A stretch of DNA of 64,000 bases from Candidatus Hydrogenedentota bacterium (GTDB lineage: Bacteria; Hydrogenedentota; Hydrogenedentia; Hydrogenedentales; JAEUWI01): assembly GCA_019637335.1 (NCBI GenBank), contig JAHBVV010000001.1, positions 124,001 through 188,000 of the forward strand, in the 5' to 3' direction. Both the position numbers and the translations under genes were made by a program. The notes beneath the pieces are model-generated. The model was not told the DNA's origin. It did not search any database and saw only the letters and a list, made by a program, of their open reading frames with translations. Of the stretch, positions 1 through 64,000 are shown piece after piece (the first letter of the stretch is position 1; each line of letters starts with the position of its first letter).

Positions 1-1
1 C

Positions 2-1573
2 CTGATCGCCGTGTACGCCGCTGGCTACCTGCGCGGGCGGGGCGGCCGGGTCCGGTTCTACGCCGCGCTGTCGGCCACGGCGCTGCTGTCCGTGGGCGCG
101 GTGCTGGCCAACCATCTTATAGTGCTGGCGGTGTGCTGGGGCGCGACCGGCCTCTTCATGTACCTGCTGATCGGCATGCCCCGAACCGAGGGCGCGGCCG
201 CCGCCGCAAAAAAAACCTTCATCATCCTCGGCGCGACAGACGCATTCATGCTTTTGGGCCTGGCGTTCCTCTGGAGGCTGGACAGCCCGCTGTACCTGGA
301 CCAGGTACACCTGGCGCTCGACACGCCCGAAGCGATCTGGGCGTACCTCCTCCTGGCCGCGGCCGCGCTGGCCAAGGCGGGCGCCATGCCCTTCCATTCC
401 TGGGTCGCGGACACCGCCGAGCACGCGCCCGTCCCGGTGACGGCCTTTCTCCCCGCCTCCGCCGACAAGCTGCTGGGCATCTACCTGCTGTTGCGCCTGA
501 ACACCGGCCCCTTCGTGCTGCCGCCGTGGGCGCACGCTGTTCTGCTGGCGATCGGAAGCGTCACCATCGTTGGCGCGGTGCTGATGGCGCTGGTGCAGCA
601 CGATCTTAAACGCCTGCTCGGCTATCACGCTGTGAGCCAGGTGGGCTACATGGTGGTTGGAATTGGCGCGGGTAACCCGATCGGGATCGCGGGCGGGCTC
701 TTTCACATGCTCAACAACGCCCTCTACAAGACCGCCCTGTTTCTGTGCGCCGGCAACGTGGAACGGCAGGCGGGCACGACCGACCTCAACCGGCTCGGCG
801 GGCTCGCGCGGACCATGCCCTGGACATTCGCCATCTTCTGCACGGCGAGCCTGGCGATTGCGGGCATTCCCCCGCTCAATGGGTTCACTTCGAAGTGGAT
901 GATCTACCAGGGTCTGCTCGAACGGGGACGGGACGGCGATCCGTGGTGGGCGGTATGGATTATTTGCGCGCTGTTCGGCAGCGTGCTCACCCTGGCGAGC
1001 TTTGTGAAGCTCGCGCACGCCGTGTTCCTCGGGCAGCCCAGCGCGGATCCGCCAAGGCAAGTGGCCGGCGAGGCCAGCCCGATCATGTGGGCGCCCGCGG
1101 CCCTGCTGGCGTTGGTGTGCGTTGTGTTTGGACTTTTCGCCTGGGCCGTACCGCTCCACCTCCTGGTCTATCCCGCCGTGCCGGACGTTCCGGTGTTCGC
1201 CGGGCTGTGGCAGCCGCTGCGGGTATCCCTGGCGCTCCTGTTGGCCCTCGGCGGCGGCGCCCTATTCTACGCGGCGGCTGTTCGTGGCCATGTGCGGATC
1301 GTGGAGCCTTTTGTGGGGGGCGAGCGGCTCGCATCCCATCCCGAAATGCGCCTCTCCGGGACCGATTTCTACGACACCATCGAAAACCTGCCCGTTCTGC
1401 GCGGTGTGTACCGCGCCGCGCGCAACGGGCATCTGGACGTTTACGAATGGGGCAAACGCCTCGCGCTCGGGCTGAACCGCGCGCTCGCGGGATTGCACAA
1501 CGGGCTGCTGCCCCGCTATCTCGCGTGGATGATCGCGGCGGCATTGCTGCTGCTCTGCGTGCTCTGGAGGTAA
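2..1573 (+). CDS. Proton-conducting antiporter subunit, NuoL/MnhA-like (5' end outside window)
   Basis: This is a multi-pass membrane subunit of the proton-conducting transporter family (NuoL, MrpA/MnhA, HyfB). The reading frame is open from base 2, so the N-terminus lies upstream; the GTG at 11 is probably internal. The family signature is visible: HSWVADTAEHAPVPVTAFLP, then a lysine helix with HDLKRLLGYHAVSQVGYMV, then HMLNNALYKTALFL. The lysine and histidine residues in these stretches line the proton path in complex I homologues. The C-terminal ~100 residues carry an FVGGE-type soluble piece and a last helix. It is followed after 6 bases by the DUF4040/MbhD gene, so it belongs to the antiporter operon. 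Exact subunit naming (MnhA versus HyfB/NuoL type) is unsure without the N-terminus. Confidence 0.88.
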   Translation: MIAVYAAGYLRGRGGRVRFYAALSATALLSVGAVLANHLIVLAVCWGATGLFMYLLIGMPRTEGAAAAAKKTFIILGATDAFMLLGLAFLWRLDSPLYLDQVHLALDTPEAIWAYLLLAAAALAKAGAMPFHSWVADTAEHAPVPVTAFLPASADKLLGIYLLLRLNTGPFVLPPWAHAVLLAIGSVTIVGAVLMALVQHDLKRLLGYHAVSQVGYMVVGIGAGNPIGIAGGLFHMLNNALYKTALFLCAGNVERQAGTTDLNRLGGLARTMPWTFAIFCTASLAIAGIPPLNGFTSKWMIYQGLLERGRDGDPWWAVWIICALFGSVLTLASFVKLAHAVFLGQPSADPPRQVAGEASPIMWAPAALLALVCVVFGLFAWAVPLHLLVYPAVPDVPVFAGLWQPLRVSLALLLALGGGALFYAAAVRGHVRIVEPFVGGERLASHPEMRLSGTDFYDTIENLPVLRGVYRAARNGHLDVYEWGKRLALGLNRALAGLHNGLLPRYLAWMIAAALLLLCVLWR

Positions 1574-1579
1574 CCCAAC

Positions 1580-2125
1580 ATGGCCGCCATCTACCTGCTG
1601 CTGATCCTGGCCATCGCCGGCGCGGTCATTGCGCTGGAAGCGCGGGAAATCCTTTCGTCGGTCATCGCTGTGGGGGCGTCCGGCCTGGCGCTGTCGCTGG
1701 CCTTTCTCCTGCTTCAGGCGCCGGACGTGGCCATCACCCAGTACGTCGTCGAGATTGTGAGCGTGGTCATCCTCATTCGCGCGGCGGGCGTTGCGGGCGG
1801 TGGCGAGAGGGACGCCAACGCGCGCGGCGGGCGGGCCAACGCCGTTGTCGCGGGTCTGTTTATCGCGGTCCTGTTTGCGGTGGTGTGGCGCGCCCCGCCG
1901 GAGCTGCCGCCCTTTGGCGCGCCCGCTATGGTCGTGTCGCAGGCCTATGTGGACCGGGGGCTGGCCGAAACGGGCGCCGCCAACGTGGTTTCCTCGGTCA
2001 TCCTGGATTACCGCGCCTATGACACGTTGGGCGAGGCCACCGTACTGGTGACCGCCGCGCTCGGCGTAATCGCCGTCGCCCGGAAGCGGGGGCGCCGCGG
2101 GGAACCTTCGGAGGAGGCGCCATGA
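1580..2125 (+). CDS. MbhD/DUF4040-type antiporter subunit
   Basis: Small membrane protein of 181 residues matching the MbhD/DUF4040 region that in many Mrp systems is the C-terminal part of MnhA and in Pyrococcus Mbh is a separate subunit. It has helices at about residues 4-24, 27-50 and 52-72, with the conserved stretch LLQAPDVAITQYVVE in the middle. A loop and a further helix around 90-110 follow, and a last helix near 150-170. The ATG is 6 bases after the preceding stop and the stop overlaps the next start as ATGA. It would form part of the cation/proton channel unit. Confidence in the family is good; the transported ion cannot be read from sequence. Confidence 0.85.
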   Translation: MAAIYLLLILAIAGAVIALEAREILSSVIAVGASGLALSLAFLLLQAPDVAITQYVVEIVSVVILIRAAGVAGGGERDANARGGRANAVVAGLFIAVLFAVVWRAPPELPPFGAPAMVVSQAYVDRGLAETGAANVVSSVILDYRAYDTLGEATVLVTAALGVIAVARKRGRRGEPSEEAP

Positions 2126-2571
2126 ACGGCCCGGAACACGGCATGTCCCTGATTGTGAAGACGGTCGCGCGCCTCACGACCGGCCTGATCCTGATCTACG
2201 GCCTGCACATCATCGCGCACGGGCACCTCACCCCCGGCGGCGGTTTCGCGGGCGGCGTAATCCTCGCCCTGGCGGCGATCCAGCTGCTGCTGGCCTATGG
2301 CGCGGGCGCGTTTCGGTTGCGGCGATCGCTGCGCCTTGCGGAAATCGCGGAGGGGCTGGGCGCGCTGCTGTTCGTGGGCATTGCGCTGGCCGGTATCGCG
2401 GCCGGCGCCTTCTTCCTGAACTTCCCGGGGCCGGGAACGCCCTTCCGGCTGGCCAGCGCGGGCACGATACCGCTGTCGAATCTGGCAATCGGAATCAAGG
2501 TGGGCGCGGGCCTGACGGCGATCGTGCTGGCGCTGGTCCTGTTCCAGCCGGATCCGGAGGACACGCCATGA
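2122..2571 (+). CDS. mnhB: Mrp/Mnh antiporter subunit B
   Basis: A 149-residue protein with four predicted membrane helices and the MnhB motif HGHLTPGGGFAGGVILA at about residues 32-48. MnhB is an essential subunit of multisubunit Na+/H+ antiporters and has the Mbh homologue MbhF. The start overlaps the preceding stop (ATGA), and its own stop overlaps the next gene in the same way, so it is translationally coupled on both sides. This length is typical of the family. Confidence 0.9.
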   Translation: MNGPEHGMSLIVKTVARLTTGLILIYGLHIIAHGHLTPGGGFAGGVILALAAIQLLLAYGAGAFRLRRSLRLAEIAEGLGALLFVGIALAGIAAGAFFLNFPGPGTPFRLASAGTIPLSNLAIGIKVGAGLTAIVLALVLFQPDPEDTP

Positions 2572-2906
2572 CACCGTATCTGCTGTGTCTCGTCCTGTTC
2601 GCCATCGGCCTCTACGGGGTGCTGTGCAAGCGCAACCTGATCAAGATGATCCTCGGCGTCATCATCATGGAGTACGCGGTTAACCTGTTCTTCGTTCTTG
2701 CGGCGTATCGCACCGGCGGCCAACCGCCGATCCAGATTGAGGGCGTGGCCGCGCTCCCCATGAGCGACCCCTTGCCCCACGCGCTCGTGCTGACGTCGAT
2801 TGTGATCGGACTCGCCACAACGGCGCTTCTGGTCACCATGGCCGTCCGCCTGCGCGAACAGTACGGCGGGTCCGACGCCGCCGATATACAGGAATTAAAA
2901 GGATGA
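2568..2906 (+). CDS. mnhC: Mrp/Mnh antiporter subunit C (NuoK-like)
   Basis: A 112-residue three-helix protein similar to MnhC/MbhG and complex I NuoK. Visible traits are the N-terminal helix, the KMILGVIIMEYAVNLFFV helix that bears the family's conserved glutamate in the membrane, and the motif DPLPHALVLTSIVIGLATTA. The acidic residue is thought to take part in ion translocation in NuoK. ATGA overlaps on both sides place it inside the operon. Confidence 0.92.
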   Translation: MTPYLLCLVLFAIGLYGVLCKRNLIKMILGVIIMEYAVNLFFVLAAYRTGGQPPIQIEGVAALPMSDPLPHALVLTSIVIGLATTALLVTMAVRLREQYGGSDAADIQELKG

Positions 2907-4405
2907 TCGCGGATCACATCGCCCCGCTCTTTGTCGCCATTCCGCTTGCGGGCGCCTTTCTCGTGGCCGTCGCGGGGCCGGGCTCGCGCCGCCTGCCCGA
3001 ATGGGCCGCCGGCGTCTGCACCCTCTCCGCGCTGCTGCTCGTGGCGCCCGCCTGGCTCCAGGTGCGCGCGGGCGGGACGGTGGTCTACGCCGCGGGCGGC
3101 TGGGCGCCGCCCCTCGGCATCAGTTTCGTGCTCGACGGGCTCTCGGTGTTTGTGCTCTTGACCATCAACCTGGTGGCGTTCGTGGTGGCGCTTTACGCGC
3201 CGGCCTATATCGCCCGCTTCACCGGCCGCTGGATCTTCCAGGCGCTCTTCCTCCTGATGGTCGCCGGGATGAACGGCGTGGCGGCCACCGGCGACCTCTT
3301 CAACCTCTTCGTGTTTCTCGAAATCGCCTCCGTGGCCAGCTATGCGCTCGTCGCCTTCGGCACGGAACGCCAGGAACTGGAGGCCGCCTTCAAATATGCG
3401 ATCATGGGATCGGTCGCTTCGCTGTTCATCCTGCTGGGCATCGCGCTGATCTACAGCCGGGCCGCCACGCTCAACATGGCGGACCTGGCCCGGACTCTTG
3501 AGGGGCGGCGGGAAGACCACACGTCCGCGCTGGTCGCCGTGCTGTTCCTCACCGGGTTCGGCCTGAAGGCCGCCCTGGCCCCGTTCCACGCCTGGCTCCC
3601 CGACGCGCACCCCTCGGCGCCCGCGCCCATTTCCGCCATGCTCTCTGGCGTCCTCATCAAGGCGCTGGGCATCTACGCGAATGCCCGGATATTCTTCAAC
3701 GTGCTCGGCAACCTGGACGCCACCCTGCCGGTTTTGCGTGCACTCGGCGCGATCTCGATGGTCGCCGGCGTGTTGCTTGCGGTCGGGCAGTGGGACTTCA
3801 AGCGCCTGCTCGCCTACCACTCAATCAGCCAGGTCGGCTACATCGTGCTGGGCATCGGCCTGGGCACCCCGCTCGGCCTGCTCGGCGGCCTCTTCCACCT
3901 GCTGAACCACGCGCTGTTCAAGTCGCTGCTCTTCCTTGACGCCGGTGCGGTCGCCTATGCAACCGGCACGCGCGACCTGCGGCGCCTGGGCGGGCTGTCC
4001 CAGCGCATGCCGTTCACCAGCGCGACGACCCTGACCGCCTCACTCTCCATTTCCGGGATTCCACCCTTCAACGGCTTCTGGAGCAAGCTCATCATCATTG
4101 TGGCCGCGGTAGAGGCGGGATACTACAGCTACGCGGTCTGGGCCGTGATCGCGAGCATACTGACGCTCGCGTCGTTCATGAAAGTCATGAAATACGGCTT
4201 CCTCGGGCCGTTGAATCCCGAACTGGCCGAAGTCCGCGAGGTTCCCTGGACCATGCGGGCGCCCATGGTGCTACTGGCGGCGCTCTGCGCGCTCGGCGGC
4301 CTCCTGTTGCTCGATGGGCCGCGCGAAATGTTGCTCGAACCCGCGGTCTCCGCGCTGGCCCAGGGGCTCGCCTACGCGGACACGGCCCTGATGGAGGGAA
4401 AATGA
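2903..4405 (+). CDS. mnhD: Mrp/Mnh antiporter subunit D (NuoM/N-like)
   Basis: A 500-residue polytopic membrane protein of the proton-conducting transporter family. Key parts are NLFVFLEIASVASYALVAF with the conserved membrane glutamate, FHAWLPDAHPSAPAPISAML, DFKRLLAYHSISQVGYIVLG and HLLNHALFKSLLFL, in the usual order. MnhD/MbhH is one of the two antiporter-like subunits of Mrp and Mbh complexes. The gene overlaps its neighbours by 4 bases on each side. Length is normal for the family and no key residue is missing. Confidence 0.93.
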   Translation: MIADHIAPLFVAIPLAGAFLVAVAGPGSRRLPEWAAGVCTLSALLLVAPAWLQVRAGGTVVYAAGGWAPPLGISFVLDGLSVFVLLTINLVAFVVALYAPAYIARFTGRWIFQALFLLMVAGMNGVAATGDLFNLFVFLEIASVASYALVAFGTERQELEAAFKYAIMGSVASLFILLGIALIYSRAATLNMADLARTLEGRREDHTSALVAVLFLTGFGLKAALAPFHAWLPDAHPSAPAPISAMLSGVLIKALGIYANARIFFNVLGNLDATLPVLRALGAISMVAGVLLAVGQWDFKRLLAYHSISQVGYIVLGIGLGTPLGLLGGLFHLLNHALFKSLLFLDAGAVAYATGTRDLRRLGGLSQRMPFTSATTLTASLSISGIPPFNGFWSKLIIIVAAVEAGYYSYAVWAVIASILTLASFMKVMKYGFLGPLNPELAEVREVPWTMRAPMVLLAALCALGGLLLLDGPREMLLEPAVSALAQGLAYADTALMEGK

Positions 4406-4902
4406 TGGCTACCCGGCTACTACTCTTTCTCGCCGCGTTTGCGACCTGGTGCCTCCTGAATTGGCCGCCCGACCCGGCGCACCTCGTGGTCGGCGTTGCG
4501 GTGGCGGCGGTCGCGGCCGGCGCCGCGGGCCACTTCTTCCTGACGCGCCCGCACCTGCTGCGGCATCCCCGCCGCTATCTTTACTTCTTTGCGGGCTACC
4601 TTCCCGTGCTGGCGTGGGAATGCCTGCGGGCGAATTTTGACGTGGCCCGCCGCGTGCTGCACCCGGCCCTGCCCATTCATCCGGGGATCGTCACCGTGCG
4701 CACGCGCCTGCGGAGCGACGCGGGACTGACCTTTCTCGCCAACTCGATCACCCTGACCCCCGGCACGATGACGGTCGACATCGACCGGGAGGCGGGGCTG
4801 CTGTATATCCACTGGCTGGATGTGACAACCCGCGATCCCGCCGAGGCGACCGAGCGCATTGCGCGGCGTTTTGAGCGGATACTGGAAGAAATCTTCGAAT
4901 AG
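4402..4902 (+). CDS. mnhE: Mrp/Mnh antiporter subunit E
   Basis: A 166-residue protein with two or three N-terminal helices and a cytoplasmic C-terminal domain. The motif LTFLANSITLTPGTMTVDID at about residues 113-132 is the hallmark of MnhE/MbhA. It starts by ATGA overlap with mnhD. An AGGAGAGG ribosome-binding site for the next gene begins right at its stop codon. Confidence 0.93.
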   Translation: MMATRLLLFLAAFATWCLLNWPPDPAHLVVGVAVAAVAAGAAGHFFLTRPHLLRHPRRYLYFFAGYLPVLAWECLRANFDVARRVLHPALPIHPGIVTVRTRLRSDAGLTFLANSITLTPGTMTVDIDREAGLLYIHWLDVTTRDPAEATERIARRFERILEEIFE

Positions 4903-4913
4903 GAGAGGCTATC

Positions 4914-5282
4914 GTGAAGACCTTGCGCTGGACCCTGGGCTTGATTGTCCTGGCGGCTGTGCTCGGCGCGCTGCTGCTGGCGCCGCCCACGCTGCCCCTG
5001 GTGCTGGACGATGGCGTGGCCGCTCACGCGTCGCGCGCCATCCATGTGCTCCTGATCGGCGCGGTGCTGGGATTGCTGCGGGTGCTTGCGGGACCCACGG
5101 TCGCCGACCGGATCATGGCGATCGATATACTCGGCGTGCTGATCGTGGGCATCTGCGCGGTGCTGGGCATCGCCAGCGGCCACAGCTGGTATCTGGACAT
5201 CGCCATCGCCTGGGCGCTCCAGAGCTTCATTGGCGTGCTCGCGCTCGCGAAACACCTGGAAGGGAGGCGCTATGATGCGTGA
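4914..5282 (+). CDS. mnhF: Mrp/Mnh antiporter subunit F
   Basis: A 122-residue protein with three membrane helices; the GTG start at 4914 is supported by AGGAGAGG at 4901-4908. The MnhF/MbhB signature GPTVADRIMAIDILGVLIVG is present. The N-terminal ~40 residues are longer than in the shortest family members, adding an extra helix. The stop overlaps the start of mnhG by 11 bases. Confidence 0.9.
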   Translation: MKTLRWTLGLIVLAAVLGALLLAPPTLPLVLDDGVAAHASRAIHVLLIGAVLGLLRVLAGPTVADRIMAIDILGVLIVGICAVLGIASGHSWYLDIAIAWALQSFIGVLALAKHLEGRRYDA

Positions 5283-5667
5283 GGGGATCGGCATCGCGCT
5301 CATCGCGCTCGGCGTCGCCTTCGACCTGCTGGGCTGCCTGGGACTGGTCCGCCTGCCTGATGTCTATTGCCGCCTCCAGGCGGCCACGAAATGCGTCACC
5401 CTCGGTACCTGCGGCATTCTCCTGGGCGTCTTCGCGATCGCGGGACTGTCCGCCACCGGCTTCAAGGCCCTGCTCTGCGCCCTCTTCATTCTGCTCACCG
5501 CGCCCGTCGCCGCGCACGCCCTCGCGCGGGGGGCCTGCCGCGCGGGCATTCCGCTGGCGCCGGGTTCGGTCTGCGACGACTACGCGGCGGCCCGGGATGG
5601 GCAACCGGAGGTCCCGCCCGCCGCTGCGGGAAAAGGAACGGATCATGAAGTATCCCAAGGTGCGTGA
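5272..5667 (+). CDS. mnhG: Mrp/Mnh antiporter subunit G
   Basis: A 131-residue three-helix protein. The start is one of two adjacent ATG codons (5272 or 5275) inside the end of mnhF, preceded by GGGAGG at 5262-5267. The MnhG/MbhC signature LGLVRLPDVYCRLQAATKCV followed by the LGTCGILLGV helix is present. The stop overlaps the next gene by 23 bases, so the Fe-S protein is co-translated with the antiporter subunits. Confidence 0.92.
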   Translation: MMREGIGIALIALGVAFDLLGCLGLVRLPDVYCRLQAATKCVTLGTCGILLGVFAIAGLSATGFKALLCALFILLTAPVAAHALARGACRAGIPLAPGSVCDDYAAARDGQPEVPPAAAGKGTDHEVSQGA

Positions 5668-6280
5668 GATCCGCGAAGCCGTGCGCGTGGTGTTCGCCGG
5701 CCCGTACACGTCCGCCTTTCCGGCCGCGCCCCACACGCCGCCCGCTGCATTTCGGGGCCAGCCGGTGTTTGACGCCGAGGCGTGTCTGGGCTGCCTGGCC
5801 TGCGAGGCGGTCTGCCCGGCCGGCGCGATCGCGCACGAGGATGTGCTGGAGGGCGATCGCGGGCCGCGCCGGATCATGATTCACTATACCGACACCTGCA
5901 TATTCTGCGGCGAATGCGAGGCGCACTGCATCGCGGGCGGGCGTGGCATTCGCCTGACCAACGCCTGGGACCTGGCCTGCTTCGAGCGCCGGACCGCGCG
6001 CGAGAGCATCGAGAAGCCGCTGGCGTGCTGCGAATGCTGCGGCGCCGCGATCGCCACCTGGGATCACCTGCGCTGGCTGGCGTCCCGGCTGGGAGAACTG
6101 ACCTACGCGAGCCCGACGCTGTACCTGGCGCAACTCCGTGAGCTCGGCCTGGTCGACGCCTATCCCGGCGGTCCCACGAAGGAGGGCTGGCGGCCCGATC
6201 GCTTCAAGATCCTGTGCGCGCGTTGCCGGCGCGAAACGGCGCTGGACCACGATACGCGCGCCGGGCGGTCTTCCCCGTGA
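5645..6280 (+). CDS. Dicluster Fe-S protein with extra CC-x-CC / CxxC domain, hydrogenase-associated
   Basis: A 211-residue soluble protein. Residues 47-57 give CxxCxxCxxxCP and residues 85-95 give CxxCxxCxxxC, a two-[4Fe-4S] ferredoxin fold like MbhN, EchF or NuoI. In the second motif the usual proline after the last cysteine is isoleucine. Beyond this come a lone Cys112, a CCECC block at 128-132 and CARC at 191-194, which resemble a rubredoxin-like or zinc-ribbon site and are not part of the ordinary ferredoxin. It probably passes electrons between a ferredoxin pool and the hydrogenase or antiporter complex. The position between mnhG and the maturation protease supports a hydrogenase role. 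The function of the extra cysteines is unknown. Confidence 0.82.
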   Translation: MKYPKVREIREAVRVVFAGPYTSAFPAAPHTPPAAFRGQPVFDAEACLGCLACEAVCPAGAIAHEDVLEGDRGPRRIMIHYTDTCIFCGECEAHCIAGGRGIRLTNAWDLACFERRTARESIEKPLACCECCGAAIATWDHLRWLASRLGELTYASPTLYLAQLRELGLVDAYPGGPTKEGWRPDRFKILCARCRRETALDHDTRAGRSSP

Positions 6281-6741
6281 GCCCCGAGGTTTCCATCGCC
6301 TTGCGGGCCCTGCTGGCCCACCGTTGCGCGATCGTGGGCGTGGGTAATCCCCTGCGCGGGGACGATGGGCTGGGCCCGGCGCTGGTGTCGGCGTTGCCGC
6401 CCCGGGAGGCCTGGCTCAAGATCGACGCCGGCGCCGCACCGGAGAATTACATGGGCAAGATCGTGGCCTTTCGCCCGGAAACGGTCGTGCTGGTTGATGC
6501 GGTCGAGTTCGGCGCGGACCCAGGCAGTTGTGCGCTGCTGCATGCGGACGATCTGGGTGCCGGCGGCCTGACGACGCACGACATGACGCTCCACCTGGCG
6601 ATCCGCTATGTGGAGGCGGAGACCCGCGCGCGCATCGCCGTGCTGGCGGTGCAGCCGGAAAGCACGGCGCTGGGCGAAGGCCTCTCCGGCCCTGTGCGCG
6701 CCGCGATCCGCGAGATCGCGGCGCTGTTCGGGGCAGAATAA
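6277..6741 (+). CDS. [NiFe]-hydrogenase maturation protease (M52 family)
   Basis: A 154-residue protein starting at GTG 6277, which overlaps the preceding TGA by 3 bases. The M52 fold signature GVGNPLRGDDGLGP lies at residues 21-34, with a nickel-ligand-type acidic residue in LVDAVEFG (Asp74) and a histidine in TTHDMTLH (His101), matching the three metal-binding positions of HybD/HycI. These endopeptidases trim the C-terminus of the hydrogenase large subunit after nickel insertion. No large or small hydrogenase subunit is in the window, so the substrate is predicted to be encoded upstream of base 1. It ends 9 bases from the end of the convergent ppc gene. Confidence 0.88.
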   Translation: MSPEVSIALRALLAHRCAIVGVGNPLRGDDGLGPALVSALPPREAWLKIDAGAAPENYMGKIVAFRPETVVLVDAVEFGADPGSCALLHADDLGAGGLTTHDMTLHLAIRYVEAETRARIAVLAVQPESTALGEGLSGPVRAAIREIAALFGAE

Positions 6742-6750
6742 GCGGGCGCC

Positions 6751-9480
6751 CTATCCCGTGGTGCGCTCGCCGCTCGCGATGGCGTTCACCGAGAGCAGCA
6801 ATGCGGGCACCAGGGCCTCGGCCTCGCGCGTGCGCCGGCGCGCCCGCAGTTCGCGCCACTCGCGGAGCAGTGCGATCTGGATGGCGTGAAGCCGCCGCAG
6901 CCCTTCCGCGCGCATCGCCAGGGTGCGCGTGAGCCGGGGACGCCGCTCCGCGCGCGGCGCGCCGAAGAAGTCCTCCAGCATCCGGTTGGTGCGCAGGTAT
7001 TCGCCCTCGATCCGCTTGAACTGGGCCTTGCGCAGCGTGGCGTCGGGCACGAGCGCGGCGTACTGCTTCATGATGCCCAGATCCGCCGAGGCCAGGCTGG
7101 TTTCGGCGTTGTAGAGCACATAGCGCACGAAGGGCCACGCGCCGCCCTCGCGTTTGAGAAACGCGTAGTCGTCCGGGTGCTCGTCGCGCAGGCGCTCCAG
7201 GGCGGACCCCACGCCGAACCAGCCCGGCAGATAATAGCGCGCCTGGGTCCAGCTGAAAACCCACGGGATCGCCCGGAGATCTTCGATCGTGCGCTTGCCG
7301 CTCCGCCGCGACGGGCGCGATCCAATAAAGCTGCGCTCGAGCGCATCGATCGGCGTGGCGGCGGACCAGAATTTGATGAATCCGGGCGATTCGAGCTGTT
7401 CCTGGTAGGCCTCCCGGCTGTACGCGCTCAGCAGTTCGCCGATGCGGTGGAACCGCGGATCGAGATTGGCCGCGCGGCTGTTTTTCAGCGTGGCCACGGT
7501 GACGCCCGCCGCGAGCAGTTCCAGGTTGTACACCGCCGTGGGGAGGTTGCCGAACTTCTGCCCGATCACCTCGCCCTGCTCGGTGAGGCGCACCCGGCCC
7601 TGGAGCGTGCCCTCGGGCAGCGCTTCGAGAAACTGGTTGGTCGGGCCCGCGCCCCGGCTGAAGGTGCCGCCGCGACCGTGGAAGAAGTAGCAGGCCCGCC
7701 CGTGCGCGCGGCAGACCTCCGCCAGCGCGCGCTGGGCCTTGTTCAGGTTCCACTGGCTCGCCAGCATGCCGCCGCTCTTGTTGCTGTCGCTGTAGCCCAC
7801 CATGACCTGTTGCGGGCTGGCGACCCGGCGCCGCGAAATGGGGTGCTGGAGGAAGGCGTCCAGAATCGCCGGGCTGCCCTCCAGGTCGTCCAGCGTCTCA
7901 AACAGCGGCACGACCTCGAGATCGCAGCGGATGCCATCGTCGTCCTGTTGCATCAGGCCCACTTCGCGCGCGAACAGATACACCACGAGCAAATCCGTGT
8001 CGTCGCGCGTCATGCTCACAATGAAGCTTCCGATGCCCGCCGCGCCATAGTGCGCGATATAGTCCGCGACGGCCTGGTACGCGTCCAGCACCGCCGCCGC
8101 CTGCGGGCCCAGCGCGCCACACCGGGGCGCGATCGGGCGGAGCGAGGTCAGCTCGCGATCGAGGAAGGCGCGCCGCGTGGCGTAGTCCCATTTCGCGTAG
8201 TCCCAGTCGGCGAAACCGGCCGCCTGAAGCAACTGGGACACGGCGGCGGCGTGAAAGTCGCTGTTCTGCCGGATGTCCAGGGCCGCCAGGTGAAAGCCGA
8301 AGGTGTCCAGGTGCAGGAGCAGGGGCTCGACCTCGGCCCGGGCCAGCCGCCCGGCCCCCACCGCCTCCAGCGACTCGATCAGGGTGACCAGGCCCGCGCG
8401 GAGCGCGCCGGGCCGGGCATAGGGGTGTTCCGGACAGGCCCGCGCATCGTCGAGCAGGCCGCGAAGCGCCTGGGTGAACGCGCGCCACGGCTCGCGCGCG
8501 AGCGGCGCCAGATTCTCCCGGGCGGCCGGTGAGAGCAGCGCCTCGGCTTCGGCCAGCGCCACCGCCAGCGGCGCCGGAACCGGTTGGAAGAGGTCGGAAA
8601 GCGTCAGATTATCGGCCAGCGCGTTCAGCAGCGCGCGCATGCGGTCCAGGGCCTCGTTGCGGAGGCGCGCCAGGGCCTCGCGGGTCACGTCGCCGGTAAC
8701 CAGCGGGTGCCCGTCGCGATCGCCGCCCACCCAGTTGCCGAACAGGAGGCGCGGCGCGGTGGCGGTGTTTCGCAGGGCCCCGGGACGGAGGCCCGCCTCG
8801 CGCCAGGCGTTGTGCAGCCGCTGGCGCACCTGGATGACCGCGCGGGGGAAGACCATGCCCAGGTAATCGCGCATATCATCGAGTTCCGAGAGCACGCCGG
8901 GTTTTTCCAGGTACATCTCCCCGGTGCGCCAGAGCCGCTCCAGCTGCGCCTTGATGCGGTCCCGGATCGCGTCCCGCTCGTACGCCGTCCAGTCGGCGCC
9001 TTCCAGCTTCGTGTACTCGTCATAGAGCGCGCGGTGTTGTCGCAGGACCACGGGGCGCTTGGCCTCGGTCGGGTGCGCGGTCAGCACCACCTCCACCCGC
9101 ACCCGATCAAGGGCGTCCAGCAGGTCCGCCTCGCTGAATCCCGCCTCCCGCAGGCGCTTGAGGGCGTGGCCCCACAGGCCCGGCTCGTGCAAAAGCCCCA
9201 GATGCCGCTCGCGCTCGCGCCGCCCCAGCGCCGCCGCGTTCTCCTCCACGATGTTGAGGAGGTGGTAGGCGATGGAAATCACCTGCAACTGCCGGTTCAC
9301 CTGGCCGGTGTCGATGTGGCCCGCCACCGTGCGGGGCGCCTTGCCGGATCGCCACGGCAGAAAGCGGACCAGGCTCTTTTCACCCAGCTCCTCCAGCACT
9401 TCCGCGAGGCACTGGGTCAGAAAATCGCGATCGCGCGCCACCTTCTCCGACCATTCGGGCATTAAATCTTTATCGGGCAT
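6751..9480 (-). CDS. ppc: Phosphoenolpyruvate carboxylase
   Basis: A 909-residue cytosolic enzyme that carboxylates PEP with bicarbonate to oxaloacetate, replenishing the TCA cycle. Catalytic landmarks in order are VVLTAHPTEAKR (His136), GNWVGGDRDGHP, VGYSDSNKSGGMLASQWN and FHGRGGTFSRGAGPTNQF with the LTEQGEVIGQKF loop. The C-terminus ends TTG where most enzymes end NTG. The SDSNKSGG form differs from the common SDSAKDAG of proteobacterial enzymes, marking a divergent branch. ATG at 9480 is the only good start. It converges on the hydrogenase operon with a 9-base gap, and the upstream flank is repeat-filled. Confidence 0.96.
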   Translation of the reverse strand: MPDKDLMPEWSEKVARDRDFLTQCLAEVLEELGEKSLVRFLPWRSGKAPRTVAGHIDTGQVNRQLQVISIAYHLLNIVEENAAALGRRERERHLGLLHEPGLWGHALKRLREAGFSEADLLDALDRVRVEVVLTAHPTEAKRPVVLRQHRALYDEYTKLEGADWTAYERDAIRDRIKAQLERLWRTGEMYLEKPGVLSELDDMRDYLGMVFPRAVIQVRQRLHNAWREAGLRPGALRNTATAPRLLFGNWVGGDRDGHPLVTGDVTREALARLRNEALDRMRALLNALADNLTLSDLFQPVPAPLAVALAEAEALLSPAARENLAPLAREPWRAFTQALRGLLDDARACPEHPYARPGALRAGLVTLIESLEAVGAGRLARAEVEPLLLHLDTFGFHLAALDIRQNSDFHAAAVSQLLQAAGFADWDYAKWDYATRRAFLDRELTSLRPIAPRCGALGPQAAAVLDAYQAVADYIAHYGAAGIGSFIVSMTRDDTDLLVVYLFAREVGLMQQDDDGIRCDLEVVPLFETLDDLEGSPAILDAFLQHPISRRRVASPQQVMVGYSDSNKSGGMLASQWNLNKAQRALAEVCRAHGRACYFFHGRGGTFSRGAGPTNQFLEALPEGTLQGRVRLTEQGEVIGQKFGNLPTAVYNLELLAAGVTVATLKNSRAANLDPRFHRIGELLSAYSREAYQEQLESPGFIKFWSAATPIDALERSFIGSRPSRRSGKRTIEDLRAIPWVFSWTQARYYLPGWFGVGSALERLRDEHPDDYAFLKREGGAWPFVRYVLYNAETSLASADLGIMKQYAALVPDATLRKAQFKRIEGEYLRTNRMLEDFFGAPRAERRPRLTRTLAMRAEGLRRLHAIQIALLREWRELRARRRTREAEALVPALLLSVNAIASGERTTG

Positions 9481-9707
9481 AGCGGTCTTTCCGGGGGAAT
9501 TACAGTGCGGCGGCTGGTCGCGCGCTGCCCGCGCGACGCAATATTTCCGCGTATTTTATCAAACCAGCGCCGCACGGGCACGCCGGGGGCAGTCTTGGAA
9601 CGTGTACCGTAACGCTTCGCGCCTGGGGCCCCATTCCCACGCTTCAAGGCCGCCCAGGCCGACGCCAGGCCCCGCCGCAGAGCAGCCGATGGCCGCAACC
9701 GGGAAGT

Positions 9708-10257
9708 AAACCACGAATTCACACGAATAAACACGAATGAAGAATCGACTCTTCCTCCTTCTCCCGCACTAGTTCCCCGCTTATTCCCGCAGCCGAATCA
9801 AATCCAATATAACCACACGTCCTCATCGCCCGCCAACGTGGCTCAGGCTTCAAACCCGAGACTATGTGGTCGGTGGTCCGAACGGCGCATTGAACCCATA
9901 AACACAGCCCCCGGATTCCCGGGACGGATCAATCATTTTGTTTTTTCATAAACTCCAGTGAGTGTTTTCGGGCCGTTCCGAGAATTCTGAGGTCGGTGCT
10001 TTTTACCACGGATTACACCGATGACACGGATTGCAGCGACGTTCGAACCAAACGCGAAGGACCCGCCCGCCGCCCAATCAGCCCCTCCAAGAACCTGAAT
10101 AACTCAACTCGGAAATCGCACGCTGGCGCTGACAAAACCCAACGACCGTCATCTTTTGCTATCCGTGTCATCCGTGTAATCCGTGGTCACAAATCCGGAT
10201 CGCGGTCAGCCGCTGCTCCCGGCGCATTCGTGGTGCATTGGTGTTCATTCGTGGTTA
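9708..10257. repeat. R2 inverted-repeat element (CACGAAT type), copy 1, interrupted by R1
   Basis: The left end at 9708-9740 reads AACCACGAATTCACACGAAT and continues with a third ACACGAAT. The right end at 10224-10257 is its inverse, ATTCGTGGTGCATTGGTG and then TTCATTCGTGGTT. The same pair of ends occurs at 48606-48831 only about 226 bp apart. Here the interior is longer because an R1 element sits inside. No transposase frame is present, so if mobile it would be non-autonomous. Confidence 0.6.
10006..10186 (+). repeat. R1 MITE-like element (CACGGAT type), copy 1
   Basis: A 181-bp unit beginning CCACGGATTACACCGATGAC and ending with the inverse, ATCCGTGTCATCCGTGTAAT then CCGTGG, giving terminal inverted repeats of about 26 bp. 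The inner ~130 bp (GAAGGACCCGCCCGCCGCCC, then TCGGAAATCGCACGC, then CAACGACCG) is shared with copies at 19514-19709 (inverted) and 19847-20044. That shared core shows it is a defined family and not a chance palindrome. It has no open frame of note. Confidence 0.7.
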
Positions 10258-10426
10258 GAAAACACGCCACCATTCAACCGTCCCGGTCCGTCCGCGTACA
10301 AAGACCACTCTCTGCGCTCTCTGCGTTCTTTGCGGTTAAAGCTCTTCTCTGTTCTTCTTGGTGCCCTTCGTGGTGATCCCTTCTTTGGGCGCGCCCAGAG
10401 GCTGCCCTGTGCACGTTCGTGGTTCA
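10224..10426 (+). repeat. R3 ~200-bp repeat module, copy 1
   Basis: This stretch aligns by eye along its full length with 48798-48998: GCATTCGTG, TTCATTCGTGGTTA, CTCTGCGTT, TGCGGTTAAAGCTCTTC, TTCTTCTT, GTGCCC, CAGAGGCTGCCCTGTG and TTCGTGGTT in the same order. A shortened copy is at 20082-20152. Its left end coincides with the right end of R2, suggesting the two are parts of one larger composite element. Confidence 0.65.
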
Positions 10427-10435
10427 GGCCCGCCG

Positions 10436-13400
10436 CTATGGCGTCCCGGCATTCCACGGGGTCGTGAACCGGTAACGGCCCGGCGCCACCGCCAGAACAA
10501 GCCGGTCGCCGGAACGTTCGCGCACCTGGATGTGCTCCGAGTTCTCCACGGGCGCGCCGCCCTCCAGGACGGTATCCGCCCCCTGGACAGGCGCGTGCAG
10601 CGTTGCGCGGGTGTTCGGCGGAACGGTCACATCCCAGACAAACTGGTTCCCGGCAATCCGCCACCCACTTCGAATTTCCCCATACATGCTCCGGTGCGTT
10701 GCCGAGGCGTGGGTCAGATCGCCCAGGACGTGTGGTTTCATAACGATGTGTTTGAAGCCGGGTAGATCCGGATCCGGCCGGATGCCCGCCAGGTACTCGT
10801 GGAACCAGATGCAGAGATCGCCCACCAGCATCACGTGGTTGTGCGAGTTCATCGCCGGGTCCGCCGTATTGCCGTTCCAGAGTTCCCAGATGGTGGTGGC
10901 GCCCTGGGCGATCATGTAGCCCCAGCTCGGGTAGCCGGTTTGCGTCGCGATCATATAGGCCACGTCCGCCCGGCCCCGATCCGAGAGCGTGCGCATGAGC
11001 CACTGCCCGCCCACGAGTCCCGTGCCGATGTGGCCATTCCCCTCGACCAGGATCTTGTTCACCAGGTGATCGAAGGCCGGGCCCTGCGCCGGTTCCGGGG
11101 CGATGCCGAAATACAGCGGAAGCACCTGCGCGGTCTGCGCGCCGTTGGCGTAGTACCCCTGCTCGGCGTTCCAGTATTTCGCGTTGAAGGCGTCCGTCAT
11201 CTCGCGCGCCAGCGCGCGGTATTCCTCCGCGTCCGCCGGTTTTTCCAGCATCGTGGCGTATTCGGCCATCAGGTTCAGATCGTGGATGAAGTAGGTGGTT
11301 CCCAGCACCTCGCCGGGCGTCTTCCTGCTTTCATCCTTCGAGTGAATCAGGTGCTCTTCCTCCGGCGGCACGCACCAGTCGCCGTAGTTGTCGCGCGGCA
11401 TCAGCCCATCCCGCAGATACTGGCGCATGTGCGCGATCCACCGCTGCATGCCCGGGTAATGCCGCTCAATGGCGCGCGTGTCGGCGTACTGCGTGCGCAG
11501 CATCTTCGGCGCGATCAGGAAGGTGCTCGGCCAGGTCACGTTGTCGTTGTACAGCGGCCAGTAGGAGGGGCACACGTCGGATACGCTGCCGTCCTCCCGC
11601 TGCGCGTCCTCCATGTCGGCTACCCATTTGGCGTAGAACGCCGCCACGTCGTAAAGGTAACTCTCCCCGGTGGATTCGGCCGACCGGTCGCCCAGCCAGC
11701 CCTGGCGTTCATCGCGCTGCGGGCAGTCCGTGGGGACGCTGCGGTAATTGCCGCGCACGCCCCAGCGGATGTTGCGGTAGATCTGATTCAGCAGGGGATT
11801 CGAGCACTCAAAGGCGCCCGCGACCGCCAGATCGTCGTGCACCACCTGGCCTTCCAGCGTATCGAGATCCGGTTCGCCGGGATAGCCCGTCAGTTCCACA
11901 TAGCGGAAGCCGTGGAAGACGAACTCGGGCTCCCACACTTCCACGCCGTCCCCCCGCAGGGTGTAGACATCGGTCACCTGCGCGCCCCGGATGTTCGCCA
12001 GGTAGAGCGTGCCGTCGTCCTGCAGAATTTCCGCGAAGCGCATCTGGACCGCGGTACCCACGGGGCCTTGCACCTTCAGGCGGCACCAGCCCACCATGTT
12101 CTGGCCCATGTCGTAGATATACATCCCGGGGCGCGGCTGCGTGATGGCGATCGGGCGGATCGATTCCGTGATCCGGATGGGTTCCGCCATTTGCGCGGCC
12201 AGCACGCCCCCGGGCGGCGGCATCGTGTCGGCGGGCTTCCACATGCTGTCGTCAAAGCCCGGTTTTCCCCAGCCGGGCATCTCCCGGCGGGCGTCGTAGC
12301 GTTCGCCGTCGTATTCGTTGTTCTCCGTGATCGGACCCGCGTCCGTGACGCGCCAGGACGTATCGGAGACAATACGATCGACCTGGCCGTCTTCCCGCGT
12401 GATCTCCAACTGGAAGCGAAGGGACGGCAGGCCGTACGTGCGCGTCCGGGTGGGAACCAGCCCGCGCGGGGCGAAATAGCGGCCATTACCAAGAAGCACG
12501 CCAACGGCGTTCTCGCCCGATCGGATCGCCTCGGTGACATCGAAGGTGCGGTAGAAAACCCGCTTGTTGTACTCCGTCAGGCCCGGCGCCAGGACCTCGT
12601 CGCCGATGCGCTGGCCGTTGACGTTCAGCACGAAGTGCCCGAGGCCCGCGATCCAGGCGGTGGCCTTTACGGGGGCCGCGTCGACCGTGAACTCGCGGCG
12701 CAGCATCCGCGCAGGAAGCTGGCGGTTGTCGGCGTAGCCCACGCCCGGCCACGGTTCCGCGCCCAGCGGGCCAAGCACCGCCGCGGCGGGCCATCCGCGG
12801 TCGTCGAAGTCCGCCGCCATCCAACCCGCCTCCGCCTCCGCCGCCCCGCGCCAGGTCGCCCCGCTGCCGTTCACGATCGACCCGCCATCCCGCAAGCGCA
12901 CTTCGACTGCGGCCAGGAGCCCGGCTGGATTGTGGACCGCGCCCGCGTTGGAGGCGGCGATGGCGATCGCGTTGCTCCCGGCGACCAGGCGCGCCGTGAT
13001 GTCCACCTCGCGCACCTCGTTGTAGGTTTCGATGGAGGCAACCGCTTCGCCATTCACGTACAGGTCGGCGCGGTTGTCCGCCGTGAACCAGGCCGTTGCG
13101 CGCTCGATCGCGGCGGGGTTCGGCGCGTCGAGGGTGGTTCGGAAGTAGCGCGTTCCGGGCGGCGGCGCCGCAATCGGATCGTCGCCCGCAAACCAGATCC
13201 AGTGGGCGGCTTCGAGGGTGGGCGTGATGGGGCGCGGCGCCTCCACCTCGCTGTCCAGCCCGATCCACGCGCCCTTCCAGTCGTCCTCCCGCAGGAGGCC
13301 CATACTCCAGAACGCCGGCGCGCTCCAGGCGGAGGGTTCGCCCTCCGCGTCCCACACGCGCACCTTCCAGTGGCAGGCGTCCCGCGATGCGAGCGGGCGC

Positions 13401-13690
13401 CCGACGTATGCGACGTGCACGGATAGATCGGAGGCCACCTTGCCGCTGTCCCAGCGGTCACCCATGTCCTGTGCGAGGCTTTCCGGATCGGAGGCCACGA
13501 GTATCTGGTAGGCCGTTTGCCGGGCGCCGCGTTCGCCGGATTCGAGTACCCACGACAGGCGCGGCGCGATGGCGTCGATACCCGGGGGATTGTCGAGGTA
13601 TTCACAGCGCAATGCGCCGATGGACAATGGTGCGGCCAGGACGACCGAACAGGACAGGATCCCCACAAGGAACAGTGAAAAGGCGCGCAT
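10436..13690 (-). CDS. Secreted alpha-L-rhamnosidase, GH78
   Basis: A 1084-residue exported glycosidase that releases terminal L-rhamnose. The start at 13690 is chosen over the upstream in-frame ATG at 13792 because GGGGAG stands 8 bases before it and a signal peptide (MRAFSLFLVGILSCSVVLAA) follows at once. N-terminal beta-sandwich domains precede the (alpha/alpha)6 barrel. The GH78 catalytic block DCPQRDERQGWLGDRSAES carries the acid residues, and GATTIWELWNG holds the second glutamate. It diverges from rhaT across a 204-base gap, so hydrolysis and uptake of rhamnose are probably co-regulated. The C-terminus has a beta-sandwich tail ending near the R3 repeat. Confidence 0.94.
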   Translation of the reverse strand: MRAFSLFLVGILSCSVVLAAPLSIGALRCEYLDNPPGIDAIAPRLSWVLESGERGARQTAYQILVASDPESLAQDMGDRWDSGKVASDLSVHVAYVGRPLASRDACHWKVRVWDAEGEPSAWSAPAFWSMGLLREDDWKGAWIGLDSEVEAPRPITPTLEAAHWIWFAGDDPIAAPPPGTRYFRTTLDAPNPAAIERATAWFTADNRADLYVNGEAVASIETYNEVREVDITARLVAGSNAIAIAASNAGAVHNPAGLLAAVEVRLRDGGSIVNGSGATWRGAAEAEAGWMAADFDDRGWPAAAVLGPLGAEPWPGVGYADNRQLPARMLRREFTVDAAPVKATAWIAGLGHFVLNVNGQRIGDEVLAPGLTEYNKRVFYRTFDVTEAIRSGENAVGVLLGNGRYFAPRGLVPTRTRTYGLPSLRFQLEITREDGQVDRIVSDTSWRVTDAGPITENNEYDGERYDARREMPGWGKPGFDDSMWKPADTMPPPGGVLAAQMAEPIRITESIRPIAITQPRPGMYIYDMGQNMVGWCRLKVQGPVGTAVQMRFAEILQDDGTLYLANIRGAQVTDVYTLRGDGVEVWEPEFVFHGFRYVELTGYPGEPDLDTLEGQVVHDDLAVAGAFECSNPLLNQIYRNIRWGVRGNYRSVPTDCPQRDERQGWLGDRSAESTGESYLYDVAAFYAKWVADMEDAQREDGSVSDVCPSYWPLYNDNVTWPSTFLIAPKMLRTQYADTRAIERHYPGMQRWIAHMRQYLRDGLMPRDNYGDWCVPPEEEHLIHSKDESRKTPGEVLGTTYFIHDLNLMAEYATMLEKPADAEEYRALAREMTDAFNAKYWNAEQGYYANGAQTAQVLPLYFGIAPEPAQGPAFDHLVNKILVEGNGHIGTGLVGGQWLMRTLSDRGRADVAYMIATQTGYPSWGYMIAQGATTIWELWNGNTADPAMNSHNHVMLVGDLCIWFHEYLAGIRPDPDLPGFKHIVMKPHVLGDLTHASATHRSMYGEIRSGWRIAGNQFVWDVTVPPNTRATLHAPVQGADTVLEGGAPVENSEHIQVRERSGDRLVLAVAPGRYRFTTPWNAGTP

Positions 13691-13844
13691 GGCGAAAACT
13701 CCCCGAGGTACGCGGCGGCATCCGGGGGCGGTCCCGGGCGTGAGTACGCGACAGGGGGACGGGATCGGCCCCGCGGACGGCGCCAACAACAATTAGACCA
13801 GGGAAATCGCCGGCCGGTTGCCGCGATTCGGCGGGACTTTCCAG

Positions 13845-13873
13845 TTGCCAGCCCGCGCGGATTTCTGCATAAT
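13845..13873 (+). promoter_or_regulatory. Sigma70-type promoter for rhaT
   Basis: TTGCCA at 13845-13850 and CATAAT at 13868-13873 are separated by 17 bases, 21 bases ahead of the rhaT ATG. Both boxes match the sigma70 consensus at five of six positions. No regulator gene is adjacent. Confidence 0.6.
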
Positions 13874-13894
13874 GGTGGGGGGAGACGGGGAACC

Positions 13895-14941
13895 ATGGAA
13901 CCGAATCCGCTCATGGGGGTACTCTTGCACGCCGCCGGTGGCATTGCCGCGGCCAGTTTCTACATTCCCTACACGCGCGTGCGCAACTGGCGCTGGGAGT
14001 CCTACTGGATTGTCGGCGGAGTCTTCAGCTGGCTGGTGGCCCCGCTGGCGGGCGCGGCAATCCTCACCCCCGCCGGTTTCGGCGCCTTACTGGCCTCGCC
14101 GCCGATGGCGCTCGCCGGAACCTATCTCTTCGGCGTGCTCTGGGGCATCGGCGGGCTCACCTTCGGCCTGTCGGTCCGCTATCTCGGCCTATCCCTTGGC
14201 TATGCCGTCGCGCTCGGCTTCTGCGCCGCCTTCGGCACCGTTATCCCGCCGCTTTTTATGGGGACGATTTTCGATCTGCTAGCCACGCAATCCGGCCTGA
14301 CCATACTGGGCGGCATTGTGGTGTGTCTCGGGGGCATCGCGGTCTGCGGCTGGGCCGGTATGCGCCGTGAGCGGGAGACGGATGCGACTGAGAAGGCCGA
14401 AGGCGCCGTCACATTCAACTTCGCGCGCGGGCTCTGGGTCGCCGTCTTCGCCGGCGTCATGAGCGCCTGCATGGCCTTCGCCTTCGCCGCCGGCAAGCCC
14501 ATCACGGAAGCGGCGCTGGCGGCGGGGGTATCGCCCACGTTCGTGAACCTGCCTGTGCTTATCGTCGCGCTCGGCGGCGGCCTCACCACCAACCTGATCT
14601 GGTGCCTCTATCTGAATCGAAAAAATCAGAGTTTTCACGACTACGTCCACGCCGGAGACGCCTCGCTCGGCTGGAACTACCTGTTCTCCGCGCTGGCCGG
14701 CGTCACGTGGTACCTGCAATTTTTCTTCTACGGCATCGCCACCACCAAAATGGGCGCCTACGACTTTTCGAGCTGGACCATTCACATGGCCTTCATCATC
14801 GCCTTCAGCAACGTGTGGGGCCTGTGGTTCGGGGAGTGGAAAGGTTCCAGCCGCGGCACCGTGCAAACCGTGGCGGCGGGTATCGCCGTTCTGGTCCTCT
14901 CCACGATCGTCGTTGGCGTGGGTAATTACCTCGCGGGCTGA
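13895..14941 (+). CDS. rhaT: L-rhamnose/proton symporter
   Basis: A 348-residue membrane protein with ten predicted helices that matches RhaT of the drug/metabolite transporter superfamily. The N-terminal region HAAGGIAAASFYIPY and YWIVGGVFSWLVAPL, and the middle block LNRKNQSFHDYVHAGDASLGWNYLF, resemble RhaT proteins from enterobacteria and planctomycetes. It would import L-rhamnose with a proton. It lies next to a secreted rhamnosidase and upstream of a sugar isomerase with a 22-base gap, forming a small catabolic operon. Confidence 0.88.
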   Translation: MEPNPLMGVLLHAAGGIAAASFYIPYTRVRNWRWESYWIVGGVFSWLVAPLAGAAILTPAGFGALLASPPMALAGTYLFGVLWGIGGLTFGLSVRYLGLSLGYAVALGFCAAFGTVIPPLFMGTIFDLLATQSGLTILGGIVVCLGGIAVCGWAGMRRERETDATEKAEGAVTFNFARGLWVAVFAGVMSACMAFAFAAGKPITEAALAAGVSPTFVNLPVLIVALGGGLTTNLIWCLYLNRKNQSFHDYVHAGDASLGWNYLFSALAGVTWYLQFFFYGIATTKMGAYDFSSWTIHMAFIIAFSNVWGLWFGEWKGSSRGTVQTVAAGIAVLVLSTIVVGVGNYLAG

Positions 14942-14963
14942 CGCGGGAAGGGACGGATAGCGC

Positions 14964-16382
14964 ATGAAAATCGGGCTGTACGGCATCGGCCTCGACACCT
15001 ACTGGGCGCAGTTCGAAGGGCTTTACGAACGCCTTCAGGGATACCAGCAGGGCATCGCGGACCGGCTTCAGGCCGAGGACCCGGCGCTGGAGCTCGTCAA
15101 CACGGGCGTGGTGGACAACCCTGAAAAGGCCCGCGAAGTCGGTGATATGCTCGCCCGCGAAGGGGTGGACCTGATCCTCCTCTACGTGTCCACCTACGCG
15201 CTCAGTTCGACCGTGCTGCCCGTGGTCCAGCGCGCGAAGGCCCCCGTGCTCGTGCTGAACCTCCAGCCCGTCCGCGCCATCGACTACGCCGCGTTCAACG
15301 CGCTCGGCGATCGCGGAAAAATGACCGGCGAGTGGCTGGCGCACTGCCAGGCCTGCGCCGCGCCGGAGATCGCGGCGGTATTCAACCGCGCCGGCATCGA
15401 CTACCACCTCGTCACCGGCACGCTGGACGACCCGGAAGCGTGGGCGGAGATCCTCGACTGGGTGGCGGCCGCGCGGGTGGCCGCGCGACTCCGCAATGCG
15501 CGCGTGGGGGTACTGGGCCATTACTACTGCGGCATGCTGGACGTTTACGCGGACATGACCGGGCTCGCCGTGGACTTCGGCGTTCATTTCGAATTGCTGG
15601 AGATGTGCGAACTGCACCGGCTCCGGGAAGCCGCGACGGCGCAGGCGGTCCGCGAGAAGCGCGGACAGTTCGGACGCGATTTCGACGTGGACCCGGCCTG
15701 CGCGGACGAGGAACTGGATCGCGCGGCCCGCACGTCGGTCGCGCTGGACGCGCTGGTGGCGGCGCGGCGCCTCGACGCGATGGCCTACTACTACGAGGGC
15801 CAGCCCGGCAACGAATACGAGAACATCGTCACCTCCGTGATCGCGGGCAACACGCTCCTCACCATGCACGGCGTACCGGTGGCGGGCGAATGCGAGATCA
15901 AGAACGCCCTGGCGATGAAGATCATGGACCTGTTCGGCGCGGGCGGCAGCTTTTCCGAATTCTACGCGATGGATTTCGACGACGATATCGTGCTGCTCGG
16001 CCACGACGGACCGGCCCACCCGGCCATCGCCGAGGGCCGCGTCGCGCTCGTCCCGTTGCCGGTGTACCACGGGAAACCCGGCACGGGCCTCTCCATCCAG
16101 ATGACGGTGAAGCACGGACCGGTTACGTTGTTGTCCGTCGTGCAGGGGCGCGATGGACAGGCGCGTCTGCTTCTCGCCGAGGGCGAGAGTGTGCCCGGGC
16201 CGGTATTGCACATCGGCAACACCAACAGCCGGTACCGCTTCCGCATCGGCGCAAAAGAGTTTGTGAATTCCTGGGCGGCGCAGGGCCCCGCCCACCACAT
16301 GGCCATTGGCGCTGGCCATATCGCCTCCCGGCTCCGGAAGCTGGCGGGGCTCCTTAACCTTTCCTGGCATCAGGTTTGTTGA
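14964..16382 (+). CDS. L-fucose/L-arabinose isomerase family protein
   Basis: A 472-residue cytosolic protein of the fucose/arabinose isomerase fold. The N-terminal Rossmann-like domain begins MKIGLYGIGLDTYW. The metal and substrate region appears as NEYENIVTSVIAGNTLLTMH and VAGECEIKNALAMKIMD, and a late histidine in QGPAHHMAIGAGH fits the C-terminal catalytic histidine. These enzymes convert aldoses to ketoses with Mn2+. Linkage to rhaT and a rhamnosidase makes L-rhamnose or a related deoxy-sugar the likely substrate, although classical RhaA is a different family. Kinase and aldolase genes are not in the window. Confidence 0.8.
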   Translation: MKIGLYGIGLDTYWAQFEGLYERLQGYQQGIADRLQAEDPALELVNTGVVDNPEKAREVGDMLAREGVDLILLYVSTYALSSTVLPVVQRAKAPVLVLNLQPVRAIDYAAFNALGDRGKMTGEWLAHCQACAAPEIAAVFNRAGIDYHLVTGTLDDPEAWAEILDWVAAARVAARLRNARVGVLGHYYCGMLDVYADMTGLAVDFGVHFELLEMCELHRLREAATAQAVREKRGQFGRDFDVDPACADEELDRAARTSVALDALVAARRLDAMAYYYEGQPGNEYENIVTSVIAGNTLLTMHGVPVAGECEIKNALAMKIMDLFGAGGSFSEFYAMDFDDDIVLLGHDGPAHPAIAEGRVALVPLPVYHGKPGTGLSIQMTVKHGPVTLLSVVQGRDGQARLLLAEGESVPGPVLHIGNTNSRYRFRIGAKEFVNSWAAQGPAHHMAIGAGHIASRLRKLAGLLNLSWHQVC

Positions 16383-16403
16383 GGTTGGGCATCGGAGTGG
16401 ATC

Positions 16404-16725
16404 ATGAAGGAAATGAAGGCTTTCACCGCCGCCACGCTCGTGGCGGCCGTTCTGGCGCTGTCCGCCGGAGCGCGGTCTGCTCACAAGCCACGACAACTGG
16501 GGGCGCAACACGATCTACAAGCCGACCGAGGGCGACATCGACTACTTTCGGACACAGCGCTGGTTTTCCGCGCCGGGCTACAATGGGCCGGACTACAATA
16601 GCTACATGGCGAAGTCGCGCGCGGTGGTCGACGCAGGCATCGACAGTGACATCATCGACGACGACTCGATTCTCGGCATCCCCGTCAGTTTTCGTCCGGC
16701 GCTTCCTTCGGCGGGAGGACGATAG
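16404..16725 (+). pseudogene. Frameshifted and 3'-truncated exported-protein gene
   Basis: An ATG at 16404 opens a clean signal peptide (MKEMKAFTAATLVAAVLALS, then AGA). After about 16470 sense coding continues in a different frame: from 16471 it reads GLLTSHDNWGRNTIYKPTEG, followed by further protein-like residues with strong GC3 to ILGIPV at about 16683, and a stop at 16723. At 16685 the sequence becomes the 3' end of the oppositely oriented 718-residue gene. The remnant has therefore suffered a frameshift and lost its 3' part at a junction. The family is not recognised. Confidence 0.6.
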
Positions 16726-18841
16726 ATACGTCGTCTCCCGGTTGGACTACCTGTTGCCATCGGCCATGGCTGCGATCGCCGGAGAGACGATACACACCGG
16801 GCTCCAGGTTTTCAAAGCGAAAGCGGCCTCCCCTGTCCGTAGTGCATTCCGAATAGAGCGGTTTGAAGCCAACACCGTCACCGCTTCCCCTGGCCAATTG
16901 GACCCGGTATGCGTGCACCGTCGCATTGTTCTGGTCGTAGACGACGCCGCTGATGGTCAGGCCGCTGGTGCGGTATACGAGCCGTAGATTCTCCAGCCGG
17001 CGGCCCGCCTGAATATTGGCGGATCCAGCTTCCACGTCCGGTCCGTCCGTGTCCATTCCGGTGTTGCGCAAGGTGAAATCATAGGCCCCGGGAAGGATGT
17101 CCGTCAGCAGGAAATGGCCCTCCATGTCGGTCTGGGCCTGATCCGTAATTGGGTCCGGGCCGCGCCGGTGGGCGGACACCTGGGCGACGACCGGCGCGCC
17201 GCGTTCGTCCACCACATGGCCGGCAACGGTGGTGGTTTCCGGCGGCGGCGGCAGGACGACTTCGATGTGTTGGGCAGCGGGACTGTCCGACGGGATCGGC
17301 CCCACCACTGGGCTCTTGTTGGTGCGGAGCCACGCTTCGACATGGACCGGCTTGTTTTCCGGTGGCCGGGCAATCACAAATGCGCCATTGCTATCCGTGT
17401 ATCCGCGCTCGACCCAGATCGGCGCTTGTTCTCCCGCCGTGGGGTGGTACACATGGGCCTGTACCGTGGCGCCGCCAGCCGGGGCGCCGTCCTCGTAGAC
17501 TACATGTCCCGACAGTACCAGGCCGGGCGTGATTTCAAAGACGACATCATCGCGTTCGCCTCCGGCATCGACATGAACATCCTGAAAATTCGAGATGCTA
17601 CCGCGGCTACCGCCGTACCTGGCCGGGAGGTTCAACAGGCCGATCTGGTGTGTGCCGCTTTTCAATCCCGTGAGTAAAAAACCGCCCGTGGGGTCCGAAG
17701 TTGCCCGGATAGTCAGCGTGGACGCCTCGCCGGTGGGAAAAGCCCACACCTCAACCCCGGGAACGCCGGCTTCCGTGACCGCATCAACCACACGGCCGGC
17801 GATGGCTGCCGCATCGGTCGCAAGCAGTTCCAGCCGGGTCTCCAGACCCGATTGCACTTCCACTCGCGTCATGAATGGATCCAGGACGTATTTCTCGCCT
17901 TTCGCGGTTACCGTGTAGGAAGCCGGCGTAAGGCCTTCCAGATTGATAATACCCGTGGCGTCGGAGACCCCTTCAAAACTTTGCCCGCGAACGTCGGGTC
18001 TCGTTGCGCTCACCTGGACACCCGGCAAAGGACGGCCGTCGGCTTTCCGGCGCACCGAAATAACCACTCTTGCCCCGCGGCTCATCACGAGATCCACGTC
18101 ATCCCCCGGCCGAACAAGTTCTGAAATCGTTGGGACGTAACCCGGGGCCTCGCCTCTCAGTAAGTATCCCTTACTGATCGAATCATAGGGAAGGTCGGTG
18201 AACTCGAACACGCCGTCCGGGCCTGATTCCACGGATGCGACTTTCCCACTACGCTCCAGAGAACAGTGCACCGTCACTTCCGGCACCGGTTTTCCCAGGG
18301 CGTCCACTGTACGCCCCTTGAGCGCCGCCGGTGGCCGCAGCACCAAATCGAGGTGGTTCACGGGATGGCCCCCAAAACGCACGTTGCCCGCCGCCAGCAG
18401 GCCGTCGCGCTCACAACGCGCCCAATATGAGGTGCTCTCGCCGCCGAAGTCTTGCACGGCGCGCCCGTCCGCACCAGTGCGGAAACGGTAGACGATAGGC
18501 TCTTCACCGTCCGCCACGATCTTTTCGGTGTTGGTGGGAGTGCACACAATCTCCGCATCCGGTACAGGTTCGCCCGACCGGGTCCACACCCGCGCAATCA
18601 ACTGGTAGGGCGCCGCCCCGGCCAGGGTGTCGATCACTTCCACTGCTGGCTGTACGGTGGGTGTTTCGATTGGCGGCGCGGGGGGCGCTTCGGAAACGTC
18701 AGCCGTCTCGGCGGCATTCGACGTCGCTACGGCCTCCGGCGCCGGTTCATTTCCCGGAAAGAGAAACGCCAGCAGCAGAACCGCAACGGCCAGCAGCAGA
18801 ATGGCCGCGACGGCAATAGTGGGGGGCTTCTTACGGCGCAT
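16685..18841 (-). CDS. Membrane-anchored protein with repeated carboxypeptidase-regulatory-like domains
   Basis: A 718-residue protein with one N-terminal helix (about residues 9-29, after a basic MRRKK), then a low-complexity Pro/Ala/Glu linker to about 70, then six or more beta-sandwich units of the carboxypeptidase-regulatory (CarboxypepD_reg) type. Repeated marks are GRxVDxxGxPVPxVxV, then DGxFxFxxLP, then YxLxxxAPGY. Such units usually act as surface or periplasmic spacers and binding modules. It has no catalytic domain. It overlaps an upstream fragment by 11 bases, implying coupling. Function unknown. Confidence 0.72.
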   Translation of the reverse strand: MRRKKPPTIAVAAILLLAVAVLLLAFLFPGNEPAPEAVATSNAAETADVSEAPPAPPIETPTVQPAVEVIDTLAGAAPYQLIARVWTRSGEPVPDAEIVCTPTNTEKIVADGEEPIVYRFRTGADGRAVQDFGGESTSYWARCERDGLLAAGNVRFGGHPVNHLDLVLRPPAALKGRTVDALGKPVPEVTVHCSLERSGKVASVESGPDGVFEFTDLPYDSISKGYLLRGEAPGYVPTISELVRPGDDVDLVMSRGARVVISVRRKADGRPLPGVQVSATRPDVRGQSFEGVSDATGIINLEGLTPASYTVTAKGEKYVLDPFMTRVEVQSGLETRLELLATDAAAIAGRVVDAVTEAGVPGVEVWAFPTGEASTLTIRATSDPTGGFLLTGLKSGTHQIGLLNLPARYGGSRGSISNFQDVHVDAGGERDDVVFEITPGLVLSGHVVYEDGAPAGGATVQAHVYHPTAGEQAPIWVERGYTDSNGAFVIARPPENKPVHVEAWLRTNKSPVVGPIPSDSPAAQHIEVVLPPPPETTTVAGHVVDERGAPVVAQVSAHRRGPDPITDQAQTDMEGHFLLTDILPGAYDFTLRNTGMDTDGPDVEAGSANIQAGRRLENLRLVYRTSGLTISGVVYDQNNATVHAYRVQLARGSGDGVGFKPLYSECTTDRGGRFRFENLEPGVYRLSGDRSHGRWQQVVQPGDDVSIVLPPKEAPDEN

Positions 18842-19235
18842 TCCGGGCGTCTCCCATTGGTTCAGTGGACTCCTCTAAATCGCTGGTAACGTACGCATAG
18901 ATGGTCACGGGAACCGTAACTGAGTCCTGCCCCGCTACCTCAAAAACGAACGGAATAGTCTCCTCGAAGACGCCCTTATCCAGCGGAGGAAGCAGATCAA
19001 ACTGGATTTGTCTGCCGTCATCCTCCAGCTTTGTCAATCTGATGGAGGATGATCGTTTGGTGGTACAACGCCCTCCGTAGGGGCGCCCATTGTGTCTTTT
19101 CAGATTTCGGAGGCATGTCGGGAAAGCTCTTTTTCGCCGCATTTTAGAGTCCCTCGTTACCACTCCCCCACGATATTGTGGGAAGCTGATATAGATCACA
19201 CAGCAGCCCGCCTGGCTAAGCCCAAAATAAAGCAT
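18831..19235 (-). pseudogene. Likely C-terminal fragment of an Ig-like/DUF1573-type protein
   Basis: The last ~75 codons read as a plausible beta-sandwich end (KLEDDGRQIQFDLLPPLDKG, then FEETIPFVFEV, then VTVPVTIYAYVTSD), similar in pattern to the strand that closes DUF1573 or Ig-like domains. Upstream of about 19060 the translation becomes basic and unlike a folded domain. Another frame there reads CGEKELSRHASEI and then stops, suggesting decay. The reading frame overlaps the start of the 718-residue gene. I regard it as a truncated gene; a short functional product cannot be excluded. Confidence 0.42.
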
Positions 19236-19513
19236 CTTATCTCATTTGTCAATCCCTGAAATTCCATACCAGAATACTCTCTTGCCAGCATTCTTCGTTC
19301 CATAGAAATAAAGGGTACGTCCATTTGCTATTTAGAAACACCATGAATCAAAAGACTTAGGCTCAGTGATCTTTGCCAAGCCTGTCGTCTTCAACGGACC
19401 GAACTCCAAGTCCGCCAGGGTCTATGTAGCGAAGTCACGATTGCTAATTACGACGGGCCGCCGCAGTTCACGAAATTCACAGGGCAGCCTCTGGCCGCGA
19501 TCAGGATTTGTGA

Positions 19514-19709
19514 CCACGGATGACACGGATGACACGGATAGCAATTGGTTCCGGTCGTTGAGGCGTGCCGACGGCTGCGTGCGATTTTCGGCGCAGCCTG
19601 TTCGGATAGTTCAGCATCGGAATCGTGGCGGGGTGGAACGGGCGGCGGGCTGCCCGGTCTCATCTTATTCGAGCGTCGCGGCAATCCGTGTCATCGGTGT
19701 AATCCGTGG
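19514..19709 (-). repeat. R1 MITE-like element, copy 2 (inverted)
   Basis: Starts CCACGGATGACACGGATGAC and ends GTGTAATCCGTGG, about 196 bp. Read on the minus strand its core matches copy 3 along most of its length, including CTATCCGAACAGGCTGC and TTGCTATCCGTGTCATCCGT. The outward flank at 19480-19513 (CAGGGCAGCCTCTGGCCGCG) is the inverse of the flank that follows copies 1 and 3. Confidence 0.68.
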
Positions 19710-19846
19710 TCAATAGAAGAATACCGGCCACGATATTCATGGGACGGCCCGGAAATTCTTCTTGGAGTTTCCAATTCGCAAATGCTATTACAGCAGATTG
19801 TTATGGAGGCTTTGCGCGCAAGAACTTGCAGAAAAAACAAGAAAAT

Positions 19847-20044
19847 GACGGATAGTAGTACCGATGACACGGATTGAAGCGACACGCGAACCAGATGAGA
19901 AGGACCCGCCCGCCGCCCGCTCAACGCCACGACACTCCAGATGATGAAATATCCGAACAGGCTGCCTCGGAAATCACACGCAGCCGACGGCAGGCCGCAA
20001 CGACCGGAACGATTTGCTATCCGTGTCATCCGTGTCATCCGTGG
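19847..20044 (+). repeat. R1 MITE-like element, copy 3
   Basis: The right end ATCCGTGTCATCCGTGTCAT then CCGTGG is intact; the left end is worn (GACGGATAGTAGTACCGATG then ACACGGATTG). Its core shares CTATCCGAACAGGCTGC-like and CGACCGGAAC blocks with copy 2. Copies 2 and 3 lie 137 bases apart in opposite orientation and could pair to a long cruciform. Confidence 0.65.
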
Positions 20045-20081
20045 TCGCAAATCCTGATCGCGGCCAGCCGCTGCTCCCGGC

Positions 20082-20152
20082 GCATTCGTGTGCATTCGTG
20101 TCCTTCGTGCCCTTCGTGGTGATCATTTCTTTGGTTGCGCCCAGCGGCTGCC
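20082..20152 (+). repeat. R3 repeat, internally deleted copy
   Basis: Contains the R3 left part (GCATTCGTGTGCATTCGTG) joined directly to the R3 right part (CCTTCGTGCCCTTCGTGGTG, then TTTCTTTGGTTGCGCCCAG), lacking the ~110-bp middle present at 10224-10426 and 48798-48998. Confidence 0.55.
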
Positions 20153-20246
20153 GCATCTAGATTCATGGCCCACACCCTCACCCGTCGCCCATCCGTAGTG
20201 TCACGATTGCCCCACGGTCGCGGGCTGGCCGCATTCCCGCAATTCC

Positions 20247-20255
20247 TGCTATAGT
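20247..20255 (+). promoter_or_regulatory. Extended -10 promoter, near-leaderless start
   Basis: TGCTATAGT at 20247-20255 is an extended -10 element (TGn plus TATAGT). It ends only 6 bases before the ATG at 20262, so a transcript from it would be almost leaderless or would use the in-frame ATG at 20277. No good -35 box is visible. Confidence 0.45.
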
Positions 20256-20261
20256 GCGCCC

Positions 20262-22220
20262 ATGAGTCGTATAAGTATGCAGCGAAATCGGTCGTTACTC
20301 TTCCTGTTCCCGTGCACCGCCCTGCTGGCCGCGGGCGCGCTGGCGTTCGGCGGGTGCCAGAGCGTGTCGAAAACCGGCCCGGCGGCGGATGCCCCGAAGA
20401 CGGCCCCGCCCGAGATGGCGGGCTTCTTCGCGACCTACTGCTTCGACTGCCACGACGCGGACATGAGCCAGGCGGAGATCGATTTCGCCACCATGCTCGA
20501 AACCGAGGGCCACATCACCGGCGGCGACGTGCTGGATCGCGTCATCCGCGTGCTGGCCGCCGGCGAGATGCCGCCGAAGCGGAAGAAGCAACCGGCGCCC
20601 GAGGAGCTCTCCGCCCTGCTGGATCTCCTCCGCGAAGAACGGGAAGCGCGCCTCGCCGCCATCCCGCCGGATCCGGGCCGCGTCACCGTGCGCCGGCTCA
20701 ACCGGGTGGAATACAACAACACCGTCCGCGACCTGCTCGGCGTGGAATCCGCCCCCTCGGACGCCTTCCCGCCGGACGACACTGGCTACGGCTACGACAA
20801 CATCGGCGATGTGCTCACGCTGTCCCCGCTCCTCGCGGAGAAGTACCTGGACGCCGCCGAGCAGGTGGCCCGGGATGCGGTGGCGAAGGAAATCGCGGAC
20901 TACACCCGCACCCTGCCGCATCAGCGGAAGATCCTCGTCTGCAACCACGCGCGCCCCGAGCATGGCGACGGCTGCGCGATGCGCGCGATCCGCTACATGA
21001 CGCCGCGCGCCTACCGCCGCCCCGCGGCGCGCGAGGAAATCGACAAGATCGCCGGGTTCTACCAGCTCGCGCGCGAAAGTGGCGATTCCTTCGAGGCGGG
21101 CGTCGAGCTTGCCGTCCAGGCCTTGCTCGTTTCTCCGCATTTCCTCTTCCGCGCGGAGGAAGAAAAGGCGCCGGACAACCCGGATCGCGAGTACTACGTC
21201 AACAACTACGAGTTCGCCTCGCGGCTCTCCTATTTCCTCTGGAGCAGCATGCCCGACGACGAACTCCTCGCCTGCGCGCAGGACGGCACGATCTGGAATC
21301 CGCGCACCTTGCGCGCGCAGGTCCGCCGCATGCTCCGCGATCCGCGCGCGCGGGCCCTGGCCGAGAATTTTGGCGGGCAGTGGCTCGAAACGCGGAATCT
21401 GGCCCATGCCGACCCCGACCCCGACCTGTTCCCCGAGTTCACCGAGGATCTCCGCCTCGCGATGGCCGAAGAGACCACGCTCTTCTTCGATTCCATCGTG
21501 ACGGAGGATCGCAGCGTGCTGGATTTCATCGGCGCGGATTATACCTTCGTCAACGGCCCGCTCGCCGCGCATTATGGCCTCGACGGCATCGCCGGTCCCG
21601 CGTTCCAGCGCGTGGAAGTGGACCCCGCGGTGCGTGGCGGCATCCTCGGCCAGGCCAGCATCCTGACCCTGACCTCGCACCCCACGCGCACATCGCCCGT
21701 GCTGCGCGGCGTCTGGATTCTCGAGAAGGTCCTCGCCGCGCCCACGCCGGACCCGCCCCCGGGCATTCCCCCGCTGGACGCGGCCCCCGCCGGGGACGGT
21801 GCGTCGCTCCGGGAGAAACTGGAGGCCCACCGCGCGGATCCCAGCTGCGCGAGCTGCCATGATCGCATCGATCCGCTGGGCTTCGGCCTCGAGAATTACA
21901 GCCCGATCGGGGCGTGGCGCGCCGAGGAGAGCGGGCGTCCAGTCGACAACACGGGCATCCTCCCCGACGGCCAGGAATTCGCGGGGCCCGGCGAACTGAA
22001 AAAAGTGCTATTGGCGAAGAAGGACGATTTTACTCGCGCACTCGCCGAAAACATGTTAACCTATGCCCTGGGCCGCGGCCTGGAGGCGTATGACCGCCCC
22101 GCCGTGGAAACCATTGTCGGCAACGTCGCGCAGCAGGACTACAGGTTTTCCGCGCTCGTCTACGAGATCGTGCGGAGTCTGCCGTTCAAAAAACAACGAG
22201 GCGAAACGGACGCATCATGA
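20262..22220 (+). CDS. Secreted haem-binding DUF1587/1595/1592/1588/1585 protein (planctomycete-type)
   Basis: A 652-residue exported protein. The N-terminus (from 20262, or Met at 20277) has a hydrophobic segment ending GGC, a likely lipobox or signal site. A c-type haem motif CFDCH follows at about residue 60. RRLNRVEYNNTVRDLLG marks DUF1587, then come the DUF1595, DUF1592 (EFASRLSYFLWSSMPDDELL), DUF1588 (RTSPVLRGVWILEKVL) and DUF1585 regions, with a second cysteine-histidine block CASCHDRIDPLGF. This set is typical of planctomycete and verrucomicrobial proteins encoded beside DUF1552 partners. Their biochemical role is not established; a periplasmic redox or degradative function is often supposed. 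ATGA overlap couples it to the next gene. Confidence 0.9.
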   Translation: MSRISMQRNRSLLFLFPCTALLAAGALAFGGCQSVSKTGPAADAPKTAPPEMAGFFATYCFDCHDADMSQAEIDFATMLETEGHITGGDVLDRVIRVLAAGEMPPKRKKQPAPEELSALLDLLREEREARLAAIPPDPGRVTVRRLNRVEYNNTVRDLLGVESAPSDAFPPDDTGYGYDNIGDVLTLSPLLAEKYLDAAEQVARDAVAKEIADYTRTLPHQRKILVCNHARPEHGDGCAMRAIRYMTPRAYRRPAAREEIDKIAGFYQLARESGDSFEAGVELAVQALLVSPHFLFRAEEEKAPDNPDREYYVNNYEFASRLSYFLWSSMPDDELLACAQDGTIWNPRTLRAQVRRMLRDPRARALAENFGGQWLETRNLAHADPDPDLFPEFTEDLRLAMAEETTLFFDSIVTEDRSVLDFIGADYTFVNGPLAAHYGLDGIAGPAFQRVEVDPAVRGGILGQASILTLTSHPTRTSPVLRGVWILEKVLAAPTPDPPPGIPPLDAAPAGDGASLREKLEAHRADPSCASCHDRIDPLGFGLENYSPIGAWRAEESGRPVDNTGILPDGQEFAGPGELKKVLLAKKDDFTRALAENMLTYALGRGLEAYDRPAVETIVGNVAQQDYRFSALVYEIVRSLPFKKQRGETDAS

Positions 22221-23584
22221 GCTCTTATCTTACCCGCAAACACCTCAATCGCAGAACCTTCCTGCGCGGCATGGGCGCGGCGCTGTCGCTGCCCGTGCTC
22301 GACGCGATGATCCCGGCGTCGGCCTCCGCGGCTAAACTGCGCACCGTGGCGCCCATCCGCCTGGGCTTTGTCTACGTGCCCAACGGCATCATCATGGAAG
22401 ACTGGACCCCGGCGAACGAAGGCGCGGGGTACGACCTCCCGTTCATTCTGGAGCCGCTCGCCGGCGTGCGGGACGACGTCCTCGTGGCCACGGAACTGGC
22501 CCACCTCAACGCGCGCGCGCTGGGGAATGGCGGGGGCGATCACGCGCGGGCGTCCGCCGTGTTCCTTACCGGCGTCCACCCGAACAAGACCGATGGCGCG
22601 AACATCCGCGCGGGCATCTCCGCCGATCAGATTGCCGCCCAGCACCTGGGCAGGCAGACGCGCTTTCCGTCGCTGGAGCTGACGGTGGAGCCGGGCAAGC
22701 TCACGGGCAACTGCGACTCCGGCTACAGCTGCGCCTATTCCAACAGCATCTCCTGGCGCACGGAAACGACGCCCAATCCGCCTGAGGGCAACCCGCGCGC
22801 GGTGTTCGAGCGCTTGTTCGGCGCGCGCAACGCCGATCTGACTCCGGAGCAACAGGACCGGCAGCGCCGGTACCGCGGCAGCCTGCTCGACTTCGTGATG
22901 GACGACGCCCGCGCGCTGCAAGCCTCGCTGGGCCCGTCCGATCGCCGCAAAATCGACGAATACCTGTACGCCGTGCGGATGGTGGAGCGACAGATCGAGC
23001 ACAATGAAAACGAGGTGGCGGCCGGCCTCGAAAAGCCCGATGTGCCCGAGAGCGCGCCGGACGACTACTCCGCCTATGCCCGGCTCATGTATGAACTCCA
23101 GATTCTGGCCTACCAGACCGATCAGACCCGCGTGGTGACCTACATGATGGCGCGCGAGGGCAGCGGGCGCGCCTACCGCGAAGTGGGCGTGAAGGGGGGC
23201 CACCACGAACTCAGCCACCACCTGGGCGACGCCGAAAAGATCACGAACCTGCGCGACATCAACCGCTACCACCTCGAACAGTTCGCGTGGTTCCTCCAGC
23301 GCATGAAGGAGACCGAGGACGGCGACGGCTCCCTGCTCGATCACAGCCTGATCGTTTACGGTAGCGGCATCAGCGACGGCAACCGGCACAACCACGACAA
23401 CCTGCCCGTGCTCATCGCCGGGCGCGGCAGCGGCAACGTCAAACCCGGCCGGCACGTTAAGTACCCCAAGAACACCCCAATGGCCAACCTCTATCTCAAC
23501 ATGCTCGAATTCGCCGGCTGTCCCACGGAAAACCTCGGCGACAGCGAAGGCCACCTGAACTACCTGGGCGGCATGGACGCGTAG
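22217..23584 (+). CDS. Tat-exported DUF1552 protein
   Basis: A 455-residue protein with a twin-arginine signal (NRRTFLRGMGAALSLPVLDA) and the DUF1552 body: FVYVPNGIIMEDWTP, SAVFLTGVHPNKTDGANI, SADQIAAQHLG and a late DHSLIVYGSGISDGNRHNHD. The family is related to sulfatase/DUF1501-type alkaline-phosphatase folds and nearly always accompanies DUF1592 genes, as here by a 4-base overlap. The substrate is unknown. Tat export implies folding, perhaps cofactor loading, before secretion. Confidence 0.92.
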   Translation: MSSYLTRKHLNRRTFLRGMGAALSLPVLDAMIPASASAAKLRTVAPIRLGFVYVPNGIIMEDWTPANEGAGYDLPFILEPLAGVRDDVLVATELAHLNARALGNGGGDHARASAVFLTGVHPNKTDGANIRAGISADQIAAQHLGRQTRFPSLELTVEPGKLTGNCDSGYSCAYSNSISWRTETTPNPPEGNPRAVFERLFGARNADLTPEQQDRQRRYRGSLLDFVMDDARALQASLGPSDRRKIDEYLYAVRMVERQIEHNENEVAAGLEKPDVPESAPDDYSAYARLMYELQILAYQTDQTRVVTYMMAREGSGRAYREVGVKGGHHELSHHLGDAEKITNLRDINRYHLEQFAWFLQRMKETEDGDGSLLDHSLIVYGSGISDGNRHNHDNLPVLIAGRGSGNVKPGRHVKYPKNTPMANLYLNMLEFAGCPTENLGDSEGHLNYLGGMDA

Positions 23585-23632
23585 GCCGCACGCGGGAGGG
23601 GCGCGCCTCTCCCGGTATAGAAAGAGTGATCC

Positions 23633-25144
23633 ATGGATCGCCGCAGTTTCCTGAAGGCCGGCGCGATGACAGCCGGAGGCGCGGTTGCCGGTTCCGCGCC
23701 GCGCGCCGCCGCCATTGAAGTCTCCGCGCCTGGCGCCGCCACCGCCGGGCAATTCTCCCTGCCGCGGGACTACACCGCCGCCGATCACCGCCGCCGCCTG
23801 CAAAACATCGCCCGCTGTAACCGCGCCATCCGCGGCTGTATGCGTTCGCACCTGATCACCGATTACCTGCCCGGCCAGTGCTGCTACAACCTCGGCGAAT
23901 ACCCGAGCACGAAGCCCTGGTTTGTGGACGAATACGACGAACAGGAGCTGGACCGGCTCCGCGCCGAGGGCATTCAGGTCATCCAGGTCTTCGACGACTG
24001 GAACGACTCCCTGCGCCTTTTCGGCGGCGACAAATACTCCGCGGTCAACCCCGGGGGCTACCGCCGCTTCATCGAACTGGCCCACGCGCGCGGCATGAAG
24101 GTGCTCACCTACACCTCCACGTGCTTCATCCAGCGGACCGATCCGGATTTCCGGCAGGAATGGAGCCGCGAGGGTGATTTCCTGGAGGTGGGCTACTGGA
24201 ATATGGCGCGCTGTTCGCCCGCAAGCCCCGGCTGGCGCGCGTTTGTGCTTCAGAAGTTCGCGCAAATCCTCGACGAGTACGGATCCGACGGCATCTACGT
24301 CGACGGCGGCTACCTCGCCAACCGCCACGCCTACAAGGCCACCATGCCGGTCGCGCCGGACGAGATTGTGGCCTTCGAGGAGACCCCGGAGCACGATGGC
24401 GCCTTCGCGGACCTGCTCGCTCTCATCTACGCGGACGTCAAGCGCCGCGGCGGCATTCTGAAGCTTCACGTCAACGCCGCCGAGGCCCCGCAGGCCGGCG
24501 TCCTGAAAACCTACGATTACCTCTGGGTGGGCGAGGGCGTCGCGCAGGCCGATCCCCTGCGCGAGGCCGTAAAGAACCACGCCCCCTACGTCGTGCCCTG
24601 CCTCGACATGGGATTCACCAGCATCGATACGGAAGACGAGCCCTACCTGCACGCGATCCCCTACATGCAGTTCCCCGTCAGCATGGGCGGGCGCATATTC
24701 ACCGGCGAGCGCGGTTTCGTCCCCGGCATCAAATACCAGGACGACTTCTGGATGCAGCGCTGCCGGGACGCCTGGAAGCAATACCAGGAAGACCCGTCGA
24801 AGTTGCACACCTACAGCGCCTGGGACGCCGTGCCGGGAAACCCAAACACCCGCGTGGTCCACGCGAAATGGCTGAAACGCTATCGGCCCATGGTGGAAGA
24901 GGGGACCCGAGCCTGGATCGAGATCAACGACTCCGATCTCTTCACCGCGCCCCTGCCCGCGGGGACGGTAGCCACGGCCTTCGCCAACCGCGATCTCTAC
25001 CTGGTGCTCGCGAACTACGGGCATTCCGCCGCGAGCATCGCCACCACCGATCCCTGGATCGCCGAGGGCCACGACACGCCCGCCAGAGACTGGCCGATCC
25101 CCCCGCGATCCCTCCGCATCCTCCGCCAGCCCGTGACAGCCTGA
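23633..25144 (+). CDS. Tat-exported TIM-barrel, glycosidase-like protein
   Basis: A 503-residue protein beginning with a twin-arginine signal (MDRRSFLKAGAMTAGGAVAG). The mature part looks like a (beta/alpha)8 barrel: GIQVIQVFDDWNDSLRLFGG, FIELAHARGMKVLTYTSTCF, YGSDGIYVDGGYLANRH and GGILKLHVNAAEAPQAGVLK. The DGIYVDGG strand, with an aspartate at the strand end, resembles the nucleophile strand of clan GH-D/GH31-type glycosidases, but I do not recognise a named family. A small C-terminal beta domain (about 430-500) follows. It lies 48 bases after the DUF1552 gene and may be co-transcribed. Function is inferred from fold only. Confidence 0.7.
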   Translation: MDRRSFLKAGAMTAGGAVAGSAPRAAAIEVSAPGAATAGQFSLPRDYTAADHRRRLQNIARCNRAIRGCMRSHLITDYLPGQCCYNLGEYPSTKPWFVDEYDEQELDRLRAEGIQVIQVFDDWNDSLRLFGGDKYSAVNPGGYRRFIELAHARGMKVLTYTSTCFIQRTDPDFRQEWSREGDFLEVGYWNMARCSPASPGWRAFVLQKFAQILDEYGSDGIYVDGGYLANRHAYKATMPVAPDEIVAFEETPEHDGAFADLLALIYADVKRRGGILKLHVNAAEAPQAGVLKTYDYLWVGEGVAQADPLREAVKNHAPYVVPCLDMGFTSIDTEDEPYLHAIPYMQFPVSMGGRIFTGERGFVPGIKYQDDFWMQRCRDAWKQYQEDPSKLHTYSAWDAVPGNPNTRVVHAKWLKRYRPMVEEGTRAWIEINDSDLFTAPLPAGTVATAFANRDLYLVLANYGHSAASIATTDPWIAEGHDTPARDWPIPPRSLRILRQPVTA

Positions 25145-25305
25145 GCGGCGCCCGCACTGCCGCCCCGGCGGTGTGCGAGGGAACTCACTCCCGACCCCAA
25201 GCGGGACAGACCCGCCCGTTGCGGTGACGGGCGCGTATCAGTCCCGGGGGGGCGTCCCCGCCAGTATCCCAACTCCACCAGAATGGCCCCGAAAGAAGTG
25301 TGCTA

Positions 25306-25347
25306 CAGCCTTTCATGACGCGCAGCGTCACCCGTTAAGGATGAAAA
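25306..25347 (+). repeat. R7 short dispersed repeat, copy 1
   Basis: CAGCCTTTCATGACGCGCAG and CGTCACCCGTTAAGGATGAA match, in the opposite orientation, 54353-54396 (inverse reads CAGCCTTTCATGGGGCGTAG and CGTCACTCGTAGAGGATGAA). It contains a TGACGC...GCGTCA hairpin. Confidence 0.55.
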
Positions 25348-25559
25348 TGGACGGCGGCTTCGCCGCCCGGCAGGCGGGGACGCCTGCGCTCCCAGCCTTT
25401 GCCGTTTCCTTGGGGGAGAGGCTGCAATCTGGTTTGTATGAGGCAGTTGTGGTGATGCCGAGGCTTTTTTTCAGAGCAGGCGTCCCGCCGGTCACTCAGC
25501 CGCAAGGCGCATGGGGGAAGAGGCGGCTCATGACGGATAGACCAGAAGCGGTCAACGTT

Positions 25560-25587
25560 TTGATTGCAGAGATAGACCATTTATGGT
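25560..25587 (+). promoter_or_regulatory. Promoter and candidate operator of the toxin-antitoxin operon
   Basis: TTGATT at 25560-25565 and TATGGT at 25582-25587 are spaced by 16 bases. The inverted repeat ACCAT-TT-ATGGT (25576-25587) covers the -10 box, the usual place for an antitoxin-binding operator, so autorepression by the HTH antitoxin is likely but inferred. Confidence 0.45.
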
Positions 25588-25663
25588 AGATTAACGAAAC
25601 GACTTATTGGTGGGGTAGTTGCAAGGTGCTGCGGGTGGAGTGGCAAGTAAGCGTGCAGGTGGC

Positions 25664-26032
25664 GTGAGGATCAAGCGGGTGATTCAAAACCGAAGGCTGG
25701 TCTACTATCCCGATGTCATAAAGACCATAGAGCGCTTTCCGGCAGATACGTGTGAAGTCATCTATCATGCCCTCGAAGAAGCGCGATTGGGCGGAAAACA
25801 CCTTCAAGTAAAGCCGCTTGCGGGTTTCAAGGGCGCCAGCACACTTGAAATACGGGACTCCTCCGGTGGCCGCGCGTTTCGGGTTGTGTACACAACGGAA
25901 CTGAAAGACAAGATCGTCGTGCTTCTGGCGTTCGAAAAGAAGTCGAAAAGCGGAATCAGCACGCCCAGGCATCAGATCGACCTCGTTCATAAACGCCTCA
26001 AGGAAGCGCGAAGCCGCTTTGGAGACAAATAG
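25664..26032 (+). CDS. RelE/HigB-family toxin (Gp49-like)
   Basis: About 122 residues from GTG 25664; TTG 25619 and GTG 25640 are alternative in-frame starts and none has a strong ribosome-binding site. The family pattern is clear: KPLAGFKGASTLEIRDSSGG, then RAFRVVYTTELKDKIVVLLA, then FEKKSKSGISTPRHQIDLVH. These toxins are ribosome-dependent mRNA interferases. The next gene encodes an HTH protein in the reverse (toxin first) order typical of HigBA systems. The gene is less GC-rich than the housekeeping genes here, in line with horizontal gain. Confidence 0.85.
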   Translation: MRIKRVIQNRRLVYYPDVIKTIERFPADTCEVIYHALEEARLGGKHLQVKPLAGFKGASTLEIRDSSGGRAFRVVYTTELKDKIVVLLAFEKKSKSGISTPRHQIDLVHKRLKEARSRFGDK

Positions 26033-26143
26033 ACTCCAGGCAAATGTTGGAAAGTATAAACCCGGCAAGATCGACAATTGCCGGGAGAAGCTTCACCTGA
26101 TTCATTGAAATCAGGAAACATAACATGCAGAAGGAACTACACC

Positions 26144-26515
26144 ATGCGCGGTGGAAGTGAAAAGATACGAAAGACACGAGCGTCTCGGTCGCAAGAGGTG
26201 GAGTGGGTAGAAAGCTCCGGAAATGTATTCGCAGACTTTGGAGTTCCGAACCCGGAGCTGGCCCTGCTCAAGGCCCATATTGCGATTGCTATTAAGAAGG
26301 CCATCGATAGAAAGGGCATCACACAGAAAGAAGCAGGCGTGTTGATGGGGATTCCCGCGGTCAAGGTAAGCAACATCATTTGTGGACGCCTGAAGGGATA
26401 CACACTTGATCGGCTGTTTACCTACCTGGTTCGGCTGGACGTCGATGTGCAAGTCAGAATGAAGCCAAAACGCCGGAACCAGGAACACGCACGAATTCAG
26501 GGCGTATCACTGTAG
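26144..26515 (+). CDS. XRE-family antitoxin (HigA-like)
   Basis: A 123-residue protein; ATG 26144 is preferred over the in-frame 26078 because AAGGA stands 9 bases before it. The HTH spans about residues 50-105: LKAHIAIAIKKAIDRKGITQ, then KEAGVLMGIPAVKVSNIICG, then YTLDRLFTYLVRLDVDVQV, as in HTH_37/XRE antitoxins paired with Gp49-type toxins. It should bind and neutralise the upstream toxin and repress the operon. The 111-base space between the genes is unusually long for such a pair. Confidence 0.85.
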   Translation: MRGGSEKIRKTRASRSQEVEWVESSGNVFADFGVPNPELALLKAHIAIAIKKAIDRKGITQKEAGVLMGIPAVKVSNIICGRLKGYTLDRLFTYLVRLDVDVQVRMKPKRRNQEHARIQGVSL

Positions 26516-26996
26516 AGAAATGGTAACACTTTAGCGGAATGAAGCACCCACCGTTTTGTAGGCGAATATCCGTCAAGACGGGCGTGAATAGCAGGATCGC
26601 GGACATTCCGCGGCAAAGTGAGCCCGGGAAATAAAGTGACGTACGTGGTTTGGAATAGAATTCCGGCGTCCCCGGGAGCGGAAAGCATTGTGAACCCGCG
26701 CCTCTTCACATACACATCGAGCACGATATGTCTTGCGCTCGTCCTGCCGCGGACACGAATGTCCGCGATCCTTTGCCGCGCTTCCTCGTTATTAACGGTC
26801 CGTTCGTGCTGTTTACGCGCCTTGCTGCTTCAGGCGGCTAAAATGTTACGATAAATGAAAGCGCGCTTGCTCCCCCGGCGCTCCCCCCGCTCGCCGGGGC
26901 GTCTTTTTGAACGCTTCGCCATACCCCACGCGCCCCCGCGCCTTTGCCCGGATCGGCGCGCCGGTGCTATCATGGGGGTTTGCTGGAGATTGTTCC
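26516..26996. other. Gap: R4 element plus short upstream region of the glycosylase gene
   Basis: Apart from the inverted-repeat element at 26523-26849 there is only a short stretch with GCTATCAT near 26968, a weak -10-like sequence ahead of the uracil-DNA glycosylase gene. No gene is seen. Confidence 0.65.
26523..26849. repeat. R4 inverted-repeat element (GTAACA type), copy 1
   Basis: A 327-bp segment with ends GTAACACTTTAGCGGAATGA (left) and the inverse of GTAACATTTTAGCCGCCTGA (right), a ~23-bp terminal inverted repeat with few mismatches. The same ends bound 48572-49033, and a single end lies at 54203-54224. It has no transposase frame. It sits directly downstream of the antitoxin stop codon (7 bases). 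Confidence 0.62.
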
Positions 26997-27770
26997 ATGA
27001 CCCCCGCTGATCTGTACCGGTCGGCGCTGGAGGACGCGATGGCGTACCTGCGGCGCGCGGCGTCCGGTCCCCGGAAAACCATAACCCTGTCGCCCGAGGT
27101 GAGCGCCCTGCTGGAGGCCATCGCGCCGGTGGCGGGGGCCGCCATGCCCGAGGCGGACATGGGGGATTCCGCCGTTTCGGCCCCGGCGTCCGGGGATGCG
27201 AAGGCGGCGCTGGAGGCGCTGGCGGAGACGGTCCGGGGTTGCGAGAAGTGCGGCCTCTGCAAGACCCGCATCCAGACGGTGTTTGGCGTGGGCAACATCA
27301 ACGCGGAGCTGGTGTTCGTGGGCGAGGCGCCCGGGGCGGACGAGGATCGCCAGGGCGAGCCCTTTGTCGGCCAGGCCGGCCAGTTGCTGACCGATATCAT
27401 CGTCAAGGGCATGAAGATGCGGCGCGAGGACGTCTACATCTGCAATGTGCTCAAGTGCCGCCCGCCGGGAAACCGCACGCCGAATCCGGAGGAAATGGCC
27501 CTCTGCGAGCCCTACCTCATCGAGCAGTTGAACCAGATCCGGCCGCGGGTGATCTGCGCGCTCGGCGCCACCGCCGCCCACTGCCTGCTGCGCACCGAGG
27601 AGAATGTCGGGCGTCTGCGCGGGCGCTGGCACACGTATCAGGGCATCCCGCTGCGCGTCACGTACCACCCGGCTTACCTGCTGCGGCGGCCGGAAGAAAA
27701 GCGCAAGGCCTGGGACGATATCCAGGAAGTCATGAAACTGCTCGCGGGCGACGCCCCGCCGCCGGTGTAG
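26997..27770 (+). CDS. Uracil-DNA glycosylase, family 4 (Fe-S)
   Basis: A 257-residue repair enzyme that removes uracil from DNA. The start at 26997 has GGAG 9 bases upstream. Residues 1-75 form a non-conserved linker. The [4Fe-4S] cysteines are C82 and C85 (within CEKCGLC), C154 and C170. Active-site motif 1 is GEAPGADEDRQGEPFVG (from residue 110) and motif 2 is HPAYLLRRPEEK. Family 4 enzymes are common in thermophiles and many other bacteria. It is followed after 6 bases by a histidine kinase, an unusual pairing that may be a simple shared transcript. Confidence 0.93.
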   Translation: MTPADLYRSALEDAMAYLRRAASGPRKTITLSPEVSALLEAIAPVAGAAMPEADMGDSAVSAPASGDAKAALEALAETVRGCEKCGLCKTRIQTVFGVGNINAELVFVGEAPGADEDRQGEPFVGQAGQLLTDIIVKGMKMRREDVYICNVLKCRPPGNRTPNPEEMALCEPYLIEQLNQIRPRVICALGATAAHCLLRTEENVGRLRGRWHTYQGIPLRVTYHPAYLLRRPEEKRKAWDDIQEVMKLLAGDAPPPV

Positions 27771-27776
27771 GGCGCC

Positions 27777-29201
27777 ATGCCGGATTCGTCCCCGCACCAG
27801 AACGGCAGCGCCCGCTTCGGGCTTTCGCCGGTCAAGTGGCGGCACTCGATGTATTTCCGGGTGATCCTCCTGTGCTGCGTCCTGCTGCTGTGTCTCTTCG
27901 CGTCGATTTTCATTATCGTCCGCTACACCATCCGCGAGGCCGTTCGCGAAGTGGAGAGCAAGTCCTACGAAATCGCCGACGAGGTGTACAAGCTGCTCGA
28001 AACCTACCCCCTGCTGGAAACCGAGGAAGTCGCGGGCAGGATCATGCAGGACCGCTCCGACGCCTTTGTGAAAATCGAGCCGCTGCACGGCCGCGGCGAT
28101 ATGCCTTCCCGGCGCATCTACCAGGAGTATGGCGAAGACGGCGCCATGCAACGCTTCGCGGTGATACCCCTGGAGCGGCTCGACATGGTGCTGACCGCGC
28201 GCTTCACCGCCCAGGCGACCACCGATGTCCTGCGCGCGTTCAAGAATCGCTACATCCTGCTCGTGACGTTCGTGTTTATCGTCACCCTCTGGATCATGGT
28301 CTACTACATCCATAAAACCCTCCGCCCGCTTCTCGACCTGTCCGACACCTGCGCCGCCATTACCGAGGGCAACCTCCAGACCGTCCAGATCGCCAGTTCC
28401 ACCGGCGAGGTGCAGCTCCTCGAACGAAAATTCAACGACATGGTGGAGTCCCTGCGCGAGAAGGAAGTGATGGAGGTGAAGCTACGCCAGGCGCAGCGCC
28501 TTTCCGCGCTCGGCAACCTGGCGGCCGGCGTCGCGCACGACGTTCGCAATCCGCTCAACGCGATCAAGCTCCTCTCCAGCCACGCCATCGATTCCATGGG
28601 CGGCGGCGATGAATCCCCCGCCGTAAAACCGCTGATGACCATTCGCGACGAGGTGGACCGGCTGGAGGAGATCGTCTCGGGCTTCCTCTCGCTGGCCCGC
28701 GAGCGCGAACTCGATCCCCAGCCAAACAGGGTCGATACGCTGCTGGCCGATTGCGTGCGCCTGTTCCGAAAGGACGCCGAGGAGCGCGGCGTCGAGCTGA
28801 TTGCGGACTTGAAGGCCGGCGACACGTTGCTCATGCTCGACGCGAAGCAGTGGAACCGCGCCATCCTCAACATCCTGCTCAACTCCCTTGAAGCCTGCCC
28901 GCGCGGCGGCCACGTGCGCCTCAGTTCCGCCATCCGTGACGGCGCCTGCCGCATCCTGGTGGAGGACGACGGGCCCGGCCTCCCGCGCGAGGCCCTGGAA
29001 CGCGTTTTTGATCCCTATTACACCACGAAGCCCGGCGGCACGGGCCTCGGCCTGTCGATCACGCGCGGGATTATCGAGGAACACGGCGGCGCCATCGAGA
29101 TCGTCAGCCAGGAAGGCCGGGGCTGCCGCGTCCGCATCACCGTTCCGCTGGAACAGCGGGTATCCCGGCCAAACAAGGGCGCCGGGGCGCCCGCGCCCTG
29201 A
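27777..29201 (+). CDS. Sensor histidine kinase (NtrB/AtoS type)
   Basis: A 474-residue membrane kinase. Helices lie at about 26-49 and 158-178, enclosing a ~108-residue sensor domain with no recognised ligand motif. A HAMP linker runs to about 232. The phospho-acceptor is His254 in ALGNLAAGVAHDVRNPLNAI. The ATPase part has NILLNSLEAC (N box), VEDDGPGLP (G1) and GGTGLGLSI (G2). The H box with DVRNPL matches kinases that partner NtrC-type regulators, and such a regulator follows 13 bases downstream. Confidence 0.93.
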   Translation: MPDSSPHQNGSARFGLSPVKWRHSMYFRVILLCCVLLLCLFASIFIIVRYTIREAVREVESKSYEIADEVYKLLETYPLLETEEVAGRIMQDRSDAFVKIEPLHGRGDMPSRRIYQEYGEDGAMQRFAVIPLERLDMVLTARFTAQATTDVLRAFKNRYILLVTFVFIVTLWIMVYYIHKTLRPLLDLSDTCAAITEGNLQTVQIASSTGEVQLLERKFNDMVESLREKEVMEVKLRQAQRLSALGNLAAGVAHDVRNPLNAIKLLSSHAIDSMGGGDESPAVKPLMTIRDEVDRLEEIVSGFLSLARERELDPQPNRVDTLLADCVRLFRKDAEERGVELIADLKAGDTLLMLDAKQWNRAILNILLNSLEACPRGGHVRLSSAIRDGACRILVEDDGPGLPREALERVFDPYYTTKPGGTGLGLSITRGIIEEHGGAIEIVSQEGRGCRVRITVPLEQRVSRPNKGAGAPAP

Positions 29202-29214
29202 AACGAGATCATTC

Positions 29215-30585
29215 ATGGGACAATCAATTCTTATAACCGAAGACGACCGCGTCCAGCGCGAGATCATTCGCGACATTCTCGCGCAGTCCGGGTTCGACGT
29301 GACCGCAAGCGACTCCGCAGAGACCACGTTGGGCATCCTCAAGGATCAAACCTTCGAACTGATGGTCACCGATCTGCGCATGCCCGGCATGGACGGCCTG
29401 GAGCTCCTGCGCCAGTCCAAGCGCCTGCGGCCGGAGCTGGAGGTCGTCGTCATGACCGCGCACGCCACCATCCGCACCGCCGTGACCGCGATGAAGGAAG
29501 GCGCAATCGACTACCTGGAGAAGCCCTTCGACAAGGACGAGCTGCTCCACGTCATCAACCGCGCCCTGGAGCGCGCGAACCTGCAAAAGGAGAACCGGCG
29601 CCTCCGCGAGATGGTCGGGCAGACGCTCTCGCTCGGCAACCTGATCGGCGAGAGCCCCGCGATGCAGGCCGTCTTCGAGCGAACCGCGAAGGCCGCCCGC
29701 GTCAACAGCACCGTACTCATTCTCGGCGAATCCGGCACGGGCAAGGAGATGATCGCGCGGCACATCCACTTTGAGGGCGCGCGGCAGAAGAAACCCTTTG
29801 TGGTCGTCAATTGCGCGGCCATACCCGAGAACCTCGTGGAATCCGAGCTGTTCGGCCATGAGAAGGGCGCCTTTACCGGCGCGGACGCGAGCCGCCCCGG
29901 AAAATTTGAGGACGCCAACACCGGAACGCTCTTCCTCGATGAGATCGGCGACATGCACCTGGAATCCCAGGCGAAACTCCTCCGCGTGCTGCAGGACGGC
30001 GTCGTCGAGCGCGTCGGCAGCAGCAAAACCCGCCAGGTGGATGTGCGCGTAGTCGCCGCGACCAACCGCGACCTGCGCGAGCGCGTGGATCGCGGCGAAT
30101 TCCGCGAGGACCTGTATTTCCGCCTCGAGGTGCTCCCGGTCTACCTGCCGCCGCTCCGCGAGCGCATCGAGGATCTGCCGCTCCTGATAAAACACTTCCG
30201 CGAAAAGCTCGGCAAGAAGATCGGGATCGACGTCCCGCACGTCTCCCCGGAGGTCGTGGAAGCCTTCCGCCGCTACCGCTGGCCCGGCAATGTCCGCGAG
30301 CTCGAGCACACCCTGGAGCAGCTCTTCATTCTGGCCAACGGCGACACCATCACGCTGCGCGACCTGCCGCCCAAGTTCAACGAGGCCCCCGTGGAATCAA
30401 GCGAATTCCTGCTGCCCCCGGGCGGGCTCTCGCTGGAGGAGCTGGAGCAGGAGTTGATCCGCCAGGCGCTGGATCGGAGCGGTGGCCGGATCAAGGAGGC
30501 GGCGGAATTGCTCGGCCTCACCTACAAGACGCTCCAGTACCGCCTTAAAAAACACGAGATCGACCGGAAATCCGTCGAAAACTGA
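29215..30585 (+). CDS. Sigma54-dependent response regulator, NtrC family
   Basis: A 456-residue regulator. The receiver domain has phospho-acceptor Asp53 in LMVTDLRMPGMDG. The AAA+ domain has Walker A GESGTGKE, the sigma54-contact loop GAFTGA, Walker B TLFLDEIGD and the R-finger region. A Fis-type helix-turn-helix closes the protein (GGRIKEAAELLGLTYKTLQY). It would activate sigma54 promoters on phosphorylation by the upstream kinase. The regulon is not evident; I did not see a clear -24/-12 promoter immediately downstream. Confidence 0.95.
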   Translation: MGQSILITEDDRVQREIIRDILAQSGFDVTASDSAETTLGILKDQTFELMVTDLRMPGMDGLELLRQSKRLRPELEVVVMTAHATIRTAVTAMKEGAIDYLEKPFDKDELLHVINRALERANLQKENRRLREMVGQTLSLGNLIGESPAMQAVFERTAKAARVNSTVLILGESGTGKEMIARHIHFEGARQKKPFVVVNCAAIPENLVESELFGHEKGAFTGADASRPGKFEDANTGTLFLDEIGDMHLESQAKLLRVLQDGVVERVGSSKTRQVDVRVVAATNRDLRERVDRGEFREDLYFRLEVLPVYLPPLRERIEDLPLLIKHFREKLGKKIGIDVPHVSPEVVEAFRRYRWPGNVRELEHTLEQLFILANGDTITLRDLPPKFNEAPVESSEFLLPPGGLSLEELEQELIRQALDRSGGRIKEAAELLGLTYKTLQYRLKKHEIDRKSVEN

Positions 30586-30691
30586 CCGCCCCGCGCGCCC
30601 GCGTTGGACTTGCGCACCCGCTATCGGTTCCAATAGGCCCCATTGAACCGATGCCCTGGAGAGAAGCCGTTCAACCGGGAGGAGTGCGCCG

Positions 30692-33214
30692 GTGCGCCCA
30701 GCCAAATCTGTTTTTCGTGCGATTGTTCCACTAATTCTGGCCCTTCCGCTGTCATTCGCGGGCGCGGCCCGCGCCGAACTCGCGTGGACCGACCTCCCCG
30801 AGCTGCCCGTGCCCATGTCCGGCCACTTCGTCGGCCAGCACAACGGCGCGCTCATTGTGGCCGGGGGCTCCAACTTCCCCGTCTCCCCGTTTCAGGGCGG
30901 CGAAAAGCAATGGCTCGACCGCATCTGGGTGCTGGAGCCCGGCGCCGGGGCGTGGATTGACGCCGGCGCGCTGCCGGAACCGCGCGCGTACGGCGGAACC
31001 GTCTCCCTGCCGGACGGCGTGTGGCTGATCGGCGGCACGGACGGCGTCACCTGCTTCGATTCCGTTATCCGGCTTGCCTGGACGGGTGAATTGGTTGCCG
31101 TGGAGGCGCTCGAAGGCCCCGCCGGAACGCTGCCCGGACCCGCGGCGTTCAATGGCGCGGCGGTCTCCGGCAGCCACGTCTACGCCGCCGGCGGCCAGGC
31201 GGATCCGATGGCCACCGAAGCGATTGGGGCAGTCTGGGCGCTGGATCTTACCGCGCCGGCCGCGGGCTGGGTCGAGATCGCCGCGATGCCGGGCCCGGCG
31301 CGCATGCTCCCGGTGGTCGTGGGCCGCGCGGAGGGCCTTTACGTCATCAGCGGCGCCTCGGTCCACGCGCGCGACGATGGAACGGCGGGCCGGACCTTCC
31401 TGAGCGACGCCTACCGCTACGATCCGAAACGCGGCTGGCAGACCCTGACATCTCCGCCCAGACCCTTGCTTGCGGCGCCCGCCGTGCCCTGGGGCGCGGC
31501 GCACATTTTCGTGGCGAGCGGCGACGACGGGAGCCTATTCGAGCAGACCCCCGCCCTGGGCGACAGCCACCCCGGCTTTCCCGACGCCCTGATGGCCTAC
31601 CATACCATCACGGATTCCTGGGTCCAGCTCGGATCCGCGCCCGCCGCCTATGTCACCACGCAGGCCGTGGTCTGGAATGGAGGCATGGTGATCCCCGGCG
31701 GGGAAGACCGGCCCGGACACCGGGGCGCGCGCGTCATCTCCGGCGTGCCGCTCGGCGTTGAGAAGAAGTTCTCGGCCATCGACTACGGGACCATCGCGAT
31801 TTATTTCGCGCTGCTCGTGGCCATGGGCGTATATTTTTCCCGCCGCGAGAACAACACCGAGGCCTTCTTCCTGGGCGGCCGCCGCATCCCCTGGTGGGCG
31901 GTGGGCATCAGCATCTTTGGCACCTCGCTCAGCTCCATCACCTACCTGGCGATCCCCGCGAACGCCTACGCCGGCGACTGGGTCGGCATGCTGAGCAACC
32001 TCGGCATCGTGCTCGTGGCCCCCTTCGTGGTCTACTACTACATCCCCCACTTCCGCAAAGAACCCATTTCCACCGCCTACGAATACCTGGAGCGCCGGTT
32101 CAATGTCGCCGTGCGCGTTTACGGCAGCCTGGCCTTCATTCTCTTCCAGCTCGGGCGCATGGCCATCGTCCTGTACCTGCCCGCCATCGCGCTGTCCGCC
32201 GCCACGGGGCTGGCCATGTCCCACTGCATCCTGGCCATGGGCGTGCTCGCCACGATCTACACCGTGCTCGGCGGAATCGAGGCCGTCATCTGGACCGATG
32301 TCATCCAGGCCGTGGTCCTGCTCTTCGGCGCGCTCCTTGCCCTCTACCTCGTCTCCTCGGGAATCGACGGCGGCCTCGGCGCCGCCATCGGCGCGGCCCG
32401 CGACTACGACAAGTTCCACATGTTCAACTGGAGCTGGGACATGACCTCCACCGCCGTTTGGGTCTGTGTCGTCGGCCAGTTCTTCAACATGCTCTACCCC
32501 TATACCGCCGATCAGACTATGGTCCAGCGCTACCTGAGCACCGCCAGCCTGCGTGACGCGCGCCGCGCCGTCTGGACCAACGCGGCCTTCACCATTCCGG
32601 TTTCCATCATCTTCTTCGGCTTGGGAACCGCACTCTGGGCCTTCTTCAAGACCCACCCGGGCGACCTCGATCCCAACCTGCAGAACGACGCCATTCTCCC
32701 CCTCTTCATCATGGCCGAATTCCCCACCGGCCTGAAGGGGATTATTATCGCGGGCGTGTTCGCCGCCGCCATGTCCACGCTGGACAGCAGCATGAACAGC
32801 CTGGCCTCCGTGCTCGTGAACGACTACTACCGCCGCTTCAGGCGCGGCGTGACCGAGGCGCAGGCCCTCCGGCTCGGACGCATCCTCACCGTGCTGCTCG
32901 GGGCCTTCGGCACCGGCGCCGCGCTCTACCTGGCGACCCACGAGACCCGATCGCTGTTCGACGACTACCTGAAGTTTCTCGGCATGGCCGGCGCCGGCCT
33001 CTCGGCCGTCGTCGCGCTCGGCATGCTCACCCGCCGCGCGCACAGCTGGCCCGTACTCGCCGGCGCCCTCGCGGGGACCGGCGTCATGCTCTACGTGGAC
33101 GCCCACAAAATAACGCACTTTTTTCTCTACCCGGCGGCTGGATTTCTCGTCGCCTTCGCCGCCGGTTACGCCCTGAGCGTGCTGATACCCGCGCCCGCGA
33201 AGGACAACGCCTGA
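30692..33214 (+). CDS. Fusion of kelch mutarotase-like domain and sodium/solute symporter
   Basis: An 840-residue protein starting at GTG 30692 with GGGAGGAG 7 bases before. A signal sequence (about 1-28) is followed by a six-bladed kelch propeller (about 30-350), with repeats such as GALIVAGGSNFPV, VWLIGGTDG, HVYAAGGQ and GMVIPGGEDRPG, similar to NanM/YjhT mutarotases. From about 357 begins a full SSS-family symporter: FSAIDYGTIAIYFALLVAMG, EAFFLGGRRIPWWAVGISIF, TSLSSITYLAIPANAYAGDW and ADQTMVQRYLST. The likely job is periplasmic anomer conversion coupled to Na+-driven uptake of a sugar or sialic-acid-like substrate. Confidence 0.9.
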   Translation: MRPAKSVFRAIVPLILALPLSFAGAARAELAWTDLPELPVPMSGHFVGQHNGALIVAGGSNFPVSPFQGGEKQWLDRIWVLEPGAGAWIDAGALPEPRAYGGTVSLPDGVWLIGGTDGVTCFDSVIRLAWTGELVAVEALEGPAGTLPGPAAFNGAAVSGSHVYAAGGQADPMATEAIGAVWALDLTAPAAGWVEIAAMPGPARMLPVVVGRAEGLYVISGASVHARDDGTAGRTFLSDAYRYDPKRGWQTLTSPPRPLLAAPAVPWGAAHIFVASGDDGSLFEQTPALGDSHPGFPDALMAYHTITDSWVQLGSAPAAYVTTQAVVWNGGMVIPGGEDRPGHRGARVISGVPLGVEKKFSAIDYGTIAIYFALLVAMGVYFSRRENNTEAFFLGGRRIPWWAVGISIFGTSLSSITYLAIPANAYAGDWVGMLSNLGIVLVAPFVVYYYIPHFRKEPISTAYEYLERRFNVAVRVYGSLAFILFQLGRMAIVLYLPAIALSAATGLAMSHCILAMGVLATIYTVLGGIEAVIWTDVIQAVVLLFGALLALYLVSSGIDGGLGAAIGAARDYDKFHMFNWSWDMTSTAVWVCVVGQFFNMLYPYTADQTMVQRYLSTASLRDARRAVWTNAAFTIPVSIIFFGLGTALWAFFKTHPGDLDPNLQNDAILPLFIMAEFPTGLKGIIIAGVFAAAMSTLDSSMNSLASVLVNDYYRRFRRGVTEAQALRLGRILTVLLGAFGTGAALYLATHETRSLFDDYLKFLGMAGAGLSAVVALGMLTRRAHSWPVLAGALAGTGVMLYVDAHKITHFFLYPAAGFLVAFAAGYALSVLIPAPAKDNA

Positions 33215-33313
33215 CGCGGTGGGCGCCCGGGAAACAGCCGCCCGAGCCGCCCCGGGCCCTTCCCGGATCGCCGATGTCCGGTATAGAATTCCACATCGGC
33301 CCGCCAGTTTCGC

Positions 33314-33319
33314 TATACT
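33314..33319 (+). promoter_or_regulatory. -10 element for the DEAD-box helicase gene
   Basis: TATACT lies 28 bases before the ATG at 33348, giving a short leader with AGAAAGAA as a weak ribosome-binding site. No convincing -35 box is seen. Confidence 0.35.
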
Positions 33320-33347
33320 GTGCGGAAACCCGAGATAGAAAGAACCT

Positions 33348-34559
33348 ATGAAATTCGAGGAATTTGAAGATCTTGATCCGCGCTGTCTGCGCGTATTACA
33401 GCAAATGGGCATCGAGACCCCCACACCCGTGCAGGAACAGTCGATTCCCGTGGCGCTGGCGGGACATGATCTAATCGCCACCGCCCAGACCGGAACCGGC
33501 AAGACCCTGGCCTTCGCGCTGCCCGCCCTGACCCGGCTCGCCCGGGAAAAGGAGCGCCGCAACCGCATGCTGGTCCTTGTGCCGACGCGCGAGCTCGCCA
33601 TCCAGGTCGAGACCGTGATGCAGGAGCTCTGCAAGGCCCTGCACCTGCACAGCGCATTGATCTACGGCGGCGTCGGCTTCACGAAGCAGAACGCCGACCT
33701 GAAGCGGGGCTCCGATGTCATCGTGGCGACGCCCGGGCGCCTGCTCGATCACATGCACCGCGGCGCGGTGAAGTTTAATGACCTGGAGATCCTCGTGTTC
33801 GACGAGGCGGACCGCATGCTGGACATGGGCTTCCTGCCGGACATCAAGCGCATTCTGGCGAAACTGCCCGCCGACCGGCAGACCCTGATGTTCTCCGCCA
33901 CCTTCGCCCCCGAACTCCAGCGCCTGACCCGCAATATGATGCGGGATCCGCAGCGCATTGAGGTCGGCGCGGTTTCCAAGCCGGTCGACGCCGTGCGGCA
34001 GTTGCTGATCCCCGTCCGGCAGGAAGACAAGTCCAAGATACTCATCGAAATCCTCGAAGAAGAGGAGATCGACACCGCCATTATCTTCCTGCGCACCAAG
34101 ATCCGCACCGAACGCGTGACCAAGCTCCTCCGCAAGCACGGGTACAAAGCCACCGCGATTCACGGCGACCTGTCCCAACAACTGCGCCAGAAATCGTTAG
34201 ATGGATTCCGGCAGGGCAAGTACAACCTGCTGGTGGCGACGGATGTGGCCGCGCGCGGGCTCGATATCGACGATATCAGCCACGTGATCAATTACGATAT
34301 CCCGGAAAACGCCGACGATTACGTGCACCGGATTGGGCGCACCGCGCGGGCGACCCGCGAAGGCGACGCGATTACGTTCGCGACGCCCACGGATCACTCT
34401 TCGCTGGCCGAAATTGAACAGACTATTGGAAAGAACCTGCCCCGGAAGGAGTACGAGGGCGCGCCCAACGTGCTGACCCTGTGGCATCCGCCGGGATCGA
34501 AGCGCCCGGCGCCCCGCGCGGGCGTGCGCCGGGGCCGAAGCCTCATGCGGCGGCGGTAG
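33348..34559 (+). CDS. rhlE: DEAD-box RNA helicase (RhlE-like)
   Basis: A 403-residue ATP-dependent RNA helicase. Motifs in order: Q motif TPTPVQEQSIP, Walker A AQTGTGKT, motif Ib TPGRLLDH, VFDEADRMLDMGF, motif III SAT, then the second RecA domain with VATDVAARGLDID and YVHRIGRTAR. The short basic tail ending SLMRRR fits RhlE-type proteins, which help ribosome assembly and RNA turnover. Stands alone between the symporter and mreB. Confidence 0.92.
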   Translation: MKFEEFEDLDPRCLRVLQQMGIETPTPVQEQSIPVALAGHDLIATAQTGTGKTLAFALPALTRLAREKERRNRMLVLVPTRELAIQVETVMQELCKALHLHSALIYGGVGFTKQNADLKRGSDVIVATPGRLLDHMHRGAVKFNDLEILVFDEADRMLDMGFLPDIKRILAKLPADRQTLMFSATFAPELQRLTRNMMRDPQRIEVGAVSKPVDAVRQLLIPVRQEDKSKILIEILEEEEIDTAIIFLRTKIRTERVTKLLRKHGYKATAIHGDLSQQLRQKSLDGFRQGKYNLLVATDVAARGLDIDDISHVINYDIPENADDYVHRIGRTARATREGDAITFATPTDHSSLAEIEQTIGKNLPRKEYEGAPNVLTLWHPPGSKRPAPRAGVRRGRSLMRRR

Positions 34560-34560
34560 G

Positions 34561-34578
34561 GGCCCGCGTATGCGGGCC
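34561..34578 (+). terminator. GC-rich hairpin after rhlE
   Basis: GGCCCGC-GTAT-GCGGGCC forms a perfect 7-bp stem directly after the rhlE stop. There is no T-tract, so intrinsic termination is uncertain. Confidence 0.3.
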
Positions 34579-34665
34579 GGAACCGGGAGGCGCCGGTGCG
34601 GGATAGTACTCGCGGTCGAGGGGTGCGCCGCCCGTCCCGGCTGGATTGGATTTATGGGGCGGTTC

Positions 34666-34674
34666 TGTTATAAT
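34666..34674 (+). promoter_or_regulatory. Extended -10 promoter of the mre operon
   Basis: TGTTATAAT at 34666-34674 is a perfect extended -10 (TGn followed by consensus TATAAT). A partial -35 TTGGAT is at 34646-34651 with 17-base spacing. The mreB TTG start is 126 bases downstream, leaving a leader in which I recognise no riboswitch. Confidence 0.6.
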
Positions 34675-34799
34675 GGATACGGTGAGACGTGCCCATTTCT
34701 AAGTCCCTTTCTTATATGCGCTTAGGAATGCGGGCGTCTTTGATCTTCGCGACCGCGGCGCCCCCCGGAATGACACGCGCTTGAACGAGAGGGATTGAA

Positions 34800-35828
34800 T
34801 TGTTCGGATTTCTCCGCAGGATTCCCGGCCTGTTTTCCCACGACATGGCCATCGACCTGGGCACTGCGAATACCCTGGTCTACGTTAAGGGCCAGGGCAT
34901 TGTCTTGTGTGAGCCGTCCGTGGTCGCCATCAACACCAAGACCGGTAAACCACGGGCGGTGGGCAACGAAGCCAAGAACATGATCGGGCGCACGCCGGGC
35001 AACATCATCGCCATTCGCCCCATGAAAGACGGCGTCATCGCCGATTTCGAGATTACCCAGGAAATGTTGCGGCACTTCATTCAGAAGGTGCACAACCGCA
35101 ACCGCCTGGTGTGGCCCCGCGTCGCCATCAGCGTGCCCTCCGGCATCACTGAAGTGGAAAAACGCGCCGTAATCGACAGCGCCATGAAGGCCGGCGCGAA
35201 AAAGGTCTACATCATTGAAGAGCCCATGGCGGCGGCGATTGGCGCGGGCCTGCCCGTCCACGAGCCCCAGGGCTGCATGGTCGTCGACATCGGCGGCGGA
35301 ACCACCGAGGTCGCCGTGATCTCCCTCGGCGGCATCGTGTTCGCAAAGTCCGTGCGCGTGGCCGGCGACGATATGGACCAGGCCATCATCCAGCACCTGA
35401 AGCGCACCTACAACATGGTCGTGGGCGAGCGCACCGCCGAAGACATCAAAATCGCCATCGGATCCGCGTTCCCCCTGAAAGACGAGTTGGAAATGCAGGT
35501 CAAGGGCCGCGACCAGGTCATGGGCCTGCCGAAAATCATTACCATAACCTCCGAAGAGATCCGGGAATCCCTCAGAGAGCCCGTCAGCGCCATGGTGGAC
35601 GCCGTCCGGGTTACCCTCGAGCGGACTCCGCCCGAGCTCTCCGCCGATATCGTCGATCGCGGCGTGGTGCTCGCCGGCGGCGGCGCCAACCTCCGGGGGC
35701 TCGACCAGCTCCTGGCGAAGGAAACCGGGCTGCACGTCACCGTTTCCGAAGACCCGCTCACCGCCGTCGTATTGGGCACGGGCAAGTTCCTCGAAGAGCT
35801 GAAGAATTACCCGGACGAGGAGATGTGA
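34800..35828 (+). CDS. mreB: Rod-shape actin homologue MreB
   Basis: A 342-residue bacterial actin. The start is TTG at 34800 with GAGAGGGA just upstream; translation gives [20 protein letters not shown], with the membrane-binding N-terminus followed by phosphate-1 motif [11 protein letters not shown]. Further marks are [13 protein letters not shown] and [12 protein letters not shown]. It polymerises under the membrane and directs lateral wall synthesis by the RodA-PBP2 machine encoded downstream. Confidence 0.97.
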
Positions 35829-35841
35829 CGGAGTCGAATTC

Positions 35842-36783
35842 TTGAATCTCGCCCGAACCATCTCGGCGCACCGCCCCGAAGTCATCCTGGCCGTGCTGAG
35901 CGTACTCTCGCTCGCCTCGCTGGCCAGCGGCGCCTCCTCCACCATCATCCACAATGCGCTGACGCGCGCCGTCAGTATTACCGGCTACCCCATTCTTGCC
36001 GCGCGCACCGCCGTCGAGGAGGGGATCGCCTACACCTTCGACTTCATCTGGAATTACAACGCGCTCCGGCGCGAAAACGCGAAATTCCGGCAGGTCCAGG
36101 CCGAGCTCGAAGTGGCCCGGTCACGCCAGGAGGAACTGGCGGCGGAAAACCGCCGCCTCCGGAGTATGCTCGGATTCGCGCGCTCCGAACCCCGCTACAC
36201 CCTCATGCCCGCACGCGTGATCGAGAACCTGCGCGGCATGATTACCATCGACCGCGGGCGCGTCCACGGCATCGAGCCCCGCATGGGCGTCATCACCAGC
36301 GACGGCGTCGTCGGCATGGTGACCGAAGTCCACGACTTCACCGCCGGCGTGGCCACACTGCACCACCGGGACTGCCACGTCGCCGCCATGGTCTACCGCA
36401 ACCGCGTCCGCGCCTACGACGGGGTAGTCAAGGCCAACGGAACCGACTATAATTACATCTGCACCATGGACTTCATCGATATGAAGAACGAAGTGCGCAA
36501 GGGCGATATCCTCGTGACCAATCCCGAGAGCCTGTTTCCCGCCGGCCTGCCGGTGGGCACGGTCAGCGTTGTCCACGAGACCGGCGGCGCCCTCTGGCGA
36601 TGGGCCGAGGTGGAGCCCGCCGTAAACCCCTACGTGCTCGACGAAGTGTTCGTGGTCACCCGATACGTGCCCGCCGAACCGTATTTCACGGGCTCCGGAC
36701 AGCAAGACACCTACCGAACGGCCAGGTCGCTGGCGCCGGCCCTGCCCGATGATCGCAGCATACAGGAACGATTCGCACCATGA
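35842..36783 (+). CDS. mreC: Rod-shape-determining protein MreC
   Basis: A 313-residue protein starting at TTG 35842 with GGAG 8 bases before. It has a single N-terminal helix, a coiled coil (about 70-110, ENAKFRQVQAELEVARSRQE) and the two beta-barrel domains of MreC: ARVIENLRGMITIDRGRVHG, EPRMGVITSDGVVGMVTEV and KGDILVTNPESLFPAGLPVG. Located in the periplasm, it activates PBP2. It lies 13 bases after mreB. Confidence 0.95.
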   Translation: MNLARTISAHRPEVILAVLSVLSLASLASGASSTIIHNALTRAVSITGYPILAARTAVEEGIAYTFDFIWNYNALRRENAKFRQVQAELEVARSRQEELAAENRRLRSMLGFARSEPRYTLMPARVIENLRGMITIDRGRVHGIEPRMGVITSDGVVGMVTEVHDFTAGVATLHHRDCHVAAMVYRNRVRAYDGVVKANGTDYNYICTMDFIDMKNEVRKGDILVTNPESLFPAGLPVGTVSVVHETGGALWRWAEVEPAVNPYVLDEVFVVTRYVPAEPYFTGSGQQDTYRTARSLAPALPDDRSIQERFAP

Positions 36784-36813
36784 GGCCCATCGCCCCGAAC
36801 AATTCAGGATCCC

Positions 36814-37320
36814 ATGCTCTATAATCTCATGTGGATAGTCACCGTGGTGGTCATGGCCCTGCTGCACACCACTTGGCCCGACTTTCTGACCCTTCAGAAC
36901 GTCAAGCCGGATCTCTCGCTCATCCTCGTCGTGTATTTCGCGATCGCCGAGGGCGAGGAGCGCGCCATGTTCACCGGCGCCATCGGCGGGATCTACCAGG
37001 ACGTCGCCAGCAAGGCCGTACTCGGCCACAACGTCCTCTGCCTGGTGATCGCGGGCTACGCCGCCGGCCGCCTCTCCACGCGCCTCGTCACCGCGCACCC
37101 CGCCGTGAAGGCCGGCCTCGTCTTCCTCGCGGGCCTCGCCCAGGGCTTCCTCTTCACCTGCATCCGCTACGTCCAGTACCCGGACACCCCGGTGGTTGAA
37201 TCGCTGCTGGCCGTGGTCGTGCCGGCCTCCTTCTACACCGCCCTCATCACCCCGTTCGTCTTTTTCGCGCTGGACCGCGCATTCGGAAACCGCGCGGCGC
37301 AACAGGGGGCCGCGCCATGA
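36814..37320 (+). CDS. mreD: Rod-shape-determining protein MreD
   Basis: A 168-residue inner-membrane protein with five helices; VKPDLSLILVVYFAIAEGEE is the MreD signature near residue 30. It links MreC and the wall synthase. Its stop overlaps the PBP2 start by ATGA. Confidence 0.88.
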   Translation: MLYNLMWIVTVVVMALLHTTWPDFLTLQNVKPDLSLILVVYFAIAEGEERAMFTGAIGGIYQDVASKAVLGHNVLCLVIAGYAAGRLSTRLVTAHPAVKAGLVFLAGLAQGFLFTCIRYVQYPDTPVVESLLAVVVPASFYTALITPFVFFALDRAFGNRAAQQGAAP

Positions 37321-39275
37321 TCGGCATCCAGAACGAGCCCAGGCGCTACGAAGGCGTCGAGTTCCGTGTCCAGTTCCTGGCCCTCGGCCTCGTGCTCGTC
37401 TTCCTGGCGCCCCTCCACAAGCTCTGGCAGCTGCAGGTCGTCAACCAGAGCGAATACCAGGGCAAAGCCGACAGCCAGCGCATCTGGGAAACCACCCTCG
37501 AGTCGGATCGCGGCATCATATACGGCAAGGACGACGTCATCCTCGCGGACAACCGCGCGAGCGTCAATGTCGTCTTCGTCCCCGGCGAATGCCCGGAAGT
37601 CCGGCGCGAGGAAGTCTGCATTCGGCTCGCGAAAATCCTCGGCCTGAACCCGAACAATGTCCTCGAAAAAGTGAAGAACAACGCCGGAAACCCCTTTGAA
37701 CAGGTGCTGATAAAGAACGACGTCACCAAGACCGAGCTCTTCCACATCGAGGAAAACAGCTTCGACCTGCCCGGCGTGCTCACCCTCGTGCGCCCACAGC
37801 GCCGCTACCTGTACCGGGAAACTGGCGGCCAGCTGCTCGGATACCTGGGCGAAATCAGCCGCAACCAGCTCAACGACCCCTACTGGCGCGATCGGGGCTA
37901 CCGCCAGGGCGATGTCATCGGCCTGGGCGGGATCGAGTCCTACTACGAGCACCAGTTGCAGGGGCAGGATGGCTTCCTACTGGTCACCAAGTACGCCGCG
38001 GGCCGCCCGCAATTGCGCACCGACCGCGGCGGCATGCCCGTACTCGCCAAGCGGGACAGCGCCGGCAACGTCTCCACGATCGAAGGGCAGGGCGCGGACC
38101 CGCGCGCGGGCGATCCGCTCCATCTGACCCTGGACATCGACCTCCAGGCCAAGTGCGAGGAACTGCTCGCGGGCGAGGTGGGCGCCATCGTGGTGCTGGA
38201 CGCCGAAACCGGCGCCGTGCTCGCCATGGCCAGCGTGCCGAGTTACGACCCCAACGTGTTTGTGTCCCACGATCCGACCGGCGAGCGCATGCGCCTGCTG
38301 AACCCGCAGGGCAGCCGCAGCCCCAAACCCATGGTCCACCGCGCCTACCGCGAGCAGTACCCGCCAGGCTCGATATACAAAGTGGCGCTGGCCGCCGCCG
38401 CCCTGGAGGAGAAGGCCGTAACCCCCGCCACCTCCTACTTCTGCGGCGGGCGCTACCGCGTCCCCAACAGCAGCCGCATCGCGCACTGCTGGAAGCGCTC
38501 GGGCCACGGGCGCGTGGCCATGCGCGAGGCCCTGGCCTATTCCTGCGACGTCTACTTCTACCAGGTCGGGCTCGATCTGGGCGTGGACAAAATCGTGGAG
38601 TGGTCGCACCGCATGGGCCTGGGCCAAAAGACCGGTATCGACCTCCCGAGCGAAGTGCCGGGCCTTATTCCGGATCGCGAATGGAAAGCGGCGGAGAATA
38701 TAGACAAGCCCGTGTGGGACCAGCGCTGGTATCCCGGCGACACCGTCAACCTCAGCATCGGCCAGGGCAGCGCGTCGACCACTCCCCTGCAAAACGCCGT
38801 CATGATGGCGACGGTCGTCAACGGCGGCCACCTCGTGACCCCGCATCTGAACCGGAACGGCGCCCATCCGCGCGGAGAGCGCATGTTCAGCGAAACGACC
38901 CTCGCCCAGGTATGGGGCGGCCTCCGCATGTGCGTGGACAAGGCCCCCCCGAACTACCCGACCGGTACGGGCTGGCGCGCCGGCGTGCCCGGCGTCGCCG
39001 TGCTCGGCAAGACGGGGACCGCGCAGATCATGAGCCTGTCCCACCATGAAAAGTATGCGACGGAGGAAGACATCCCCTACCACATGCGGGATCACGCCTG
39101 GTTTGTCGCGGGTGTCGTCGATCGGGAACCCAAAGTCGCCATTTGCATTCTCGTGGAGCACGGCCACCACGGGAGCACCGCGGCGTCCGTGCTCGCGAAG
39201 CCCCTGATCGAATACATTTACCGCGACCGGCTCGCGCCGGATGTCCAGCTGGCCGGGCGGGAGGATATCCGCTAG
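37317..39275 (+). CDS. mrdA: Penicillin-binding protein 2 (transpeptidase)
   Basis: A 652-residue membrane-anchored transpeptidase for cell elongation. An N-terminal helix (about 20-40) is followed by the pedestal domain and the transpeptidase domain. Active-site motifs: SxxK in YPPGSIYKVALA, SxD in YSCDVYFYQVG (the PBP2 variant of SxN) and KTG in VLGKTGTAQIM. The large loop with cysteines in YFCGGRY and RIAHCWKR matches the zinc-associated insertion of many PBP2 proteins. Adjacent to rodA without a gap. Confidence 0.95.
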   Translation: MIGIQNEPRRYEGVEFRVQFLALGLVLVFLAPLHKLWQLQVVNQSEYQGKADSQRIWETTLESDRGIIYGKDDVILADNRASVNVVFVPGECPEVRREEVCIRLAKILGLNPNNVLEKVKNNAGNPFEQVLIKNDVTKTELFHIEENSFDLPGVLTLVRPQRRYLYRETGGQLLGYLGEISRNQLNDPYWRDRGYRQGDVIGLGGIESYYEHQLQGQDGFLLVTKYAAGRPQLRTDRGGMPVLAKRDSAGNVSTIEGQGADPRAGDPLHLTLDIDLQAKCEELLAGEVGAIVVLDAETGAVLAMASVPSYDPNVFVSHDPTGERMRLLNPQGSRSPKPMVHRAYREQYPPGSIYKVALAAAALEEKAVTPATSYFCGGRYRVPNSSRIAHCWKRSGHGRVAMREALAYSCDVYFYQVGLDLGVDKIVEWSHRMGLGQKTGIDLPSEVPGLIPDREWKAAENIDKPVWDQRWYPGDTVNLSIGQGSASTTPLQNAVMMATVVNGGHLVTPHLNRNGAHPRGERMFSETTLAQVWGGLRMCVDKAPPNYPTGTGWRAGVPGVAVLGKTGTAQIMSLSHHEKYATEEDIPYHMRDHAWFVAGVVDREPKVAICILVEHGHHGSTAASVLAKPLIEYIYRDRLAPDVQLAGREDIR

Positions 39276-40514
39276 ATGGCCCGAAGCGCACACGATTACC
39301 AGGCCGAAGACGCGATCATGCGCGTGGTGAACGCCCGCAACCTCCTGCGCGTCGATTGGCTGCTGCCCATTCTCGTGCTAAGCCTCGCCGCCATCGGCTG
39401 GGTCACCATGTTCAGCGCGAGCGCGAACTCCGAAAATCCCTACTTTGAGAAGCAGGTCGGTTTCTTTTTCGCGGGCGCCGCGCTCGCCGCCGCCATCGTC
39501 TGCGTCGACTACCGCATGGTCGTGGCCCTGGCCCCACTCATGTATATCATCGCGCTCCTCCTCCTCGTCGGTGTGCAGGTCGCGGGAACCGAGGTGAACG
39601 GCGCGCGGCGCTGGCTCGATTTCGGGCTCTTTCGAATCCAGCCGTCCGAAATCACCAAGATCGTCATGATCTATTTCCTCGCCTGGTATTTCCACGCCCT
39701 CGGGCCGCGCATACGGAAGTTGCACTGGTTCGTCCTCTCCTTCATCCTCACCGCGATTCCGATGCTGTTCATCCTCAAGCAGCCGGACCTCGGCACCGCC
39801 GCATGCCTCGGCCCCCTCGTCGTCGTCATGCTTTTCGTGGCGGGGTGCCGCCTGTGGCACCTGGGCGTCGTCGTGCTGCTTGGGCTCTCGATTATCCCCC
39901 TGGCCTGGTACCAGGTGCGCGATTTCACGCCCAGCGCCAACCAGCGCGAGCAGGACATCCAGGCGGCCATCTACCGGGCCTGGCGCCCGCCCGGCGAGCT
40001 GCACTGGCACCAGAAAATGCGTATCTACACGTTCCTGAACCCCGATTTCGCGCCCCGGATCAACAGCTGGCAGGCCTACCAGAGCTTTATCACGGTCGGC
40101 AGCGGCGGGCTCTCCGGAAAAGGCTTCATGAACGGCACCCAGACCAAACTCAACTACCTCCCCGAACACCGCACCGACTTCATCTTCTCCCATTACGCGG
40201 AGGAGCGGGGCTTCATCGGGGGCGTCGTTATCATTGGCCTCTTTGTGGCCTTTTTGCTTCGCGGGCTCATGTATGCCCGCGATTGTCCCGAAATGATGGG
40301 AACCCTGCTGGCGGCCGGCGTGGTCACCGTGCTGGGGTTCCATATATTCTTCAATATTGCCATCACCATCGGACTGATGCCGGTCACCGGCATGCCCCTG
40401 CCCTTCCTGAGCTATGGCGGTACCTTCTACCTGAGCACCATGGCTTGCGTCGGCATCCTGCTGAACGTGCCGCTACGGCGGAAAATGTTCCTGGACGAGA
40501 GCATGTTCGCCTGA
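39276..40514 (+). CDS. rodA: Peptidoglycan glycosyltransferase RodA
   Basis: A 412-residue SEDS-family membrane glycosyltransferase; the ATG follows the mrdA stop directly, with an alternative start at 39318. Conserved pieces are NGARRWLDFGLFRIQPSE, LKQPDLGTA (with the catalytic-type aspartate), SWQAYQSFITVGSGGLSGKG and MPVTGMPLPFLSYGGTF. It polymerises glycan strands with PBP2. Confidence 0.95.
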   Translation: MARSAHDYQAEDAIMRVVNARNLLRVDWLLPILVLSLAAIGWVTMFSASANSENPYFEKQVGFFFAGAALAAAIVCVDYRMVVALAPLMYIIALLLLVGVQVAGTEVNGARRWLDFGLFRIQPSEITKIVMIYFLAWYFHALGPRIRKLHWFVLSFILTAIPMLFILKQPDLGTAACLGPLVVVMLFVAGCRLWHLGVVVLLGLSIIPLAWYQVRDFTPSANQREQDIQAAIYRAWRPPGELHWHQKMRIYTFLNPDFAPRINSWQAYQSFITVGSGGLSGKGFMNGTQTKLNYLPEHRTDFIFSHYAEERGFIGGVVIIGLFVAFLLRGLMYARDCPEMMGTLLAAGVVTVLGFHIFFNIAITIGLMPVTGMPLPFLSYGGTFYLSTMACVGILLNVPLRRKMFLDESMFA

Positions 40515-40552
40515 CCCGCGGCCCCCGGCGGCGGCGCAGAGAAAGACTTTTT

Positions 40553-42082
40553 ATGCGAGAACTGGTTATCAATGCGGGCTCGCACGAGACCCGTATTGCC
40601 GAATTGGAAAACAAGCGCCTGGTCGAACTCCAGGTCGAACGGCACGAAAACCCCAGCATCGTGGGGAACATCTACAAGGGGCGCATCGACTCCGTCGTGC
40701 CCGGCATCCAGGCCGCCTTCATCGATATCGGCCAGGAGAAGAACGGCTTCCTGTATGTCTCCGACATCGCGGGCGCCGAAGGCACCGGCGACATGATGCT
40801 GGAGGAGGGCAAGCCCCGCGCCCGCACCCGCGCGCGCCGCGCAAAGCAACAGCCCATCGAGACCATGCTCAAGAAGGGCCAGCACATCATGGTGCAGGTG
40901 GTCAAGGACCGGCTGGGCAACAAGGGCGCGCGCCTGACCAACTTCATCACCATCCCCGGCCGCTACACCGTACTCATGCCCACGGTGAGCACGCTCGGCG
41001 TCTCCCGGAAAATCGGCACCGAGGAGGAGCGCGACCGGCTCAAGAAAGTGCTTCGCCAGATCCGGCCCAAGGGCATGGGCCTCATCACCCGCACCGCCGG
41101 CGAGGGCCGCCCCCGGGAGGATTTCCAGGCCGACGCCAAGTACCACTCCAACGTGTGGGAAAATATAAAGACCAAGTACGAGCGCATGAACGGGCCCGGC
41201 CTCATCCGCGAAGACCTCAGCCCCATCCTCCGCGCCGTCCGAGACCGATTCACCCACGAATTCGACCGGCTCACCGTCGACGACGAGGAACAGCGCGATC
41301 GCATCGTGGCCTTCCTCGACAGCCTGGATCCCGACCTGAAAGGGCGCGTCCGCCTCTACAAGCACCGGCGCCCCCTCTTCGACAAGATGGGAATCGAGGA
41401 CGAGATCACGAAGGCCCTCCGCCGGCAGGTCTACCTGCCCAGCGGCGGCCACATCTGCATCGACCAGACCGAGGCCCTCATCGCGATCGACGTGAACACC
41501 GGCAAGTTCACCGGTAAAAAACAGCTGGAGGACACCGTCTTCCAGACGAATATCGAGGCCGCAAGCGAAATCGCCCGCCAGATGCGCCTGCGCGACATGG
41601 GCGGAATCATCGTCATCGATTTCATCGACATGGACCAGATGCGCAACCGGAAAAAGCTGCTCAAGGCCCTGTACGACGCGCTGAAGGCCGATCGCGCCAA
41701 GACCACCGTCTCCGAGATAAACGAGCTCGGCATGATCGAGATGACGCGCAAGCGGGTCAAGCACAACCTCGTCAAGGCGCTGTCGCAGCCCTGCCCCTAC
41801 TGCGAGGGCAGCGGCCAGGTGCGCTCCGTCACCACGATGACCTTCGACACGCTCCGCAAGCTCCAGAGCCTCTTCGTGACGTCCAAGGAAAAGCACATCG
41901 TCCTGCAGGTCCACCCGGACGTGGCCCGCAGGCTGCGACAGGAAAACAAGGGCATGCTGGACGAAATCGCGGAGCGCTTCGGGCGCGAGATCAGCGTCGA
42001 GTCCGTCTCCGATTTTCATATCCACGACACCAAGGTCCTGCGCGCGCGGAACCGGGACGAAATCACCGCGCACTCCGACTGA
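40553..42082 (+). CDS. rng: Ribonuclease G
   Basis: A 509-residue endoribonuclease of the RNase E/G family. The start at 40553 gives MRELVINAGSHETRIAELEN, the usual RNase G start; the open frame extends further upstream but overlaps rodA. An S1 RNA-binding domain (about 37-130) has a basic RARTRARRAKQQ insert. Catalytic metal-binding aspartates lie in LIAIDVNTGKFTGKK and IVIDFIDMD. The zinc-link is CPYCEG. It processes 16S rRNA and mRNA. Its place after the mre/mrd genes recalls the E. coli mreBCD-rng neighbourhood. Confidence 0.95.
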   Translation: MRELVINAGSHETRIAELENKRLVELQVERHENPSIVGNIYKGRIDSVVPGIQAAFIDIGQEKNGFLYVSDIAGAEGTGDMMLEEGKPRARTRARRAKQQPIETMLKKGQHIMVQVVKDRLGNKGARLTNFITIPGRYTVLMPTVSTLGVSRKIGTEEERDRLKKVLRQIRPKGMGLITRTAGEGRPREDFQADAKYHSNVWENIKTKYERMNGPGLIREDLSPILRAVRDRFTHEFDRLTVDDEEQRDRIVAFLDSLDPDLKGRVRLYKHRRPLFDKMGIEDEITKALRRQVYLPSGGHICIDQTEALIAIDVNTGKFTGKKQLEDTVFQTNIEAASEIARQMRLRDMGGIIVIDFIDMDQMRNRKKLLKALYDALKADRAKTTVSEINELGMIEMTRKRVKHNLVKALSQPCPYCEGSGQVRSVTTMTFDTLRKLQSLFVTSKEKHIVLQVHPDVARRLRQENKGMLDEIAERFGREISVESVSDFHIHDTKVLRARNRDEITAHSD

Positions 42083-42415
42083 CCGGGGGCGCCCCGGTGG
42101 CGCGGCAAGCGCATTTGATCCCGGCGGTGGAGCATGGGCGAAACCTGGAGTCGAATTGGAATCACAAATCAACGAAAGTGAGCGTGGTGGAGCGCCGGCA
42201 TCTTTGCCGGCAAGGCCGGAGATTCGCCGCGGGCGAAATGCCAGCGCTCCAACGCGAGCCCTTTCCGGAGTTCTCGGTGGCTTGTATGGCGGCGGGCTCG
42301 TATACGAAACGTAAATGCAATTGCACTGGCGCCGCGCGCTGGAAAAGCCGCCGGTGTTGTGGTACAAGTAGGGCTGGTTCAAATCAGCGGAACAGCGAGG
42401 AGGAGTGCGGTGGCA
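42083..42415. other. Gap with R5 repeat, no gene
   Basis: Starts with a perfect GC hairpin ACCGGGG-GCG-CCCCGGT (42082-42098) lacking a T-tract, then the R5 repeat (42150-42270). The rest has no recognisable gene. The last 20 bases carry the GAGGAGGAG ribosome-binding site of the HD-GYP gene. Confidence 0.6.
42150..42270 (+). repeat. R5 repeat with 15-bp inverted ends, copy 1
   Basis: Shares ~120 bp with 48108-48230: TCAACGAAAGTGAGCGT, then TGGAGCGCCGGCATCT, TGCCGGCAAGG, GGCGAAATGCCAGCGCTCCA. The inner unit 42188-42252 begins TGGAGCGCCGGCAT and ends with its inverse ATGCCAGCGCTCCA, so it can fold to a long stem with a second small hairpin inside. Confidence 0.65.
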
Positions 42416-43405
42416 ATGTCGGATACCGAGCGGGCCCCGGCGCGGCCGGAGAGCAAGGGCTACCTGCCCGTGCTCATCGAATCGATCCGCCTCGACACCG
42501 AGCCGCCCTTCGCCCTCTACATCCGCCCCACCGCAAGCCAGGCCTGCGTACTGTACTGCGAGCGGCAGACCCCCTTCACGCGCGACGCGCGGCGCCGTCT
42601 CCTCCAGAACCGGATCAGCGAGCTCTACATCTCCGAGGCCGACCGGGCCGCCTACAGCCGCTATATCGCCGAACACCTGGCCGATGTCCTGCGCGACCCG
42701 CGCCTCACCGCCCGCGACAAGTCCCACATCCTCTACGACTCGGCCCAGGCCGTCGTGGAGGACGTGTTGCGCGAGCCCGCCCGCCGCGCCAACATCGAGC
42801 GCGGAAAAGCCATCGTCAAGCGGACCGTCGCCTTCATGCGATCGCCCGATTTCATGCTGGAACATTTGCTCCGCACCATCTCGTGCGATTACTACCTCTA
42901 CACCCACAGCATCAACGTTACCGCCTATTCCATCGCCCTGGCCATGCGCTGCGGATTCGTCGACCCCGCCACCCTGCGCGAGATCGCCAATGGCGCACTC
43001 CTGCACGACGTGGGGGAGAGCGTGCTCGACAGCGCCATCAAGAACAAGCCCGGCCCCCTCAGCGACGGCGAATGGGCTGAAATGAGACGCCACCCGGAAG
43101 AGGGGCTCAAGCTGCTCGAAAAGACCGGGTGCCTGGGCGAGATCGCGCAGGATATCGTCCTCTCGCACCACGAAAAGCTGGACGGATCCGGCTATCCGAA
43201 CCAGCGGAGCGGCGAGGATATCTCCCCCTTTGTGCGCATCGTGACCATCGCCGACATCTTCGACGCCCTCACAACCGATCGCCACCACCAGAAGCGTATG
43301 CGCAGCTTCGAGGCCCTCAAGCTCATGGGCGAGACCATGCGCGATCAGATCGACATGCCGTACTTCCGGAATTTCGTCGGCATGATGGGCCTCTCCAAGG
43401 TCTAG
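42416..43405 (+). CDS. HD-GYP domain protein (predicted c-di-GMP phosphodiesterase)
   Basis: A 329-residue cytosolic protein; ATG 42416 lies 10 bases after GAGGAGGAG (GTG 42410 is an alternative). The N-terminal ~130 residues form an uncharacterised region with PilZ-like spacing but no clear motif. The HD-GYP domain is complete: HSINVTAYSIALAMRCG, ALLHDVGES (HD), HHEKLDGSGYPNQRSGEDI (HHExxDGxGYP) and IVTIADIFDALTT. The metal and GYP residues are intact, so hydrolysis of cyclic di-GMP is expected. Confidence 0.9.
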   Translation: MSDTERAPARPESKGYLPVLIESIRLDTEPPFALYIRPTASQACVLYCERQTPFTRDARRRLLQNRISELYISEADRAAYSRYIAEHLADVLRDPRLTARDKSHILYDSAQAVVEDVLREPARRANIERGKAIVKRTVAFMRSPDFMLEHLLRTISCDYYLYTHSINVTAYSIALAMRCGFVDPATLREIANGALLHDVGESVLDSAIKNKPGPLSDGEWAEMRRHPEEGLKLLEKTGCLGEIAQDIVLSHHEKLDGSGYPNQRSGEDISPFVRIVTIADIFDALTTDRHHQKRMRSFEALKLMGETMRDQIDMPYFRNFVGMMGLSKV

Positions 43406-43412
43406 CCGCGCG

Positions 43413-43940
43413 CTACGGAAGCCGCTTCCACTTCCCCAGGATGTCGTACACCACAATCCCGAACGCCGTCGCCACATTGATGCTGTTCTTGTAGCCGTGC
43501 ATCGGGATCTGGACGGCCCCGTCGCACCGCGCCAGATTCCGCGGATGGATCCCGTTCACTTCATTCCCAAGCACCACCGCGACCGGGCGCGGCCAGTCCA
43601 CCTCGTGCAGGTCGCGCGCCCCCTCCGCCACTTCCACCGCGAAAACCGGGATCGCCCGCTCGCGGAGCGCCGCGATGCAGTCCTTCGTGCGCTCGTAGTA
43701 GGTCCAGGGAACATAGGCGAACGCGCCCAGCGCCGTCTTCTCCAGCTTCGGGTGGGGCGGGTGCGCCGCCATGCCGCAAAGGTGGATATGCGCCACCGCC
43801 CCCGCGTCGCCCGTGCGGAAAATGGACCCCACGTTGTACGCGCTCCGGATATTGTCCACCACCACGTGGATCGGGTTGCGTTCGCGCGGCGCCAGCGCGT
43901 CGATGGGCGCGCCCGCATAGTGCGGTTCAAGTTCAGCCAT
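43413..43940 (-). CDS. SpoU/TrmH-family RNA 2'-O-methyltransferase
   Basis: A 175-residue SPOUT methyltransferase. The start at 43940 gives MAELEPHYAGAPIDALAPRE; upstream in-frame sequence lacks conservation marks. The three SpoU motifs are present: NIRSAYNVGSIFRTGDAG, VAVVLGNEVNGIH and IPMHGYKNSINVATAFGIVV. It methylates a ribose in tRNA or rRNA using SAM. It converges with the HD-GYP gene (7-base gap). Confidence 0.9.
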   Translation of the reverse strand: MAELEPHYAGAPIDALAPRERNPIHVVVDNIRSAYNVGSIFRTGDAGAVAHIHLCGMAAHPPHPKLEKTALGAFAYVPWTYYERTKDCIAALRERAIPVFAVEVAEGARDLHEVDWPRPVAVVLGNEVNGIHPRNLARCDGAVQIPMHGYKNSINVATAFGIVVYDILGKWKRLP

Positions 43941-43992
43941 GGCGGTGTCCGGTCGCTTTCGTTTCGCCGCGCGCGGCGGCACGCCAATAGAA

Positions 43993-44026
43993 ACGCCGGC
44001 AATCCCCGACAGGGGAAAGCCGGCGT
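43993..44026 (-). terminator. Hairpin terminator of the ppiD-like gene
   Basis: On the minus strand ACGCCGGC pairs with GCCGGCGT around an inner TCCCC/GGGGA stem, followed by TTTCTATT. It lies 21 bases beyond the stop of the foldase gene. Confidence 0.6.
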
Positions 44027-44046
44027 GAATCACATTTCCAATCGGA

Positions 44047-45999
44047 TCAGGATTCGCCCTCGGCCGGGGTCTCCGCCGCGGCGTCCGCCCCGGAGCTCTC
44101 CGCACCCTCCACCGCCGGTATCTCGATCTCCAGCGGCGTGGCGGCCTCGTCCGGCCGGATGCCCACAACACTGTTGTACACGTTGATGTTGATATCCCAC
44201 TTAATGCGGTTAAGCTCCCGCTCCCGCAGGAATTCCAGATAATCCTGCAGCATCTGCATCTGGGCCATCTGCGTGCGCTGTTCGCGAAGCCGCTTGCCCT
44301 CTTCGTCCCAATTCGCCTTGTCTTCCTCGGTGGGCTCCTGCCGGTTCGTCAGCGCGATCAGGTACGTGCCCCCCAGAAAATCCGTCAGCGGGCCCAGAAC
44401 CTGGCCCTCCGGTTTGCCCTCGATCGCGGCATAGACATCGGAGGTCTGGAGATAAAGCTGCTCCTGGAACAGGAAGTCCGCCTTGGTAAAGGGGCGCGTT
44501 TCCTTTATCTCCGCCGTCGCATCCGGAAACTTCGCCTTCGCCTCATCCAGCGTCGCGGCCTCCACCTTGATGCGCTCCGCGAGCGCCGCCGCTTCCTCGC
44601 GGTAGGCTTCCTCATTCTTCTTCTTCTGTCTGACGTCGTCCGCGACCTGGTCCCGCACCTCGGCAAGCTCCGGGATGATCCCCTCCTCGGTGGAAACCAG
44701 CTCGGCGACGTACAGCGTGTCCTTGCCGGTCACGACCGGGTAGGTGAGCGCCTCCTCCGATTTCTTGCGGCCCGCCTCCGCCACCACCGCGCTGCGGAAT
44801 GCCGGCGCGTCCGCCAGCGCGACGCCTTCGATCTCGGGATCGCTGGTGCTGATTCCCGCGGCGCGCCGTACGGCCAGGTTGCCCGCGCCCTCCACCTCGC
44901 CAAGCGCGGCCGGCAAGCCCTTCAGCTCCGCCGCCTTCGCCGAGATGGCCTGCGCGAGCTCGATGCGCGCCGTGCGCTCTTCCTCGCTCAGGTCCACCTG
45001 CACGTAAATGTGCCGCGCCTTGCGCTCGGTCTGGCCGGTGTCTTCGTTCTCCCGAACGTCCTCCACCTTGTAGATGTAGAACCCGTTCGGCCCGCGCACC
45101 GGATCGCTAATCTCCCCGGCGCCCAGTGCAAACAGCGGCTTGCGGTAGTCCAGCTCGACTTCCCGCTCGGCGACCCAGTCCAGATCGCCCCCGTTCTTGG
45201 TGATCAGGTCGGAGTGCGCGTCGGCCAGCGCGGCGAAGTCCTCGCCCGCCCGCGCGCGCGAAACGATATCCAGCACTTCCTCGGAAGGTTCCGGCAGCAG
45301 CGAAATCGCCACATAATCCGCCGTGTGCTTCGCCGGCTTGCGGTAGGCTTCCTTGTTTTCGTCGTATTCCTGCTGGATCTCCTCGTCCGTCGGCGTCACG
45401 GCGGGCTCCACCTTCAGATACTCAATCTGAATCTTCGTGGACCGATCGATCAGCTCCCGCTCGATCTCCCGATCCAGCACGCGGTTCGCCGGGGCCAGCA
45501 CCGTCGTCATGTATACCTCGCGCGCCACGCCCTCCTGGATGCTCTTGTAGATCGGCGTCCAGTCCCGGCCTTCCTGGGCGCTTACCCACGCGTTATAGCG
45601 CGACGGGATGAAATTCCCCGCGTCGTCCTTGAAGCTGGCGTCGTCCCGCAGGCGCTCCTCCACCAACGACCGATCCACACGGAAACCGCGCTTCTGCTCT
45701 TCCCGGCGGATCAGCGCGGAAGAGATCATCTCGTCCAGCACATTGCCCGCAACGCCCTGCTCGTGCAGCTCCTTGAAGGTCGGCGATTCGTCGCCCCGCG
45801 TCATGCGCTGCCGCGCCGCATCCAGGTTGCGGTAGAACTCCGACGCCATCACCGGTACGCCGCCAACCCGCGCAAGCTCCACGTCGCCCGCGTTAAAGCC
45901 CTGATCCCCCCACGGGATGCCGAAGAACAGCATCGGGACGCCAATGGCGAAAAACATGAAAACGAGCAGCGCGCGCTTGTGATCTCGAAAGATATGCAC
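44047..45999 (-). CDS. Membrane-anchored peptidyl-prolyl isomerase, PpiD/SurA-like
   Basis: A 650-residue protein with an N-terminal anchor (about 10-30, ALLVFMFFAIGVPMLFFGI), then a SurA_N-like chaperone domain (GVPVMASEFYRNLDAARQR to about 170) and a parvulin-type rotamase domain (about 215-320, with RAGEDFAALADAHSDLITKN, GGDLDWV and GPNGFYIYKVEDV). A second, more divergent parvulin-like region follows. The Ala/Glu-rich tail is acidic. It probably assists folding of exported proteins at the inner membrane. Divergent from the flavoprotein gene. Confidence 0.82.
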   Translation of the reverse strand: MHIFRDHKRALLVFMFFAIGVPMLFFGIPWGDQGFNAGDVELARVGGVPVMASEFYRNLDAARQRMTRGDESPTFKELHEQGVAGNVLDEMISSALIRREEQKRGFRVDRSLVEERLRDDASFKDDAGNFIPSRYNAWVSAQEGRDWTPIYKSIQEGVAREVYMTTVLAPANRVLDREIERELIDRSTKIQIEYLKVEPAVTPTDEEIQQEYDENKEAYRKPAKHTADYVAISLLPEPSEEVLDIVSRARAGEDFAALADAHSDLITKNGGDLDWVAEREVELDYRKPLFALGAGEISDPVRGPNGFYIYKVEDVRENEDTGQTERKARHIYVQVDLSEEERTARIELAQAISAKAAELKGLPAALGEVEGAGNLAVRRAAGISTSDPEIEGVALADAPAFRSAVVAEAGRKKSEEALTYPVVTGKDTLYVAELVSTEEGIIPELAEVRDQVADDVRQKKKNEEAYREEAAALAERIKVEAATLDEAKAKFPDATAEIKETRPFTKADFLFQEQLYLQTSDVYAAIEGKPEGQVLGPLTDFLGGTYLIALTNRQEPTEEDKANWDEEGKRLREQRTQMAQMQMLQDYLEFLRERELNRIKWDININVYNSVVGIRPDEAATPLEIEIPAVEGAESSGADAAAETPAEGES

Positions 46000-46292
46000 C
46001 GAATAGAACCTCCACGATAGGGCGGCCCGCGGCCGCCCGGAAACCCGGCCTGGATAGTGCGGTGGGACCCGCGATAATTGCGCAATGGTAAACCCGCTGA
46101 ATCTAGCATACGGCGCCCGATCCTTGCAAATAACCCCTTGCTATCGTGGCCCTTAGATGCCCCGGACCGCCCGCCTGTGGTACACTCCCGAATACGTACC
46201 CATTACCCTCGAAATCTGGCTGGCGGCGGCGCCCGCGCCCCAAATGCTGCGCGCGCGGGAGCCCCCTCAATCGCCCGCCGGGAGGTCTGCAC

Positions 46293-47297
46293 TTGAAAAA
46301 ACACGGACTCGGCGAACTGCTCGACATCGCCGTCGTGGGCGCGGGGCCCGCCGCCCTCGTTACCCTCCACGAAGCCCGGGCGAAGGGACTGCGCGCCGTC
46401 GCCATCGACAAAGGGCCCGTGTGCGGCGCGCTGCTCAAGCACCCCACCTACATGCGCTGGTTTTCGACCTATGACAAGCTCGAACTCGCCGGTTTTCCCC
46501 TCCTGATCGACGAAAAGAACCCCACCCGGCGCGAGTACCTGCGCTATTGCCGCGCCTTTGTCCGGTATTTCGGCCTCGAAATCGTCACCTACCACGAGGT
46601 CACGCGGATTTCGGACGCCGGCGGGCATTTCGAGGTGGCCGCACGTGATATGTACGGACGCGAATTCGTCTGGTCGGCCCGGAACGTCGTCTTCGCTACC
46701 GGCTTCTACGACAGCCCCCGCCCCCTGGGCGTGCCCGGCGGCGGCCTGCCGAAGGTCTCGCACCGCTTTCAGGAGTCGCACGGCTACGCGGACCACGACG
46801 TGCTGATCATCGGCGCCGGATCCTCCGCGGCCGAGGTCGCCCTGGAGCTCTACCGCGACCACGCCCGGGTGACCGTCGTCATGCGCGGCGATCGCTTCCA
46901 GACCAAGTACTGGGTCGAGCCGGATATTGAAAACCGCATCAAGGAAGGTTCGATCCGGTGTTACCGCAACAGTGAGGTGCTCGAAATCCGACCGGACGAC
47001 GTCCTCATACGGCGCGAAAACGGCGACACCGACGCCATCCCCAACGATTTCGTGCTCGCCATGACCGGATACGAGCCCGACACCAGCCTGCTCGAAAGCA
47101 CCGGCGCCGCCGTGGACCGGGCAACCGGCAAACCCGTGCTGACGCCGGCCCACGAGACCACCGTGCCCGGCATCTATGTCGCCGGGACCCTCTGCGCGGG
47201 CTGCGAATCCAACGTCGTATTTGTGGAAAACAGCCGCGAGCACGGACCGGCGATTGTCGGCCACATCCTTGAGCGGCAGGCGGTCGCGGCCCACTAG
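46293..47297 (+). CDS. YpdA-like FAD/NAD(P)-dependent disulfide reductase
   Basis: A 334-residue flavoprotein. TTG 46293 is chosen as start because GGGAGG lies 7 bases upstream and residue 11 opens the FAD-binding IAVVGAGPAALVTLHEAR. The second dinucleotide fold is VLIIGAGSSAAEVALELYRD, and the C-terminus has GIYVAGTLCAG. The absence of a CxxC active site and the HPTYMRWFST segment fit YpdA/Bdr, the bacillithiol disulfide reductase, more than thioredoxin reductase. Whether this organism makes bacillithiol cannot be judged here. It is followed 33 bases later by a ComB-like gene. Confidence 0.78.
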   Translation: MKKHGLGELLDIAVVGAGPAALVTLHEARAKGLRAVAIDKGPVCGALLKHPTYMRWFSTYDKLELAGFPLLIDEKNPTRREYLRYCRAFVRYFGLEIVTYHEVTRISDAGGHFEVAARDMYGREFVWSARNVVFATGFYDSPRPLGVPGGGLPKVSHRFQESHGYADHDVLIIGAGSSAAEVALELYRDHARVTVVMRGDRFQTKYWVEPDIENRIKEGSIRCYRNSEVLEIRPDDVLIRRENGDTDAIPNDFVLAMTGYEPDTSLLESTGAAVDRATGKPVLTPAHETTVPGIYVAGTLCAGCESNVVFVENSREHGPAIVGHILERQAVAAH

Positions 47298-47330
47298 CGC
47301 CCGCGACGCCCAAACCCCCGGAATGTACTC

Positions 47331-48050
47331 ATGAAATGGCACATCATCGAAGGCGAGGCTGGTTGCGCTTTCGCCGTGGAACATAACCTGACCGCGGTCA
47401 TCGTGGATGCGCTGCGCGCCAGCGCCACGGCCGCCATGCTCTGTGATGCCGGCGCGCGCTCCATTCTCGCCGTGCGCGAGGTGGAAGAGGCCCGGCGCGC
47501 GCGGCGGGAAATGCCCGAGGCGCTCCTGTTCGGCGAGCGCGGGGGATTGCCGCCCGAGGGCTTCGACTACGGCAACAGCCCCCGGGACGCCGGCCACGCG
47601 AAGGGCCGTGACGTCATCTTCACCACCACCACCGGCGCCGGCCGCCTGATCTCCGCCTGGCAGGCGCACACCGTGCTCATGGGCTCCACCGTGAACGCCT
47701 CCGCCACCGCACGCGCCGCCGCCGGCGCCGGCCGCGACGTGGTGCTCATTCCGGCGGGCCTGACGGGAGACCCGAATTTCGACGCCCAGGAAGACCGCTG
47801 CGCCGCCGTGGCCATCGCCATGAAGGCCGGGGTCGCCATCGGCGAGGGCCGCGATCTCTTCGAGCACTGGCGCGATCGGATTGACGCCGAAGGCTTCGAC
47901 GCGCTCTTCGCCGGCGCCCCGCACGCCGCGAAACTCCGCCGGATCGGCCTGGAGGAGGACATCGCCTGGTGCGCCCAGGTTGATGTCACGGCGTCGGTCC
48001 CCCGGGCGGCCGCGCGCACGGAGCTGGGCGTGATCCTGAAATGCTCGTGA
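47331..48050 (+). CDS. ComB-like 2-phosphosulfolactate phosphatase family protein
   Basis: A 239-residue protein. Family marks are VIVDALRASATAAMLCDAGA, LFGERGGLPPEGFDYGNSPR and FTTTTGAGRLISAW, as in ComB of coenzyme M synthesis. In bacteria outside methanogens this family is widespread, and its substrate is often unverified. It is a Mg-dependent phosphatase in characterised members. It shares orientation with the flavoprotein gene, probably one transcript. Confidence 0.85.
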   Translation: MKWHIIEGEAGCAFAVEHNLTAVIVDALRASATAAMLCDAGARSILAVREVEEARRARREMPEALLFGERGGLPPEGFDYGNSPRDAGHAKGRDVIFTTTTGAGRLISAWQAHTVLMGSTVNASATARAAAGAGRDVVLIPAGLTGDPNFDAQEDRCAAVAIAMKAGVAIGEGRDLFEHWRDRIDAEGFDALFAGAPHAAKLRRIGLEEDIAWCAQVDVTASVPRAAARTELGVILKCS

Positions 48051-48107
48051 CGGCCCTCCCAGGGCAATCGCATTGAAACCCGATCTCGGTATATGGGCAT
48101 AAGCTTC

Positions 48108-48230
48108 AGTCGATTTGGAACCTGGAATCAACGAAAGTGAGCGTCTTGGAGCGCCGGCATCTGTGCCGGCAAGGTCGGGGATTCGACGCAGGCGAAATGC
48201 CAGCGCTCCAACACGCGCCCTTTTTGAGGG
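48108..48230 (+). repeat. R5 repeat, copy 2
   Basis: Inner unit 48146-48211 starts TTGGAGCGCCGGCAT and ends with the inverse ATGCCAGCGCTCCAA (one mismatch). It is flanked by the same AATCAACGAAAGTGAGCGT as copy 1 at 42150-42270. Confidence 0.68.
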
Positions 48231-48271
48231 TGCAGTTTTGATATTACCGATGAATTACGGGCGCTGTGGAC

Positions 48272-48458
48272 CGGGCCTTCAGCCCGCATCACCTGTTGGA
48301 TCCCTTTGCCTGGGCCGATGGCCCAGGCTGGTTTGATGCAGGCCTTCGGACCCGAATTTCGAAGTATCATTTCTTCTGCGCCGAAGGCGCCCGATCATAC
48401 CAGCCTGGGCCGCAGGCCCAGGAAAAATGACGACGATTTCGGCCAGGGCTGAAAGCCC
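48272..48458. repeat. R6 array of five short hairpins with G-N-A loops
   Basis: Stems: CGGGC/GCCCG at 48272-48286, GCCTGGGCC-GAT-GGCCCAGGC at 48308-48328, GCGCC-GAA-GGCGC at 48378-48390, CCTGGGCC-GCA-GGCCCAGG at 48404-48422, and GGGCT-GAA-AGCCC at 48446-48458. The outer hairpins and the two CCTGGGCC stems are arranged as a large imperfect inverted repeat. Confidence 0.7.
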
Positions 48459-48605
48459 GTATCATAACGGGGTTCCTACTGTCGAGGCGCGGTAATACCA
48501 GAGCCGCACCCCTCTTTAACATTCAAGGTCGATCAGAGGGCGCCCGGCTCAAGTTGGAAGTTTGAATGCGAGTAACACTTTAGCCGCCTGAAGTTGAATA
48601 GCAGT

Positions 48606-48831
48606 TTAACCACGAATGGACACGAATAGACACGAATAAGCAACGGAGACTCGGTTCATGAAGCCGGCCTTTACCCAGGCCCGCATCCAGGCAGCGAGAA
48701 ATCTGATTGGCCGCGGAGAACATAGATCAACCCTTTCGCCCAACGAAGGAGTCTTCTCAAGGTTGCGCGCGGATCCGCACAGTTAGATAATACCAATGCA
48801 TTCGTGTGCATTGGAGTTCATTCGTGGTTAA
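48606..48831. repeat. R2 inverted-repeat element, copy 2 (uninterrupted)
   Basis: Left end TTAACCACGAATGGACACGA and ATAGACACGAAT; right end GCATTCGTGTGCATTGGAGT then TCATTCGTGGTTA, the inverse. It is about 226 bp, against 550 bp for copy 1, which carries an R1 insertion. Confidence 0.6.
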
Positions 48832-48998
48832 AAAAACGCGCCGTCACTCAACCACCTACACCATCTGCGAACAAAAATCACCCTATGCGCTCTTTGCGTT
48901 CTCTGCGGTTAAAGCTCTTCGCAGTTCTTCTTCGTGCCCCTCGTGATGACCAATTTCTTGGTTGCGGCCAGAGGCTGCCCTGTGTTCATTCGTGGTTG
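48798..48998 (+). repeat. R3 repeat, copy 2
   Basis: Full-length counterpart of 10224-10426, sharing CTCTGCGGTTAAAGCTCTTC, GTTCTTCTT and GGCCAGAGGCTGCCCTGTG in order. Confidence 0.65.
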
Positions 48999-49169
48999 AA
49001 AATCTTCTTTGCTTCAGACGGCTAAACTGTTACAACTGCAATTGCCCGGATGGCCCCCCCGCGCGCGGTTTTATCAATCGGGCGTGTCACCTGATACAAT
49101 AGCGCCGTTTATGCCGCCGCCCGCCCCGCAACTGGGCGTTCCCCCCAAAAGTAAAGGTTTCGTTCCGAC

Positions 49170-50453
49170 ATGAACCACGACAAGTCCAAAGCCCTCTTCG
49201 CCGCCGCCAACAAGACCCTCGTCGGCGGGGTAAACAGCCCCGTCCGCGCCTTCAAGGGCGTCGGGGGCGATCCCTTCTTCGTCGCATCGGGGAAAGGCGC
49301 CACCATTACCGACGCGGACGGCAACGAGTACATCGACTACGTGCTCTCCTGGGGTCCGCTCGTCCTGGGCCATGCGCACGAGGCCATCGAGACCGCCGTG
49401 CGCGATGCGCTCTCGCGCGGCGCGAGTTTCGGCATCCCCACCGAGGCCGAAATCCTGCTCGCGGAGCGGCTGGCGAAGCTCGTCCCCTGCATCGAGAAGG
49501 CGCGCCTCGTGAACAGCGGCACGGAGGCCACCATGAGCGCCATCCGCCTCGCGCGCGGCTACACAAAGCGCGATCTGGTCGTGAAGATTGAGGGCTGTTA
49601 CCACGGCCATGTGGACAGCCTCCTCGTCAAGGCGGGCAGCGGCCTGACCACCCTCGGCGTCCCCACGAGCCCCGGCGTTCCCAAGGCCTACGCCGCCACG
49701 ACGCTGACCGTGCCCTTTAACGACCTCGACGCTATCCGCGACGTCTTCGAGGAGCACGGCCCGAATATCGCCTGCGTCATCGTGGAGCCGGTTGCCGGCA
49801 ACATGGGCGTCATCCCGCCGGTGCCGGGCTACCTCAAGGGCCTCCGCGCCTTCACGAGCGACTACGGCGCGCTGCTCATCTTCGACGAGGTGATGACCGG
49901 GTTCCGCGTGGCCCTGGGCGGCGCGCAGGAACGCTATGGCGTCACGCCGGACCTCTGCACGCTCGGCAAGGTCATCGGCGGCGGCCTGCCCGTGGGCGCC
50001 TACGGCGGGCCCGCCGAGATTATGGATCACCTGTCGCCCGTCGGCCCCGTCTACCAGGCCGGCACGCTTTCCGGCAATCCCCTGGCCACCGCCGCCGGCA
50101 TCGCCGCGCTCGACGCCATCGCTCAGCCCGGCGTCATGGAGAGCCTGGAGGCGAAGCTCAAGCAGCTCGGCGACGGCCTGGGCGCCATCGCGCGGGAGAC
50201 CGGCGTCCCCGTTTACCAGACCCAGGTGGGATCGATGGCCTGCATGTTCTTCCACCCCGGCCCGATCCGCAACTACGCCGAAGCCACGAAGTCGGATACC
50301 GCGCGCTACGCGAAGTTTTTCTGGGGCATGCTCGAGCGCGGCGTCTATTTCGCGCCCTCGCAGTACGAGGCGGCCTTCATGAGCACGGCCCACGGGGACA
50401 GCGACATCGACAAGACGCTCGAAGCCGCGCGCGAGGTCTTCAAGACGCTGTAG
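49170..50453 (+). CDS. hemL: Glutamate-1-semialdehyde 2,1-aminomutase
   Basis: A 427-residue PLP enzyme that makes 5-aminolevulinate in the C5 haem pathway. Motifs: GGVNSPVRAFKGVGGDPFF, VNSGTEATMSAIRLARG, CYHGHVDSLLVKAGSG, FDEVMTGFRVALGGAQ and the PLP lysine in TLGKVIGGGLPVGAYGG. Full length. Its presence implies tetrapyrrole synthesis from glutamyl-tRNA. It converges with the hydantoinase gene (7-base gap). Confidence 0.97.
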   Translation: MNHDKSKALFAAANKTLVGGVNSPVRAFKGVGGDPFFVASGKGATITDADGNEYIDYVLSWGPLVLGHAHEAIETAVRDALSRGASFGIPTEAEILLAERLAKLVPCIEKARLVNSGTEATMSAIRLARGYTKRDLVVKIEGCYHGHVDSLLVKAGSGLTTLGVPTSPGVPKAYAATTLTVPFNDLDAIRDVFEEHGPNIACVIVEPVAGNMGVIPPVPGYLKGLRAFTSDYGALLIFDEVMTGFRVALGGAQERYGVTPDLCTLGKVIGGGLPVGAYGGPAEIMDHLSPVGPVYQAGTLSGNPLATAAGIAALDAIAQPGVMESLEAKLKQLGDGLGAIARETGVPVYQTQVGSMACMFFHPGPIRNYAEATKSDTARYAKFFWGMLERGVYFAPSQYEAAFMSTAHGDSDIDKTLEAAREVFKTL

Positions 50454-50460
50454 GCCGGGG

Positions 50461-53400
50461 CTACAGGGCGCCCGCGCCGCCACCGCCCGGCGTTTCGATG
50501 ATCAGCACGTCGCCCGGAGCCACCGCCACCTGCGCGTGGCCCGGCAGGTGCTCCGGGAATTCGCCGCGCAGCAGCCAGTTCTGGCCGGGCAGGCCGGGCT
50601 GGCCGCCGTCGAGGCCGAAGGCCGCCGTGGTCCGCCGTTCCATCAGGCACGATACCGTCACCGCGCGCCGGAACTCGATTGCGCGGACGAGCCCGTCGCC
50701 CCCGCGCCAGCGCCCCGCGCCACCCGATCCGCGCCGGATCGAGAACTGTAGCAGGATGACCGGATAGCGCCGCTCCAGCACTTCGGGGTCCGTGATGCGC
50801 GTGTTGGTCATGTGGCTGTGCACCCCCGAAGCCCCCGGAAAGCCGCGGCCCGCGCCCGTCCCGCCGCCGATCGTTTCGTAGTAGCCGAAGGTGTCGTCGC
50901 CGAAGGTCAGGTTGTTCATGGTGCCCTGGCTCCCGGCCAGGACGCCCAGCGCGCCGTAGATCGCGTCGCAGATCCGCTGCGAGGTTTCCACATTGCCGCC
51001 CACCACCGCCGCCGGAGGCCGGGGAGACAGCAGCGATCCTTCCGGAATAATGACCTCGATCGGGTCCAGGCAGCCGCTGTTGAGCGGGATGGGCTTGCCC
51101 ACGAGCGTCCGGAAGACGTAGAGCACCGCCGAGAGCGCCACGGCCCGCGGCGCGTTCAGATTCCCCTCCAGCTGCGGCGCGGTTCCCGTGAAATCCACCA
51201 TGGCCCGCGATCCGTCGATGGTGATTTCGCAGCGGATCGGCGCGCCGCTGTCCAGGATCTCCGTAAACGAGTACGCGCCATCGGGAAGCGCCGCGATGCA
51301 GTCCGCCATGGTGTCCGCGGCGTTCCTGCGCACGTGCCCCATGTAGGCCTGCACGGCGCGGACGGTATACTGGTCACACAGGCCGCGCAGCAGATCCGCG
51401 CCGAGTACGTTTGCGGCGATCTGCGCGCGAAAATCGCTCAGGCGCTCCTCGATATCGCGCGCGGGCCAGGGACCGGCCGCCAGCGCGTCGCGCAGCTCCT
51501 TCTCCCGGAATTCTCCGCCGGAAACCAGCGCGAAATTGTGGAAGCGGATGCCCTCCTCGTCGATGCGCTTCGAAAACGGGGGCATGGATCCCGGCGCGAT
51601 ACCGCCCACGTCCGCGTGGTGGCCGCGATTGGCCACGAAGAAGATGCGCTCGCCCGCTTCCGAGAACACGGGCGTCACCACCGTCATGTCCGGCAGGTGC
51701 GAACCGCCGTGATACGGATCGTTGGTCAGGTAGACGTCGCCCGGGCGCATCGCGTCGCCCGCATCGCGCAGGATCGCCTTCACGCTCTCGCCCATGGCCC
51801 CCAGGTGCACCGGAATGTGCGGCGCGTTCGCCACAAGCGCGCCGTCCGGCCCGAACACCGCGCAGGAGAAGTCCAGGCGCTCCTTGATATTCGCGGAGTG
51901 GCTCGCGCGCTCCAGGCACTCGCCCATCTGCTCCGCGATGGACATGAACCGGTTGTTGAACACCTCCAGTAGCACGGGGTCGGCCTCGGCGGCGATGTGC
52001 TCGGTTTCGGCGACGGCCTCGGCGGTGAGAATCAGGTTGCCCAGCGCGTCCACCGCTGCGGACCAGCCGGGATCCACGATGACCGTCGAGGCCTCCTCGA
52101 CGATGAAGGCGGGGCCCGCGAGAAGTTGGCCGGGCAGGAGCGCGTCCCGACGATAAACCGGCGTCTCCACGGGCGCCAGGGTGCGTGCGCCATCGGGCTG
52201 TACGGTATCGAAATACACCGTCACGCGATCCTCGGGTACGGGGGGCGCGCCCGCCGAAGAGGCCGCGCCGGGCAAGGCCGCCGAGAGGGGCGCCCGGTTC
52301 TCGAAGCGGCCCGTCGCGCGCAGGCGCAGGTTCACCACCTCGATGGGATGCCCCGGCTTGGCGAAGCCGTAGCGCTGCTGGTGAAGCGCCGCAAACGCAT
52401 CGGCCCAGTTTGTGTCCGTCTCCACCGGAATCTCCAGGGCCGCGTCCGCGCCTTCGTAGCGGAGCTCCGCGCTGCGCGCGAACTGGACCGCGTCCGGCGC
52501 GATGCCGTCGCGTTCAAGCACGGCCCGCCCGCGCGACTCCAGCGCCGTGAATCGCGGCAGGATCCGCGCGAGGGCTTGCTCGTCCAGGCGCGCCAGCACC
52601 GGCTCGCTCTCCGAGTGCGCCAGATCGGCCAGGCCCATGCCCAGCGCGCTCAAGACCCCCGCCCGGGGATGCAGCACGATGTGGCGCATGCCCAGCGCGC
52701 CCGCCACGGCGCAGGCATGCTGCGCGCCCGCGCCGCCGAAGCAGCACAGGGCATACTCCCGCGCGTTGTAGCCGCGCGCCACGCTGATGGCCTTGATCGG
52801 CTTGACCATGTTCTCGTTAGCAATCCGTATGAAGCCCGCCGCCGCCTCCTCCAGCGACACCGTGCGCCCCGCCGCCGCCGCCATGGCCTCGGCCAGCGCG
52901 CCGATGCGCGCCCGCGCCGCCGCCGCGTCCAGCGGCTGATCCGCGTTCGGCCCGAAGCACGCCGGAAAATAGCGCGGCTGGATGCGCCCGAGAACCAGGT
53001 TGGCGTCCGTCACCGCCGCCGGGCCGCCCGCGCCGTAGCAGGCCGGTCCCGGCTGTGCGCCCGCGCTCTCCGGCCCGACGGTGCAGCGGTGCCCATCAAA
53101 CGCCAGAATCGATCCGCCGCCCGCCGCCACCGTTTCGATCGCGATCATCGGCGCCTTGATACGCGCGCCCGCGACCGTTTTTTCGTAGACAAACTCGAAG
53201 GTGTTGTCGGCGCGGCTCACGTCGGTGGAAGTGCCGCCCATGTCGAAGCCAATCGCCTTCGGGAAGCCAGCCTCCCGGCAGATCGCCGCATAGGCCACCG
53301 CGCCGCCCGCCGGCCCCGAGAGGATCGCGTTCTTGCCGGAAAAGCGCCGCGCATCCGCCAGGCCGCCGTTGGACTGCATGAAGCGGAGCGGTGCGTCAGC

Positions 53401-54111
53401 CCCCAGCGCCTCCCGCGCCCGCGCGATGTAATCCCGGATGATCGGCGTGAGGTAGGCGTCCGCGAGCGCCGTGTCGCCGCGGCCCACCGCCTTGATTTCG
53501 TTCGCTGCCTCGTGGCTCAGGCTGATCTGCGAAAAGCCAAGCTCCCGCGCAATCTCACCAATGCGAAACTCGTGGATCGGGTTGGCGTAGCTGTTCAGGA
53601 GCAGCACCGCGACGCTGTCGATGCCCGCCGCCCGCGCCGACACCAGCGCATCCCGCACCCCGGCCTTGTCGAGGGCGGTGTGGATCGCGCCGTCCGCCAG
53701 GATCCGCTCCGTGACCTCGATCGTGCGCGCCGCCAGGGTGTCCGGTTGCTGGATATGCAGCGCGAAGAGGTCCGGCCGGTCCTGGTAACCAATCGCCAGC
53801 AAATCCGCGAAGCCCTTCGTCACCAGAAAGGCGACCGGCGCCCCCTTGCGCTCCAGCAGCGCGTTGGTGGCCAGCGTCGTGCCCATCTTCACCGCGTTGA
53901 TCCGGTCCGGCGGGATTGGTGCGCCCGCGGGCAGCCCCAGCAACGACCGGATCGCGTGCAGCGGCGCGTCGGCGTAATGCGCCGGATTCACGCTCAACAA
54001 TTTGCGCGCATGGATCTGGCCCTGCGGGTCGCGGGCCACGACATCGGTAAACGTGCCGCCGCGATCAATCCAGAAATCCCAGCCGCGGGCGGGAGAAGAG
54101 GCGGGGTGCAT
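50461..54111 (-). CDS. Fused hydantoinase/5-oxoprolinase (HyuA-HyuB)
   Basis: A 1216-residue cytosolic ATP-dependent amidohydrolase. The HyuA half (about 1-690) has the ASKHA-type phosphate motif [18 protein letters not shown] and [14 protein letters not shown]. The HyuB half (about 715-1216) begins [20 protein letters not shown] and has [18 protein letters not shown]. The single-chain order equals that of eukaryotic 5-oxoprolinase, whereas many bacteria encode two chains. Possible substrates are 5-oxoproline or hydantoins; context does not decide. Confidence 0.92.
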
Positions 54112-54202
54112 GAAAAAACTCCGGGAAGTTGCGGTACTTCGTGCGAAACCGGGCGGAAGTATAGCAGGTTCGCCGACCGCGCCGGCGCTCCATCCGAAAT
54201 AT

Positions 54203-54224
54203 GCAATACTTTAGCGGAATGAAG
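54203..54224 (+). repeat. Solo end of the R4 element
   Basis: ACTTTAGCGGAATGAAG (17 bases) is identical to the left end of R4 copy 1 at 26523. No matching right end is found nearby, so this is a relic or an insertion hot-spot. Confidence 0.5.
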
Positions 54225-54313
54225 GTAGCTTGATTTCTCGACAACACAAACCTGCGCCACATTCCCTTAATGGTACACGTAAAAAACCAGGGTGAAGCGC
54301 GCAAGGAACGTGG

Positions 54314-54456
54314 CACAGCCGTCCCGGCTGTGTACCGGTTGCGAAGCGACCGGCCTTTCATCCTCTACGAGTGACGCTACGCCCCATGAAAGGCTGCACC
54401 CCCAAAGGGACACGCCCCCTTATCCGCGACAAAAGTAGGATAGCCGTCCCGGCTGT
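54314..54456. repeat. R8 palindromes and R7 copy 2
   Basis: CACAGCCGTCCCGGCTGTG at 54314-54332 and ATAGCCGTCCCGGCTGT at 54440-54456 are near-identical hairpins. A second hairpin CCGGTTGCGAAGCGACCGG is at 54335-54353, followed by the R7 repeat at 54353-54396 in inverse orientation to 25306-25347. Confidence 0.6.
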
Positions 54457-54504
54457 CCACCCCGGCAATGCCCGCGCAAGCGGCGCCCGCGATCCGCCGC
54501 CGGC

Positions 54505-55608
54505 CTATTTCTTCACGGGCTTCTTGGCGGGCTTTTTTCCGGCGGCGGGCGAGGTGCTGGAGGAGCCGCCGTCCAGGTTGTTCGGATCCTTCATCTGCGC
54601 CCGGGCGTCCTCCTCGGAGATGAGCCCCGCCTTGTACAGGTTCTTCAGCGAGCGGTCCATCGTGATCATGCCCTCGCGGGTGCTCGTCTCCACGACGCTG
54701 TAGACCTGGTGGGTCTTGCCTTCGCGGATGAGGTTGGCGATCGCCGTGTTGTTCATGAGCATCTCGCAGGCGAGCACGCGCCCGGTGTTGTCCGCGTTGG
54801 GCAGGAGCCGCTGGGAGATGATCGCGTGGAGCGTGAGGGAGAGCTGGAACCGGATCTGCTGCTGCTCGTGGCCGGGAAACACGTCGATGATGCGGTCCAC
54901 GGTCTGGATCGCGTCGTTCGTGTGGAGCGTGGCAAAGACGAGGTGGCCGGTCTCCGCCGCCGTAAGCGCCGCCTTGATGGTCTCCAGATCGCGCATTTCG
55001 CCGATCAGGATCACATCGGGATCCTGCCGGAGGACGTACTTCAGCGCCGTCGGGAAGCTGTTGGTGTCGCCGCCGACTTCGCGCTGATCCACGATCGACT
55101 TCTTGTGGGTGTGCACGTATTCGATCGGGTCTTCCACGGTGATGATGTGGCAGGCGCGTTCGTGGTTGATGAGGTCGATCATCGCCGCCTGGGTGGTCGT
55201 CTTGCCGTGGCCCGTCGGCCCCGTGACCAGCACGAGGCCCTGCTTCACCTTGGCGATGCTTGCCACGGCCTCGGGCAGGCCGAGATCCGCGAGGCCCGGG
55301 ATGGACTCGGGAATCGGCCGGAAGGCGGCGGTGACCGCGCCTTTCTGTCGGTAGACGTTCACGCGGAAGCGGTGCCGGCGGCCGGAGGCCAGGGAGAAGT
55401 CCAATTCCTTGTTCTGCAGGAACTGCTCGCGCTGCTCGTCCGTCAGGAAATCGAAGATCAGGCGCTCCGTCTGCTCCGGGGTGAGGGCATCGGTCCGGCT
55501 CCGGAAGAGTTGGCCGTGAATCCGCAGGATGGGCGGGGCCCCGGCGCTAATCAGCAGGTCGGAGGCTTTCTCCTGGGCGACGAGGTCAAAAAGATCTTGG
55601 ATATTCAT
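54505..55608 (-). CDS. pilT: Twitching-motility/pilus-retraction ATPase PilT
   Basis: A 367-residue hexameric ATPase. The start at 55608 gives MNIQDLFDLVAQEKASDLLI, the standard PilT start, with GGAG upstream; the longer open frame runs into murB. Walker A is GPTGHGKTTTQ (His replaces the usual Ser), Asp box is ITVEDPIEY, Walker B is ILIGEMRDLETI, and the His box is FATLHTNDA. The C-terminus has a Ser/Lys/Pro-rich tail (KKPAKKPVKK). It drives pilus retraction; no other pilus genes are in the window. Confidence 0.95.
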   Translation of the reverse strand: MNIQDLFDLVAQEKASDLLISAGAPPILRIHGQLFRSRTDALTPEQTERLIFDFLTDEQREQFLQNKELDFSLASGRRHRFRVNVYRQKGAVTAAFRPIPESIPGLADLGLPEAVASIAKVKQGLVLVTGPTGHGKTTTQAAMIDLINHERACHIITVEDPIEYVHTHKKSIVDQREVGGDTNSFPTALKYVLRQDPDVILIGEMRDLETIKAALTAAETGHLVFATLHTNDAIQTVDRIIDVFPGHEQQQIRFQLSLTLHAIISQRLLPNADNTGRVLACEMLMNNTAIANLIREGKTHQVYSVVETSTREGMITMDRSLKNLYKAGLISEEDARAQMKDPNNLDGGSSSTSPAAGKKPAKKPVKK

Positions 55609-55754
55609 GCGGGCAGGACTCCTGCGGGTTGCGGCGGCGTACAGGCGCGCCGTTTCTCCATGGTCCGGCCGGTATGGACGCGCTCTCCCGTCCTCCCCGG
55701 ACCCCGAACCTGGGCGCCATGATAGACCAATGCCGGGCGGGATGCAACGGCGCG

Positions 55755-56627
55755 CTACCAGATAATGCGCACTTCCTCTTCGAGCTCCACCCCATGCTGC
55801 GCCCGCACCCGTTCTTTGGCGAGTGCGATCAGGTCCAGCACGTTCTGGAACGTGGCGTTGTCGTCGTTCATGATGAAGTTCGCGTGCATCGGGCTCACGA
55901 TCGCCCCGCCGCGGCGTGTTCCCTTGAGGCCGCAGCGCTCGATGAGATCGCCCGCGTGCCCGCCCTCGGGGTTCTTGAACACGCTCCCGCAGCAGAAGCC
56001 CTGCGGCTGTTTCTCCCGGCGCCGCTGCTTGTAATGCGCGTAGATCGCGCTCTGGTCCGTCTCGGCGGGCGTGAACTGGAAAACGCCGCCGAGGATTACG
56101 TCGCCCGGATCGCAGAAGGTCTGGCCCCGGTAGCTGTAGAGTTCCGGGCGCATCGGGATGGTCTCCAGGCCGGACGGCTTCATCACGTCCACGGACGCCA
56201 TCCACTGGCAGGTGCTCCCCTTCACCGTGCCGGCGTTCATGTAGATAGCGCCGCCCACGGATCCGGGAATGCCCGTGAAGCCCCCCACTCCGTCGTAATT
56301 GTGGACCAGCATGATGTTGCGGACCATGTCGTCCAGCTCGCGGCCCGCGCCAACATAGTAGCGATCGCCGCCCAGGCCCTCCATGCGCTTCAGTTCGGTC
56401 GTGAAAAGGACGATCCCGTCGAAACCCGCATCATTGATGAGGACATTCGACCCGCCCCCAAGCACCAGCTTCTTGCCCGGCTGCGCGCGCATCCACGCGA
56501 ACGCCTCCGCCGCCTCGTTTTCATCCCGGGGCAACAGCGCCACCGTCGCCGGCCCCCCGATGTGATACAGGGTGTGCCGGGCCAGGGGATAGTTCAAGCG
56601 CGCGAATTCAAAGGGCGGGGTTTCCAT
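55755..56627 (-). CDS. murB: UDP-N-acetylenolpyruvoylglucosamine reductase
   Basis: A 290-residue FAD enzyme of peptidoglycan precursor synthesis. The start at 56627 gives METPPFEFARLNYPLARHTL. Motifs: LVLGGGSNVLINDAGFDGIV (FAD), GIPGSVGGAIYMNAGTVKG, CCGSVFKNPEGGHAGDLIE with the active serine, and ISP-like AIVSPMHANFIMND. The C-terminal glutamate is in ELEEEVRIIW. Separated from pilT by 146 bases with no clear terminator. Confidence 0.93.
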   Translation of the reverse strand: METPPFEFARLNYPLARHTLYHIGGPATVALLPRDENEAAEAFAWMRAQPGKKLVLGGGSNVLINDAGFDGIVLFTTELKRMEGLGGDRYYVGAGRELDDMVRNIMLVHNYDGVGGFTGIPGSVGGAIYMNAGTVKGSTCQWMASVDVMKPSGLETIPMRPELYSYRGQTFCDPGDVILGGVFQFTPAETDQSAIYAHYKQRRREKQPQGFCCGSVFKNPEGGHAGDLIERCGLKGTRRGGAIVSPMHANFIMNDDNATFQNVLDLIALAKERVRAQHGVELEEEVRIIW

Positions 56628-56743
56628 GGCGGATAGAATACCCCATGTGGGAGTCGGGTTCCCAGTTTTCACCACATTTTGTGCCTCGCGGGCGTAAGCG
56701 GCGCCGCCTGACCACGGCGACAGGCGCCTGAGTTCGCCGCAAT

Positions 56744-57280
56744 CCCCACCGCCTCCCGCAGGCGTGCCACGGTCAAGCCCGCAAGGGCTTGCCCGTGCAA
56801 GTCCCCTCAGGGACTGACACGCCACGCCACCTCACCCTCCGTTCCCCCCAAACCCCACCCCGTGCCACGCGATCGCGCCCCCCCAGGGACTGACACGCCC
56901 AACCACCCCACCCGGCATATCTGACCCGGACGTCAACTATCCCTGCTCCAATCGGGCGCACAACGCCCAACCGGCGGGGTCTGTCCCGTCATCCCCATCG
57001 CCACCCCAGGCGTGCCACGGACAAGCCCGCAAGGGCTTGCCCGTGCAAGTCCCCCCAGGGAGCGCCACGCCACGCCACCTCACCCTCCGTTCCCCCAAAC
57101 CCCACCCCGTGCCACGCGATCGCGCCCCAGCGCGTTCGTGTGCCCGGAGCAACACCAGCCCACCACCGCCAGTACCACCCCGCACGAGCGGCAAAACCGC
57201 CCCACGCTCCAAGCCTCCACCAAGCTCAACCGGCGGGTCTGTCGCGTCATCCCCATCGCCTCCCCCGGGCGTGCCACTAA
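56744..57280 (+). repeat. R9 direct repeat, about 2.2 units of ~250 bp
   Basis: AGGCGTGCCACGG starts at 56760 and again at 57008 (248 bases apart), each followed by CAAGCCCGCAAGGGCTTGCC, CGTGCAAGTCCCC, CCACCTCACCCTCCGTTCCC and CACGCGATCGCGCCCC. A third partial unit (CCGGCGGGTCTGTC, CATCCCCATCGCC, GGGCGTGCCAC) ends at 57277. An inverted copy lies at 60130-60400. Confidence 0.68.
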
Positions 57281-57283
57281 AAC

Positions 57284-57300
57284 AGGGACAGCCACCTATT
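57284..57300 (+). repeat. REP-like site R10 (AGGGACAGCCACCTATT)
   Basis: This 17-mer precedes the RAYT gene. A near copy AGGGACAACCACCTATT is at 59526-59542, and the inverse GGCTGTCCCTATTT is at 58036 just after the RAYT stop. Such sites are the expected substrates of REP-associated transposases. Confidence 0.6.
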
Positions 57301-57301
57301 C

Positions 57302-57330
57302 TTGACAAATCCCCGTTTCCGCGCTATACT
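57302..57330 (+). promoter_or_regulatory. Near-consensus sigma70 promoter of the RAYT gene
   Basis: TTGACA at 57302-57307, 17-base spacer, TATACT at 57325-57330. The ATG at 57338 is 7 bases beyond the -10 box, so the expected transcript begins at or near the start codon and lacks a leader. Confidence 0.65.
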
Positions 57331-57337
57331 CTTCCCC

Positions 57338-58033
57338 ATGCCAAGACTCGCACGCATCGTGGTGGCGGGAGAGCCCCACCACATCACCCAGCGCGGTAAT
57401 AACCAGCAGGACGTCTTCTTTGTGGACGACGACCGGCGGGTGTACCTCCAATTTCTGCGGCAATACGCGACGCGGTATCGGCTCCGTATCCACGGCTACT
57501 GTCTGATGACCAACCACGTGCATATCATTGCCGTGCCGGAGGTGGAGGAGGCCCTGGCCAACGCCATCGGGCGCGCGCACTTCCGCTACAGCCAGTACTT
57601 CAACCAGTTGCACCAGCGCAGCGGCCATCTCTGGCAGGGCCGTTTCCACTCCTGCACGCTCGACGAAGCCCACTACGGCAACGCGATGCACTACGTCGAG
57701 CAGAACCCCGTCCGCGCGAAGATGGTGCGGAAGCCGTGGCGCTACCGGTGGTCCAGCGCGGCCGTGCATGTGGGGGAGCGAAAGGACGACGGCCTGCTCG
57801 ACCTCGACCGCTGGCGCGAGGCCCACGGCGACGAAGCCCGCTGGCGCGCGGTGCTGGAGCAGGGGATCGACCCCGATTTCGCCGAGACCTTCCGCCGCAA
57901 CACCCACACCGGCCGCCCCCTGGGCACGGCCGGCTTCCTGAGTATGCTGGAAGCCCAACTCGGCCGCCGCCTCCGCGCCCTGCCCGTCGGCCGCCCGCGG
58001 AAGGTAAAGACGGGTGGCGGGAGGAAAAAATAG
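57338..58033 (+). CDS. REP-associated tyrosine transposase (RAYT, Y1/HUH)
   Basis: A 231-residue single-strand DNA transposase of the IS200/IS605-like Y1 superfamily. It starts MPRLARIVVAGEPHHITQRG; the HUH motif is MTNHVHIIAVP, and the catalytic tyrosine is probably that in AMHYVEQNPVRAKMV. RAYTs act on REP palindromes and usually occur singly as domesticated genes. REP-like sites flank it on both sides in opposite orientation. The C-terminus ends in a basic GRPRKVKTGGGRKK tail. Confidence 0.93.
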   Translation: MPRLARIVVAGEPHHITQRGNNQQDVFFVDDDRRVYLQFLRQYATRYRLRIHGYCLMTNHVHIIAVPEVEEALANAIGRAHFRYSQYFNQLHQRSGHLWQGRFHSCTLDEAHYGNAMHYVEQNPVRAKMVRKPWRYRWSSAAVHVGERKDDGLLDLDRWREAHGDEARWRAVLEQGIDPDFAETFRRNTHTGRPLGTAGFLSMLEAQLGRRLRALPVGRPRKVKTGGGRKK

Positions 58034-58050
58034 AGGGCTGTCCCTATTTG
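58034..58050 (-). repeat. REP-like site R10, inverted copy after the RAYT gene
   Basis: GGCTGTCCCTATTTG directly after the stop is the inverse of the site at 57284, so the transposase gene is bracketed by inverted REP-like sequences. Confidence 0.5.
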
Positions 58051-58243
58051 CCTAGCTACCTGCCTCCTCCTGGTACGCTAGTATCATCAAGCCATCGTAT
58101 GTAACTAGCATTCAAATGTCGTTTAGATATGCGAGTCGCCCTGTAGCCAGCAATGATAGAGTAAGCCCGGGAAGGGCAGCGATTAGAGACAACCACTATA
58201 TCGGGGCTATGTCAAGTGAAGCGTCAATCGGAGGAGAGTACAC

Positions 58244-58400
58244 AATGAAGCAGTTCTTCATTTGGGGGCATGGGTGTAATCAATACACACTTTTGGATAC
58301 GACAACAATCCGCAGAAAGTCGTATGGAACTGGGCAAAAGTTGTCGATACAGAAGCTCGCTGGTTGTGATGGAAACGAGCACATCCTGGAATGTCCCTAA
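58244..58400 (+). CDS. Small ORF of unknown function, doubtful
   Basis: ATG 58244 has GGAGGAG 8 bases upstream and opens 51 codons (MKQFFIWGHGCNQYTLLDTT at the start). No family is recognised and composition is unremarkable. The overlapping third frame reads GYDNNPQKVVWNWAKVVDTE, equally protein-like, so this may be debris and not a gene. Confidence 0.28.
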
Positions 58401-58417
58401 TTCCGAGGAGGAGCACT

Positions 58418-59422
58418 ATGAAGACTTTCTTATTTGTTGGAGCTATTGTCGTTCTCTTCTTGACCTCGAATACTACAGCGGTCGCCGGAACCTTCGTCCC
58501 GCCAAGGTTCACGGTGACTGCGGAAATCTCGGAGACAGCACTGATTGCGGGGGCACCACTCTATGTCTATTTGACAGTCACGCGGGAAGAGGATGGGAAT
58601 CCCGAACTTGCAACCGTGTCCCTGACATCCATAAATGACAATGTCCGATTGCAAATAGACGACCTGAATGCCCAGGAGGTCAAGAGACGTCCAAGACAAC
58701 CATGGCCTGCCGTTAATGGGCTTGAGTTCTTGCTGTTCAAGCCGCTCGGGGCGGGGGAATCGTATACCAAGACGCTGATCGTGCATCGCTGGAGTTCCAC
58801 GGCGTTGCCAGCAGGCAGTTATACTGTCGTTGTGGAGGCGCCGCGTCTCAACTATTATATGGAAAAAAATCGAAGTGAATGGCATCCGGTGCTTGAGAAG
58901 CCATTCCGAAAGGCTATTCCCCTGAAGATTCTTCCACCCGACCACGAACGGGTTGCCCGAATCTTTGACGAAATGCTTACGGCTGTGACCGCGGAGAGCA
59001 CACCCTGGAGTGATCGATATCGGGCTTTGGACTCGATAATCTTCGCGCAGGGCCCAGACGCTCTTGCGTCACAGTTAGGACTATTGGCGGCTATGGAAAA
59101 GGACACCGTGCGGTTTGGTTACGGGCAAAAGGAGATTGTGACCATGCTGTGGTACATTGTGCAGTCTGCGGACGTTGCCACCGCCCGCGCGTTGGCCGCG
59201 CTCGCACGAGGTCCCGTATTCGGAACCAATCTGGACGGAGAGGATCACTCTGGCCGCGGGATCTGGCCTATGTTGGGCTGGGCTATTCATGAGCTGCACC
59301 GAACGGGGAGCCCGGAAGTCCAGGCGGTTACGAAGGAATTAGTGGAGGTGGTGCCCGATAAACCCGGACTGGTAGAAATGACTTTCCAGCATGGCGGCAT
59401 GCAGTTCGACAAGGATTATTAA
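58418..59422 (+). CDS. Exported protein of unknown function
   Basis: A 334-residue protein starting at ATG 58418 with GGAGGAG 5 bases before. It has a signal peptide (MKTFLFVGAIVVLFLTSNTT, cleavage near AVAG). Residues ~30-170 look like a beta-sandwich (FTVTAEISETALIAGAPLYV, VYLTVTREEDGN, ALPAGSYTVVVEAP), and ~180-330 look all-helical. The gene is clearly less GC-rich than its neighbours and lies between a RAYT and RHS debris, suggesting transfer. A role as a periplasmic immunity or accessory protein is possible but unsupported. Confidence 0.68.
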   Translation: MKTFLFVGAIVVLFLTSNTTAVAGTFVPPRFTVTAEISETALIAGAPLYVYLTVTREEDGNPELATVSLTSINDNVRLQIDDLNAQEVKRRPRQPWPAVNGLEFLLFKPLGAGESYTKTLIVHRWSSTALPAGSYTVVVEAPRLNYYMEKNRSEWHPVLEKPFRKAIPLKILPPDHERVARIFDEMLTAVTAESTPWSDRYRALDSIIFAQGPDALASQLGLLAAMEKDTVRFGYGQKEIVTMLWYIVQSADVATARALAALARGPVFGTNLDGEDHSGRGIWPMLGWAIHELHRTGSPEVQAVTKELVEVVPDKPGLVEMTFQHGGMQFDKDY

Positions 59423-59423
59423 T

Positions 59424-59520
59424 GGGGGCCACCAGATCGCGGTGATGGTGGGCTCGGTGGCCATCACAGCGGTGACGGCCCAGAACTGCATGTACTACGG
59501 GTGGAGCTATCGAAAACTAT
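59424..59520 (+). pseudogene. C-terminal coding fragment, possibly an RHS tip
   Basis: The frame from 59424 reads GGHQIAVMVGSVAITAVTAQ and ends with YYGWSYRKL at a stop. It starts directly after the preceding stop with no start codon of its own. It resembles a C-terminal tail cut from a longer protein; a link to RHS is suggested only by the YD-repeat piece beside it. Confidence 0.35.
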
Positions 59521-59525
59521 AAACT

Positions 59526-59542
59526 AGGGACAACCACCTATT
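59526..59542 (+). repeat. REP-like site R10, distal copy
   Basis: AGGGACAACCACCTATT differs at one position from the site ahead of the RAYT gene at 57284. Confidence 0.55.
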
Positions 59543-59548
59543 AATCTA

Positions 59549-59750
59549 TCTCTTGGTCTAGACATCACCACCTGTTACGTCTATGATGACCTCGGTGCCA
59601 TGATTGAGATGACGGACCCGCGGGGTAAGGTTACGGAGTTCGAGTATTCGCCACGGCGGACGCTTGGCGCTGATCCGAGCTGCTGCGGCGGCGGGCAGTT
59701 GGAACTGGTGCGGGACGCCCCGAACCCCGTGGCACGGAAGTGGTGGGTGC
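59549..59750 (+). pseudogene. RHS/YD-repeat fragment
   Basis: The frame gives CYVYDDLGAMIEMTDPRGKV, followed by TEFEYSPRRTLGADPSCCGG and GQLELVRDAPNPVA. The YDDLG...DPRGKVTEFEY pattern is one full YD repeat. No start, signal or further repeats flank it, so it is a remnant of a large RHS-type gene. Confidence 0.7.
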
Positions 59751-60129
59751 ATGCGTTGAAAAAGCGAGGAGCAGGCAGCATTTTCGCCCCTTGATGCCGA
59801 TGCATGCCGCGCGCAACGGCCCGACCCCGACCGGGACATACCCCCGCGCTGCGGCGTGAAGCGTTGACGCTCCGGGCGCCATTGGACGCGAGGGCGCCTG
59901 CCGCAACGTCTGGCGCCAGTGCGCGGGTACGTCCCTTGGGTTGGCGCCGCCAAGGGACGGGTGCGCGCTGCTCACCTCGACCCCACGCACATAGACCGGC
60001 GTCCCGCGCATGCGACCGCCGCCCTTCCCGAACACCGCCGGTGCGCGCGCCTGTCCCGGTCCGGGTAGCGGTGGGAGGCGTGACTGTGACGGGGGGCTTG
60101 TGCTTGCTCGACGTGTAGTTGGGGGTGGT

Positions 60130-60400
60130 ATTGGCGTGTCGGTCTCTGGGGTGACTGGCACGGGCAAGCCCTTGCGGGGCAGTTGACAGTTGACAGTTGA
60201 CAGTTGACAGTTGACAGTTGACAGTTGGCGGTTGATAGTTGTCACAGGGGTGGTGGAAGGGTGGATACAGGCCGGATGCCCTGCCTCCTGGGAGTTGAGC
60301 CGCTCGTGCGGGGTGGTTGTGGCGGTGTTGGGTTGGCTTTGCTCCAGGCACACGAATCCGCCTGGGGCGGAATCGCGTGGCGCGTTTTTGGGGCGTTGGC
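60130..60400 (-). repeat. R9 repeat, inverted copy
   Basis: On the minus strand 60130-60180 matches CCGCAAGGGCTTGCCCGTG and GACACGCC of 56744-57030. 60291-60385 matches 57105-57200 (CCACGCGAT, GCGCCCCAG-like, TTCGTGTGCC, GGAGCAA, CACCGCCA, ACCACCCCGCACGAGCGGC). The two parts are separated by the heptamer repeat region. Confidence 0.62.
60181..60222 (+). repeat. Heptanucleotide tandem repeat (AGTTGAC)6
   Basis: Six perfect AGTTGAC units followed by degenerate AGTTGGC and GGTTGATAGTT to about 60240, set inside the inverted R9 copy. This looks like slipped-strand expansion; no gene spans it. Confidence 0.85.
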
Positions 60401-60440
60401 GCGGATGTTGGACATGGATCATCCCGCCCGAAAAGCGATC

Positions 60441-60468
60441 GCCCCGCCGCGTTGTCGCGCGGCGGGGC
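60441..60468 (-). terminator. Intrinsic terminator of gpmI
   Basis: GCCCCGCCGCG and CGCGGCGGGGC form a perfect 11-bp stem with a 6-base loop; on the minus strand it is followed by GATCGCTTTTC. It lies 32 bases past the gpmI stop. Confidence 0.7.
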
Positions 60469-60500
60469 GTCGGGGATATCCGTGGGGATTGTCCCGGCGA

Positions 60501-62129
60501 TCAGGCCAGCTCAATGAGCGAGGGGTCGTATTCTTTGGGCTGTTCGAAGCCGAGCAGGTTGATGAGGGTGGCGGCGACGTTGCTGAGGCCGGGGGTGTCG
60601 ATCGCGCGCATGCGCCAGGCGTTGGCGCCGGAGTAGTCCTTGATGACGAAGGGGACGGGGTTGAGGGTGTGGGCGACGTGGGGCTCGCGCTTGCCTTTTT
60701 TCTCGGTGAAGAGGCAGTCGGCGTTGCCGTGGTCGGCGGTGATGACGGCGATGCCGCCGGCTTTCTCGACGTCGTAGAGCAGCCGTTCCAGGCCGAGGTC
60801 GACCGCTTCGACGGAGATGCGGACGGCGAGGGCGTGGCCCGTGTGGCCGACCATGTCGCCGTTGGGCATGTTGGCGCGGAGGAACTTGTACTGTCCGGTC
60901 TTCATGGCGTCGAGGAGGGCGTCGGTAATCTCTCCGGCCTTCATCCAGGGTCGCTTGTCGAAGGTCATGTTGTCGGAGGGGATTTCGAGGAAGGTTTCGA
61001 GGCCCTCGTTGATGTAGCCGGATTTGTTTCCGTTCCAGAAGTAGGTGACGTGGCCGTATTTCTGGGTCTCGGAGATGGCGAAGCTCTTGATCCCGGCGCC
61101 GCAGAGGTATTCGCTGATGGTCCCGGCGATCTTGGAGGGCTGCACGAGGAAATTCTTCGGCAGCTTCAGATCGCCGTCGTATTGCATCATGCCGGCGTAG
61201 AACACGTCCGGGCGGCGCTTGCGATCGAATTCGGCGAACTCGTCGCCCTCTTCGAAGCAGCGGGTGATTTCCAGCGCGCGGTCGCCCCGGAAGTTCAGGA
61301 AGACCACGGCGTCGCCGTCTTCGATCGCGCCGACGGGCTTGCCGTCTTCCGCGATGACGAACTCGCCGACGTGCTGGTCGGTTACCCGCGGGTCCTCGTC
61401 GTAGTAGGTCTGGACGGCCTCGGCGGCGGAGGCGAACTGCCGGCCTTCGCCGAGCACGTGGGCGCGCCAGCCGCGCTCGACCATGGGCCAGTCGGCGTTG
61501 TAGCGGTCCATGGTGATGTACATGCGCCCGCCGCCGGAGGCGATGCGGTAGTCGCGCCCGCCTTCGCTGCATTCGGCGAGTTTGGCTTCGAGCTGCTCGA
61601 TATAGCCGAGGGCGGATCGCTCGCCGACGTCGCGGCCGTCGGTGAGGATGTGGCAGCGCACGCGCGCGACACCCTCGGCGGCGCACTGGTCGAGGATGTC
61701 GAGCAGTTGCTGGATGTTGCTGTGCACGTTGCCATCGGAGAGGAGGCCGATGAAGTGGGCCGTGCCGCCTTCCTTCGCGCGGGCCACGATGGTCTTCCAG
61801 GCGTCGCCCTGGAAGACGCGCTTGTCGGCGATGGCCTCGTTGCAGAGTTTCGCGCCCTGCGGGAAGACGCGCCCGGCCCCGAGCGCGTTGTGCCCCACTT
61901 CGGAGTTGCCCATGTCCTCGTCGGTGGGCTGGCCCACCGCCGTGCCGTGCGCCTTGAGCTTCGTGAAGAGCGGCTCTTCGAAGAGCCAGTCGAGCGTGGG
62001 CGTATAGGCCAGGTGAACCCCGTCGGATTCATCCTTCGGCCCCAGGCCGACGCCGTCCATGATGATAAACAGCAGCGGGCCCGAAAAGGGGGTATAGTTC
62101 GGCAGGGGGTTCAGGCTGTACTTGCTCAT
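60501..62129 (-). CDS. gpmI: 2,3-bisphosphoglycerate-independent phosphoglycerate mutase
   Basis: A 542-residue Mn-dependent glycolytic enzyme of the alkaline phosphatase superfamily. The start gives MSKYSLNPLPNYTPFSGPLL. Catalytic serine is in DEDMGNSEVGHNALGAGR. Other marks are LLSDGNVHSNIQQLLDILDQ, HILTDGRDVGERS, VGHTGHALAVRISVEAVDLG and VITADHGNADCLF. Length is normal for the long-form enzyme. Confidence 0.96.
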   Translation of the reverse strand: MSKYSLNPLPNYTPFSGPLLFIIMDGVGLGPKDESDGVHLAYTPTLDWLFEEPLFTKLKAHGTAVGQPTDEDMGNSEVGHNALGAGRVFPQGAKLCNEAIADKRVFQGDAWKTIVARAKEGGTAHFIGLLSDGNVHSNIQQLLDILDQCAAEGVARVRCHILTDGRDVGERSALGYIEQLEAKLAECSEGGRDYRIASGGGRMYITMDRYNADWPMVERGWRAHVLGEGRQFASAAEAVQTYYDEDPRVTDQHVGEFVIAEDGKPVGAIEDGDAVVFLNFRGDRALEITRCFEEGDEFAEFDRKRRPDVFYAGMMQYDGDLKLPKNFLVQPSKIAGTISEYLCGAGIKSFAISETQKYGHVTYFWNGNKSGYINEGLETFLEIPSDNMTFDKRPWMKAGEITDALLDAMKTGQYKFLRANMPNGDMVGHTGHALAVRISVEAVDLGLERLLYDVEKAGGIAVITADHGNADCLFTEKKGKREPHVAHTLNPVPFVIKDYSGANAWRMRAIDTPGLSNVAATLINLLGFEQPKEYDPSLIELA

Positions 62130-62330
62130 GAAGGCATTCCTGTGGTTAAGGCGGTCGCGCGGGGGCGTCCGAACGGTCGGGGAAAAGGGGCGAAAGCCGG
62201 GGAAGAGCGGCGTCCAGCGTCACGCGCGGGGCGACCGGGCGGAACGGGGCGCTGCTCGCCCATGAGTGTAGCGGAGGCGTCGCGCGCGTTTCAAAACATC
62301 CCCGATTCGCGGCGGCCCCCGGGCGGGCGT

Positions 62331-62774
62331 TCAGCGCTCGCCGAAAATGGCGTGGAAGTAGTCGGAATTGTCCAGAAGGCGGAGATCGATCGTCCGGAAG
62401 GACTCCACTTCCTCGGGCGAGATGGGGGCATCAACGGGCGTCTCATCGGGCTCACCGATCACGTGCAGTTCGGCCTCGGGATGAACCGGGAACGCGCGGT
62501 CTCCGGGGGCGTCGGGCGCGCCGTCGCGCGAGAAGAGACGCCCCACGCGTTCGCGGACGAACTGGGTGAGGACGGAAGCCACGTGATCGCGGCGATCCTC
62601 GGATTCGCCTTGCAGCATCGTGTGCTGGTCGAGCGCGAGGGCGGCGCCGCAGAAGACGGCGACCATGCCGTTGCACTCGGGGCAGGGTCCCACGATGATG
62701 GTGGCGGGGGAGGGCAGCTGAATCCGGCCTTCGGCGGCGCAGTGGGGGCAGGTGATATCAACGGTAACGGGCAT
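62331..62774 (-). CDS. Zinc-ribbon protein of unknown function
   Basis: A 147-residue protein with an N-terminal CPHC (residues 9-12) and CPEC (about 31-34) ribbon that probably binds zinc, an adjacent FCGAALALDQHTML segment, then a charged region and an acidic C-terminal part (EEVESFRTIDLRLLDNSDYF). No catalytic domain is recognised. It stands alone, 201 bases upstream of gpmI and in the same orientation. Confidence 0.65.
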   Translation of the reverse strand: MPVTVDITCPHCAAEGRIQLPSPATIIVGPCPECNGMVAVFCGAALALDQHTMLQGESEDRRDHVASVLTQFVRERVGRLFSRDGAPDAPGDRAFPVHPEAELHVIGEPDETPVDAPISPEEVESFRTIDLRLLDNSDYFHAIFGER

Positions 62775-62925
62775 GAATTACAAACTCCGTACTACAGGTG
62801 CACGGAGTATACCATGCGCCGGTATATCCGGCAAATGGCCCTTGAAATTCGGGTTTTGAGGCGGGCGGAGGGCATGCCGGCGGAGGGGCGGAAGGAGGGC
62901 CTGCTTCGGCGCGCCGGCCCGCGAA

Positions 62926-63381
62926 TCAGCGATCCGCGGCAACAGCGGTCGCGCGCGCCTGAATCGCCTCCAGCAGCGCCTCGGGCTCGCCGGTTTCCTC
63001 GGTCTTGCGGTCGTGCCAGCCGGGGTAGGTGAGCAGGGTCACGCCGTACGTTTGCTTCCGGGTGTCCAGGGCGACCCGGGTGCTGTTGTCGGAGACCGCT
63101 TCAAGATCGATGGTGTACTTGTAGCGATTTGGCTGGAGCAGGCGACGCCGCTCGGGCGTAAGCGCGATGAAGTGGCCGCGCTTGTCCCGCGTGTAGATAT
63201 CCAGTTCCTTTTCGCGCAACACATCCTTGACGGATTGCCAGGTGGCGTCGAAGGGGGCATCGACAACGACGGCGTGGTTCAGGGCGAAACCGGTGGTGTC
63301 GCGTGCGGCATGCGCGCACCCCAGGGGCAGGGTGGCGATGACGAGCAAGACACTGCCGCAAAGGAACTTAGAGCGGTTCAT
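62926..63381 (-). CDS. Putative lipoprotein
   Basis: A 151-residue protein starting at 63381 with GGAG 7 bases upstream. It has a lipoprotein signal (MNRSKFLCGSVLLVIATLPL then GC, lipobox LPLGC with the cysteine near residue 22). The mature part reads VDAPFDATWQSVKDVLREKE and LDIYTRDKRGHFIAL, similar in pattern to outer-membrane DUF3568/BamC-like small lipoproteins, but the match is only general. Confidence 0.65.
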   Translation of the reverse strand: MNRSKFLCGSVLLVIATLPLGCAHAARDTTGFALNHAVVVDAPFDATWQSVKDVLREKELDIYTRDKRGHFIALTPERRRLLQPNRYKYTIDLEAVSDNSTRVALDTRKQTYGVTLLTYPGWHDRKTEETGEPEALLEAIQARATAVAADR

Positions 63382-63459
63382 TTCCGTTCTCCGATGGGTT
63401 GCGGCGATTGTAGCACAGGGTTGGCGGGGGTTCAAGCCGCCGCGCGGGCAAAACAGAAA

Positions 63460-63495
63460 ACGGCGCGCGTTCATTTCGGCGTGAACGCGCACCGT
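63460..63495 (-). terminator. Intrinsic terminator of tatA
   Basis: On the minus strand a 14-bp stem (ACGGTGCGCGTTCA with TGAACGCGCGCCGT, one mismatch) is followed by TTTTCTGTTTTG, a good T-tract. It lies 23 bases beyond the tatA stop. Confidence 0.78.
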
Positions 63496-63517
63496 TGCGA
63501 TTACCGGTGGCGGGGGA

Positions 63518-63736
63518 TTACTCCTCCTCCTTCGCCTCGTCCTTTGTCTCGCTCTTCGCGGCGTTGCGCGTCTCGTGCTTGATTTCGTCGGACTTCTCGT
63601 CCGGTTTCACGGCGTCCTTGAATTCGGTGATCGCTTCGCCCAGAGAGCGTCCCACGCCCGAGATCTTGGATCCGCCGAAGAGCAGCAGCACAATAACCAA
63701 TACGATAACCAACTCAGTCATTCCAAAACCAAACAT
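63518..63736 (-). CDS. tatA: Sec-independent translocase subunit TatA/E
   Basis: A 72-residue protein with a membrane helix (about 7-22), the FGGSK hinge, an amphipathic helix (ISGVGRSLGEAITEFKDAVK) and a charged tail rich in Lys and Glu. It forms the Tat pore for folded proteins, which fits the two Tat-exported proteins encoded at 22217-25144. tatB/tatC are not adjacent. Confidence 0.9.
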   Translation of the reverse strand: MFGFGMTELVIVLVIVLLLFGGSKISGVGRSLGEAITEFKDAVKPDEKSDEIKHETRNAAKSETKDEAKEEE

Positions 63737-64000
63737 GGTTTACTCCTGTCCTCTGTGCGACACAGAATTTGGTCCCGGCGCAATGCGGGACATGGGCGCC
63801 ACGCGGCGATGGATCGGGGGGAGCTACCGCCTGCGCGCCTGGAACACGGCCTGCCATTGGCCTTCGCGGTTCCGCGGCGCGCATTACAAAGGCGTGTTTG
63901 CCGGGCGCGGTGCGGGGGGAAGACGTCAGCCAGGGTACAATTCAACACACCCGTCATTATAGACCGTGCCCGAGCACATTACAAGTGGCGAATGAGAGAT
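63737..64000. other. Right window edge without recognised gene
   Basis: The last 264 bases include the tatA upstream region. I see no gene start, RNA gene or clear repeat. Confidence 0.45.

What the first reader, a model, noticed from the sequence alone, without database searches (positions are those of the whole stretch)
56744..60400. Transposase, exported protein and RHS debris bounded by inverted copies of a ~250-bp repeat
R9 lies as ~2.2 direct units at 56744-57280 and as an inverted copy at 60130-60400. The enclosed ~2.9 kb holds a RAYT, a lower-GC exported protein gene and broken coding pieces. The layout resembles a composite island whose borders are homologous inverted repeats, allowing inversion or excision.
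Basis: partly seen in the sequence, partly recalled or inferred. Interest (0 to 1): 0.6.

Follow-up and report, generated by a model that had tools for sequence, protein, structure and literature searches.

The report
Decayed Rhs island with mobile RAYT
The segment is a patchwork of a small self-contained transposase element, a low-GC exported-protein gene and leftovers of an Rhs gene, sitting among common dispersed repeats; the inverted repeats are scattered palindromes and not the borders of one mobile island, while the sharp boundaries are the transposase element's own end motifs.

Summary
The reading that R9 repeats border an invertible or excisable island is not supported. R9 is a REP-like palindrome with a covarying stem, present about once per 61 kb on the largest contig. 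Standalone copies follow local GC skew (30 of 33 arrays). The right-hand copy belongs to a different dispersed unit ("T") whose R9 always points the other way (7 of 7), and the longest exact shared inverted stretch is 21 bp. The genuine mobile unit is the 0.77-kb RAYT element (57279-58050). It is a TIRtron with GGGACAG terminal inverted repeats, 95% identical to a copy on contig C34, and the same termini flank its homologues in many phyla. A third copy of this terminus lies at 59521-59543. The paralogous C34 locus matches the window up to the RAYT right end and again from this third terminus, but carries unrelated exported-protein cargo between them. Both loci look like decayed Rhs-tip islands. 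Whether the TIRs actively swap cargo, or only mark insertion points, is open.

The parts
56744..57278 (+). Left R9 array: about 2 direct units of palindromic (REP-like) repeats
   Evidence: hairpin in 57010-57075 folds at z -3.75
57108..57191 (+). R9 core, standalone class, oriented as local GC skew predicts; REP-like hairpin about 57113-57142 with T.T mismatch
   Evidence: z -4.7
57279..57300 (+). Left terminal inverted repeat (TIR) of the RAYT element, AAAACAGGGACAGCCACCTATT
   Evidence: identity with C34 starts at this motif; same motif upstream of 38/80 homologues against 1.4% control
57302..57330 (+). Sigma-70-like promoter TTGACA-17-TATACT just inside the left TIR
   Evidence: 11/12 consensus; consensus match only
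57338..58033 (+). RAYT/TIRYT Y1 transposase, 231 aa, catalytic NHVH (59) and YVEQNP (119) intact
   Evidence: nearest solved structure TnpA-REP 4er8
58028..58049 (+). Right TIR of the RAYT element, AAATAGAGGGCTGTCCCTATTT; supplies the RAYT stop codon
58051..59520 (+). Variable cargo block, unrelated to the cargo at the same position in C34
58116..58400 (+). Small ORF (94 aa, 47.7% GC region) upstream of the exported gene; possible Rhs-tip fragment, no database match
   Evidence: inference
58418..59422 (+). Exported protein, 334 aa, signal peptide by eye; homologues only 33% and 25% in two relatives
   Evidence: fold not resolved (pLDDT 45)
59427..59522 (+). Short hydrophobic tip-like frame (...GWSYRKL*) whose stop overlaps the third TIR
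   Evidence: inference from comparison with the C16 Rhs tip
59521..59543 (+). Third copy of the RAYT TIR, same orientation as the left TIR; start of the constant tail shared with C34 and C16
59552..59791 (+). Rhs (YD-repeat) fragment
59722..60117 (+). T unit: dispersed repeat, also in C3, C11, C16, C34, C40, C41, C46, C18
60180..60241 (+). (CAGTTGA)n heptamer array inside the T-R9 compound
60299..60383 (-). R9 core, T-linked class, orientation opposite to local GC skew

Best explanation
The locus is a decayed Rhs-tip island invaded by a TIRtron. SHOWN: a 0.77-kb element (57279-58050) made of a RAYT-type HuH/Y1 transposase with intact catalytic motifs between GGGACAG terminal repeats has a near-identical copy and degenerate copies elsewhere in this genome. 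Downstream of it lies low-GC cargo, then a constant tail made of a third TIR, an Rhs fragment, a T unit and an inverted R9. The same architecture recurs on contig C34 with unrelated cargo, and the identity stops and restarts at the TIRs. R9 is a REP-like palindrome found at many sites; its standalone copies follow local strand skew, and other copies are carried inside T units in the opposite orientation. INFERRED: the element spreads by single-strand (HuH) transposition; the window and C34 loci descend from one duplicated Rhs island; their cargo (tip fragment plus exported-protein gene) was later displaced, as Rhs tips are elsewhere. R9 plays no border role; its inverted arrangement results from two repeat classes with opposite orientation meeting at the same island.
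For: C34 shares RAYT (95% over 766 bp) and the tail (93% over 580 bp) with the window, at similar divergence. Base-level junctions fall at the TIRs on both sides. GGGACAG TIRs flank RAYT homologues in many phyla: 38/80 upstream, 40/80 downstream, 34/80 both, against 1.4% in control windows. This matches the published TIRtron consensus GGGGWSAS (PMC3733652; PMC6006769 subclass 2.1). Rhs ends, T units, R9 and TIRs co-occur at C3, C11, C16 and C24. R9 orientation tracks GC skew in 30/33 standalone arrays (P=7e-7), while T-linked R9 is 0/7. The R9 stem covaries (pair 14-27: CG 24, GC 20, TA 10 copies). Rhs C-terminal displacement is a published model (PMC2935791).
Against: No empty site could be examined, because gene order around murB/iPGM is not conserved in relatives. 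The Rhs fragment scores just below Pfam's cut-off. The cargo ORF fragments called tips have no database support. Only two loci carry the RAYT-cargo-tail architecture, so duplication followed by replacement is not separated from two parallel insertions. Only 2 of 80 RAYT homologues elsewhere have Rhs-like sequence nearby, so the Rhs link is peculiar to this genome.
Confidence: 0.68

Rival explanations
1. One reading: R9 copies are homologous inverted borders of a composite island that can invert or excise by recombination.
For: R9 is in inverted orientation on both sides, and convergent R9 pairs around Rhs remnants are more frequent than random placement (3 against 0.45, P=0.006).
Against: C34 has the island without a left R9; the longest exact inverted match is 21 bp and the longer matches are 82-89% identical; about 90 R9 matches in the genome; the right-hand R9 is part of the T unit and always opposite to skew; recombination between inverted repeats gives inversion, not excision (general knowledge).
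Confidence: 0.06
2. TIR-directed cassette exchange: the TIRYT cuts at TIR copies and so promotes replacement of whatever lies between the RAYT right end and the downstream TIR, making the Rhs tip/exported gene an exchangeable cassette.
For: Unrelated cargo between matching flanks with junctions at the TIRs. The exported family of C34 has 4 copies at 3 loci in the genome; C34 and C2 carry clear RAYT/TIR sequence beside it and C1 a weak remnant. A TIR lies at the stop codon of an Rhs tip in C16.
Against: The third TIR is in direct, not inverted, orientation relative to the left TIR. The homologue in G003 has no RAYT or TIR nearby. No activity evidence; only two full architectures.
Confidence: 0.12
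3. Independent accretion: RAYT element, tail, T and R9 each inserted separately next to unrelated Rhs tips, and the TIR junctions simply mark insertion points with no exchange.
For: All parts are dispersed repeats found separately elsewhere. In C16 the tail follows an Rhs tip with no RAYT.
Against: RAYT and tail show similar divergence between window and C34 and the same order and orientation, which favours joint descent.
Confidence: 0.14

Closest known systems
TIRtron / TIRYT (Di Nocera 2013, PMC3733652; subclass 2.1 in Quentin 2018, PMC6006769; RAYT group 1 of Bertels 2017 as cited there)
   Same: Y1 HuH transposase with Y---NP signature, flanked by terminal inverted repeats carrying GGGACAG (consensus GGGGWSAS)
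   Different: A 95% identical second copy with the same ends in the genome, whereas class 2 genes are described as low-copy with low intra-genomic identity; a third TIR lies beyond the cargo
REPtron / REP-associated tyrosine transposase (Nunvar 2010, PMC2817692)
   Same: RAYT gene flanked by inverted repeats that recur in the genome
   Different: Flanking repeats are weakly folding TIRs and lack the GT(A/G)G-headed stable REP form; R9 is not the flanking repeat of the RAYT and its homologues
REP/BIME palindromic repeats
   Same: R9: about 30-nt hairpin with conserved, covarying stem, many copies, arrays
   Different: Embedded in an 84-nt conserved core with a C-rich stretch; no GTAG or CGTC foot seen; strong strand bias
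Rhs loci with displaced C-terminal tips (Jackson 2009, PMC2935791)
   Same: Core pieces followed by lower-GC variable tips and downstream ORFs, with dissociated fragments
   Different: Here only short Rhs remnants remain, intermixed with a TIRtron and repeats

Membership tests
TIRtron (TIRYT) | HuH/Y1 transposase of TnpA-REP type with Y---NP motif | tested here: met
   NHVH at 59, YVEQNP at 119; PF01797; 4er8 best solved structure
TIRtron (TIRYT) | Terminal inverted repeats with GGGGWSAS-like motif flanking the gene | tested here: met
   LE GGGACAGCC, RE inverted CTGTCCC; motif in homologues; definition
TIRtron (TIRYT) | C-terminal HTH/DnaA-C-like extension of subclass 2.1 | tested here: inconclusive
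   An extension after residue 140 exists but no Pfam HTH was hit
TIRtron (TIRYT) | Mobility | tested here: inconclusive
   95% copy with same ends in C34 and degenerate copies; no transposition assay
REPtron | GTAG/GTGG-tagged REP hairpins flanking the RAYT | tested here: not met
   Flanking motifs are GGGACAG TIRs that fold weakly
REP repeats (for R9) | Short palindrome with conserved stem in many copies | tested here: met
   55 distinct copies, compensatory changes in the apical stem; z -4.7 and -3.5
REP repeats (for R9) | GTAG or CGTC tag at the foot | tested here: not met
   No such tag seen in the core consensus (by eye)
Composite transposon / invertible island with R9 borders | Matching border repeats move with the segment | tested here: not met
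   C34 counterpart lacks the left R9
Rhs tip locus | Rhs core pieces plus variable tip and downstream ORF | tested here: inconclusive
   Rhs fragment just below Pfam cut-off in the window; clear cores in paralogous islands C11, C16, C24

The most novel reading that the evidence does not exclude
The TIRs of a TIRYT transposase act as boundaries of exchangeable cassettes: the transposase nicks single strands at TIR copies behind Rhs genes and so helps swap Rhs tips and their downstream exported-protein genes.
Probability: 0.12. Interest if true: 0.7.

Novelty: new member of a known kind. Interest (0 to 1): 0.36.

Why it matters
It turns a suspected invertible island into an ordinary but instructive mosaic: a TIRtron that looks recently mobile, a REP-like family with replication-linked orientation, and Rhs remnants. 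If the TIR-cassette idea held, it would link a little-studied transposase group to Rhs tip exchange, whose excision step has only been modelled.

Tried and rejected
Empty-site comparison: murB and iPGM are not adjacent in the relatives examined and G001 shares almost no local gene order. R9 as the RAYT's substrate: rejected as most likely, since the TIR and not R9 flanks the RAYT copies and homologues. General RAYT-Rhs association: rejected, 2 of 80 homologue loci. A hairpin scan for GGGACA TIRs in 1.76 Mb was too noisy to give a clean count: 45 hits against 18-178 with control tags. Rfam: nothing in 54-64 kb. Structure of the exported protein: pLDDT 45, not searched further. Literature search for RAYT with Rhs: no paper in the library held all four terms.

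Full report
OBSERVATION. The R9 array at 56744-57278 and an inverted R9-like block near 60.13-60.38 kb are present. The inverted block is split: a 47-nt palindromic piece, a (CAGTTGA)n array, then the R9 core. Between lie a RAYT (57338-58033), a 334-aa exported-protein gene (58418-59422) and an Rhs fragment. The cargo is clearly lower in GC (47.7% and 54.7%) than the window (65.1%), with GC3 60.5 against 87-91 for the flanking genes; the RAYT itself matches the genome (GC3 87.4).

WHAT R9 IS. Searching the genome with the 537-bp left block gave 90 matches. A profile of the 84-bp core found 16 copies on the 973-kb contig C1, about one per 61 kb, and 50 in 1.76 Mb (the other contigs were chosen because they hold R9 or RAYT copies). 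The core contains a hairpin with a central T.T mismatch. Its apical stem occurs in three compensating forms (CG 24, GC 20, TA 10 at one pair), and both window copies fold far better than shuffles. Shorter, weaker matches occur in three same-genus genomes and one same-family genome, plus one match in a more distant one. R9 is therefore a REP-like palindromic repeat family.

WHY THE TWO WINDOW COPIES ARE INVERTED. Among standalone R9 arrays, 30 of 33 are oriented as local GC skew predicts (P=7e-7); copies embedded in another dispersed repeat, the T unit, are opposite in 7 of 7. The left window copy is standalone and the right one is T-linked. Two repeat classes with opposite habitual orientation meeting at one locus give an inverted pair without any island duplication. 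Skew-linked orientation would fit insertion into single-stranded DNA at the replication fork, as reported for IS200/IS605 relatives (PMC6006769); this is inference, and a transcription-linked bias would look the same. Convergent R9 pairs are still over-represented around Rhs remnants (3 against 0.45, P=0.006); the window is one of the three.

THE RAYT ELEMENT. A 766-bp stretch (57285-58050) is 95% identical to C34:34275-33511, and other remnants lie in C2, C10 and C40. The matching region begins at GGGACAGCCACC and ends at CTGTCCCTATTT. The same termini flank homologues in genomes from many phyla (34 of 80 at both ends; control windows 1.4%). This is the TIRtron/TIRYT arrangement with consensus GGGGWSAS (PMC3733652; PMC6006769). 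A near-consensus sigma-70 promoter lies just inside the left end and the catalytic motifs are intact.

THE CARGO BOUNDARY. C34 repeats the order RAYT, cargo, Rhs tail, T unit, R9, but the cargo is a different exported protein of 445 aa. Identity between window and C34 ends at the RAYT right end and resumes at a third TIR copy at 59521-59543. C16 has the same third TIR and tail directly behind an Rhs tip without any RAYT. The C34 exported family has four copies at three loci in this genome. RAYT or TIR sequence is clear beside it in C34 and C2 and only a weak remnant in C1 (RAYT start, E=0.03, behind a mutated TIR); its relative in G003 has none. The simplest account is a duplicated Rhs island with later cargo displacement, as modelled for Rhs tips (PMC2935791). 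Active TIR-directed exchange is possible but unproven.

RELATIVES. The window exported protein has only 33% and 25% homologues in two of ten relatives. The nearest RAYT homologue is 78% identical in G001, with the same TIRs. murB and iPGM are not neighbours in the relatives examined, so presence or absence at this exact site could not be tested.

VERDICT. Real features with a mostly wrong border assignment. It is a mosaic of known kinds: TIRtron, REP-like repeats and Rhs remnants. The unusual point is the TIR-to-TIR cargo difference between two paralogous loci, seen only twice.

Noticed in passing
genome contigs C1, C3, C11, C16, C24, C34 (G000): R9 cores follow local GC skew in 30 of 33 standalone arrays, so they could mark replication direction; T-linked cores are opposite in 7 of 7.
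   Followed up: partly
G000:C3:66200-68700: A second RAYT (C3:67047-67649) sits inside a dense array of GGTACAGGCACCCTCGC-type repeats.
   Followed up: no
G000:C23:91700-92900: Another RAYT (C23:92005-92658) lies among CCGGGACATACCCCCGCG repeats; the same motif occurs in the T unit of the window.
   Followed up: no
G000:C32:25692-25904: An Rhs core match lies in an open frame of about 6570 residues, an unusually large reading frame.
   Followed up: no
G000:C1:882951-884192, C2:33897-36574, C34:31905-33239: A lineage-restricted family of about 450-aa exported proteins with no Pfam match; C34 and C2 loci carry clear RAYT/TIR sequence, C1 a weak remnant.
   Followed up: partly
window 60180-60241; also in C2, C10, C16, C41: Heptamer array (CAGTTGA)n recurs inside T-R9 compounds and varies in length.
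   Followed up: no
window 58028-58036 and 59520-59530; G000:C16:120105-120120: TIR copies overlap stop codons of the genes they follow, for the RAYT and for an Rhs tip.
   Followed up: no
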